DNA from: a bacterium
Lineage (GTDB): Bacteria > Cyanobacteriota > Vampirovibrionia > Gastranaerophilales > Gastranaerophilaceae
Length of the DNA: 35,720 nt
Direction of reading: 5' to 3'
Assembly (NCBI GenBank): GCA_017652265.1
Contig: JAGCBH010000024.1
Span: 1-35,720, forward strand
Position numbers and translations under genes: made by a program. This document shows positions 1 to 35,720 of this stretch, in pieces (positions within the stretch are counted from its first letter, which is position 1; every line of letters starts with the position of its first letter). The notes under the pieces are model-generated. The model searched no databases and was not told the origin of the DNA. It worked only from the letters and a program-made list of their open reading frames with translations.

Positions 1-453
1 ATGGGCAGTGTCGTCGGTGAAAAAGTTACCCGAATTAATGAGAAAGCCATTGAACAATGGCTGCCTGTGATTGCAATTACATCATCAGGCGGAGCAAGAA
101 TGCAAGAAAGTGCATTGAGTTTAATGCAAATGGCAAAAACGTCTTGTGCTTGTTCACGTTTGGATGATCAAGGTTTATTGTACATAAACGTATTAACTGA
201 GCCTACTTTTGGCGGTGTTACGGCAAGTTTCGGTATGCTTGGCGATATTATTGTTGCAGAACATGGCGCAAGAATTGGTTTTGCAGGGCGAAGAGTTATT
301 GAGCAAACTATTCGTCAAAAACTGCCGCAAGACTTTCAGACGGCTGAATATCTTATGAAATACGGTCAAATTGACATTATTTCATCAAGAAAAGATTTGA
401 AAAAAACTTTATCGGATTTGATTGAAATTCACTCAAATGCAATGGTAAGTTGA
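1..453 (+). CDS. accD: Acetyl-CoA carboxylase carboxyltransferase subunit beta, 3' part only
   Basis: Beta subunit of the carboxyltransferase that moves CO2 from carboxy-biotin to acetyl-CoA, the first step of fatty acid synthesis; it acts in the cytoplasm with AccA. The 150 visible residues match the C-terminal half of AccD: MGSVVGEK at the left edge, SGGARMQES (about 29-37), [35 protein letters not shown] and the [12 protein letters not shown] stretch. The N-terminal half with the four-Cys zinc ribbon lies upstream of the window, so the ATG at base 1 is an internal Met and not a start. The gene ends in TGA at 451, 15 bp before accA. The accD-accA pairing is expected, because both products form one enzyme. 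This is truncation by the window edge, not a pseudogene. Confidence 0.95.
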
Positions 454-468
454 GTTGATGAGGTTTAT

Positions 469-1422
469 ATGACAGTAGTATTAGATTTTGAAAAACCCAT
501 AATAGAAATAGAGAAGAAAATAGATGAATTTAAAAAAATCAGTATGGAGTCAGGGATGGATTTAAATAAGGAAATAGAACATTTTGAACAACAGGCGGAT
601 GAGTGCAGGCGTGAGTTATATGCCAATTTAACCCCGTCACAAAAAATTCAGATTGCAAGACACCCTGAGCGTCCGAATTTTATGGATTATGTGGATAAAA
701 TTTGTGATGAATTTATAGAATTTCACGGCGACAGAGAGGGCAGTGACGACAGAGCCATAATCGGCGGTATTGCAAAAATTGACGGCAGATCCGTTATGAT
801 TGTCGGTACAATGAAAGGTAAATCCACTAAAGAAAACCTTGAATACAATTTTGGTATGCCTCAGCCACAGGGTTATCATAAAGCCCTAAGGTTATTTAAA
901 CATGCGGACAAATTTCACCTTCCGATAATTACTCTTATTGATACCCCGGGAGCGTATCCTGGTATCAGTGCCGAAGAAACAAACCAGGGCGGTGCTATTG
1001 CAATAAATTTAAGAGATATGGCAAAATTAAAAGTGCCTGTAATCGCGGTTATTACAGGTGAGGGTTGCTCAGGCGGCGCTTTGGGTTTAGCGGTTGCAAA
1101 CAAAGTGTTTTTACTTGAACACGCTTATTATACCGTAATTTCGCCTGAGGGCTGTGCTTCTATTTTGTATCGAGATGCAACAAAAGCCGCTGAAGCCGCA
1201 AATGCTCTTAAAATTACAGCTAAGGATTTACTGGAACTTGGAATTATTGACGGCGAAATACCTGAGCCGTCGGGCGGTGCGCATGTTAATCCTGATGAAA
1301 TGGCGCAGACTTTAAAATCTTATATATTGCAAAATTTAGATGAATTATCAAAAATGTCGCCTGATGAATTAAAGGCTGACAGATACGAAAAATTCAGAAG
1401 AATGGGCGTTTTTAATCAATGA
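469..1422 (+). CDS. accA: Acetyl-CoA carboxylase carboxyltransferase subunit alpha
   Basis: Alpha subunit of the acetyl-CoA carboxyltransferase; it pairs with AccD. The product has 317 residues, close to the E. coli length of 319. Residues 1-60 form the usual helical N-terminal segment. The crotonase-like core follows, with GDREGSDDRA (87-96), NFGMPQPQGYHKALRL (127-142), IDTPGAYPG (157-165), GEGCSGGALG (197-206) and SPEGCASIL (225-233), all diagnostic of AccA. The start is ATG 469, with an AGG-containing ribosome site at 460-463. The stop overlaps the next start by four bases (ATGA, 1419-1422), so accA and prmA are translationally coupled. No active-site motif is missing. The identification is secure. 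Confidence 0.97.
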   Translation: MTVVLDFEKPIIEIEKKIDEFKKISMESGMDLNKEIEHFEQQADECRRELYANLTPSQKIQIARHPERPNFMDYVDKICDEFIEFHGDREGSDDRAIIGGIAKIDGRSVMIVGTMKGKSTKENLEYNFGMPQPQGYHKALRLFKHADKFHLPIITLIDTPGAYPGISAEETNQGGAIAINLRDMAKLKVPVIAVITGEGCSGGALGLAVANKVFLLEHAYYTVISPEGCASILYRDATKAAEAANALKITAKDLLELGIIDGEIPEPSGGAHVNPDEMAQTLKSYILQNLDELSKMSPDELKADRYEKFRRMGVFNQ

Positions 1423-2315
1423 AATCATACTTTGAACTTGTTATAAGTATAAATCCCGAACTGGAAGATGTGATGTCGGATTTCTTTTTTGAAAATTTTC
1501 CGACTGAGGGGGTTGTTCTGGCGGAAGAAAGTTATAAAAACCTTGAGATGACGTCAACGACTGAAGGAAATCTTAAAGTATTTTTAACCGAAGAACCGCA
1601 GGGGTTAGATAATTTACTAAAAGATTACCGTAGAACCTTAAAAGACAGAGGCTTAACCGACGACTTTATGGGGAGCTGGGATTACACAATTGATGAAAAA
1701 GAAAATCAGGACTGGTCCAAAAAGTGGAAAGAAAAATGGGATGTAACCCATGTTACGGACAAAATAACTGTAGTTCCAGATTGGATTGAATATACTCCGA
1801 AAAGCAAAGATGAAGTTATTATAAGACTTGAACCCGGTTGTGCTTTCGGTACCGGAACTCACGATACAACGCAGATTTGTATGCGTGCAATTGAGCTTTT
1901 GGGTGTTAAAGGTAAAAATGTGGCGGATATCGGCATGGGAAGTGGTATTCTTTCAATTTGTGCCAAAAAATTCGGAGCAAAATATGTTTACGGCTGCGAT
2001 AATGATGAAACCGTTATTGAAGTTGCACGTGAAAATGCTCTTAAAAACAATGCAAAATGTGAATTTGAGCTTGGAACGGCGGATAAAATCAATAAAAAAT
2101 TTGATTTTGTTTTGGCAAACATTTTGCATAATGTTCTGGCAGAGATTATGGGTGATTTAAAAAACATAACTACTGACGGCGGTTATATAGTTCTGAGCGG
2201 AATTTTAGATGAAAAAGCGCCGATAGTTGTGGATGCTATCAATAAAAACAGGCTGAAAATAGTAAACGAACTTCACCAAAATCAATGGGTGGGGTATATT
2301 GTTGAAAAAATTTAA
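1419..2315 (+). CDS. prmA: Ribosomal protein L11 methyltransferase
   Basis: SAM-dependent enzyme that methylates lysines and the N-terminus of ribosomal protein L11. The 298 residues show the PrmA layout. An N-terminal L11-binding domain spans about 1-100. The WKEKWDVTHV linker (about 103-112) leads to LEPGCAFGTGTHDTT (137-151), the family signature, usually LDPGLAFGTGTH. The SAM-binding loop is VADIGMGSGILSI (168-180), with Met where most homologues have Cys. ANILHNVL (233-240) is the substrate-side motif. The start overlaps the accA stop. The stop TAA is embedded in TAAGGAGA, which serves as the ribosome site of kdsB. PrmA often sits in unrelated housekeeping operons, so no functional link to accA is implied. 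Confidence 0.95.
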   Translation: MKSYFELVISINPELEDVMSDFFFENFPTEGVVLAEESYKNLEMTSTTEGNLKVFLTEEPQGLDNLLKDYRRTLKDRGLTDDFMGSWDYTIDEKENQDWSKKWKEKWDVTHVTDKITVVPDWIEYTPKSKDEVIIRLEPGCAFGTGTHDTTQICMRAIELLGVKGKNVADIGMGSGILSICAKKFGAKYVYGCDNDETVIEVARENALKNNAKCEFELGTADKINKKFDFVLANILHNVLAEIMGDLKNITTDGGYIVLSGILDEKAPIVVDAINKNRLKIVNELHQNQWVGYIVEKI

Positions 2316-2325
2316 GGAGAGAAAT

Positions 2326-3054
2326 ATGTCAACAGCGATAATAATTCCGGCAAGATACGGTTCAAGCAGATTAGAGGGAAAACCTTTGATAGAAGTTGAG
2401 GGTAAGCCTATTATTCAGTGGGTTTATGAAAAAGCTGCGCAGTCAACTTTAGCTGATATTATTATCGTGGCAACCGACGATGAAAGAATTTATAATTGCG
2501 TAAAAGGTTTTGGCGGTGATGTTGAGATGACATCCGTTAATCACAAGTGCGGAAGCGACAGAATTCAAGAAGTTATGGACAGACACCCTGAAATCACACA
2601 CGTTGTTAATCTTCAGGGGGATGAACCGTTGATTACGCCGGAAAGTATTGATGCGGTTATGCGAAATGTGTTAGAGGATGATGAAGCCGATATTTCAACG
2701 CTTTTGAGGGTTATAAAAGATGATGAAGTTAATAATCCGAATTTGGTAAAATGCGTTGTTGATAATCGTGGCTATGCTCTGTATTTTTCACGCTCTAAAA
2801 TTCCTTATGAAAGAAATGCTGATGTTGCGACATTTTACGGGCATTTGGGAATATACGGATACAAGCGTGAAGCCCTAAAACGCATGACAAAACTTTCTCA
2901 GTCTCAGCTTGAAGTCGCTGAAAGTCTTGAACAGTTGCGTGCTCTTCAAAACGGTATGAAAATTAAGACGACTGTCGTTGATTTTGTCCCTGTCGGTATT
3001 GATACCAAAGAAGATTTGGAAAAATTCAAAAAACTTGTCAGCTCTCATAAATAA
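2326..3054 (+). CDS. kdsB: 3-deoxy-manno-octulosonate cytidylyltransferase (CMP-Kdo synthetase)
   Basis: Activates Kdo with CTP to CMP-Kdo, the donor used to build the inner core of LPS; cytoplasmic. The product is 242 residues (E. coli KdsB 248). The nucleotide-binding N-terminus reads IPARYGSSRLEGKPL (7-21). It is followed by ATDDERI (49-55), the GSDRI segment (76-80), and VNLQGDEPLI (94-103), which carries the metal-binding Asp. The C-terminal SQLEVAESLEQLRAL stretch is typical of the family. ATG 2326 is chosen because it follows a strong AAGGAGA at 2314-2320. An in-frame TTG at 2299 lies inside prmA and has no such site. With kdsD at 24588 it shows a Kdo-containing outer membrane. Confidence 0.95.
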   Translation: MSTAIIIPARYGSSRLEGKPLIEVEGKPIIQWVYEKAAQSTLADIIIVATDDERIYNCVKGFGGDVEMTSVNHKCGSDRIQEVMDRHPEITHVVNLQGDEPLITPESIDAVMRNVLEDDEADISTLLRVIKDDEVNNPNLVKCVVDNRGYALYFSRSKIPYERNADVATFYGHLGIYGYKREALKRMTKLSQSQLEVAESLEQLRALQNGMKIKTTVVDFVPVGIDTKEDLEKFKKLVSSHK

Positions 3055-3057
3055 GCG

Positions 3058-4326
3058 TTATTTTTTGAAAACGCTGTCGTTATATTTCCATTTAATACCG
3101 AATTTTGCATAGTAGTATTTGAGCAGTGTTTCAACATTGCTCAGGCCGACTACATGAGAAAGGTTTGTTTTTTTGTCGTATAAAAAGTCGTGATAACTTA
3201 CCTGATAATTATCATAACAAGCCAAATCCAGCCAGAGGTTATCGTGAGTGCGTTTTGGCTCATAACCCGGAAGATTTTCCCGATAATACGGTATTGCATC
3301 AACGATAGTATCTATGAAATTTTTTCTGCCGTAGTGTTCAAGATAATTTTTTCTTGGCTCATAGGCATCCTGATTTGTTATAACTTTATGGATAGTGTCT
3401 GCCAGGGATTCAGGTGTAAATTCAGGAACGTACTCTCCGCTGTTTCCGAAGAATACAGGGAAATCTCCGCGTGAATATTTATTAAAATCTTTAAACACAA
3501 TAATAGGTGTATTACAGCTTTGTATTTCGCTTATAAATCTGTTTTTGCCCTCTATTAATGAACCCAGAACGCCGCATTTTGAGCGTGAATACATCAAAGG
3601 TAAGTCTTTATAGTCTATCCAAGGATAAAAATCTATATATTTTCTTGTATCCCCAAGGATTCTGTCAACTTCTTTTAAGACATTTTTACCGTAGTCTATA
3701 ACTCCCGAATAATCAAAAGTTCCGTCTTCATATCGTTTTGCACTAGGCTGACCTATGATATAAACTACTTTTAAAACTCTTCCGTATTTACGTTCGTATT
3801 CAAGCAATGCTTTTGCAATGAGCGGTAAATTTTTAACAGGAAACGGTGTTGAAACGCAAATTACATCATATATTTTTTCCGTATTCGGAACAGGTGCGAT
3901 GTAGTATTCATTAAGAAAATCGGCATCCTGCAACGGTATCATCGGCATATCTTTTTTGTCAGGATGATTTTCTTTGTACCATCTTTCACGTGCTTCATTT
4001 TTATAGCAGGTAAAATATGCGTCCGCTACGTTTGACCACGGGTATGATGAAAACATTGAATTTGCAACAACGTTAAACAGTTCTTTAATTTCAGGAAATT
4101 TTTCAACCAAAACTCTTGTTCCGCATGAAAAGCAGACACCTTTTAAAAATTTTCCCTCATATTTTACTGGCGGCAGAGGTATAACGAAAGGTATTTTGCT
4201 GTGCAGTTCGGGATAATCCTCATATCGTTCTTCAAAAGTATATCCGTCTATATCTGCCCAGATTTGTTCTATGGGCTTATCTATGTTCGGATTATTATGA
4301 TATTGCTCCGGCCATACACTTTTCAT
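3058..4326 (-). CDS. Putative GT-B glycosyltransferase (group 1-like)
   Basis: A 422-residue cytoplasmic protein without signal peptide or membrane segment. The C-terminal half looks like the nucleotide-sugar domain of GT-B enzymes. A Rossmann-like stretch KVVYIIGQPS (about 186-195) is followed by an acceptor/donor motif in which Glu259 and Glu267 are spaced as E-x7-E (EGKNRFISE), then a turn CNTPIIVFKDFN. The N-terminal part (1-150) is not familiar and is rich in aromatic and charged residues. The start has a perfect GGAGGT site and its own promoter (4363-4391), divergent from the next gene. Its stop is 3 bp from that of kdsB. A role in surface polysaccharide or LPS assembly is an inference from the fold and the nearby Kdo gene. 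Donor and acceptor are unknown. Confidence 0.6.
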   Translation of the reverse strand: MKSVWPEQYHNNPNIDKPIEQIWADIDGYTFEERYEDYPELHSKIPFVIPLPPVKYEGKFLKGVCFSCGTRVLVEKFPEIKELFNVVANSMFSSYPWSNVADAYFTCYKNEARERWYKENHPDKKDMPMIPLQDADFLNEYYIAPVPNTEKIYDVICVSTPFPVKNLPLIAKALLEYERKYGRVLKVVYIIGQPSAKRYEDGTFDYSGVIDYGKNVLKEVDRILGDTRKYIDFYPWIDYKDLPLMYSRSKCGVLGSLIEGKNRFISEIQSCNTPIIVFKDFNKYSRGDFPVFFGNSGEYVPEFTPESLADTIHKVITNQDAYEPRKNYLEHYGRKNFIDTIVDAIPYYRENLPGYEPKRTHDNLWLDLACYDNYQVSYHDFLYDKKTNLSHVVGLSNVETLLKYYYAKFGIKWKYNDSVFKK

Positions 4327-4362
4327 TTTTACACCTCCAAATATTCGTATTGTATGTAATTA

Positions 4363-4391
4363 AGTTTATTATTTACCGCTTTTTCTGTCAA
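4363..4391 (-). promoter_or_regulatory. Sigma70-type promoter of the glycosyltransferase gene
   Basis: Read on the minus strand, a perfect TTGACA (4386-4391) is followed after 17 bp by TAAACT (4363-4368). It lies about 37 bp upstream of the ATG, with GGAGGT in between. The assignment rests on consensus match and spacing only. Confidence 0.6.
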
Positions 4392-4416
4392 TAAGATGAA
4401 TAATTGATTTTTTATA

Positions 4417-4445
4417 TTGCCTTGTACGCAATAATATCTTATAAT
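4417..4445 (+). promoter_or_regulatory. Sigma70-type promoter of the DUF3137-like gene
   Basis: TTGCCT (4417-4422), a 17 bp spacer, then a perfect TATAAT (4440-4445). Transcription would begin near 4452, directly at the GGAGGA ribosome site, giving a very short leader. It is arranged back-to-back with the glycosyltransferase promoter. Confidence 0.65.
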
Positions 4446-4465
4446 TTTTTGCGGAGGAAGAATTT

Positions 4466-5629
4466 ATGGTTTTGGATTTATCGGAATTTTCATACAAAAT
4501 GACGCTTCCTGATTTGTGTGCGCAGGTCAGAAATCGTTATATGGTTGTCGCAAATCAATTTGTGTTATCGGGAGATTATGCACAAAAACGGAGTAAATAT
4601 ATTTTCATCACTTTATTATGCGGTTTGTTATGCGTATTGATTAGTGCCGGGCTTACGATAGCGGGACTTAAGCCCGGGAATAGCGAAAATTATCTGGTTT
4701 TTGGTATAGTGTTAATTCTTCTTACTCCCGGAATTATCGCCGGTGTAATACTTTGGCAGGGAAGAGCTTTCAGCAAGCTCATGAAACAGTATTGTGTAAA
4801 GGCAATTTTACAGGATTTATCGGATATTGAGTCTTTGGGTAAAAATGCTGACATCAATGATAAAAACTTTATCTATGAAGAAGATATAAGGCGTGTTCTT
4901 TATGATGATTCTTATACAAGCAAATATACCGATGATGTTTTTGTCGGAAAATATAAAGATGCTTGTTATGCAATTAACGAATTAAAATTATACAGGGGGG
5001 CCGGCAAGCACAGAACAACCGTATTTGAAGGTGTGGTAATGAAGGCAAATGTAAATACTGATGTCAACGGCTGGATAGAAATTCTTTCCAAAGAATGCAA
5101 CGGCAAGCCTTTAACATATTGGGGTTACCTTTTCATGTACATTTTTGTAGGAGTTATTCTGACATTGATGATAGGTGAATCATTTGGCGTTTTGCTTAAT
5201 TTTAAATTTTTCCCTTATGTAATTGGTGCGTTGATAATAATCGTTAGTGCTATTGCTGCTAAATTTAGTTTGGAAAAAGATCGTGAACGCCGAATAAGAT
5301 TAGAGCAGCAGCAACGGAATAGTGATTCCGCGCAAATTTCCGCTAATTATGCAATAAGAGCATCAAACGGAGTATGTGATGTAAGTAAGGCTATTACTCC
5401 TGAGTTTGCGGATGTTATGGATAAATTACGCTTTCTTTTCGGTACGGATAAAATACGATGCCAATTCTATAGCGATAATGTTATGCTTGTCCTGCATTCC
5501 GGCAAAAATCTTTTTGAAATAGGCGGATTATTCAGAAACCCGACAAATCCGAAAGTTGCAGAACCTTTTATAGCACAGTTTACTGGCATAATGATTTTTA
5601 TGGATTATTTAACATCTGTTTATAAATAA
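4466..5629 (+). CDS. DUF3137-like integral membrane protein
   Basis: A 387-residue protein of unknown function. It has two hydrophobic hairpins: segments at about 46-67 and 76-97, then about 220-240 and 249-266. A soluble stretch between them contains DDVFVGKYKDACYAINELKL (156-175), and VFEGVVMKANVN follows shortly after. That pattern of acidic-aromatic turn, FVG, a -NEL- strand and a later (F)xGxx strand resembles DUF3137 proteins. The C-terminal 110 residues are soluble and include PEFADVMDKLRFLFGTDKIR. ATG 4466 follows GGAGGA at 4453-4458. It is a single gene with its own promoter, and its stop lies 1 bp from that of the efflux permease. The family match is by pattern recall, so moderate; no function can be assigned. 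Confidence 0.6.
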   Translation: MVLDLSEFSYKMTLPDLCAQVRNRYMVVANQFVLSGDYAQKRSKYIFITLLCGLLCVLISAGLTIAGLKPGNSENYLVFGIVLILLTPGIIAGVILWQGRAFSKLMKQYCVKAILQDLSDIESLGKNADINDKNFIYEEDIRRVLYDDSYTSKYTDDVFVGKYKDACYAINELKLYRGAGKHRTTVFEGVVMKANVNTDVNGWIEILSKECNGKPLTYWGYLFMYIFVGVILTLMIGESFGVLLNFKFFPYVIGALIIIVSAIAAKFSLEKDRERRIRLEQQQRNSDSAQISANYAIRASNGVCDVSKAITPEFADVMDKLRFLFGTDKIRCQFYSDNVMLVLHSGKNLFEIGGLFRNPTNPKVAEPFIAQFTGIMIFMDYLTSVYK

Positions 5630-5630
5630 A

Positions 5631-6860
5631 TTATTCATATCTCAGAGCGTCAATCGGTTTCAGCATGGAAGCTTTTCTTGCTGGGTAGTAGCCGAAAATA
5701 ATTCCGACCATTCCCGAAAAACCAAGTGATAAAAATATTGAAAACAGAGATATTGAAATATTCATCTCTGTTGAAAATATCTGAACGGATTTCGCGCCTA
5801 TTACGCCTACAACAACTCCTATAAGTCCGCCTACTATTGAAAGAAGCAAAGATTCTATCAAAAATTGCATACGAATATCCTGTGCCCTTGCACCAATTGC
5901 CATACGGATACCTATTTCTTTTGTACGTTCCGTAACCGATACCAGCATAATATTCATAATTCCTATTCCACCAACTAAAAGGGAGACAGATGCGATAGAG
6001 AATAACAAAATTGAAAATGTTGCCGCCGTTGATTTAATTTTTTCCTGAAACTCTGCAGAATTTCTGATTTCGAAATCTTTATCCTGATTTTTGCCTATTT
6101 TGTGTCTTGAGGTAAGTATTTCATCAATGTCATTAACGGCCATGGTAACGGTGTTTTCGTCTTCACATTTTGCGACAATCATGCTGACAGTTCCCGGGAA
6201 ATCCGTTCCGAAAACTTTCTTTTGAGCGGTTAAAATCGGAATGAAAATCAAATCGTCCTGATCCATCGGGCCCATAGAGCCTTTTTCTTTGAGCACGCCT
6301 ACAACTTTAAAAGGAACATTACCGACACGAATAGTTTTATCAATAGGGTTAACATCTCCAAAAAGTTCTTTCACTACGGTGCTTCCTAAAAGTGCGACTT
6401 TGCCGCCGGAATTTACTTCTTCTCTGTTGAATCTTCTTCCTAATTCAACTTCGTAGTTTTTAATGTAGAGATATTCAGGTTCAATACCGTAAACTGTTGT
6501 TGACCAGTTTTGATTTCCGTAGGTTAGTTGTTTACCTTCGGTGCTGGCTGATGCGACGGCATCAAGTCCGCGCGCATTTTTTTTGATGGCATCGGCATCT
6601 TTTAGAGTGAGTGTTGGTTTTGAACCCATACCCATAGAAACACCGCCTGATTTGGCTGATGCTGAGCGGACTGTCAAAAGATTACTGCCCATTGATTCGA
6701 TGTTTGAACGGACTTTTTCGCTAGCGCCATTTCCGACGGCAAGCATTATGATAACGGCGCTTACGCCGATAATTATACCCAAACTTGTCAATGCTGAGCG
6801 CATTTTATTAACTTTAAGCGAATTTATTGATATTCGAAGTGTTGATTTGAAATCTATCAT
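5631..6860 (-). CDS. MacB-type ABC transporter permease (FtsX fold)
   Basis: Inner-membrane permease of a tripartite efflux pump, 409 residues. The N-terminus has NKMRSALTSLGIIIGVSAVI (18-37), the hallmark first membrane helix of MacB/LolC-type permeases. A periplasmic MacB-PCD-like domain spans roughly 45-275, followed by three more helices near 280-305, 333-358 and 372-395. The protein ends in GYYPARKASMLKPIDALRYE, the family's classical C-terminus. In E. coli MacB the ATPase is fused to the permease. Here it is a separate upstream gene overlapping by four bases (ATGA, 6857-6860), the common split arrangement. Substrate unknown; macrolides, peptides, siderophores or lipids are all possible for this family. 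Confidence 0.9.
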   Translation of the reverse strand: MIDFKSTLRISINSLKVNKMRSALTSLGIIIGVSAVIIMLAVGNGASEKVRSNIESMGSNLLTVRSASAKSGGVSMGMGSKPTLTLKDADAIKKNARGLDAVASASTEGKQLTYGNQNWSTTVYGIEPEYLYIKNYEVELGRRFNREEVNSGGKVALLGSTVVKELFGDVNPIDKTIRVGNVPFKVVGVLKEKGSMGPMDQDDLIFIPILTAQKKVFGTDFPGTVSMIVAKCEDENTVTMAVNDIDEILTSRHKIGKNQDKDFEIRNSAEFQEKIKSTAATFSILLFSIASVSLLVGGIGIMNIMLVSVTERTKEIGIRMAIGARAQDIRMQFLIESLLLSIVGGLIGVVVGVIGAKSVQIFSTEMNISISLFSIFLSLGFSGMVGIIFGYYPARKASMLKPIDALRYE

Positions 6861-7543
6861 TTTTTCACCTCATCGGAAATAATTTTTCCGTCTTTAAATC
6901 TCACTACACGCTTGCAATATTGTGCAATATCAGGTTCGTGAGTTACCAGAACGATAGTTTTACCGTGCTTTTCGTTGAGGCTTACAAAAAATTCCATAAT
7001 CTCTATACTTGTTTTGGTATCTAAGTTACCTGTCGGCTCGTCTGCAAGAATTAACGGTGCATCGTTGACTATTGCACGCGCAATAGCGACACGCTGCTGC
7101 TGACCGCCTGACATTTCATTTGGCATATGATTTTCACGGTTTTCAAGTCCGACAATTTTCAACGCTTCTCTTGCAAGTTTAATCCGTTCTTCTTCGGGAA
7201 TACCTTTATAAATCATAGGCATTTGAACATTATCAAGTGCCGATGTGCGCGAAATAAGATTAAACCCCTGAAAAACAAACCCTAGTTTTACGTTGCGGAT
7301 TTCGGATAATTCATCCGGCGAAAGAGAAAAAACATCAACGCCGTCAAGGTTATAGCTGCCTGAATTCGGTTTGTCCAGAGTTCCTAAAGTATTCATTAAG
7401 GTTGATTTTCCTGAGCCTGATGCTCCCATAATCGCAACAAATTCACCTTTTTTTATGCTCAGAGAAACGCCATCAAGAGCATTGAAACTTTCCTCGCCTG
7501 TTTTATATGTTTTTATTAAATTTTTGACTTCAATTAATGGCAT
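6857..7543 (-). CDS. MacB/LolD-type ABC transporter ATP-binding protein
   Basis: ATPase that powers the efflux pump from the cytoplasmic face, 228 residues. All nucleotide-binding motifs are intact: Walker A GASGSGKST (40-48), Q-loop FQGFNL (91-96), signature MSGGQQQRVAIARAI (144-158), Walker B LILADEPTGNLD (164-175) and the switch His202 in LVTHEPD. The sequence belongs to the LolD/MacB branch, as the EPTGNLDT motif and the short length show. The start is supported by AAGGAA, which overlaps the stop codon of the adaptor gene 12 bp upstream. It is co-transcribed with tolC, the adaptor and the permease. Confidence 0.95.
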   Translation of the reverse strand: MPLIEVKNLIKTYKTGEESFNALDGVSLSIKKGEFVAIMGASGSGKSTLMNTLGTLDKPNSGSYNLDGVDVFSLSPDELSEIRNVKLGFVFQGFNLISRTSALDNVQMPMIYKGIPEEERIKLAREALKIVGLENRENHMPNEMSGGQQQRVAIARAIVNDAPLILADEPTGNLDTKTSIEIMEFFVSLNEKHGKTIVLVTHEPDIAQYCKRVVRFKDGKIISDEVKK

Positions 7544-7555
7544 TAATTGTTCCTT

Positions 7556-8719
7556 TTACATTGGCGGGCGCATACGCATTTGTTTCTTTTTCGCATTTGC
7601 ATTGCTTACCGCAACCTGCATACCTTCTTCAATTTCATCCGAAATAATTTGTGTGTAGTTGTCATCACTTGCACCAAGTTTTACATCAATTCTGTGTAAG
7701 CCGCCTCTTTCCGAAATCCATAATCCCTGATTTTCATACTTTTTCTGATTATTTTCAGGAGTGAATTTGAGTGCGCGATTAGGTACGCAAAGCGCATCAT
7801 CAACCTGTGATGTGATAATCGATACGTTTGCTGTCATACCCGGTTTGAGTTTCATATCGGGGTTTGCAACTTTTACTATTACAGAATACGTTACAACGTT
7901 TGAAACTGTTGTCGGCGAAATACGAACTTGGGTAACATGGCCTTTGAAATCCGTATTAGGGTAGCCGTCAAGGGTGTAAATAACATCCTGTCCCTCTTTA
8001 ACTTCGCCGATGTCGGCTTCGGAGACATTAACTTCAATCTGCATTTCTTCCAAATCTTGTGCAATTGTGAACAATTCCGGTGCCTGCAAAGTCGCTGCAA
8101 CAGGTTGTCCAAGGTCTATTTTTCTTGCTATTATCATTCCATCAACTGGCGCTATGATTTTTGTGTAATTAAGGTTTACAAGAGAATTTTCATATTGCGC
8201 GTGAGCTTGTTCAATTTTATATCTTGCGGCTTTTACTCTTGCCAGATCGGTTTTATAAGTGCTCTCTGCCTGATCCAGTTCACTTTTCGGAATAAAATTG
8301 CGCCCGTAAAGGTTTTTATACCTGTTATAAGTTTTTGTGCTCATTTCAAGTGCGGCATTAACTTCGTCTAACGCTGCTTGGGCATTATTTACGGCTGCCA
8401 TGTTTTGGTCAACCGTTGCCTGAAAAGTTCTGGGGTCAATTTCTGCCAGCAATTCTCCTTTTTTAACTACAGAATTGAAATCAACGTAAATGGCGCTTAT
8501 AAGTCCCGATACTGTTGAACCTACGCTGACCGTATTAACAGGATTTATCGTGCCCGATGCCTCAACAACCTGAGTTATTGTCCGTTTTGTAACCGGTGCC
8601 GTTATGTATTTCGGTGCATTTTTCAGTTTTAAAATGATACCGAACGTTAATACTATTGCAATTGCAATGGCTGTAATTACGATGTACCTTTTTTTGATTT
8701 CAAAATTTTTGATTTTCAT
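7556..8719 (-). CDS. MacA-type periplasmic adaptor (HlyD/RND-MFP family)
   Basis: Membrane-fusion protein linking the MacB-like pump to the TolC-like channel, 387 residues. One N-terminal membrane anchor (about 13-31) is followed by a barrel-sandwich half-motif (VVEASGTINPVNTVSVGSTV). A helical hairpin of about 100 residues follows, then the second lipoyl half (APVDGMIIARKIDLGQPV) and the beta-barrel and membrane-proximal domains. The tail is unusually basic and Met-rich (KKKQMRMRPPM); a metal-binding role is possible but unsupported. It starts 3 bp after the tolC stop, with a GGGG-type ribosome site inside tolC. Order and spacing make it a clear operon partner. Confidence 0.93.
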   Translation of the reverse strand: MKIKNFEIKKRYIVITAIAIAIVLTFGIILKLKNAPKYITAPVTKRTITQVVEASGTINPVNTVSVGSTVSGLISAIYVDFNSVVKKGELLAEIDPRTFQATVDQNMAAVNNAQAALDEVNAALEMSTKTYNRYKNLYGRNFIPKSELDQAESTYKTDLARVKAARYKIEQAHAQYENSLVNLNYTKIIAPVDGMIIARKIDLGQPVAATLQAPELFTIAQDLEEMQIEVNVSEADIGEVKEGQDVIYTLDGYPNTDFKGHVTQVRISPTTVSNVVTYSVIVKVANPDMKLKPGMTANVSIITSQVDDALCVPNRALKFTPENNQKKYENQGLWISERGGLHRIDVKLGASDDNYTQIISDEIEEGMQVAVSNANAKKKQMRMRPPM

Positions 8720-8722
8720 AAT

Positions 8723-10195
8723 TTATAACCCCAAATCTTTGGCTTTTAAAGTTGTATCCTGTTCAAGAGCAATAAACTGTTCAAGTGTTGCTCTTGCAAC
8801 GTTATATTTGTAAATTGTTTGCACATAGCTGTTTTGCGCGTTGTTGTAATTTACGCGTGCATCCTGTAATTCAATATAATCGCTTAATCCTACTTCGTAT
8901 CTGCCGTCAGCAAGTTCTAAATTTTCCAGCGTTTGACGGACTTTAGTTTCTAATAGCGGAATTTGTTTTTCCAGTTGTATCATAGCGATATACGCTTCCT
9001 GAACATCAAAATAAAGGTTTTCGCTCAAGAGTTTAACTTCATTTTGAGCGTATTCTACCTGAATTTTTGCGTTATCAACCTCTTTTACGTGCTGAAAAAT
9101 ATTTACTGATGAACTTAAATCAAGCGATAAACTCATTGAATTTGTTGCAAAGTGTTCTGAATTGTTGAGCCCGTATCCTAAATTTGCCGATAAATTCGGA
9201 TAATATTGGCGTTTTACTGCAAGTAAATATTGTTTCATAGCATCAACCGATGCGTTTAATGCTTTTAAATCAGGTCGGTTTTTCATTGCCAAATCAACGG
9301 ATTCTTCAAACGTGTAAGGATATTTTGTAAATTCATAATCTTCCAAAACTTCTGTTTTATCAACGCTTGCGGTTAACGTAGCATCCTGAACTTCTGCCGG
9401 AACATCATCCAAATCCCTATAATTTCCGATTTGTGTCAAACTTATCGGTACATATGGATTTTTAAGATTAAATGTTTCGGTATTTGAAATTTCGTATTCC
9501 GGTGCGTACGGCACATACATTGAATTATTTAATGCTACAAGAGCCTGTTTGTAGTTATTTTCCGCCTGAACAAGCGCAATTTTGGCATCGCTAAGATATG
9601 CTTCCGCGTTTACAAGGTCTATTTTTGAACGTATGCCCTCATCAAAATATGCCTGAGTTCTGATATAGTTTCTTTCATTCATCTGAACGTTTGCTTTTTC
9701 AATGTCAAGTAAAGATTTTGCCGCCAAAACGCCGTAATATTTAAGTTTTACATCAAAAATTGTTGTTAAAACCGAATAATTAAATTCGTATTCCGCTGCT
9801 ATTTTGTTGAATTTCTGCATTCTTATCGTTGCATTTGTCTTGCCGAAATTCCAAAGCATTTCGCTGATGTATGCGTTTACTGTCGGCAGACTTTTTGTGT
9901 TTGAGCTTCTGTGCGGAGTGCCTGTTGTTGAACTTAAATTTTGATTTATTCCTGCACCGACACCTATTGTAGGGGTGAAAGCAGATTTTGCAAGAGAGAT
10001 GTTATTTTTTGCGGTGCGCAGATTATAAATTGTTCTTTTAACCAGTGGGCTGTTTGATAAAGATATTTCTATACAGTCTTTCAGGCTTAATGAAGCACCA
10101 TCTTCAATCTGCCGTTCTTCAAGTGCCGATGCAGCTGGCACAAAAGCAAATGAAATTATCATTATCGGTACAATAAAATACTTGTTAAATTTCAT
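8723..10195 (-). CDS. TolC-family outer-membrane efflux channel
   Basis: Outer-membrane channel of the tripartite pump, 490 residues. Residues 1-24 form a Sec signal peptide ending AASA, cleaved before LEERQ. The mature protein has the duplicated TolC/OEP plan. The first repeat begins SLKDCIEISLSNSPLVKRTIYNL; the second begins SVDLAMKNRPDLKALNASVDAMK near residue 295. Each ends in a long helical hairpin, the last with LELADGRYEVGLSDYIELQDARVNYNNAQ, a classical OEP signature. The insert between repeats (about 235-285) is longer than in E. coli TolC. It is the first gene of the operon. Its own ribosome site is weak; a six-codon upstream ORF (10192-10212) may assist. Confidence 0.92.
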   Translation of the reverse strand: MKFNKYFIVPIMIISFAFVPAASALEERQIEDGASLSLKDCIEISLSNSPLVKRTIYNLRTAKNNISLAKSAFTPTIGVGAGINQNLSSTTGTPHRSSNTKSLPTVNAYISEMLWNFGKTNATIRMQKFNKIAAEYEFNYSVLTTIFDVKLKYYGVLAAKSLLDIEKANVQMNERNYIRTQAYFDEGIRSKIDLVNAEAYLSDAKIALVQAENNYKQALVALNNSMYVPYAPEYEISNTETFNLKNPYVPISLTQIGNYRDLDDVPAEVQDATLTASVDKTEVLEDYEFTKYPYTFEESVDLAMKNRPDLKALNASVDAMKQYLLAVKRQYYPNLSANLGYGLNNSEHFATNSMSLSLDLSSSVNIFQHVKEVDNAKIQVEYAQNEVKLLSENLYFDVQEAYIAMIQLEKQIPLLETKVRQTLENLELADGRYEVGLSDYIELQDARVNYNNAQNSYVQTIYKYNVARATLEQFIALEQDTTLKAKDLGL

Positions 10196-10229
10196 ATAAA
10201 ATATCCAAACATCTCCCTCTTTAGTTCAA

Positions 10230-10241
10230 TATTGTACAATA
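10230..10241. promoter_or_regulatory. 12-bp perfect palindrome between tolC and the GGDEF gene
   Basis: TATTGTACAATA reads the same on both strands. It sits 35 bp upstream of tolC and contains TACAAT, a possible tolC -10 box with no good -35. Its position would suit an operator, but this is the only copy in the intergenic region. Confidence 0.3.
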
Positions 10242-10299
10242 AATTCTGCCAAAAAGGAAGATGTAAATATAACGATACATATTCCCAAAAGTTCAAATA

Positions 10300-10328
10300 T
10301 TGACCTAAACTGAAAAATATGCTAGACT
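10300..10328 (+). promoter_or_regulatory. Promoter of the pseudo-receiver/GGDEF gene
   Basis: TTGACC (10300-10305), 17 bp, then TAGACT (10323-10328) preceded by TGC (extended -10). The in-frame ATG at 10319 lies inside this promoter, which argues for the start at 10352. Confidence 0.65.
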
Positions 10329-10351
10329 TTAACAAGTCAGAGAGGTTTATT

Positions 10352-11230
10352 ATGAAAAATATTGTAATTTATGCTAAAGGATGTAAATCTAATTTTTCGG
10401 AATATCTTGAAAAAGAGATTGATGATGCGAATGTAAGAGTAGTTGAAGATGCGGAATTAAAGGATTATGAAACCTTAAATCCAAGCCTTATAATTGCAGA
10501 AAATGTTGCAAATTTGGCGGATACTCTTTCACTTATAAAATTCAAAGTTCCTGTACTTTTTGTCGGTGAAGATTTCAAAAAAGCTCAGGTTGTCAGGGCT
10601 TTTGCGTATGACTTTATAAGAACTCCGGTTGATATGGCAGAATTGCTTATAAGAGTTAAGTCTATGCTGAGAATAAGAGAACTTATGTTTAAAATTCGCC
10701 AGGTTTCAACGACTGATGAACTTACAGGTCTCCATAACAGAAAATATCTTCAGGAACGTCTTGAACAGGAAATTTCTCGTTCAAAACGATACGGTTTAAA
10801 GTTATCCTGCCTGTTATTTGACCTTGACTTCTTTAAAGTTGTAAATGATATTTACGGCTACAGCTGGGGTGATGTTTTATTGAAATCAGTTGCCGAAAAA
10901 CTTAAACAATTTATAAGAAAAGAAGATATTATCACGCGTTACGGTGATGAAGAATTTTTGGTTCTTCTTCCAAATACCTCTGAAGATCAGGCATTTCTGT
11001 TTGCGGAACGTTTCCGCAGAGATATTGAACGCATGGAATTTATTCCTGCAGGCGAAGAAGAACGCCATCCTATAACGATTTCAGGTGGTATTTCAACATA
11101 TCCTTGTATGGAAAATGTTGAAGAAGATGCGAATACCGTAATTCGTTATGCAGAACACGCACTTTATAACGCTAAAAAACGCGGTAAGAACAAAATTGTT
11201 CAGTTCTCTCAATTAAATTTGGGTGAATAA
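10352..11230 (+). CDS. Receiver-like/GGDEF-domain protein with degenerate motifs
   Basis: A 292-residue cytoplasmic signalling protein built like PleD-type diguanylate cyclases. Residues 1-110 fold like a response-regulator receiver, but the phospho-acceptor position in PSLIIAENV reads Glu50 instead of Asp. The usual Lys before Pro is Thr (FIRTPVD, 88-94). Residues 120-292 form a GGDEF domain with DELTGLHNRKYL (122-133) and DLDFFKVVNDIYG (157-169). The signature loop reads GDEEF (198-202), so the second Gly is Asp. The RxxD inhibitory site is present (RKED, 189-192). It may be a modified or inactive cyclase acting as a c-di-GMP effector. ATG 10352 follows AGAGG; the earlier ATG is within the promoter. 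It is divergent from tolC. Confidence 0.85.
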   Translation: MKNIVIYAKGCKSNFSEYLEKEIDDANVRVVEDAELKDYETLNPSLIIAENVANLADTLSLIKFKVPVLFVGEDFKKAQVVRAFAYDFIRTPVDMAELLIRVKSMLRIRELMFKIRQVSTTDELTGLHNRKYLQERLEQEISRSKRYGLKLSCLLFDLDFFKVVNDIYGYSWGDVLLKSVAEKLKQFIRKEDIITRYGDEEFLVLLPNTSEDQAFLFAERFRRDIERMEFIPAGEEERHPITISGGISTYPCMENVEEDANTVIRYAEHALYNAKKRGKNKIVQFSQLNLGE

Positions 11231-11249
11231 AAAGTAAAATTAATAATAA

Positions 11250-11281
11250 AAAAACAAGTCGTTAACACGACTTGTTTTTTT
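11250..11281 (+). terminator. Rho-independent terminator after the GGDEF gene
   Basis: Perfect 9-bp stem ACAAGTCGT/ACGACTTGT (11254-11262 and 11267-11275) with a TAAC loop and a run of seven T. Adenines upstream extend the stem. It also encloses the proposed -35 box of prfA. Confidence 0.85.
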
Positions 11282-11291
11282 GTGCTAGAAT
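11262..11291 (+). promoter_or_regulatory. prfA promoter, -35 inside the terminator hairpin
   Basis: TTAACA (11262-11267) lies at the loop of the upstream terminator. After 18 bp comes TAGAAT (11286-11291), preceded by TGC (extended -10). The predicted start of RNA, near 11298, is only a few bases before the prfA ATG. Confidence 0.5.
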
Positions 11292-11300
11292 GAGAGTATT

Positions 11301-12383
11301 ATGAAAGACATGTTAGAAAAAATTGAGCAGATTGAAAAAAAATATGTTGAATTAGGGCTTTTGTTGTCCGATCCCGCTACTGCTCAGGATTACAACAGAT
11401 TCAGAGATTTATCCAAACAAAGAAAATCAATGGAAGAAACCGTTGAAACATATTATGCGTGGAAAAAGGCAAATGAAACCATTGAAGAATCAAAAGAACT
11501 TCTCCATGGCGAAACCGATGAAGAAATGAGAGAGTTTTTAAAATCCGAAATTGAAAATAACGAAGCAAAAATAGCGGAACTTGAAGAAAAAATGAAAGTT
11601 CTTCTTCTGCCGCGTGACCCTATGGATGACAAAGATATTATGCTTGAAATCAGAGGCGGAGCCGGTGGCGATGAAGCAAATATTTTTGCTGGTGATTTAC
11701 TCAGAATGTATCTTAAATTTGCCGATAAGCAGGGGTGGCAAACGCAGATTTTGAGTAAAACCGAGTGTGAAGCGGGTGGATATTCTGAAGTTATTGTTTC
11801 AATTAAAGGCGATTGCGTATATTCAAAATTAAAATACGAATCCGGTGTTCACCGTGTACAAAGAGTTCCGGAAACAGAATCTCAAGGCAGAGTTCACACA
11901 TCAACTGCTACGGTTGCTGTTATGCCTGAAGTTGATGATGTTGAAGTTGAACTCAATATGAACGATATTGAAATCACAACGGCTCGTTCCGGTGGTGCAG
12001 GCGGTCAGAATGTTAATAAAGTTGAAACGGCAGCCAGAGTTTTCCATAAACCGACAGGGATAATGATTTTCTGTACGGAAGAGCGTTCTCAATTGCAAAA
12101 CAAAGAACGTGCGTTACAAATTTTGAAAGCAAAATTGTACGATATGGAAGTTCAAAAACAGATGAAGGAAATTACTGATTTACGCCGTTCTCAAGTGGGT
12201 TCTGGAGACAGAAGCGAACGTATCAGAACTTATAATTTTCCTCAGGGCCGCTTGACTGACCACCGTTTAAATCAAAACCTGAATGTGTGGACTGTAATTG
12301 ATGGTGATTTGGATGATTTATTGAAACTTTTGATTGAATACGATCAAAAGCTGAAACTTGAAAAGCTTGCTCAAGTCGGCTAG
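11301..12383 (+). CDS. prfA: Peptide chain release factor 1
   Basis: Class I release factor reading UAG and UAA in the ribosomal A site. It has 360 residues, exactly the family's usual size. A helical N-terminal domain is followed by the PCRF core: [22 protein letters not shown], then the tripeptide anticodon in [13 protein letters not shown] (P190-E191-T192, where PAT or PVT is more common). Next come [11 protein letters not shown] with the catalytic GGQ (234-236) and [14 protein letters not shown] near the C-terminus. The Pro and Thr needed for stop recognition are kept. The gene itself ends in TAG, consistent with a working RF1. There is no strong ribosome site; the weak GAGAG at 11292-11296 would fall upstream of or at the predicted mRNA start. 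Confidence 0.97.
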
Positions 12384-12421
12384 TTTCAGAAATTTATATG
12401 TTGAAGGAATTAAGAATAAAT

Positions 12422-14209
12422 ATGGCTCAAACTGGTGAAATACAACTGTTTATAATATGGAGTACGGCTCGGGATAGAGAGAGCTTTATTCTTGATGAAA
12501 TAAAAAGCCAGTTCAAAATTCTTGAAATATACGAAATTGAGTGGTCAAAAAAGACATTTAAAAGAAATTTAGACAGATTATATTTTGAAAAATTTAAAAG
12601 AAAAATCTGGCATACCGGCACAGGCAAATTTCTTTTGATTACTGTTCTTGATGAAAATCCTGAATATGCCTATGAAAAAACACTCAAAGGTTTTGAATGT
12701 GTAAACAAAAAAACAGTCTGTCTGAAAAGAAAAATCAGAAATATCACAAAAAAATATAATTTCCATTGTACAAATGCCATATCAGAAGTTGATCAAAATT
12801 TGTCATTTTTTATAAACAAAAATTACGACAATTATTATGAATATGCAAAAAATGTACACTTTGACGGTAATTATATTCGGATAAAAAGTGAACCTGTTGG
12901 CACTTTTGGATGGAAAAATCTTGATGAAATTTTCGATTTGTTTAACAGTTCCTGCAAATATTGTCTGCTAAAAAATGTGGATGAACAGGATGGCGTGATT
13001 GATATTTTAGTTGATAATTTGAACAAGGTTAATTTCATACTAAATGCCAGAGAAGTTATCAAAGAAAAATATTTTAGATGCATAAAAGTTGATGTTTCAG
13101 GTAAGGAATATACTTTTAATGTAAGATGCGTGGACGATAATTATTTCTGTGAAAAATGGGAAAACGATATGCTTAAGAACAGAATTTTTAATCAGGCGGG
13201 TTATTATAGTCTGTCGCCTGATGACAGTAAATATTCGCTTCTGTATCACATATTTTTCCATAAAGAAGAAATACCTTCTAAATATATAGGCTTTTTAAAC
13301 AGATTAGCATTTAACAGAATGGATTTATACAAAGAGTTATCAGAGTTTTTAGATGCTAATGACTACTATGTTGTGCGGCCTAATGATAAGAAAATAAAAT
13401 TGAATACTTTAAATTGTGCAGGAATGGAATGGGTAAAATTACTTTCTTCCAAATACGGTTTTGAAAATATTGAAGAATTTAGAGTAAATAAAAAACCAAG
13501 TTCAGGTTTTACTCATTTCTTTACCGCCGATTATGATGGGCACAGGGTATTTATAAAGTGCGGTAACGGTATTTATGACGCTAAAAAAGAGTTTGAATTA
13601 TACAAAACTCTTCACGAACAAAATCCTAAATATTTCCCAAAAGCGTATATGTACCGCAATTTGTCAAATAATCGTATGTTTTTATGTACTGAATATATTG
13701 ACGGCATAAATCTTTCTCAGGAATTTGTAAACAAAATATCTGATCCGGAAGCGTTGCAAAATATGTTTAATTCTCTTTATGAAATTGCGGCTACTTTGTT
13801 TAAAAATAAATTTATACACAGAGACTTAAATGGCGGAAATCTTATTGTTACCGGGAATGGCATTATTAAGTTAATAGATTTTCAGCATCTTATAGGCGGA
13901 CAATTTAAGGAAAATCCTGAAAATATCATATATCCTAAAAAATTGCGCGGTACAAATAAACATTTGCGTCCTGCACCGTTTGTTTGGGATGATATGTATT
14001 CAATATACAAGATGATGAAATTGTTTGAAAAATCTCATATTGAAGATTATGATGTAAAACTTAATGTGATAAAATCTAAAATCGGTAAATTAAAATATTA
14101 TTTCTTTGATAATAAATTTCCGTTTATATCATTTATAAATTTCAAATATCTTTTTATCTATAAAACCATAAGCATTTTTAAACGCCCTTTCAGAAAATTG
14201 TTAAAGTGA
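12422..14209 (+). CDS. Kinase-like protein with unfamiliar N-terminal region
   Basis: A 595-residue protein; residue numbers here count from the earlier ATG 12398, eight codons upstream. Its C-terminal third is an ELK/LPS-kinase-like fold. Lys387 in VFIKCGN is the candidate ATP-binding lysine. A hinge EYIDGINL (432-439) precedes the catalytic loop HRDLNGGNLIV (474-484), and LIDFQH (492-497) carries the metal-binding Asp where others have DFG. The N-terminal part (about 15-140, starting QLFIIWSTARDRESFI) and a middle section with GVIDILVDNL (199-208), recalling a nucleotidyltransferase DID motif, match proteins I have seen near capsule genes, from memory only. No signal or membrane helix. The gene is richer in Lys, Asn, Ile and Tyr than its neighbours, hinting at transfer. 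ATG 12422 has AAGGAA upstream; ATG 12398 has nothing. Substrate unknown, possibly a surface glycan. Confidence 0.6.
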   Translation: MAQTGEIQLFIIWSTARDRESFILDEIKSQFKILEIYEIEWSKKTFKRNLDRLYFEKFKRKIWHTGTGKFLLITVLDENPEYAYEKTLKGFECVNKKTVCLKRKIRNITKKYNFHCTNAISEVDQNLSFFINKNYDNYYEYAKNVHFDGNYIRIKSEPVGTFGWKNLDEIFDLFNSSCKYCLLKNVDEQDGVIDILVDNLNKVNFILNAREVIKEKYFRCIKVDVSGKEYTFNVRCVDDNYFCEKWENDMLKNRIFNQAGYYSLSPDDSKYSLLYHIFFHKEEIPSKYIGFLNRLAFNRMDLYKELSEFLDANDYYVVRPNDKKIKLNTLNCAGMEWVKLLSSKYGFENIEEFRVNKKPSSGFTHFFTADYDGHRVFIKCGNGIYDAKKEFELYKTLHEQNPKYFPKAYMYRNLSNNRMFLCTEYIDGINLSQEFVNKISDPEALQNMFNSLYEIAATLFKNKFIHRDLNGGNLIVTGNGIIKLIDFQHLIGGQFKENPENIIYPKKLRGTNKHLRPAPFVWDDMYSIYKMMKLFEKSHIEDYDVKLNVIKSKIGKLKYYFFDNKFPFISFINFKYLFIYKTISIFKRPFRKLLK

Positions 14210-14215
14210 AACAAT

Positions 14216-14244
14216 TTGCACTCAGCTCATTTTTATGGTATAGA
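14216..14244 (+). promoter_or_regulatory. Promoter of ylxR-infB
   Basis: TTGCAC (14216-14221), 17 bp, TATAGA (14239-14244) preceded by TGG (extended -10). It lies directly after the kinase-like gene, so infB is probably transcribed independently of prfA. Confidence 0.55.
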
Positions 14245-14263
14245 TTAGTAAACGAGCAGATTT

Positions 14264-14503
14264 ATGCAAAGAAAATGCGTGGTATGCGGCAAATATGATG
14301 ACCGCGAAAATATGATAAGAATAACTAAAACTGCAGACGGGCAGGTTTTTGTTAACGGGAATTCTAAAATATTTGGCAGATCGGCATATATTTGCTATAA
14401 TAAGACTTGTGTTGAAGAGGCGCTGAAGAAAAATCGGCTTCAAAAGGTTTTAAAAACGCAAATCTCCGAGGATTTGAAAGGAAAAATAATAAATGAGTTA
14501 TGA
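14264..14503 (+). CDS. ylxR: YlxR-family (DUF448) RNA-binding protein
   Basis: A 79-residue protein of the YlxR/DUF448 family, usually encoded between nusA and infB and thought to bind nucleic acid. The N-terminus RKCVVCGKYDDRENMIRI (3-20) keeps the two-Cys knuckle and the following Arg. The family motif GRGAY appears as GRSAY (38-42), followed by another Cys pair (CYNKTC). No nusA lies upstream here; instead prfA and the kinase-like gene do, so the classical nusA-ylxR-infB order is broken. Its last 11 bp overlap the start of infB, so the two are translationally coupled. The ribosome site is weak (GAG at 14254-14256). Confidence 0.9.
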   Translation: MQRKCVVCGKYDDRENMIRITKTADGQVFVNGNSKIFGRSAYICYNKTCVEEALKKNRLQKVLKTQISEDLKGKIINEL

Positions 14504-17039
14504 TACACCTGTAAGAATTAATGAACTGGCAAAGGAAATGGGCATTACCAGCAAAGAAATAATAGATAAACTTGCTCAGATGTCTATAACAGGGAAAACT
14601 CATTCAAGCACCCTGACTCCGGATCAGATTAAACGTTTACAGGAATTTATAGCGCTTGGCCCTAAACCTGCAGTTAAAAAACCGAAAGCATTTATTGTTA
14701 AAAAAGCAAAAACACCCGAACCTGCTGAAGAAGCTAAAACTGAAGTTAAACAGGAAGCAGAACCTGTAAAATCTGAGGAGCCCCAAAAAACTGAACACGT
14801 TAAACCTTCTGTTCAAGTGGTTAAAACGCAGCCTAATGTTAACAGGCTTGAAATTGTAAGACGCGCTCCCAGACCTGATGACACTAATTCAGGTAACAGA
14901 CCGCAAAGATCTTTTAATAAACCTGATAGAAATTTCAAACCCGGCGAAAGAAGTGAAAATCCTAAATTCCCGCCGCGTGGTGCCAACGGTGAACGTAAAC
15001 CGTTTGATAAAAATGCTAAACCGGCAAAACCGACAGGCGGTTTTGGGGACAAAAAACCAATTGAGCGCCGTATAATTCCTCAGGAAATGTACGAAAATAA
15101 ACAAGCCGGCGGGCGCAGAAGACCAGATCCTAAGAAAAAAGGGAAAGATTACAAGGATAAAAAAGAAGAACAAGAGCGCATTTCGTTAGAAAAAGCGGCT
15201 GCGCAGCACCATAAAAAGAAAGTTCAAAAAGAGGAGAATATTGAAGCGGTTAAACAGCTTGTTGTTACTCAAGCGATGACCATAAGTGAACTTTCAGATA
15301 AAATTCAACATACGCCGGCTGAAATTGTTAAATTCCTTATGATGAACGGTATTATGGCAACGTTAAATCAGTTGATTGATGTTGAAGTTATTAAAAAGAT
15401 TTGTGCCGAATTTGAAATAGAAGTTCTTGAAGAAGATTTGGATGCTTATATTGAAGAAGAACTTCAAAAAGAAGAGAAGAATAAAGCATTAGCGGAAGTT
15501 GATAAAAAATTGCTCAAAAAACGTGCGCCTGTTGTATCAATTATGGGACACGTTGACCATGGTAAAACAACGTTGTTAGACAGTATCCGTGCTTCTAAAC
15601 ACAAAATTGTTGCAACCGAAGTCGGCGGTATCACACAATCCATCGGTGCTTATACGGTTTATGTAGGTGATAATAACGACAGAAAAGTTGTATTTTTGGA
15701 TACACCGGGCCACGAAGCGTTTACCGAAATGCGTGCAAGAGGCGCAAAAGCAACTGATATTGCAATTCTTGTTGTTGCGGCAGATGACGGTATTATGCCT
15801 CAAACAATTGAAGCAATTAACCACGCAAAAGCGGCTGAAATTCCTATTATTGTTGCCGTTAATAAAATTGATAAACCCGGTGCAAATCCTGATAAAATTT
15901 TACAACAGCTTACGGAACACGGACTTGTTCCTGAAGAATGGGGCGGTGATACAATTACAGTTAAAGTTTCAGCACTTCAGGGGTTAGGTATAGATGAATT
16001 ACTTGAATATATTTTGCTCGTTGCCGATATGGCTGAATTAAAGGCAAATCCGAAAGCCGAAGCATCGGGCGTTGTAATTGAAGCAAACCTTGATAAAGGT
16101 AAAGGACCTGTTGCGACACTGCTTGTTCAAAATGGTACTTTGCGTGTCGGTAACTGCTTGGTTGTCGGAACGGCTTGCGGTCGTGTTCGTGCATTGTTAT
16201 CAGATAGCGGTGAGCGTATTCAAAAAGCTGAACCTTCAACACCTGTTGAGATTTTGGGTTTAACCGAAGTCCCTCAGGCAGGCGATACGTTTGAAGTTGT
16301 TCAAAACGAAAAAGAAATGAAATCCATTACGGATAAACGTAAAGAAAAAGAACGTGATAAACGTATAGAAGCAACATTACCTGCTCATATCCGCCGTGAG
16401 GCAGTAGCGGGTGCTGAAGATGTTCCTCAATTGAATTTGATTATAAAAGCGAACACTCACGGTTCTGCAGAGGCAGTTTCTCAGGCTATTGCGCAGCTTG
16501 AATCCGATGCAATTAAAACAAAAATTATTCACGTTGGTGTCGGTGATATATCAGAAGCTGATGTTATGCTTGCTTCCGCATCAGGCGCTTTAATCTTGGG
16601 CTTTACCGTTAAAGAAGATTCAAATGCGCTTATGGCGGCTGAGCGTGAAGGTGTTACGATTAAGAAATACGACATCATTTATCAAATCCTTGAAGATATT
16701 GAAAAAACCATGCTTTCACTTCTTGAACCTGAAACCAAAGAAGTTGAACTTGGTACTGCTGAAGTCCGCCAGATATTTACTGTCGGCAAAAATACCAAAA
16801 TTGCTGGCTGCTATGTAACGGAAGGTAAGATTATTCGCGGTAAAAACGCAGTTATTATAAGGGATGGCGAAGAAGTTTATACAGGTATTATTGACCAGTT
16901 GAAACGCTTTAAAGATGATGTTAAAGAAGTTGCGCAAGGTTTTGAGTGTGGCATTTCGTTTGCAAAACATAACGATATTCAAGTCGGTGACATCATTCAG
17001 GTTTCAACGATAGAAGAAATTGAACGTACAAAACTGTAA
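14493..17039 (+). CDS. infB: Translation initiation factor IF-2
   Basis: GTPase that brings initiator fMet-tRNA to the ribosome and promotes subunit joining. It has 848 residues. An IF2_N module (5-50, [20 protein letters not shown]) is followed by a long Lys/Pro/Glu-rich then Arg/Asn/Gly-rich linker (55-240). A second IF2_N module (about 255-310) comes next, then the G domain: GHVDHGKTT (352-360), DTPGHEAF (403-410) and NKID (457-460). Domains II-IV follow, including the C2 fMet-binding region near the end. All G motifs are intact. ATG 14493 follows AAAGGAAA, inside the end of ylxR. The stop TAA is 1 bp from the stop of the convergent chromate-transporter gene, with no terminator between them. 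Confidence 0.97.
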
Positions 17040-17040
17040 A

Positions 17041-17565
17041 TTATGATATTAATCCGAACACAGCGCCCAGTGCAAGATAAAATGCAGGCGGAAGTTTCTT
17101 TTTAAGGCTTATGAATATCATTAATCCGAAAAGAATGAAGTGTATTATATTAAAATTTCCGCTTAAAAATTCGTTTATAAGCAGGTGCACTCCTACTGCT
17201 GTTAAAAGTCCGCAGCCCAGAGGTTTTAATACTGAAATTACCGATTTTACATAAACATTTTCGCAAAATTTATTTAAAAATTTGGAAATAATAATGACGA
17301 AAATTAGTGACGGTATGATTATTGCGCTTGTTGCAAGTAAAGAACCCAATATCCCTGCGGTTTTAAAACCTGCAAAGGTTGCCATATTTATTCCGACAGG
17401 GCCCGGTGTGATTGAAGCAACCGCAAGCATATTATTCAGTTCGTCAAGCGTGTACCACCCAAATTTTTCGGAGATGTCATATAAAAACGGCAATGTTGCA
17501 TAACCGCCCCCGAATGAGAAAACTCCTATATGAAAAAATTGCAAAAACAGGTGTAAATATATCAT
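17041..17565 (-). CDS. Chromate transporter-type (CHR) membrane protein, half-size, second of pair
   Basis: A 174-residue integral membrane protein with the CHR/ChrA domain: FHIGVFSFGGGYATLPFLYD (11-30) and TPGPVGINMATFAGFKTAG (53-71). About five to six hydrophobic segments follow. Classical ChrA is a tandem duplication of about 400 residues. Short-chain forms such as this are made by two adjacent genes and are thought to work together, probably as chromate/sulphate antiporters. Its start overlaps the stop of its partner by four bases (17562-17565). It is the last gene of the atpD-atpC unit. Whether it moves chromate or another anion cannot be told from sequence. Confidence 0.88.
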   Translation of the reverse strand: MIYLHLFLQFFHIGVFSFGGGYATLPFLYDISEKFGWYTLDELNNMLAVASITPGPVGINMATFAGFKTAGILGSLLATSAIIIPSLIFVIIISKFLNKFCENVYVKSVISVLKPLGCGLLTAVGVHLLINEFLSGNFNIIHFILFGLMIFISLKKKLPPAFYLALGAVFGLIS

Positions 17566-18107
17566 TTTTTACCTGCTTTCGCTTTGTAAAAGCCTGTTAT
17601 TATACCAAAAATTATACCCGCAATGATAACGAATGCGGGAGAAATTTTTAAACCAAAAAGACATATAAATGCACACAAAAACACAATGAGCGAATATTTA
17701 TCAACAATGCTTTTTTCTCTCATTTCATTAATTGCCTGAAACACAAGTGCCAGAACGCCTATTCCTATACCGGCGAATGCTTTTTGAACAATGGTTAAGT
17801 TTGCTATGTTTGTCAAAAAACTTGCAAGTAAAATTATTGCTGTAAAAGCGGGTAAAATCAATGCTGTTACAGCGCAAATTGCCCCTTTTGTTCCCATGAG
17901 TTTATGCCCGACAAGACCTGCTGTATTTATTGCAATGATTCCCGGCATGCATTGTGAAATCGCGTAGTATTCACAAATATCATCTTCGGCTATTTCATCA
18001 AATTTATCGGCAATTTCTGCTTTTAAAAGAGGTAAAATAACGTATCCGCCGCCTAAAAGCAATGCCCCTATTTTAAAAAAACGTTTGAAAATACAGTACA
18101 TATCCAT
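17562..18107 (-). CDS. Chromate transporter-type (CHR) membrane protein, half-size, first of pair
   Basis: A 181-residue CHR-domain membrane protein, paralogous to the following gene. The first motif reads FFKIGALLLGGGYVILPLLK (10-29). The second is CMPGIIAINTAGLVGHKLMG, where TPGP is replaced by MPGI. About five further hydrophobic segments end in a basic tail (YKAKAGKK). The two halves differ in exactly the positions that distinguish the N- and C-type domains of full-length ChrA, so they probably form an obligate heterodimer. It starts 2 bp after the atpC stop, with a GGAAA site inside atpC, so it shares transcription with the ATP synthase genes. Confidence 0.88.
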   Translation of the reverse strand: MDMYCIFKRFFKIGALLLGGGYVILPLLKAEIADKFDEIAEDDICEYYAISQCMPGIIAINTAGLVGHKLMGTKGAICAVTALILPAFTAIILLASFLTNIANLTIVQKAFAGIGIGVLALVFQAINEMREKSIVDKYSLIVFLCAFICLFGLKISPAFVIIAGIIFGIITGFYKAKAGKK

Positions 18108-18109
18108 TT

Positions 18110-18502
18110 TTATATTTCCAAACTTGCTTTAAGACGTGCCAGAGCTCTTGCTTTTGCGGCTTCGGCTCTTTTGGCATCGGTTTCTGCGGACATTTCTTTG
18201 AGCCGGTGTTCAGCTCTTGAAAGAGCCGCTTTTGCTCTTTCTATGTCTATTTCTTTTCCGCTTTCGGCAATATCAGTTAATACTAAGATTTGGTTATCTT
18301 TTAATTGTAATATTCCGCCCATTGTGGCAAATTTAAAACAATCACCGTTATTAAATATCTGAATTGCACAGGTATCAAGAACTTTCATGCATGGAACATG
18401 GTTTTGCAAAATCTCAAATTCGCCTTGAGTATCCCTTGCAATAACCTTTTCGGCCTCACCGTCATATAAAACACGTTCATGAGTGATTATTTTTATTTCC
18501 AT
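18110..18502 (-). CDS. atpC: F1Fo ATP synthase epsilon subunit
   Basis: Epsilon subunit of the F1 central stalk, which couples rotation and inhibits ATP hydrolysis. It has 130 residues. The N-terminal beta-sandwich runs from MEIKIITHERVLYDGEAEKV through GEFEILQNHVPCMKVLDTC. The C-terminal helical hairpin (about 86-130) is Ala/Lys/Glu-rich (AKAALSRAEHRLKEM). Cyanobacterial genes are named atpE for this subunit. It starts 7 bp after the atpD stop, with AGGTG overlapping that TAG stop. The beta-epsilon pair forms a unit separate from the rest of the ATP synthase, as in cyanobacteria and plastids. Confidence 0.95.
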   Translation of the reverse strand: MEIKIITHERVLYDGEAEKVIARDTQGEFEILQNHVPCMKVLDTCAIQIFNNGDCFKFATMGGILQLKDNQILVLTDIAESGKEIDIERAKAALSRAEHRLKEMSAETDAKRAEAAKARALARLKASLEI

Positions 18503-18509
18503 TATTCAC

Positions 18510-19985
<1,476 letters not shown>

Positions 19986-20017
19986 TTAGGGGATTTATAA
20001 TTATAAAGGAACATGAA

Positions 20018-20521
20018 ATGAGAATATCAAATATTGAAACAAGCGATTTGAATTTCGGAACAGTGAAAATCCGCATAAGAGGTCAATATTTTAAAGATCA
20101 TCCTAAATCTGCTCAAATGTTACGGGAAGCAATTTTAAACGATGAAGGAATAACTGATTTTTTCAGTAATCATCGCGGTAAAATAGTGGTTTCTTTTAAA
20201 GAAACTGTTGTTCCTTTAAAAGAGGAATTACGCACTCCGGAAGAAGGTTTTCGTGAATATCGTAAAGTTCCGCGTGTAGATATTCATTGTACATATCATC
20301 GTGCTTTTGCCTTGAGAAATATTTTTAAAAAACCCGTTTGGATGAATGCAGGAACCAAGCCAAATCCTGAAACGACCTGGGAAAAATGTATTGCTGATGC
20401 TTTTGAATTGATAAAAAGTTTAGGTAAAGATACTCCAGAAAGCATGAAAAAGCGCGGAGACAGATTGCCAAGAGATTTTGCAAGTGTTGAAGCAAGAAGA
20501 TTAAAAGTTGAAAAACCATAG
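20018..20521 (+). CDS. Hypothetical protein, no recognised family
   Basis: A 167-residue soluble, basic protein that I do not recognise. It starts MRISNIETSDLNFGTVKI, has a strand-rich first half (FGTVKIRIRGQYF, GKIVVSFKETVVPL) and ends in a helical, Lys/Arg-rich tail (MKKRGDRLPRDFASVEARRL). There is no signal peptide, membrane helix or obvious catalytic motif. ATG 20018 follows AAAGGAA (20006-20012). Earlier in-frame starts (19949) fall in the divergent atpD promoter region. It is followed after 45 bp by another unknown gene that appears to have its own promoter. The composition looks native. Confidence 0.65.
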   Translation: MRISNIETSDLNFGTVKIRIRGQYFKDHPKSAQMLREAILNDEGITDFFSNHRGKIVVSFKETVVPLKEELRTPEEGFREYRKVPRVDIHCTYHRAFALRNIFKKPVWMNAGTKPNPETTWEKCIADAFELIKSLGKDTPESMKKRGDRLPRDFASVEARRLKVEKP

Positions 20522-20531
20522 GTATCTTATA

Positions 20532-20560
20532 TTGCCTTCAACCCAAATTTATTATAAAAT
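20532..20560 (+). promoter_or_regulatory. Promoter giving a possibly leaderless mRNA
   Basis: TTGCCT (20532-20537), 17 bp, TAAAAT (20555-20560). Transcription would start about seven bases on, at or next to the ATG at 20567. No Shine-Dalgarno sequence precedes that ATG. Confidence 0.5.
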
Positions 20561-20566
20561 ATAACT

Positions 20567-21244
20567 ATGAATTTATTTCAGAGAGTTTTATATTCAATAC
20601 TTTTGGTAAAAGAAAAACTTTTAACATACAGGCTTTCAGGGCATTTAAAGGGTTCCTATTCCAATTCAACATCAAAAACGGTTATAGGGCAGGCGGCAAC
20701 GCTTGATATTAGTGCCGAAACTTTGACAAATCTTGACCTTGTTAAAAAAGAGATGACGGAGCTTGTCAACAAGTCAAAATTTTCAGCCGATGTTTTATTG
20801 GATTATGCCAAATCTCAGGGAATAAAAGCAGTTTTTATAAAAGATGCTGCTAAAATCCTGAATTTACTGAGGGAGGAACAAGGGTTTATACCTGAGCGCA
20901 GAGGGCTTGACGGGTTTATTCTGAATTTGCTTTCTAATAATGGTTTATCATATAACTCAAAACCTGTTGTGGTGCTTGAAAAAGATAATAAAGATTTTTA
21001 TTACCTGTTATTTACCGTTTATAAAATTTGCGGATACATCCATAAACTTCCGGGTTATGATTTTGAAGCGCAAAATTTGTTTAAAATGTATGCTAAATTC
21101 GGCGATAAAGCCGATACCTCAAAACTCAAAATAGAGCAATTGAGTGCATTAAAAGAAGCGGTCGCAAGAGATAACGAAGCAAGCACTTTTGTTATAGAAA
21201 TATCAAAAATGCGCGACAGTGCTGTTAAAAAAGACAATCAATAA
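20567..21244 (+). CDS. Hypothetical protein, no recognised family
   Basis: A 225-residue protein that I cannot place. The N-terminal 25 residues are mildly hydrophobic and basic (MNLFQRVLYSILLVKEKLL) but lack a cleavage site. The rest is helical and charged, with a central FYYLLFTVYKICGYIHKLPGY segment and a stretch GIKAVFIKDAAKILNLLREE. No catalytic motif stands out. There is no Shine-Dalgarno sequence before ATG 20567, and a promoter places the RNA start at about that codon, so it may be translated leaderless. The stop TAA is 1 bp from the stop of the convergent DUF2229 gene. Confidence 0.65.
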   Translation: MNLFQRVLYSILLVKEKLLTYRLSGHLKGSYSNSTSKTVIGQAATLDISAETLTNLDLVKKEMTELVNKSKFSADVLLDYAKSQGIKAVFIKDAAKILNLLREEQGFIPERRGLDGFILNLLSNNGLSYNSKPVVVLEKDNKDFYYLLFTVYKICGYIHKLPGYDFEAQNLFKMYAKFGDKADTSKLKIEQLSALKEAVARDNEASTFVIEISKMRDSAVKKDNQ

Positions 21245-21245
21245 G

Positions 21246-22316
21246 CTAAACAACCTTTGTTTCAATATTTTTAAGGTTTGGTTTTTTGTGTTCTTCTGCT
21301 GAAATATCAAGATTATTGATAAGTTTAGCACGTTTTTTGCGGAAAAGCATATCAACAAATGCTTCAAGACGTGTGATAAATCCTGCTTCTCCAGTTTGTT
21401 CATCTATTGTAAGATTAAGCATTGGCTTATTGAACAATTTTGCTTTTCTTATAAGAGTTTCTATCATAAGTGAATCCGGACCGCAGCCGAAAGACGTGAC
21501 AGTAATTATTCCGTCAACATTTATATCTTTCATAAAGTGGCCTGCCGCTCCTGTCATTTCTTTTTGATTTGCCCAATATATGTGCTGACCTAGAGCATTC
21601 ATGCCATCAAGCATCTGCTCATCAGATAGCTGCAGAGCTGTTAAAACTTTAACATCCATTTTGTCGAGTTTATCAAAGATTTTCATTGATGTTCTGTCGT
21701 CATAGATGTTGTAGCCATGCGAAATCAAAGCAACCGTAATAGGCTTATTTTTTTCTTCGCTGTCTATGATTATTTTACCTTGTTTGGCATAGTTAAGTGC
21801 TTTAGGGTAACTCAAACCTGATTTGCACATAACCATAAAATTATTGTATATTTTCCATCCTTCGGTTGCTGCGCTTTTAATTTTATTTTCATCGGTAATC
21901 CCATAATAAGAACATATTTCATTAAGGTATGAATAAAACCCTTGTCCTTTTTGTGATTTATCAAGAGTACCCTCAATTATGGTGAATTTGCGTTTAACGA
22001 CATTTCTTATTAAATCAGGCAACCCTCTGATTTTTGAGCAGTTATAAATTTTGGGTGCAACGGACTGGATAGACGGTATAAGAATTTTATCTACACCTTT
22101 ATCAAGTAAATTTAAAACATGTCCTACATAAACCTTTATAGGCAGGCATGTTTCCGTTACAACAAGGGAAGCGCCGGCTGATAAAGTTTGTTTTGTAGTT
22201 ACGTCTGATAAAATTATTTCAATGCCTAATGCTTTGAAAAATCCGTAATAAAACGGATAATCGTGGTAATACGACATTGCTCTTGGTATACCTATCTGCA
22301 TTGTTTTTTCAGTCAT
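21246..22316 (-). CDS. 2-hydroxyacyl-CoA dehydratase activase-related protein (DUF2229)
   Basis: A 356-residue stand-alone version of the DUF2229 domain that is often fused to BcrA/HgdC-type activases. Family landmarks are IGIPRAMSYYHDYPFYYGF (8-26, usually IGIPRAL), TETCLPIKVYVGHV (54-67, with Cys57), YNCSKIRGLPDLIR (with Cys93), SFGCGPDSLMIETL and NLTIDEQTGEAGFITRLEAF. The conserved cysteines could bind an Fe-S cluster, which is likely but unproven. No activase ATPase or dehydratase subunit lies beside it, so its role here is open. ATG 22316 follows AGGGA. A longer start at 22340 would overlap its own -10 box (22339-22344). Confidence 0.8.
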   Translation of the reverse strand: MTEKTMQIGIPRAMSYYHDYPFYYGFFKALGIEIILSDVTTKQTLSAGASLVVTETCLPIKVYVGHVLNLLDKGVDKILIPSIQSVAPKIYNCSKIRGLPDLIRNVVKRKFTIIEGTLDKSQKGQGFYSYLNEICSYYGITDENKIKSAATEGWKIYNNFMVMCKSGLSYPKALNYAKQGKIIIDSEEKNKPITVALISHGYNIYDDRTSMKIFDKLDKMDVKVLTALQLSDEQMLDGMNALGQHIYWANQKEMTGAAGHFMKDINVDGIITVTSFGCGPDSLMIETLIRKAKLFNKPMLNLTIDEQTGEAGFITRLEAFVDMLFRKKRAKLINNLDISAEEHKKPNLKNIETKVV

Positions 22317-22338
22317 TTTTCCCTGCCTCACTACTACC

Positions 22339-22367
22339 ATTATAGTGTAAAAATAAAAAATTTAACT
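22339..22367 (-). promoter_or_regulatory. Promoter of the DUF2229 gene
   Basis: On the minus strand a perfect TATAAT (22339-22344). At 17 bp the -35 site is poor (AGTTAA, 22362-22367) and coincides with the -35 of the divergent rsmE promoter. Confidence 0.45.
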
Positions 22368-22390
22368 CTTTTGTAACTTTTTGTTATAAT
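22362..22390 (+). promoter_or_regulatory. Promoter of rsmE
   Basis: TTAACT (22362-22367), 17 bp, perfect TATAAT (22385-22390). An RNA start near 22397 falls at the AAAGGAT ribosome site. Confidence 0.6.
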
Positions 22391-22410
22391 CAGCAAAAAG
22401 GATAAGTTAA

Positions 22411-23133
22411 ATGCCGCATTTTTTTATAAATTCAAGTGAAGTAAAAGGAAATATGATTGAGTTTCAGGAAGATTACAGGCATCTTGTAAAATCTCTCCGT
22501 CTGCGTGTCGGTGAAAACCTTAAACTTATTGATGAAAATCAAATTTGTTACAATACCGTTGTCAGAGAGATAAAATCATCTTCTGTTGTTGCGGAAATTG
22601 AAAAATCTTTTAAATCCCAAAGAGAACTTAGTTTTGACCTTTATCTTGCGCAAGTCCCACTGAGAAGTGATGCGCAAAATCTCTTAATCGAAAAAGCAAC
22701 CGAACTTGGAGTTAAAAAAGTTTATCCTTTACTTTCTAAAAATTGTTCGTTATCTAAAGATGCGGTTGAGAAAAAGGTCGAAAAATGGGCTAAAATTATG
22801 GTTGAATCCTCTAAGCAATGTGAACGTGCAAACATTCCTGTTTGTGCGGAACCTCAAGACTTTAAGGGGCTTTTGAAAGCTGAGAAATTTGATAGGATTA
22901 TTGCTTTTTGTGAGAGATACGAAGAAATTACTTTAAAGGATTATATGCATTCAAATCCTATATCAAAGGGAGAAAAAGTTCTTGTTATAGTCGGTCCTGA
23001 GGGCGGTTTTGATAAAAGCGAATTTGATTTCTTTACAGAAAACAAAATTCCGAAAATTACACTTGGTAAAATGATTTTACGCGCGGAAACGGCGGTTATT
23101 GTCGGATTAGGAAATATTATTTATGAAAATTGA
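22411..23133 (+). CDS. rsmE: 16S rRNA (uracil-1498-N3)-methyltransferase
   Basis: SPOUT-class enzyme that methylates N3 of U1498 in 16S rRNA. It has 240 residues, the usual length. A PUA-like N-terminal domain (1-75, with the HLVKSLRLRVGE segment) is followed by the knotted methyltransferase fold: IEKATELGVKKVYPLLSKNC (94-113), KWAKIMVESSKQCER, VGPEGGFDKSEFDFF (195-209) and LGKMILRAETAV near the end, which line the SAM pocket. ATG 22411 has AAAGGAT upstream. The last 11 bp overlap the start of the nucleotidyltransferase gene, so the pair is coupled. Confidence 0.95.
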   Translation: MPHFFINSSEVKGNMIEFQEDYRHLVKSLRLRVGENLKLIDENQICYNTVVREIKSSSVVAEIEKSFKSQRELSFDLYLAQVPLRSDAQNLLIEKATELGVKKVYPLLSKNCSLSKDAVEKKVEKWAKIMVESSKQCERANIPVCAEPQDFKGLLKAEKFDRIIAFCERYEEITLKDYMHSNPISKGEKVLVIVGPEGGFDKSEFDFFTENKIPKITLGKMILRAETAVIVGLGNIIYEN

Positions 23134-24517
23134 AATAAAAAACGATGAAATTTTGAATAAAATCGCATCCGCTTTCTCTGAAGAAATCTATCTTGTGGGC
23201 GGAGCGGTCAGAGATTTTTTGAATAATGAAATTCCGACCGACAGGGATTTAGTCGTTCTAAATACGGATGTCAGGGAATTTGCAAAGAAATTGTGTGAAT
23301 TTTTTGACGGAACATTTATTGAACTTGATGAAGAAAATGAGATTTACAGAGTTGTTCTGCAAGATAAAAAAAATTATCTTGATATAACAAAACCGGTCGG
23401 CGGAACTCTTGAAAATGATTTAAAATCGCGCGATTTAACAATAAATTCTCTTGCCGTAAATCTCAAAACATCGGAATTAATTGATGTAACTGGCGGACTT
23501 GATGATTTTAAAAAGGGAATATTACGTGTATTTAAGGAAAAATCAATTACTGACGATCCTTTAAGAATACTCAGATTTTACAGATTTATGGCTATTTACG
23601 GATTTGAAATTGAGCCGTTGACTGTGCAATATGCCAAAAAATATAAGGACCTTTTAAATTTGCCTGCAACTGAGCGTAAAATGTATGAATTAATGAGGCT
23701 TTTTGAGGGTAAATATTCGGATGTTGCGCTTTTAAAAATGGATGAAATAAGAATTTTAGAGCAGTTGTTTCCGTTTGTTGCCGAATATAAAAAAGTCCCG
23801 CCAAATACCCATCATCATTTGGATTTATTTCACCATTGCATTGAAACAGTAAAGCAGATACAGATTATTTACGAAAATTCATCAGAGGAAGTTAAAAATC
23901 ACTTTGGCGAAAAAGATTTTGGTCAGACCAATCGGCTTTCCCACCTGAAATTTGCGGGATTTTTGCACGATATAGGCAAATTTTCGACCTGGACTATTGA
24001 CGATGATGGCAGACACAGATTTATCAAGCACGATGATGTCGGTTCAAAGTTTGCGGGTGAATTTTTAAAACGGAATAAATTTTCCAAAAAGCAAATCGGC
24101 TATTTAACAAAAATGATTAAATATCATATTTATCCGTCAAGTGTTATGTCGGCGCCTGAAATTAACGATAAAGTTATGATGCGGTTTGTGCGCAAAATGG
24201 AAAATGATGCGGTTGATATTATTACCCTTGCAAAAGCCGACCGCCTGAGTGCACGTGGAGAAGTGATTTCTGACAGTATGGTTGAAAATAATATTTCATC
24301 ACTTGATAAACTCCAAAATTTTTATCTTGAAAAAAAAGATACATTAAAGCCGCTTGAGAAATTGCTTTCCGGGGATGAAATAATGAAAATCCTTAACATA
24401 AAACCGTCATCACAATTGGGTGAAATTGTTTCTGCTCTCCATGAGGCTCAAATTTCCGGTGATGTTACTAATAAAGAGGAAGCTGTTGCCTTTATAAAGA
24501 GTTTCAGTAAAGCTTAA
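23123..24517 (+). CDS. cca: CCA tRNA nucleotidyltransferase/poly(A) polymerase family with HD domain
   Basis: Class II nucleotidyltransferase that most likely adds or repairs the 3' CCA of tRNA; 464 residues. The head domain has LVGGAVRDFL (24-33) and the metal-binding pair D40-x-D42 in TDRDLVV, then SRDLTINSLAV. The neck begins DDPLRILRFYRFMAIYGF. A C-terminal HD phosphohydrolase domain has HHHLDLFHHC (about 232-241), FLHDIGKFSTW (280-290) and a KYHIYPSS motif, as in many CCA enzymes. Poly(A) polymerase or one half of a split CC-/A-adding pair cannot be excluded; a second family member elsewhere would bear on this. It starts within the end of rsmE, with GGAAA upstream. Confidence 0.88.
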   Translation: MKIEIKNDEILNKIASAFSEEIYLVGGAVRDFLNNEIPTDRDLVVLNTDVREFAKKLCEFFDGTFIELDEENEIYRVVLQDKKNYLDITKPVGGTLENDLKSRDLTINSLAVNLKTSELIDVTGGLDDFKKGILRVFKEKSITDDPLRILRFYRFMAIYGFEIEPLTVQYAKKYKDLLNLPATERKMYELMRLFEGKYSDVALLKMDEIRILEQLFPFVAEYKKVPPNTHHHLDLFHHCIETVKQIQIIYENSSEEVKNHFGEKDFGQTNRLSHLKFAGFLHDIGKFSTWTIDDDGRHRFIKHDDVGSKFAGEFLKRNKFSKKQIGYLTKMIKYHIYPSSVMSAPEINDKVMMRFVRKMENDAVDIITLAKADRLSARGEVISDSMVENNISSLDKLQNFYLEKKDTLKPLEKLLSGDEIMKILNIKPSSQLGEIVSALHEAQISGDVTNKEEAVAFIKSFSKA

Positions 24518-24587
24518 TTTTTTGTTACAATAATCGCATTTTAAGGCGATTTATGGTTAAATCTAACTGTAACAACGGAGTAAAGAT

Positions 24588-25574
24588 ATGCTAAATACAC
24601 CTGAAAAAATGTTAAATTCTCAAAATGATATCTTAAGTGCGCAAAAAACTATTGAAAGTGAAATTGAAACGATTAAAAAGTTAAAAGAAACTTTGTCTGA
24701 TGGTTCATTGTCAAAAGCGCTTGATATGATGGAAAAAGCAGCCGGCCGTATAATTCTTACCGGCATGGGGAAATCAGGTCATATCGCAAGAAAAATTGCG
24801 GCATCATTAGCTTCAACAGGTACTCCGTCATTTTTTGTTCATCCGGCGGAAGCAAGCCACGGGGATTTGGGTATGATAACCGAACAAGATGTAGTTGTTG
24901 CAATTTCTAATAGCGGTGAATCAAAAGAATTAATAGATATTTTAAACTATTGCAAGCGTTTCGGAATTTCCCTGATTTCTATAACCAAAAATCCTGACAG
25001 TGCGCTTGGTAAAGCAGGAGATATTGTTTTAAGATTGCCGGATAACGGTGAGGCTTGTCCTTTGGGGCTTGCACCGACAAATTCAACTACGGCTACACTT
25101 GTTTTGGGTGATATTTTGATGGTTGCAATGCTTGAACGCAAAGGTTTTTCTAAAGAAGATTTTAATGAACGCCATCCGGGCGGAAAGCTTGGCTCTATTT
25201 TGCAAAGGGTGTCAGACCTTATGCATAAAGGTAATGAAATGCCGTTATTAAGCGAAAAATCCGATATGCAGGCGGCGCTTTTGGAAATGACATCAAAATG
25301 TTTGGGATGTGTAGGGTTTGTTGATGAAAACGGAAATCTGACAGGTATGCTCACAGACGGCGATTTGAGAAGATGCTTAAATGCCCAGACATTCAATAAA
25401 GATGTATATTCCGTTATGACTAAAAATCCGAAGACCATATCAAAAGATGCTCTTGCTCAAGAGGCCATGAAACTTATGAACGACAAAAAGATAACAAACC
25501 TTTTTGTTGTTGAAAATGGCAAACCTATTGGTGTTATTCATATTCATGATTTGTTGAGTGCCGGCATAGTTTAA
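24588..25574 (+). CDS. kdsD: D-arabinose-5-phosphate isomerase
   Basis: Converts ribulose-5-phosphate to arabinose-5-phosphate, the first committed precursor of Kdo for LPS; 328 residues (E. coli KdsD 328). The SIS domain spans about 40-185. It has GMGKSGHIARKIAASLASTG with the Lys-Ser pair, then HPAEASHGDLGMI, SNSGESKEL and APTNSTTATLVLGD, and the ERHPGGKLG segment that closes the domain. Two CBS modules follow at about 205-260 and 275-328. ATG 24588 follows CGGAG. Together with kdsB it covers two steps of the Kdo route; kdsA and kdsC are not here. Confidence 0.95.
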   Translation: MLNTPEKMLNSQNDILSAQKTIESEIETIKKLKETLSDGSLSKALDMMEKAAGRIILTGMGKSGHIARKIAASLASTGTPSFFVHPAEASHGDLGMITEQDVVVAISNSGESKELIDILNYCKRFGISLISITKNPDSALGKAGDIVLRLPDNGEACPLGLAPTNSTTATLVLGDILMVAMLERKGFSKEDFNERHPGGKLGSILQRVSDLMHKGNEMPLLSEKSDMQAALLEMTSKCLGCVGFVDENGNLTGMLTDGDLRRCLNAQTFNKDVYSVMTKNPKTISKDALAQEAMKLMNDKKITNLFVVENGKPIGVIHIHDLLSAGIV

Positions 25575-25587
25575 TTTTTGAGGAAGT

Positions 25588-26292
25588 ATGAGAGAAGAAT
25601 TTCAGCGTACGGAAATGCTTTTGGGTAGTGAGAGTATGGAAAAACTGACATCTTCTCACGTTATAATTTATGGTGTCGGTGGTGTCGGTGGTTATGTTGC
25701 TGAAGCTCTTGTACGCTCCGGTATCGGTGAGATTACAATTGTGGATTTTGACAAAGTTTCAGTTTCAAATATTAACCGCCAGATAATTGCTCTCCATTCA
25801 ACTGTAGGTAAATACAAGGTTGATGTTTTAGCTGAGCGCCTGAAAGATATGAATCCGGACTTAATTATTCATCCTTTGAGAACATTTTTTAGCCCAGATA
25901 ACAAAGACGAATTTGATTTTACAAAATATGATTATGTAGTTGATGCAATAGATACGGTAACGGGTAAGATTGAAATTATAAAATGTGCTAAAAAGGCTAA
26001 TGTTCCGATAATTTCTTCTATGGGGGCAGGAAATAAACTTGATCCGACTAAGTTTCAGGTTGCAGATATTTCAAAAACCACCGTTTGTCCTTTGGCGCGT
26101 GTTATCCGACAAAAATTAAAAGAATTTAATATTAAAGACGTAAAGGTTGTCTTTTCAACAGAAACACCTGTTAAACCTGTGTTTGAAGTTGAAAAAGAAA
26201 ACGGCAAAAATCCTCCCGCAAGTTGTGCATTTGTCCCGTCTGTGGCGGGGTTGATTATTGTCGGAGAAGTTATAAAAGATTTGATAAAATAA
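25588..26292 (+). CDS. tcdA: tRNA threonylcarbamoyladenosine dehydratase (ThiF/E1-like)
   Basis: ATP-dependent enzyme that cyclises t6A37 of tRNA to ct6A. It has 234 residues, a little shorter than E. coli TcdA (268). The nucleotide-binding motif is IYGVGGVGGYVAEALVRSGI (27-46). It is followed by IVDFDKVSVSNINRQ with the adenylation Arg/Asp set, DYVVDAIDTVTGKI, and the TcdA-type ASCAFVPSVAGLIIVGEVI C-terminus. The zinc-binding CxxC pairs of MoeB/ThiF are absent, which favours TcdA over those relatives. It starts 13 bp after kdsD with GAGGAAG, so it is co-transcribed. It ends just before a hairpin that serves the opposite gene better. Confidence 0.88.
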   Translation: MREEFQRTEMLLGSESMEKLTSSHVIIYGVGGVGGYVAEALVRSGIGEITIVDFDKVSVSNINRQIIALHSTVGKYKVDVLAERLKDMNPDLIIHPLRTFFSPDNKDEFDFTKYDYVVDAIDTVTGKIEIIKCAKKANVPIISSMGAGNKLDPTKFQVADISKTTVCPLARVIRQKLKEFNIKDVKVVFSTETPVKPVFEVEKENGKNPPASCAFVPSVAGLIIVGEVIKDLIK

Positions 26293-26318
26293 AAAAAGTC
26301 CGCCTCTTAGAGCGGACT
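26291..26318 (-). terminator. Rho-independent terminator of the exported coiled-coil gene
   Basis: Stem AGTCCGC/GCGGACT (26297-26303 and 26312-26318). A T-run follows only when read on the minus strand. It lies between convergent genes and may also pause tcdA transcription, but there is no T-run on that side. Confidence 0.75.
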
Positions 26319-26346
26319 GTAAATAGTTCAAGTGTTACAATTTTGT

Positions 26347-26727
26347 TTAAACCATATTTTTTCTGATTTTTTCTTTAGCGGCATCAATTTGTTTAATTCT
26401 GCGTTCAATTGATCTGATTTGTGCCTTCATAGCCTTTCTTTGAGCTTTGTATGAAGTGTATTGAGCATCAATGTCAGCGAATTGAGTTTTGTAGTTTAAT
26501 AATTCGTTTCTGACTTCAATTTGTGCGGTATCAAGTTTTTGAATAGCACTTTGCATGCTTTCGTTTCCTGCGCTTTCAGGCGCCTGAGTTGTCGTTGAAT
26601 AGCCCGGATTATAAGCGGTATCGTCAAAATTCAACGGTGTAAAAGCAGAACCGTCAGCAAAAGCTAAACCTGTACCTAAAGTAACGGCAAGAGCCGATAA
26701 AACCAATCCTGATGTTATAGATTTCAT
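26347..26727 (-). CDS. Small exported coiled-coil protein, function unknown
   Basis: A 126-residue protein that I do not recognise. Residues 1-24 are a clear Sec signal peptide (Lys2, a hydrophobic core, then GLAFA before DGS). A low-complexity linker (about 25-56, Thr/Ala/Asn/Tyr) precedes a charged helix from 57 to 125 with heptad-like spacing (QYTSYKAQRKAMKAQIRSI), so the mature protein is probably an extended periplasmic coiled coil. It has no Cys lipobox. It has its own strong promoter, a GGGAGAA ribosome site and its own terminator, so it is a single-gene unit that may be well expressed. A structural or chaperone-like envelope role is only a guess. Confidence 0.7.
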   Translation of the reverse strand: MKSITSGLVLSALAVTLGTGLAFADGSAFTPLNFDDTAYNPGYSTTTQAPESAGNESMQSAIQKLDTAQIEVRNELLNYKTQFADIDAQYTSYKAQRKAMKAQIRSIERRIKQIDAAKEKIRKNMV

Positions 26728-26763
26728 AAATTTCTCCCTTTTCTTTCGTAAGTTAACAAGGGT

Positions 26764-26792
26764 ATTATATTTTAATATTCAAACAACGGCAA
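26764..26792 (-). promoter_or_regulatory. Promoter of the exported coiled-coil gene
   Basis: On the minus strand TTGCCG (26787-26792), 17 bp, perfect TATAAT (26764-26769). The predicted leader is about 30 nt. Confidence 0.65.
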
Positions 26793-26806
26793 AAAATTTA
26801 CATAAG

Positions 26807-27274
26807 TTAATTTTCCAGCATAACAACAGCCTGTGCTTCAATGGCTTCGCAATTGCCGACAGCATCTAAACTTTCTTTTGTTTTCGCCTTTATTGAAATA
26901 TTTTCTGTTTTTAAAATTTCCGATAATTTCTCTTTCATCTGCGGAATATATGGAAGCATTTTTGGTTCTTGTGCAATTATATTTGAGTCAATGTTGTTGA
27001 TTCTGAATCCTTTATTATCAACCATTTCAACAACTTTTTTTAATAATTCGCAGCTGTCGATATCCTTGTATTTTATATCATTATCCGGAAAGAGAGTTCC
27101 GATATCACTTAAACCCGCAGCACCTAAAAGGGCATCAATTATTGCGTGTACAAGAACATCAGCATCAGAATGTCCGAGCAAACCTTTATTATAAGGAATG
27201 TTAATTCCGCCTACAATGAGCTTTCTGCCTTCAGCAAACCTGTGAATATCGTATCCGATTCCGATTTTGTACAT
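26807..27274 (-). CDS. ispF: 2-C-methyl-D-erythritol 2,4-cyclodiphosphate synthase
   Basis: Fifth enzyme of the MEP isoprenoid pathway; it forms MEcPP with loss of CMP. It has 155 residues, the usual size. Zinc ligands and active-site motifs are GYDIHRF (Asp9, His11), GHSDADVLVHAIIDALLGA (His35, Asp37, Asp39), LFPDND, and the C-terminal KAKTKESLDAVGNCEAIEAQ. MYKIGIGYD at 27274 is chosen as the start because AAGGA precedes it. A longer in-frame start at 27334 would run toward the upstream SRP RNA gene. ispD is not adjacent. Transcription may come from the SRP RNA promoter or an unseen one. Confidence 0.95.
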   Translation of the reverse strand: MYKIGIGYDIHRFAEGRKLIVGGINIPYNKGLLGHSDADVLVHAIIDALLGAAGLSDIGTLFPDNDIKYKDIDSCELLKKVVEMVDNKGFRINNIDSNIIAQEPKMLPYIPQMKEKLSEILKTENISIKAKTKESLDAVGNCEAIEAQAVVMLEN

Positions 27275-27339
27275 GATAGTTTCCTTTAAAAATGTCGTGT
27301 CTCTGTCTATCGAATTTGAAAAACATATTTTCAACAGAT

Positions 27340-27550
27340 GAATTTCTCTTATAACACCGTAAATACCCGAAAAGATTGCTTTAGTGCTGCTATATTTCTA
27401 TCCTGACACGGTTCGGCAGATTTCGCCATTTACGTTTTTATCGTCAACAAAACTCATTGTATCCGATGTGTTCTGCAAACCCTCACAACAGGCTCTGCAC
27501 CCCGCATAAACTTCGGGTCAAGGGATTGCAATTCCCCGTGGAACACGACT
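27340..27550 (-). ncRNA. ffs: Signal recognition particle RNA (large form)
   Basis: The minus strand carries the conserved SRP domain IV. GTCAGG (27402-27407) and AGCAGC (27386-27391) are the two internal-loop strands, separated by an apical ATA-GAAA-TAT hairpin. Flanking pairs continue the long helix: CGTAAAT on the 5' side pairs with ATTTACG on the 3' side, and CGAAA with TTTCG. The 5' third (27465-27550) has three smaller hairpins and a TGTTG turn, recalling the Alu domain of large bacterial SRP RNAs. This is the RNA that, with Ffh, targets membrane proteins. Ends are approximate: the 5' end is set by a promoter at 27556-27584, and the 3' end by the last pairing strand. The core is clear; the Alu-like part is an inference. 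Confidence 0.82.
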
Positions 27551-27555
27551 AATAA

Positions 27556-27584
27556 AATTTATCATGAAAAAAAATTTTTAGCAA
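27556..27584 (-). promoter_or_regulatory. Candidate promoter of the SRP RNA
   Basis: On the minus strand TTGCTA (27579-27584), 17 bp, TAAATT (27556-27561) with TGA just upstream. This predicts an RNA start near 27549, matching the 5' edge of the structured region. Confidence 0.45.
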
Positions 27585-27607
27585 TTTTTCAATATACATG
27601 GCAATTT

Positions 27608-27635
27608 TTGATGAGAAAAATACTTTATATATATA
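27608..27635 (+). promoter_or_regulatory. Candidate promoter of the Tyr-rich transglycosylase gene
   Basis: TTGATG (27608-27613), 16 bp, TATATA (27630-27635) in an alternating TA run. Longer in-frame starts (27608, 27611) lie inside it, supporting ATG 27653. Confidence 0.4.
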
Positions 27636-27652
27636 TACGGGGAAATTTAAAC

Positions 27653-28627
27653 ATGGGATCTTACTTAGGATATATTATGGCATACCGCTTTTTAGACGGT
27701 CTTTCGGCCGGCTTGCGCGCTTCGTACGGCGGGCGCAGATGTTGTTGCCATGATGATTACTATTATTTTCAGCCGCGTGGTTATTCATATTATTCCCCAT
27801 ATTCAAGATATTCAGATTACTCCCCGTACTCAAGATACTCAGACTATTCTCCGTATTTAAGTTATTCTGATGATTATTACTACAATGGCAGAAGTTACTA
27901 CAACTACAGCCGTCCAAGGTACAACTATGACTGTTTTGAATATTCGGGGTCGTATTATGACGGATATCAGACATCTTCATATTCACCGGGTTATTACTCA
28001 TCTTCATATGGCGGTGGGTATTATACATATGATTATCCCGGTACATATGACAGATATTCTAAATATTCCTCTAAGGGTTCATCCTCAGTGCCACAACAAA
28101 CAACCCACAGAAATGGAACTTCTCGACCGCCGGCAGGCCAAAGGCTTGGCAAAGAGTTTCTTGAGGCGGTAAAAGGAGTAGCACAGCGGATAAATTGTGA
28201 TTATGGTGATTTACTTGCCGTTATGAATGGGGAATCTGGATTAAATCCTGCGGCAGTCAATAGCAGGAGCGGTGCAACGGGATTGATTCAGTTTATGCCA
28301 AGTACTGCAAGAAATCTTGGTACAACAACAGAAGCATTAAGGAGTATGAGCGCGATAGAACAGTTGTCTTACGTTGAGGAATTGTTAAAAAGATGTAAAA
28401 GGGCTGCTGGATTTGGGGAAAATGAAAGATTAACCGGCGGAGATTTGTATGCGCTTATATTTTTACCTGCAAGAGCTAAACGTGAAGTTTTATGTGAAGC
28501 AGGCGAAGGAAATAATTATTATGAACATAATTCCGGAACTGACCTAAATAAAGATGGTAAAATCACTAAATCTGAATTGCAGCAAAGAGTTGAAAATAAG
28601 CGTGTAGATGAATCTATATTCCAATAA
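27653..28627 (+). CDS. Lytic transglycosylase (SLT domain) with Tyr/Ser-rich repeat region
   Basis: A 324-residue protein with two unlike halves. Residues 33-145 are dominated by Tyr, Ser, Asp and Gly, including three nine-residue repeats of the form YSPYSRYSD, preceded by a CCC triplet (30-32). Residues 165-290 are an SLT-type transglycosylase domain. The catalytic Glu194 lies in MNGESGLNPAAVN, followed by SGATGLIQFMPSTARNLG and ALIFLPARAK. A canonical EF-hand-like loop sits at 297-308 (Asp297, Asn299, Asp301, Gly302, Ile304, Glu308), as in some phage and secretion-associated muralytic enzymes. No standard signal peptide is visible, so the export route is unclear. ATG 27653 follows GGGGAAA. 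It is divergent from the SRP RNA gene, and its stop is 3 bp from the era stop. Confidence 0.78.
   Translation: MGSYLGYIMAYRFLDGLSAGLRASYGGRRCCCHDDYYYFQPRGYSYYSPYSRYSDYSPYSRYSDYSPYLSYSDDYYYNGRSYYNYSRPRYNYDCFEYSGSYYDGYQTSSYSPGYYSSSYGGGYYTYDYPGTYDRYSKYSSKGSSSVPQQTTHRNGTSRPPAGQRLGKEFLEAVKGVAQRINCDYGDLLAVMNGESGLNPAAVNSRSGATGLIQFMPSTARNLGTTTEALRSMSAIEQLSYVEELLKRCKRAAGFGENERLTGGDLYALIFLPARAKREVLCEAGEGNNYYEHNSGTDLNKDGKITKSELQQRVENKRVDESIFQ
27791..27871 (+). repeat. Three tandem 27-bp coding repeats
   Basis: Each unit encodes YSPYSRYSD or a close variant (third copy YSPYLSYSD). Copies differ mostly at synonymous positions (TAT/TAC, CCC/TCC), so this is an in-frame protein repeat and not a CRISPR or mobile repeat. 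Confidence 0.85.
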
Positions 28628-28630
28628 TTT

Positions 28631-29518
28631 CTAATCTTCCACATACCCGAATTCGGCAAGAGATGATGATTTTTTGCGCCAGTCTTTATCAACTTTTACT
28701 TCCAAAGATAAAAATACTTTCTTTTCCGTTATCTTTTCTAATTCAAGTCGTGCTTCCGTTCCGATTTTTTTAAGCATAGAGCCGCTTTTGCCTATTAATA
28801 TTCCTTTTTGGCTTTGAGTTTCACAGAAAATTCTTGCATAAATTTTATCTATATCTTCCTGTTCAAAATAATTTTCAATTTTGACGGCGACGGAATGAGG
28901 AATTTCATCAGAGGTGTTTATCAGAATTTTTTCTCTTATAATTTCTTCCGATATTGAGCGCATATTTTCTTCCGTTACTACATCTTCCGGATATAAAAGT
29001 TCTCCTTCAGGAAGCATTTTAAAAATATTTTTCAGCAAAGTATCAATATTTCTGCCTGTTTTAGCAGAAACTCTGACAACAGGATAATTTTTTTCAAAGA
29101 GTGTTTTATATGAGAGCAAATTTTCTTCAATTTTTTCAATCTTTTTCGTTTTATCAACTTTGTTGAGAACGATTAAAATAGGTATTTCAGTTTCAAGAAG
29201 ATTTTTTACAATCCATTTGTCCCCTTTGCCGGCAGGTTCTGAGCCGTCAACAAGAAAAATTATTAAATCAGCATCAGGAATGGCAAGTTTTGCTTCATCC
29301 ATCAAAAATTCGCCAAGTTTATTCAGCGGCTTATGGATTCCCGGAGTGTCAATAAATACCGCCTGTCCTTCCGGTACTGTCAAAATACCTTTTATTCGTT
29401 TTCTTGTCGTTTGGGCTTTGTCGGTAGTTATTACAATTTTTTGACCGAGAATTTTATTTAAAAGAGTTGATTTACCGACGTTAGGACGACCTAATATTGC
29501 TATAAAACCGCTTTTCAT
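28631..29518 (-). CDS. era: GTPase Era
   Basis: Ribosome-assembly GTPase that binds the 3' end of 16S rRNA; 295 residues (E. coli Era 301). The G domain has GRPNVGKST (9-17), TTRKRI, DTPGIHKP, NKVDKTKK and a SAKTGRN loop. The C-terminal KH domain follows, with the GILIGKSGSMLKKIG motif. No Shine-Dalgarno sequence precedes the ATG at 29518. The predicted leader is only about 10-12 nt, so initiation is probably SD-independent. Its promoter overlaps that of the divergent gene at the -35 box. It is convergent with the transglycosylase gene. Confidence 0.96.
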   Translation of the reverse strand: MKSGFIAILGRPNVGKSTLLNKILGQKIVITTDKAQTTRKRIKGILTVPEGQAVFIDTPGIHKPLNKLGEFLMDEAKLAIPDADLIIFLVDGSEPAGKGDKWIVKNLLETEIPILIVLNKVDKTKKIEKIEENLLSYKTLFEKNYPVVRVSAKTGRNIDTLLKNIFKMLPEGELLYPEDVVTEENMRSISEEIIREKILINTSDEIPHSVAVKIENYFEQEDIDKIYARIFCETQSQKGILIGKSGSMLKKIGTEARLELEKITEKKVFLSLEVKVDKDWRKKSSSLAEFGYVED

Positions 29519-29535
29519 AACAAAATATTAACACA

Positions 29536-29564
29536 AATATACACATTATTTCATAAATTGGCAA
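29536..29564 (-). promoter_or_regulatory. Promoter of era
   Basis: On the minus strand TTGCCA (29559-29564), 17 bp, TATATT (29536-29541). The -35 overlaps that of the divergent promoter at 29558-29587. Confidence 0.55.
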
Positions 29565-29587
29565 AAAAAATTTTTCTCTGGTATTAT
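29558..29587 (+). promoter_or_regulatory. Promoter of the AMIN-like protein gene
   Basis: TTGGCA (29558-29563), 18 bp, TATTAT (29582-29587) preceded by TGG (extended -10). It shares five bases of its -35 with the era promoter. Confidence 0.55.
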
Positions 29588-29618
29588 ATAGTATGTTGAT
29601 AATTAGGGAATAGGATAT

Positions 29619-31349
29619 ATGTTAAATAAACTGAAAATTTTGTTATTTACCTTTTGTTTAGTTATGACATTTTTGGCTGCAGATGCCGCTCAAAATCAGA
29701 TTATAAGCACCGGGGTTCGTAAAATTTCCGATAATACCGTTAATTTTACTTTCTACACTTCAGGTGATAACCTTGAAAAACCTATTGTTAAATCAAAGGG
29801 AAATAATGAATATACAATACTTTTACCTAATATGTCAGATAATACTTCCCGCGCTATAAATATCGGCGCAACTGACGGTATTGTTACATCTGCGGATGTT
29901 AAAACAATAAATGAGGGAGCTGTTACTTATACAAAAGTTAATCTTAAAACTTCAAAACCGATTACGATTAATGCGGAAATGAAAAAAACCGCTCAAACCG
30001 CCAGTGATTCATCAAGCATCAACAATATTGTATCTAAGGTAAATCTTATTAATCAGGATATTCAGAATACAAAAAATATTTCTGATTCATCTTATTCAAA
30101 ACCTTCTCAGCCTGTTATGAATGTTTCGTCTGTTAAAGACATAATCAGACAAAATTCTGCGTCTGCGCCTAAGAAAAATGCAATTCAGGAAGCTGTTGCC
30201 GTGAATAGTGTTTCCGCACACACTCCAAGTGTTAAAAAACTTGATAAATCCGTTAATAACAAATCTAACAGTGAAAATATAAAAAATACCAAACCAAGTG
30301 CAGAAAAAAACGTTAATAGCACTCCAAAACCTGCAGAAAATTCGGTTTCCGCAAACAGTAACGATAATTCTGTTGCAAAAAGTGCCGAAGAAATTGCGGC
30401 AGCTAATTTAGTTGATGTTGATGAAGTGCTGCCTTCGGATGAGGTTTTACCGCTTGATGAAGTTAATCATGAGCCGATTTATTCCGGCGGATTTTCGCTG
30501 ATGGAAAGTATAAAGAATATACTGTTTTCTCCGTTTACGACAATTGTATTTCTGACTTGCCTTTTATTGGCATTCTTCGGATTCTTGTTCAGAAAGTTAA
30601 CGGCAAATCTTTCTGCCACAAACAGTATAAACGATTCGTTTATAGAAAAGCTTAACGGTGTTCTGAACAAGCCTAAAGATAAAGATTTCTCACAAATTGT
30701 CAACAATGAAAAGATGAGCTGGCAGGAAAAATACAGAGCATTTAACAAATCAAACAAAGAGTCTGAAAAAGCGGAAACAAAGGAAATTAATAATGAATAC
30801 GTTCTTGAACTGACAAATGATCAGCCTGAGGATAATGAAGTTGCGGAAACTGAAAATGCGGTTTCTGAAGTAAGTTCTTCCGTTGAAAAACCCGAAGGAC
30901 GTAAACTGACAGGATTTACAAACAGTATTTTAAGACCGGCTTCAGGTATTAAACCGGTACAACCTCGCAGATTAAAATCGTTTGACAGTGCGCCGGCTTC
31001 TCAAAAATACGTAAAAGAAAAACTGGATAAAATTGTTGAAAACCGTTCTAAGTCAAGTTCTGTAACCAATACTGTTTCCAAACGTCCAAGTGCAGAAAAC
31101 ATGCGTATATTACAGAGCAGTGCAATTGATAACGATAAAGAATTTTACATAGTTAATGAAAACGGTGAATATTCACTTCTTGGACGTGTAAAAAACAGGC
31201 TTGTTATACTTAAACGTTTTGGTAAAAAGCTTCCGTCAGATTTGCAGGTTCGCAGAGGCCGCGGTAATGCCTTTATTGTTAAGGCGGGCGATTTCAGAAC
31301 TCAGGTCGGCGTAACCGATACCGATATGAATATTTATTCGCAAGTATAA
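29619..31349 (+). CDS. Membrane protein with exported AMIN-like N-terminal region
   Basis: A 576-residue envelope protein. Residues 1-24 form a signal peptide (FTFCLVMTFLAADAA). Residues 28-122 look like an AMIN-type beta domain, with alternating strands such as NTVNFTFYTSGDNLEKP and EYTILLPNMS. AMIN domains are common in cyanobacterial peptidoglycan-binding and secretin-type proteins. A long Ser/Asn/Lys-rich periplasmic linker (125-290) leads to one membrane helix (about 306-325). A charged, probably cytoplasmic region follows, then a compact C-terminal domain (about 495-576, with YIVNENGEYSLLGRVKNRLV). ATG 29619 has AGGGAATAGGAT upstream. The next gene follows after 12 bp. Overall function unknown; a cell-wall or envelope scaffold is an inference. 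Confidence 0.65.
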   Translation: MLNKLKILLFTFCLVMTFLAADAAQNQIISTGVRKISDNTVNFTFYTSGDNLEKPIVKSKGNNEYTILLPNMSDNTSRAINIGATDGIVTSADVKTINEGAVTYTKVNLKTSKPITINAEMKKTAQTASDSSSINNIVSKVNLINQDIQNTKNISDSSYSKPSQPVMNVSSVKDIIRQNSASAPKKNAIQEAVAVNSVSAHTPSVKKLDKSVNNKSNSENIKNTKPSAEKNVNSTPKPAENSVSANSNDNSVAKSAEEIAAANLVDVDEVLPSDEVLPLDEVNHEPIYSGGFSLMESIKNILFSPFTTIVFLTCLLLAFFGFLFRKLTANLSATNSINDSFIEKLNGVLNKPKDKDFSQIVNNEKMSWQEKYRAFNKSNKESEKAETKEINNEYVLELTNDQPEDNEVAETENAVSEVSSSVEKPEGRKLTGFTNSILRPASGIKPVQPRRLKSFDSAPASQKYVKEKLDKIVENRSKSSSVTNTVSKRPSAENMRILQSSAIDNDKEFYIVNENGEYSLLGRVKNRLVILKRFGKKLPSDLQVRRGRGNAFIVKAGDFRTQVGVTDTDMNIYSQV

Positions 31350-31361
31350 GGTGAATTTTAG

Positions 31362-32450
31362 TTGAAAAAAATAATAATTTGGCTGGTATTTTGTTGTTTA
31401 ATGCTGACGGGCTGTGTGCAAAAAAACGGCGCGGAAATAATCAGTTTTGCTACTTGGGGTTCTAAGACGGAAGTTGAAATTCTGAAAGGCATTATAAATG
31501 ATTTTGAAACTCAAAACCCCGATATTAAAATCAGTTTCATGCATATTCCGCAGAATTATTTTCAGAAAATACATCTGTTATTTGCATCAAATACCGAACC
31601 TGATGTGATTTTCATAAATAATCTTTACTTGCCTGTGTATGCAAATTCCGGTAAATTGCTTGAATTAGAGCCTGATAAAACTGTTTACAATGAAAAAGTT
31701 CTGCAAACACTGTCGTGGAAAGGTAAATACTATGCAATTCCAAGAGATATTTCACTTTTGGTAATGTATTATAACAAGGATTTATTCAGACATTTCGGAA
31801 TAACAGAACCTTCGGACAGTTGGACAACGGACGATTTTTTGAAAAAATCCAAAGAGATAAAGGACAAAACGGGCAAGTTTGCAGTCAGTTTTGAAGAGGA
31901 TGCTCTTTTTTATCTGCCTTATATTATGAGTAACGGCGGCGATTTTTTATCTATGGATGAAAAAGCGGTTAAATCAAGGCAGTCCTACGTAGATTTGGCT
32001 TATAAAGAAAATTATGCTCCAAGAAAAGACCAGAGTGCATCCATGACTATGGCGCAAATGTTTTTGAAGGAAGAAATTGCCATGCACCTGACTGGTCGTT
32101 GGCTTTATCCTAAATATATGGAAGATGCAAAATTCAAAATCGGTACTGTTACGTTCCCGAAAGGGACGGCGGGTTCTGTTGTGTCTTTGGACGCTTCCGG
32201 CTGGGCAATTTCAAAATCTTCCAAGCACAAAGATGCTGCGATGAGATTTATTGAATTTTTATCGTCAAAACCAACAATAGAACAATTCACCCAAACTGGA
32301 TTAATAATTCCTGCAAGAAATGACGTTAAAGCGGAAAATTCTGAAGCATATTCGCAGGCACTTAAAACCGCACTTCCAACACCTGTTACGGTTGACTATA
32401 ATAAAATTCTCGATAAACGCAAAGAAGAAATCAATAAACTGTTTAATTAA
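31362..32450 (+). CDS. ABC transporter solute-binding lipoprotein (family 1, sugar-type)
   Basis: A 362-residue extracellular solute-binding protein. The first 17 residues are a lipoprotein signal ending in the lipobox LTGC, so the mature protein is lipid-anchored at Cys18. The binding-protein fold is evident from ISFATWGSKTEVEILKGIIN, DFETQNPDIKISFMHIP, TEPDVIFINN and YAIPRDISLLVMYYNKDLF, and the hinge DASGWAISKSSKHKDAAMRF. These are typical of family 1 (maltose or glycerol-phosphate type) proteins. The start is TTG 31362: it follows AAGGTGA at the right distance, and it alone gives a proper signal peptide. No permease or ATPase genes adjoin, so its transporter is elsewhere or it works with the preceding membrane protein. 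Ligand unknown. Confidence 0.88.
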   Translation: MKKIIIWLVFCCLMLTGCVQKNGAEIISFATWGSKTEVEILKGIINDFETQNPDIKISFMHIPQNYFQKIHLLFASNTEPDVIFINNLYLPVYANSGKLLELEPDKTVYNEKVLQTLSWKGKYYAIPRDISLLVMYYNKDLFRHFGITEPSDSWTTDDFLKKSKEIKDKTGKFAVSFEEDALFYLPYIMSNGGDFLSMDEKAVKSRQSYVDLAYKENYAPRKDQSASMTMAQMFLKEEIAMHLTGRWLYPKYMEDAKFKIGTVTFPKGTAGSVVSLDASGWAISKSSKHKDAAMRFIEFLSSKPTIEQFTQTGLIIPARNDVKAENSEAYSQALKTALPTPVTVDYNKILDKRKEEINKLFN

Positions 32451-32478
32451 CATTTATAAACTAATCTTTTATCCATGC

Positions 32479-32507
32479 TTGACAACGGTGTTTTTTTTAC
32501 GGATAAT
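32479..32507 (+). promoter_or_regulatory. Strong promoter of rplU-rpmA
   Basis: Perfect TTGACA (32479-32484), 17 bp, GATAAT (32502-32507). This is one of the best promoter matches in the window. It predicts RNA from about 32514, about 100 nt before rplU. Confidence 0.75.
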
Positions 32508-32513
32508 TCAGAG

Positions 32514-32615
32514 TGATGTATTAGCGGGCAACTCGTTCCTAAACATTTTTAGCCGAAATTATATTTGTAATTTTGCCCTGAAAATTACGAGTCCCATAGT
32601 GAAAGGAATATTAAC
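32514..32615 (+). promoter_or_regulatory. Structured 5' leader of rplU with competing helices
   Basis: Three pairings are visible. GTAATTTT/AAAATTAC is a perfect 8-bp hairpin (32567-32574 with 32581-32588). GGGCAA (32526-32531) can pair with TTGCCC (32573-32578). GGG plus ACTCGT (32526-32536) can pair with ACGAGT plus CCC (32587-32595). The second excludes the other two, as in a two-state switch. Ribosomal protein operons often carry such autoregulatory leaders. The ligand, perhaps L21 itself, is an inference. Confidence 0.55.
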
Positions 32616-32966
32616 ATGTTCGCAATTATTGAAAAAGACGGCAAACAGTATCAGGTAGAAGAAGGACGTTACCTTGATATGGATTTGATGGATGCCGAAA
32701 AAGATTCTAAAATCGTTTTTGATAAAATCGTTATGTTAGTTAACGGTAAAAAATCAAAAGTAGGTCAACCGTACGTAACAGGCGCAAGCGTTGAAGGTTC
32801 TGTTATGATGCACGGTAAAGACAAGAAAATTATTGTTTTCAAACAAAGACCTAAAAAAGGTTACAGAAAAAAACAAGGTCACAGACAAGGTTTTACGCGT
32901 GTTATGATTAACAAAATCAGAACTTCCGCTCAAAAGAAAACCGAAGAAACAGCAGACGCTGAATAA
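32616..32966 (+). CDS. rplU: 50S ribosomal protein L21
   Basis: Large-subunit protein that binds 23S rRNA near L20; 116 residues. The N-terminus [17 protein letters not shown] (1-17) and the core [21 protein letters not shown] are diagnostic. The RNA-binding segment [20 protein letters not shown], near residues 72-91, is followed by FTRVMINKI. The C-terminal tail adds about 12 acidic residues ([10 protein letters not shown]). AAAGGAA precedes ATG 32616. It is co-transcribed with rpmA 33 bp downstream, the universal L21-L27 order, behind a strong promoter and a structured leader. Confidence 0.97.
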
Positions 32967-32999
32967 TTGAAACAAAAATAATCATAAGGAGAAATAAAA

Positions 33000-33257
33000 A
33001 TGGCACATAAGAAAGGTATGGGATCTACCCGTAACGGTCGTGACTCCGAAGCGAAACGTTTAGGCGTTAAGAAATTCGGCGGCGAATCCGTTAAAGCAGG
33101 TAACATCATCGTTCGCCAGAGAGGAACTAAATTCCACCCTGGTAACAATGTTGGTATCGGCAGTGACGATACTTTGTATGCTTTGATTGACGGAAACGTT
33201 AAATTCGAAGATTACAGACGTGACAGACGTCAGGTATCAGTTTACGCCCAGGGGTAA
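33000..33257 (+). CDS. rpmA: 50S ribosomal protein L27
   Basis: Large-subunit protein whose N-terminal tail reaches the peptidyl-transferase centre; 85 residues. It starts directly [20 protein letters not shown], so it lacks the cleavable N-terminal extension found in Firmicutes-type L27. The rest ([20 protein letters not shown], then [20 protein letters not shown]) is canonical. A strong AAGGAG site lies at 32986-32991. A hairpin terminator follows at 33279. Confidence 0.97.
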
Positions 33258-33278
33258 GGAACCTAAAAATTTAAACAA

Positions 33279-33311
33279 AAAACACCCGCTTGATTTGGCG
33301 GGTGTTTTTTT
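33279..33311. terminator. Bidirectional terminator between rpmA and the ion transporter gene
   Basis: Eight-bp GC-rich stem ACACCCGC/GCGGGTGT (33282-33289 and 33298-33305) with an eight-base loop. T-runs follow on both strands, so it can end rpmA (+) and the transporter gene (-). Confidence 0.88.
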
Positions 33312-33322
33312 GTTGAATAATT

Positions 33323-34663
33323 TTATCTTAAATATCTGAGATACAAGTAAACTGACGATAATGCAAGGGAAATAATAGTTATCAAAGCGCCGTACTTCAT
33401 AAAACGCATGAATGAAATCGGATGTCCGCTTGAAGTTGCGGTTTCACTCACTAACACATTAGCGGCAGCGCCTACAAGAGTGAAGTTACCACCCAGGCAA
33501 GCACCTAACGATAATGCCCACCATAACGGTGAATGTTGACCTGCGACTGATGCCAATGCGTGTGCATTTTCAGGACTTATCACTTCCGATATCAAAGGTG
33601 CCATTGTTGCGGTGTACGGGATGTTGTCCACAATTCCGGAAATTATTCCGGAACCCCATAAAATCAGCATTGTTGCTACTTCAAGACTGCCGTGGGTTAC
33701 TTCGATAAGTTTGTTGGCTAAGAATGAAATTCCGCCTGTTGCCTCAAATCCGCCTATTATTATGAACAAACCGACAAAGAAAAATATTGTGAGCCATTCA
33801 ACATCAGCGTAAATTTCTTTCGGTTTTTTAAACATAAGTAAAAATGATGCGCCTGCCATAGCAAAAACATAAGCCGGAACACCGGTTATGTCGTGGGTTA
33901 CAAATCCGAAAATGACGAATAACAGAGTTAAAATTGAACGAACCATGAGACGTCTGTTTTGTATCGTTTTTTGGGTATCAAGATTTGCTATATATTTCAT
34001 TCTTTCAGGTGTTATTTTCAGTTGCTTTTTGAACATAAACGTCAAAATGCCGATACTTATAAAGAATATCAGTGTAACAATCGGAGTAAGTTCATTTACA
34101 AAATCCATAAAACTCAAATTTGCTCTGGTACCTATTATGATATTTGGAGGATCACCGATGAGAGTTGCTGTTCCGCCAATGTTTGAAGCTATTGTTTCTG
34201 CTATCAAAAAAGGAATAGGGTCTATATCCAATTCTTTTGCGAGAACAAATGTTATAGGAATCATAATAACGATTGTTGTTACATTATCCAAAAATGCTGA
34301 CGTTATGGCGGTAAATGCCGAAACTGTAAACAATATTGCAATCGGATGTCCTTTTGTCAGTTTAAGCAGTTTTATGGCAATCCACTTAAAAATACCGCTT
34401 TGATTGGCAATATTTACGATAATCATCATACCGATAAGGAGAAATATTACCTGAAATTCAACATAATTGAAAACTTCTTTTACGTATTCACCTTCATTAA
34501 TTCCGCCGGAAAAAGGTAAAATCCCCAAAAGAAGTGTCATTGATGCGCCCAAAAGTGCTATAACGGACTTTTGAAGTTTTTCCGTAGCAATAAAAAAGTA
34601 CGAAACCAATAAAATAAGACCTGAGATGAGCATTCCATGCTCGGCAACCGTATCGTGAAACAT
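33323..34663 (-). CDS. ArsB/NhaD-type ion transporter (TC 2.A.45/62-like)
   Basis: A 446-residue inner-membrane transporter with about eleven to twelve hydrophobic segments. Ion-transporter superfamily signatures are FTAITSAFLDNVTTIVIMIP, ASNIGGTATLIGDPPNIIIG and, in the second half, GIISGIVDNIPYTATMAPLI and SLGACLGGNFTLVGAAANVL. The two symmetric GG-T-(L)-(I/V)-G loops and the paired DN(V/I) motifs mark ArsB/NhaD-family carriers. These include Na+/H+ antiporters, arsenite pumps and the P protein. No ars genes are nearby, so Na+/H+ antiport or an organic-anion role is more likely, but undecided. GAGAG precedes ATG 34663, with TATAAT further upstream. Confidence 0.85.
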   Translation of the reverse strand: MFHDTVAEHGMLISGLILLVSYFFIATEKLQKSVIALLGASMTLLLGILPFSGGINEGEYVKEVFNYVEFQVIFLLIGMMIIVNIANQSGIFKWIAIKLLKLTKGHPIAILFTVSAFTAITSAFLDNVTTIVIMIPITFVLAKELDIDPIPFLIAETIASNIGGTATLIGDPPNIIIGTRANLSFMDFVNELTPIVTLIFFISIGILTFMFKKQLKITPERMKYIANLDTQKTIQNRRLMVRSILTLLFVIFGFVTHDITGVPAYVFAMAGASFLLMFKKPKEIYADVEWLTIFFFVGLFIIIGGFEATGGISFLANKLIEVTHGSLEVATMLILWGSGIISGIVDNIPYTATMAPLISEVISPENAHALASVAGQHSPLWWALSLGACLGGNFTLVGAAANVLVSETATSSGHPISFMRFMKYGALITIISLALSSVYLYLRYLR

Positions 34664-34694
34664 AACTCTCTACCCTTATCAAATGTTTTCAAAT

Positions 34695-34700
34695 ATTATA
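34695..34700 (-). promoter_or_regulatory. -10 box of the ion transporter gene
   Basis: TATAAT on the minus strand preceded by TGT (extended -10), 31 bp upstream of the ATG. No good -35 is visible. Confidence 0.45.
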
Positions 34701-34716
34701 ACACAAAATGAAAATT

Positions 34717-34746
34717 TTGTAATTATTATTTTGTCTATGGTACAAT
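34717..34746 (+). promoter_or_regulatory. Promoter of tyrS
   Basis: TTGTAA (34717-34722), 18 bp, TACAAT (34741-34746) preceded by TGG (extended -10). The predicted leader is about 20 nt with AAGGAGA in it, so there is no T-box or other long leader. Confidence 0.55.
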
Positions 34747-34773
34747 TTGTATCGTATTAAGGAGACAAATAAA

Positions 34774-35720
34774 GTGGAAATAAGACAAGAGTTTATAGAG
34801 CAGGCGAAGAAACTGGCAAGAAGTACGGAAGTATTGCCAGGCGGAATTGAAGAATTGGCGGTAAAATTGCAGCACGCCCATGACACTAATACACCGCTAA
34901 GAGTTAAACTTGGTATGGATCCTACAAGACCTGATTTGCACTTGGGGCATACGGTAGTCTTGAGAAAAGTCAGAGAGTTTCAACGGCTTGGCCACCAAAT
35001 TGTTCTAATTGTCGGCGGAGCAACGGCTATGATAGGGGATCCTTCGGGGAAATCCGAAACCCGTCCTGCATTATCTAAAGAACAGGTTGAAGAAAATGCA
35101 AAATCTTATTTTGAACAGATGTCAAAAGTTGTTGATATTACAAAGGCCGAAGTTGTAAATAATGCAGACTGGCTTCATAAATTGAGTTTTATGGAGTTAT
35201 TGCAGCTTGCAGGTAAAGTTACCGTTGCGCAGATGATGACAAGAGATGATTTTGCAAAACGTTATGCTGAAGGTAAACCTATTTCTATTCACGAATTTTT
35301 CTATCCTTTGATGCAGGCTTATGACAGCGTTGCTATTGATGCGGATATTGAATTCGGCGGAACGGATCAGAGATTTAACACACTTTTGGGGCGTGATATT
35401 CAGGCGGCTTACGGTAAAAAGTATCCTCAAATGGTTATGCTTTTGCCGTTAATTGAGGGTACTGACGGTGTTGTTAAGATGTCAAAAACTTATCCTGAAC
35501 ATTGTATTTCCCTGACAGATAGCGCAAAAGATATGTTTGGTAAACTTATGAGTATTCCGGATAGTTTAATTGTTAAATATTATGATTTATTGACGGATGT
35601 AACGGATGAGGAACTTAAAGAAATTGAAAATCAACTGAAAGACGGCTCTGTTAATCCGCGCAATATAAAAATGCATCTTGCGCATATGATTACATCGGAG
35701 TACCACGGTACAGACGGAGC
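34774..35720 (+). CDS. tyrS: Tyrosyl-tRNA synthetase, 5' part (runs off the window)
   Basis: Class I synthetase that charges tRNA-Tyr. The first 315 codons are present; the C-terminal S4-like domain lies beyond the edge. Translating from GTG 34774 (AAGGAGA at 34759-34765) gives an uninterrupted frame. It has LGMDPTRPDLHLGHTVVLRK (HIGH motif as HLGH, 56-59), IGDPSGKSETRP, TRDDFAKRY, HEFFYPLMQAYDS, the tyrosine-pocket segment FGGTDQRFN, and GTDGVVKMSKT (KMSKS as KMSKT, 235-239). The KMSKT motif and general layout fit the TyrZ-like second type rather than the E. coli type. Only a GTG start is available near the ribosome site. Confidence 0.93.
   Translation, partial: MEIRQEFIEQAKKLARSTEVLPGGIEELAVKLQHAHDTNTPLRVKLGMDPTRPDLHLGHTVVLRKVREFQRLGHQIVLIVGGATAMIGDPSGKSETRPALSKEQVEENAKSYFEQMSKVVDITKAEVVNNADWLHKLSFMELLQLAGKVTVAQMMTRDDFAKRYAEGKPISIHEFFYPLMQAYDSVAIDADIEFGGTDQRFNTLLGRDIQAAYGKKYPQMVMLLPLIEGTDGVVKMSKTYPEHCISLTDSAKDMFGKLMSIPDSLIVKYYDLLTDVTDEELKEIENQLKDGSVNPRNIKMHLAHMITSEYHGTDG

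Follow-up and report, generated by a model that had tools for sequence, protein, structure and literature searches.

In the window analysed here (the whole stretch of DNA, 35,720 nucleotides long), a single gene lodged between prfA and ylxR-infB encodes a protein of three predicted modules: an NDPK-like domain, a nucleotidyltransferase-like domain and a protein-kinase-fold domain. Our best explanation, in which we place about even confidence, is that the product is a membrane-associated kinase doing a job like that of WbdD or KdkA, presumably on a glycan substrate, and that its N-terminal half is decaying. A broader reading for the full-length family is held only tentatively. Under it, the NDPK-like His domain, the nucleotidyltransferase-like domain and the kinase would act serially on a phosphate-containing surface-glycan decoration, the gene would spread singly among Alphaproteobacteria as well as Gastranaerophilales, and the window copy would be midway to a kinase alone. 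Neither Pfam nor NCBIfam has a family for the first 350 residues, and the combination of modules predicted here appears new: searches of the literature and libraries did not find NDPK-like, nucleotidyltransferase-like and kinase modules together.

A kinase gene of three modules

The open reading frame spans 12398-14209 on the forward strand, with 603 codons when the first ATG is taken as the start. The ATG at 12422 is at least as likely, because a ribosome-binding-like AAGGA lies about 12 nt 5' of it and the starts of relatives fall near the equivalent residue; the protein is thus 595-603 aa long, depending on the start. The gene is single-copy in its source genome (1.59 Mb, 97% complete). The features discussed below are as follows.

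12384..14263 (+): inserted segment, prfA stop to ylxR start; absent from five congeners and from G007 on reading of synteny
12422..14209 (+): three-module kinase gene, alternative start 12398
12434..12847 (+): NDPK-like domain, aa 13-150, without a Pfam family
12764..12766 (+): His123, in an HxTN motif at the position of the catalytic His of the NDPK HGSD motif (putative structural equivalence)
12890..13387 (+): nucleotidyltransferase-like domain, aa 165-330; PF14907-like in relatives, below cut-off
12995..12997 (+): Val200, the first catalytic Asp in 9/9 full-length relatives (GDID to GVID)
13118..13120 (+): Asn241, the third catalytic Asp in 9/9 full-length relatives (FDxR/xDxW to FNVR)
13505..14032 (+): protein-kinase-fold domain, aa 370-545, with K387, E398, D476, N481, D494 and W530-D531-D532
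13817..13843 (+): HRDLNGGNL catalytic loop, aa 474-482
13871..13888 (+): LIDFQH metal-binding loop, aa 492-497, with Gln in place of the DFG Gly
14123..14206 (+): C-terminal helix, aa 576-603, a Lys/Arg-rich amphipathic tail; helix at low pLDDT
14264..14503 (+): ylxR, the downstream neighbour, given for context
14373..14401 (+): sigma-70-like promoter TTGGCA-17-TATAAT (11/12), inside ylxR and downstream of the insertion

The initial annotation had proposed a kinase-type active site, and this holds: both motifs, HRDLNGGNL and LIDFQH, are exact, the main catalytic residues are all present, and Pfam and fold agree. The Pfam Pkinase family PF00069 reaches 33.2 bits over aa 421-496 against a cut-off of 31.7, and the ABC1 profile likewise exceeds its own (31.3 vs 22.9 bits). 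Structure prediction, which the annotation had recommended, gave a kinase fold for the C-terminal half, the AF2 model matching PDB kinases at a Foldseek E-value of 1e-8. Residues K387 (the beta-3 Lys), H474, R475, D476, N481 and D494 are kept in all ten full-length proteins and the helix-C Glu, E398, in nine of them. The DFG glycine is replaced, the motif reading D-F-Q here and D-x-Q in most relatives, and eukaryote-like HRD and helix-F D-x-Y-S motifs are present. The domain is probably an active kinase, and the C-terminal tail may contact the membrane.

A Lys/Asn/Tyr/Ile bias was also noted at the outset, and it is real: the gene has 28.9% GC against 36.5% for the window, and its K+N+Y+I+F content of 43.8% is the highest among the 35 window ORFs tested. 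Because synonymous codon choice is ordinary (z=1.6; infB z=4.0), the bias lies in the amino acids and not in the codons. The suggested comparison of codon usage with the neighbours therefore lends no support to a foreign origin, and that line of argument was rejected; a foreign origin is instead supported by the comparison of synteny.

The N-terminal half in the window copy and its relatives

Prediction with AF2 gave three modules for the whole protein (pLDDT 81) and a model of the N-terminal half with pLDDT 84 and pTM 0.76, both limited in accuracy by alignments of ten rows. Residues 1-340 had no convincing match in Pfam or NCBIfam. The N-terminal half had been described as one separate module; it is indeed distinct from the kinase, but it comprises two domains, one NDPK-like and one nucleotidyltransferase-like.

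For the first of these, the H-x-[ST]-N motif and a likeness to NDPK were spotted in the alignment before the fold search. NDPKs then made up 45 of the best 50 PDB matches of the predicted N-half structure, mostly at probabilities of 0.97-1.0 and with modest Foldseek E-values (0.007-0.03). NDPK identity was accepted on fold only and rejected by sequence, as PF00334 gave no HMM match at E<=10 and a profile comparison with NDPK was not significant (P 0.11). The predicted fold of aa 13-150 is thus like that of PF00334, and the IHxTN motif resembles the NDPK IHGSD; unlike in NDPK, a beta hairpin replaces a helix and the module is fused into a 603-aa protein. His123 is invariant in 12/12 relatives, in what appears from the alignment to be the register of the NDPK catalytic His. 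NDPK chemistry is not assured, however, because an invariant Trp21 seems, by register, to replace the active-site Lys after strand 1. At the start of a G021 contig (L004 1065-1304), 85 aa of the NDPK-like domain survive as a broken fragment that contains a stop codon. The best structural matches to the N-half included giant-virus proteins (BFVD A0A1V0SAX2, A0A5K0UAL1 and A0A481Z0W0), two of them named glycosyltransferase; these were dropped as evidence for their high rmsd (14-19).

The second domain resembles NTP_transf_5 (PF14907) in its relatives, which match over about aa 190-280 and carry a DxD plus a later Asp. Every member falls below the gathering score (best 19 bits vs 31.2; best E 5e-4), and the window protein has no PF14907 match and lacks two of the acids. 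Where relatives have three Asp residues, the window copy has V200, D202 and N241. The DID-like echo reported earlier is therefore a signature visible mainly in the relatives, eight of nine full-length ones reading GDID and the ninth IDID, since the window motif is GVID. By sequence, the nucleotidyltransferase active site of the window copy is dead.

Relative-rate counts point in the same direction. In the N-half, the window protein has 38 changes against 11 for L060 (p=1.4e-4) and 36 against 16 for L059 (p=0.008), these p-values being uncorrected for ten comparisons, of which the strongest survives correction. The kinase is not accelerated (3 vs 8 and 5 vs 9). Branch lengths agree, with an N-half end branch of 0.95 for the window protein against 0.49/0.37 for its sisters, and a kinase end branch of 0.27 against 0.36/0.38.

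The initial annotation had envisaged a two-activity enzyme. For the window copy this is unlikely, given that only one of the three acids survives and that its N-half changes faster than those of its sisters. The same two observations weigh against the reading in which all modules are active, forming a bi- or trifunctional enzyme that performs, for example, sugar phosphorylation plus nucleotidyl or phospho-alcohol attachment. In its favour, GDID/IDID and the later Asp are kept in 9/9 full-length relatives, His123 is invariant, and N-half relatives adjoin genes for NTP_transferases and a HAD phosphatase. We consider it unlikely here, though it may well hold for the relatives.

Kinase-only proteins group with the window protein, L059 and L060 in the kinase tree (100/99), so that a related line lacks the N-half altogether. 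Loss of the N-half there is a simpler account than a failure ever to have gained it, but is unproven. Taken together, full-length, half-dead and kinase-only relatives offer a natural experiment that could show which of the modules is important.

Surface glycans as a possible setting

A link to surface glycans had been proposed, and the neighbourhoods of several relatives support it, with flippase, glycosyltransferase and sugar-nucleotide genes. A polysaccharide-flippase-like gene lies beside the relatives in G048 and G017, a GT2 gene adjoins the G362 relative, and an RmlD-GT2 fusion adjoins the L063 relative. The N-half relatives that adjoin NTP_transferase genes or are fused to WavE add to this glycan context. 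Neither the window gene nor its closest homologues (L059, L060) has a glycan gene as an immediate neighbour. The window holds kdsB (CMP-Kdo synthetase, 2299-3054) and a gene for a KdsD/KpsF-type isomerase (24588-25574), which means that the cell makes Kdo. The genome carries five GT2 genes but no initiating sugar transferase of family PF02397; any lipid-linked glycan that it has would thus be of another type.

Two known systems offer partial parallels. KdkA (NF002475) and the LPS heptose kinases are short kinase-fold proteins that phosphorylate LPS sugar; the window protein matches NF002475 weakly over aa 397-496, and the organism encodes Kdo genes. It is not a member, scoring 19.3 bits where the cut-off is 142, and because it scores no better there than against Bud32 or Ser/Thr kinases, a protein substrate is possible. 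WbdD, the chain terminator of the E. coli O9a O-antigen, combines such a kinase with a second enzyme and acts on a surface glycan (PMC3482155). As in WbdD, a eukaryote-like kinase domain is joined to another catalytic domain in one protein; the partners differ, being a methyltransferase and a coiled coil in WbdD and NDPK-like and nucleotidyltransferase-like modules here, and the N-half is not common to the two. A Pfam profile search found no methyltransferase match in the window protein.

On the reading that we prefer, a glycan kinase with a decaying N-half, the ancestor would have had all three modules, and the species would have gained the single gene head-to-tail between prfA and ylxR. The kinase would bind ATP through K387/E398 and D494, with D476 as the base, and would phosphorylate a surface glycolipid on a hydroxyl group of one of its sugars. 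As the window holds kdsB and kdsD, Kdo-bearing LPS is one candidate acceptor. The basic C-terminal helix would hold the protein at the inner membrane. In the glycan-cluster relatives, the N-half probably adds a second step or nucleotide or acceptor recognition. In the window copy the kinase would be the retained activity, since the nucleotidyltransferase site looks dead and the N-half appears to be under relaxed constraint.

Distribution and insertion

Matches were found in 18/383 genomes of the order, a few of the 18 being weaker kinase or fragment matches. The full-length form is present in the window, G048, G017, G375, G236 and G362, and a kinase-only form in G105, G300, G145 and G117. In G247, G153, G324 and G115 the N-half is joined to another C-half; that of G115 is near-identical to that of G324, whose protein ends in a WavE domain. 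In this other C-half (L036 1492-3540, L053 895-3996, L044 550-1905), a D-x-x-x-x-N ... FFDxE pattern aligns to the kinase HRD and DFQ loops, and it is possibly a second, unnamed kinase-like fold. The closest relatives lie on Candidatus Gastranaerophilales contigs. Further full-length relatives come from one Rickettsiales MAG and from Alphaproteobacteria, of which one or more were sampled from an animal gut; this suggests transfer across phyla. A single-sequence scan of 84,980 genomes gave no confirmed relative and an alignment-based scan gave nine loci; the plasmids searched gave one generic kinase match and nothing else, and the phages and viral contigs searched gave no relative.

This patchy distribution and the lone-gene insertions described below would also suit a mobile accessory gene for anti-phage defence, a single-gene kinase of the PD-T4-6 sort that targets proteins during infection. 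PADLOC PD-T4-6 profiles do match the Ser/Thr-kinase catalytic core (E 3e-11). The match covers only 93-183 of 372 positions, however, about a quarter of the profile and a part common to all Ser/Thr kinases, while the N-half, absent from PD-T4-6, is left unaccounted for. With several relatives in glycan clusters and none found in the phages and viral contigs searched, we consider a defence role improbable.

We give still less credence to the idea that the gene was transferred, is decaying and no longer has a function. The accelerated N-half, its lost active-site acids and the broken fragment with a stop in G021 would fit, but 603 codons remain open and the kinase end branch is the shortest among the full-length sisters. 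In each of the three domains nonsynonymous change is lower than synonymous change (pN 0.27-0.38 vs pS 0.64-0.73, with synonymous sites near saturation), and purifying selection persists in each.

The gene had been called accessory, lodged among translation genes, and both descriptions stand: it lies between prfA and ylxR-infB and, far from being always conserved at this locus, is absent from all six congeners. The prfA stop runs into ylxR within about 20 nt in G001-G003, G005 and G006 (same genus) and in G007 (same family), so the extra DNA in the window, about 1.88 kb, is a clean single-gene insertion. The eight nearest genomes (G001-G008) hold no homologue of the N-half or the full protein, G002 and G004 giving a weak match to an unrelated kinase only. 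Compared genomes are mostly metagenome assemblies, and the insertion may be an assembly join in the source data. A mobile element was considered and rejected, there being no tRNA in the window and no flanking repeat at the insertion ends. The promoter within ylxR is kept in the six relatives read and probably drives infB; it is strong and lies 3' of the insertion, which may be why infB tolerates the extra gene. A regulatory Ser/Thr kinase tied to translation, suggested by the position between prfA and infB and the eukaryote-like motifs, is very improbable, since the gene occupies this place in this species only, is missing from neighbouring genomes and has its homologues elsewhere.

A second insertion is seen in another genus, where the G236 homologue (L050 7506-9353) is flanked by dapF and an opp ATPase gene; in nine sister genomes with both genes readable, the two are immediate neighbours separated by only about 30-55 nt. 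Two independent same-strand insertions of one gene between co-directional housekeeping genes, without a visible element, raise the question of how single genes move. Elsewhere in the window, ORFs 19949-20521, 20567-21244 and 29619-31349 (190, 225 and 576 aa) have no Pfam or NCBIfam match, and 17041-18107 holds two adjacent half-size chromate-transporter genes of one domain each.

Follow-up and report, generated by a model that had tools for sequence, protein, structure and literature searches.

A conserved folded leader upstream of rplU–rpmA in Gastranaerophilales and its plausible role in feedback by ribosomal protein L21

What is the function of the leader that separates the promoter of rplU from its start codon in Gastranaerophilales? 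The question is raised by a window of 35,720 nt (the whole stretch of DNA analysed, contig JAGCBH010000024.1), which comes from a gut Gastranaerophilales genome, i.e., one of the non-photosynthetic Cyanobacteriota. The parts of the locus are collected in Table 1. The near-perfect promoter that a first-pass annotation had seen before the leader is indeed there, downstream of a same-strand gene that ends at 32450, and its position suggests a probable transcript start at about 32514. As judged by eye, most leaders have GTATTA with almost the same spacing to the −10 box. A strict rule scored a promoter in 108 of 123 distinct upstream regions; among the 15 that failed it, L110 ends at a contig edge and the other 14 carry, by eye, TTGACA with a −10 box of the TAAT or AAAT type. 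The second gene of the operon is presumably rpmA, a name given from its sequence. It follows rplU on the same strand within 200 nt in 169 of 189 loci (some genomes are repeated among them) and at 213–336 nt in 16 further loci, the remaining four ending too early to tell. Elsewhere in the window, a terminator-like hairpin that scores on both strands (33277–33310) lies between rpmA and a convergent gene (33323–34663), and a bacterial small SRP RNA is matched on the minus strand at 27352–27437 (51.4 bits).

Table 1. Features of the rplU–rpmA locus in the window, and copies of the dispersed repeat in related loci.
Feature	Position	Strand	Basis
Sigma-70 promoter of rplU, TTGACA-17-GATAAT	32479–32507	+	11/12 consensus matches
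Probable transcript 5′ end with conserved word GTATTA	32514–32525	+	inferred from promoter position
P1 5′ strand (GGG)	32526–32528	+	predicted fold and homologous leaders
2-nt bulge (CA) at the P1/P2 boundary	32529–32530	+	predicted fold and homologous leaders
P2 5′ strand (ACTCGT; conserved core TCGT)	32531–32536	+	four core pairs formed in 113/113 leaders
One-sided junction J (TCCTAAA), conserved as U..UAAA	32537–32543	+	[UC]AAA in 99/113 leaders
Variable apical hairpin domain P3	32544–32586	+	predicted helices
Recurrent apical word AGCCGAAAT inside P3	32551–32559	+	enrichment in leader interiors
P2 3′ strand (ACGAGT)	32587–32592	+	homologous leaders
P1 3′ strand (CCC)	32593–32595	+	homologous leaders
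Shine-Dalgarno GAAAGGA, 5 nt past P1 and 8 nt 5′ of ATG	32601–32607	+	
rplU, ribosomal protein L21	32616–32966	+	similarity to L21 orthologues
rpmA, ribosomal protein L27 (downstream gene of the operon)	33000–33257	+	operon with rplU
Copies of the ~140-nt repeat	L199:2070–2362; L205:1333–1855; L101:1828–1965 and 2401–2512; loci L207–L236 (1501 onwards)		

L21 was found in 55 of 59 relatives. From these we took 50 rplU loci (G048, G052, G055, G056 and G057 were left out), to which a search of genome contigs added 80 more. Compared over their last 130 nt, 123 of the resulting 130 upstream regions differ from one another; setting aside nine without the motif and L110, truncated by its contig end, 113 leaders remained. 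The P1 and P2 blocks were placed by position weights from 19 seeds, chosen by eye with knowledge of the pairing. Both blocks scored above 6 in 100 regions; L039, L041 and L042 were placed by hand, and for the other sub-threshold leaders the best-scoring placement was taken and read by eye.

All 113 leaders can be described by one common fold: helix P1, an internal loop of 2–3 nt, helix P2, a one-sided UAAA junction, a variable domain P3, and the closing strands P2′ and P1′. P1 consists of GGG or AGG with CCC or CCU, the P2 core is UCGU/ACGA, and the whole element measures 37 to 215 nt (median 55). The [UC]AAA of the junction was sought inside its first 10 nt; a first, strict pattern had found no match in 11 of the 113. 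Within the P2 core, pair 1 is U-A in 102 leaders and C-G in 11; pair 2 is C-G in 106, U-A in six and U-G in one; pair 3 is U-A in 107, C-G in four and U-G in two; the fourth is an invariant G-C, and all four are formed in every leader.

These substitutions were compared with 500 null replicates evolved on the L21 tree with the number of changes per column kept (our own script, not R-scape). The association observed at the three variable P2-core pairs was equalled or exceeded in 0, 1 and 0 replicates, and that of the outer P1 pair in none; at this pair 37 of the 113 leaders have A-U, 34 have G-C and 39 have no standard pair. The test covered 99 column pairs, and low null counts also occur in some unexpected ones, e.g., B2-P2b1 (5/500). 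Two P2 positions beside the internal loop are paired in just 20 and 36 of the 113 leaders, and 105 of them offer the 3′ base closest to P1 a partner at one or the other of two 5′ positions (mean 91.6 and maximum 98 when dealt anew). In a 23-row MAFFT alignment, 86.0% of cells are paired versus 73.2% in shuffles, double changes occur at 10 of the 13 pairs, and the covariation score is 0.437 versus 0.205 in shuffles (0/500) and at most 0.177 for slid structures. The structured leader claimed by the first-pass annotation is borne out by homologues and covariation alike, with compensatory changes in the P2 core of relatives' leaders that go beyond the tree-based nulls. Judged by this comparison of sequences, the helix of GGG/CCC plus (A)CUCGU/ACGAG is conserved far beyond chance, and a folded leader before rplU is kept by evolution.

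The apical domain is far less uniform. P3 differs widely among leaders and is usually stacked directly on P2: a helix of at least four pairs starts 0–1 nt from P2 in 100 of 113 leaders versus at most 62 in 300 sets with re-dealt 3′ ends. In the minimum-energy fold of the window leader, its helices are 32545–32552/32578–32585 and 32554–32562/32567–32575. The apical part contains GCCGAA in 27 of the 113 leaders, including the window, mostly at a similar place (equivalent to 27 of the 62 leaders with a loop of at least 34 nt), and the longer word AGCCGAAAT is strongly enriched there: the leader interiors, 6,022 nt in all, contain it 10 times, versus 12 times in 814,756 nt on both strands of the same loci, those 10 included. 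The word may be a second contact site or the relic of an insert. Folded alone, the window leader is unremarkable (z = −1.35; 23 of 200 shuffles equally good), so that the case for the leader rests on comparison. The mean predicted probability of its P2-core pairs is 0.20, which suggests that the window copy may need a bound protein to a greater degree than other copies usually do.

The first-pass annotation had gone further and read the leader as a two-state switch, in which GGGCAA/TTGCCC competes with GGG-ACTCGT/ACGAGT-CCC, the latter enclosing a perfect 8-bp hairpin. In the window each helix is able to form: GGGCAA/TTGCCC (32526–32531/32573–32578) and ACTCGT/ACGAGT (32531–32536/32587–32592) are perfect 6-nt inverted repeats, and since both use A32531 they are mutually exclusive, as proposed. 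The hairpin GTAATTTT/AAAATTAC is likewise a perfect 8-nt inverted repeat (32567–32574/32581–32588); because it overlaps the ACGAGT strand by 2 nt (32587–32588), its full enclosure by P2 is impossible. Only one of the two competing arrangements is conserved in relatives. A stretch fully complementary to the element's first 6 nt was found in one of 113 leaders, the window itself (L001), and shuffles yield a mean of 0.86; with GGGCAA/TTGCCC at the level of shuffles, the two-state switch is unsupported. Within this set of leaders the competing helix is a private coincidence of the window and no conserved state. Neither a terminator nor an anti-Shine-Dalgarno partner was found in these leaders, and we rejected the switch as extremely unlikely.

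The motif is restricted to one part of the order. It occurs in 41 of the 50 rplU loci of relatives, i.e., in all 35 loci of the window's family and in every fetched member of families f5 (1/1), f6 (2/2) and f7 (3/3). By eye it is absent from the same-order families f2 (0/2), f3 (0/4) and f4 (0/2) and from the class outgroup (0/1), and our model R1 had no match at E ≤ 1 in 37 loci drawn from f2–f4, from other orders and from elsewhere in the phylum. At E ≤ 0.01, R1 gave one match each in 12 of 117 class genomes, and all 11 of the 12 matches that were checked lie directly 5′ of rplU; among the given loci it had one off-target match (E = 0.087). R1 is insensitive to long P3 variants: it found 33 of 40 motif loci, 17 of them its own seeds, and the seven it missed are leaders with a long P3. 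The window leader was matched with default filters (E = 1.9e-4), went unreported with filters off, and the window genome was missed in the 117-genome scan.

Some loci deserve a separate mention. L053, L058 and L066, from records titled Fusobacterium or Brachyspira, contain a Gastranaerophilales-like L21 and the rplU leader and are probably misnamed genomes. Loci L037, L040, L048 and L049 of f3 and f4, in which this leader is missing, share another short hairpin-like word near the presumed transcript start, GCGCUUCNAUNGCG or ACGC..AGCGU. Distant phylum members (L167, L168, L170, L171 and L172) have other common words 5′ of rplU (ACCGC..., GGCGAGUC or GCGCGUCUC), possibly yet another leader.

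How could such a fold act on the operon? The predicted probability that the Shine-Dalgarno sequence is unpaired has a median of 0.84 over the 113 leaders (0.53 in the window), its distance from P1 is 5–6 nt in 80 of them, and the anti-Shine-Dalgarno words TCCTTT and CCTTTC occur in none. With the site mostly open and such a word missing from all 113, sequestration of the Shine-Dalgarno was rejected. Transcription attenuation was rejected as well, as there is no intrinsic terminator in window positions 32514–32616 and no run of five T/U between P1 and the ATG in any of the 113 leaders. Since the fold abuts the ribosome-binding site, the Shine-Dalgarno is open and a terminator is lacking, steric repression of translation by a bound protein would be the simplest mode of action.

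We hypothesize that the element is a new r-leader through which L21 (less likely L27) represses translation of rplU–rpmA, an explanation to which we give somewhat better than even chances, ligand and mechanism being putative. What was found agrees with other r-leaders: the element occupies the predicted 5′ UTR of a ribosomal-protein operon, its conserved structure covaries, and in the significant genome-wide matches checked it is always associated with rplU. Free L21 would bind the P2-UAAA-P3 region and lock the hairpin, whose P1 strand usually lies 5–6 nt 5′ of the Shine-Dalgarno; loading of the 30S subunit would then be hindered, and both rplU and the coupled rpmA would be translated less. 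Once rRNA takes up L21, the leader would be free again, the exposed Shine-Dalgarno would be used and synthesis would resume. Such a scheme would require neither a two-helix switch nor a transcription terminator. Several observations weigh against it: E. coli rplU–rpmA is reported to lack feedback, the motif was not seen in f2–f4 or the class outgroup, no likeness to 23S rRNA was detected, and in the window itself the P2 core has a low predicted pairing probability and the Shine-Dalgarno is less open than the median.

The open Shine-Dalgarno could also be taken to mean that no ligand is involved, the leader serving to protect the 5′ end from nucleases or to keep the ribosome-binding site open, without feedback. 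The near-consensus promoter and the many P3 variants and inserts that are tolerated fit this possibility too. However, a mere stabiliser needs no fixed P2 core, no UAAA on one strand and no fixed distance to the Shine-Dalgarno across families, and we regard a ligand-free leader as unlikely. A metabolite riboswitch, an RNA thermometer or a small-RNA target might be suspected from the conserved one-sided UAAA junction and from the apical word that recurs in a subset of leaders. The location before a ribosomal-protein operon, the short core (37 nt at least) and the lack of any Rfam riboswitch match make these very improbable.

If a protein binds, it is reasonable to ask which one. The leader's location and conservation, together with what other r-leaders do, point to L21 as the most likely repressor; feedback by L21 through this leader is plausible. 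Recognition by L27 or another ribosomal protein would fit the proximity of rpmA on the same strand in most loci, and feedback could profit both L21 and L27. However, the leader sits before rplU, the Firmicutes leader is also named after L21, and in some genomes as much as 336 nt, or else an inserted repeat, comes between rplU and rpmA and leaves the leader undisturbed; a ligand other than L21 seems to us quite unlikely, more so than a leader without any ligand. The best match of R1 to 23S genes (E. coli and two order members) was not significant (11.4 bits, E = 1.1) and a loose topology scan of 23S rRNA gave no convincing site, so mimicry of rRNA lends no support to L21 as the ligand. On these two scans mimicry of 23S rRNA is unsupported, and neither of them bears out a likeness between P2 and the rRNA around E. 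coli position 1270 or helix 46.

The inserts tolerated in P3 are of interest by themselves. Ten leaders have a loop of 98–195 nt with words in common with sequences elsewhere, and an alignment of 21 copies gave a repeat of about 140 nt with the consensus RUGCGAGGGA...CCCGAGUGCAUU...AAAGCCG...AGGCG...GUARGCU, often in tandem. Its model, R2, has matches in 11 of 40 genomes of the order, up to 20 per genome; the 11 include the window's own genome, whose sole match (E = 9.9e-4) overlaps a reading frame and is probably due to chance. In 29 of 30 loci examined the repeat lies between genes, including the rplU leader and the rplU–rpmA spacer, and it is found inside operons of essential genes. Other sites are presumably rpoB–rpoC, atpA–atpG and tonB–exbB, by gene names given from sequence. 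Six loci yielded no Rfam family match for it. Of 11 predicted pairs one has a double change, which lends the structure weak support, and the repeat is probably a structured RNA. Its presence in P3 indicates that this domain tolerates large inserts while P1 and P2 persist. We see an even chance that Gastranaerophilales evolved an L21-responsive leader not described before, with no sequence relationship to that of Firmicutes, and that its P3 is a neutral docking site, where the repeat has inserted and left the regulatory core intact.

As to known leaders, neither the window leader nor those of 20 related loci have an Rfam 15 match over a family's cut-off, and at E up to 10 there are chance-level matches only, none of them to the Firmicutes L21 leader (RF00559) at the window leader. 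Among 40 genomes of the order, nothing was over the cut-off of the RF00559 model, which does match in Bacillus subtilis and Lactococcus lactis, and the two sub-threshold matches in the order are not at rplU. The first-pass view that this is not the Firmicutes leader agrees with these searches, and RF00559 was rejected. No leader of the Gastranaerophilales lineage was found in searches of open-licence articles. In Eckert and Weinberg (2020; PMC7247131), who report 20 new r-leaders, L21 is absent from the ligands of Table 1, and neither L21 and L27 nor Cyanobacteria and Melainabacteria turn up in the main text. The main text of PMC8040213 mentions L7/L12, L20 and L10 and has no L21, rplU or Gastranaerophil-.

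With this leader, an uncultured gut lineage has a concrete, testable candidate for the regulation of one of its ribosomal-protein operons. If a separate L21-responsive leader did arise here, autoregulation by bL21 would have more than one evolutionary origin and more than one RNA solution, and this would be a second type of leader for L21. Should L21 bind, two unrelated RNAs for one protein could be compared, and the way in which bL21 recognises RNA could be studied on a core of as little as 37 nt.

Set beside known systems, the Firmicutes leader RF00559, located 5′ of rplU in Paenibacillus according to PMC5670726, is alike in being a structured 5′ leader of rplU; the two are told apart by model search. 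The E. coli rplU–rpmA operon comprises the same two genes and differs in being reported without feedback: it is unresponsive to an excess of its own products according to the review PMC10931766, which cites Aseev 2016. The human-microbiome RNA candidates of PMC8040213 likewise include leaders recognised by comparative genomics before ribosomal-protein genes of gut bacteria. With a ligand that is putative here, the Gastranaerophilales leader has in common with the r-leaders of PMC7247131 a covarying 5′ UTR structure, association with one ribosomal-protein operon and restriction to a lineage.
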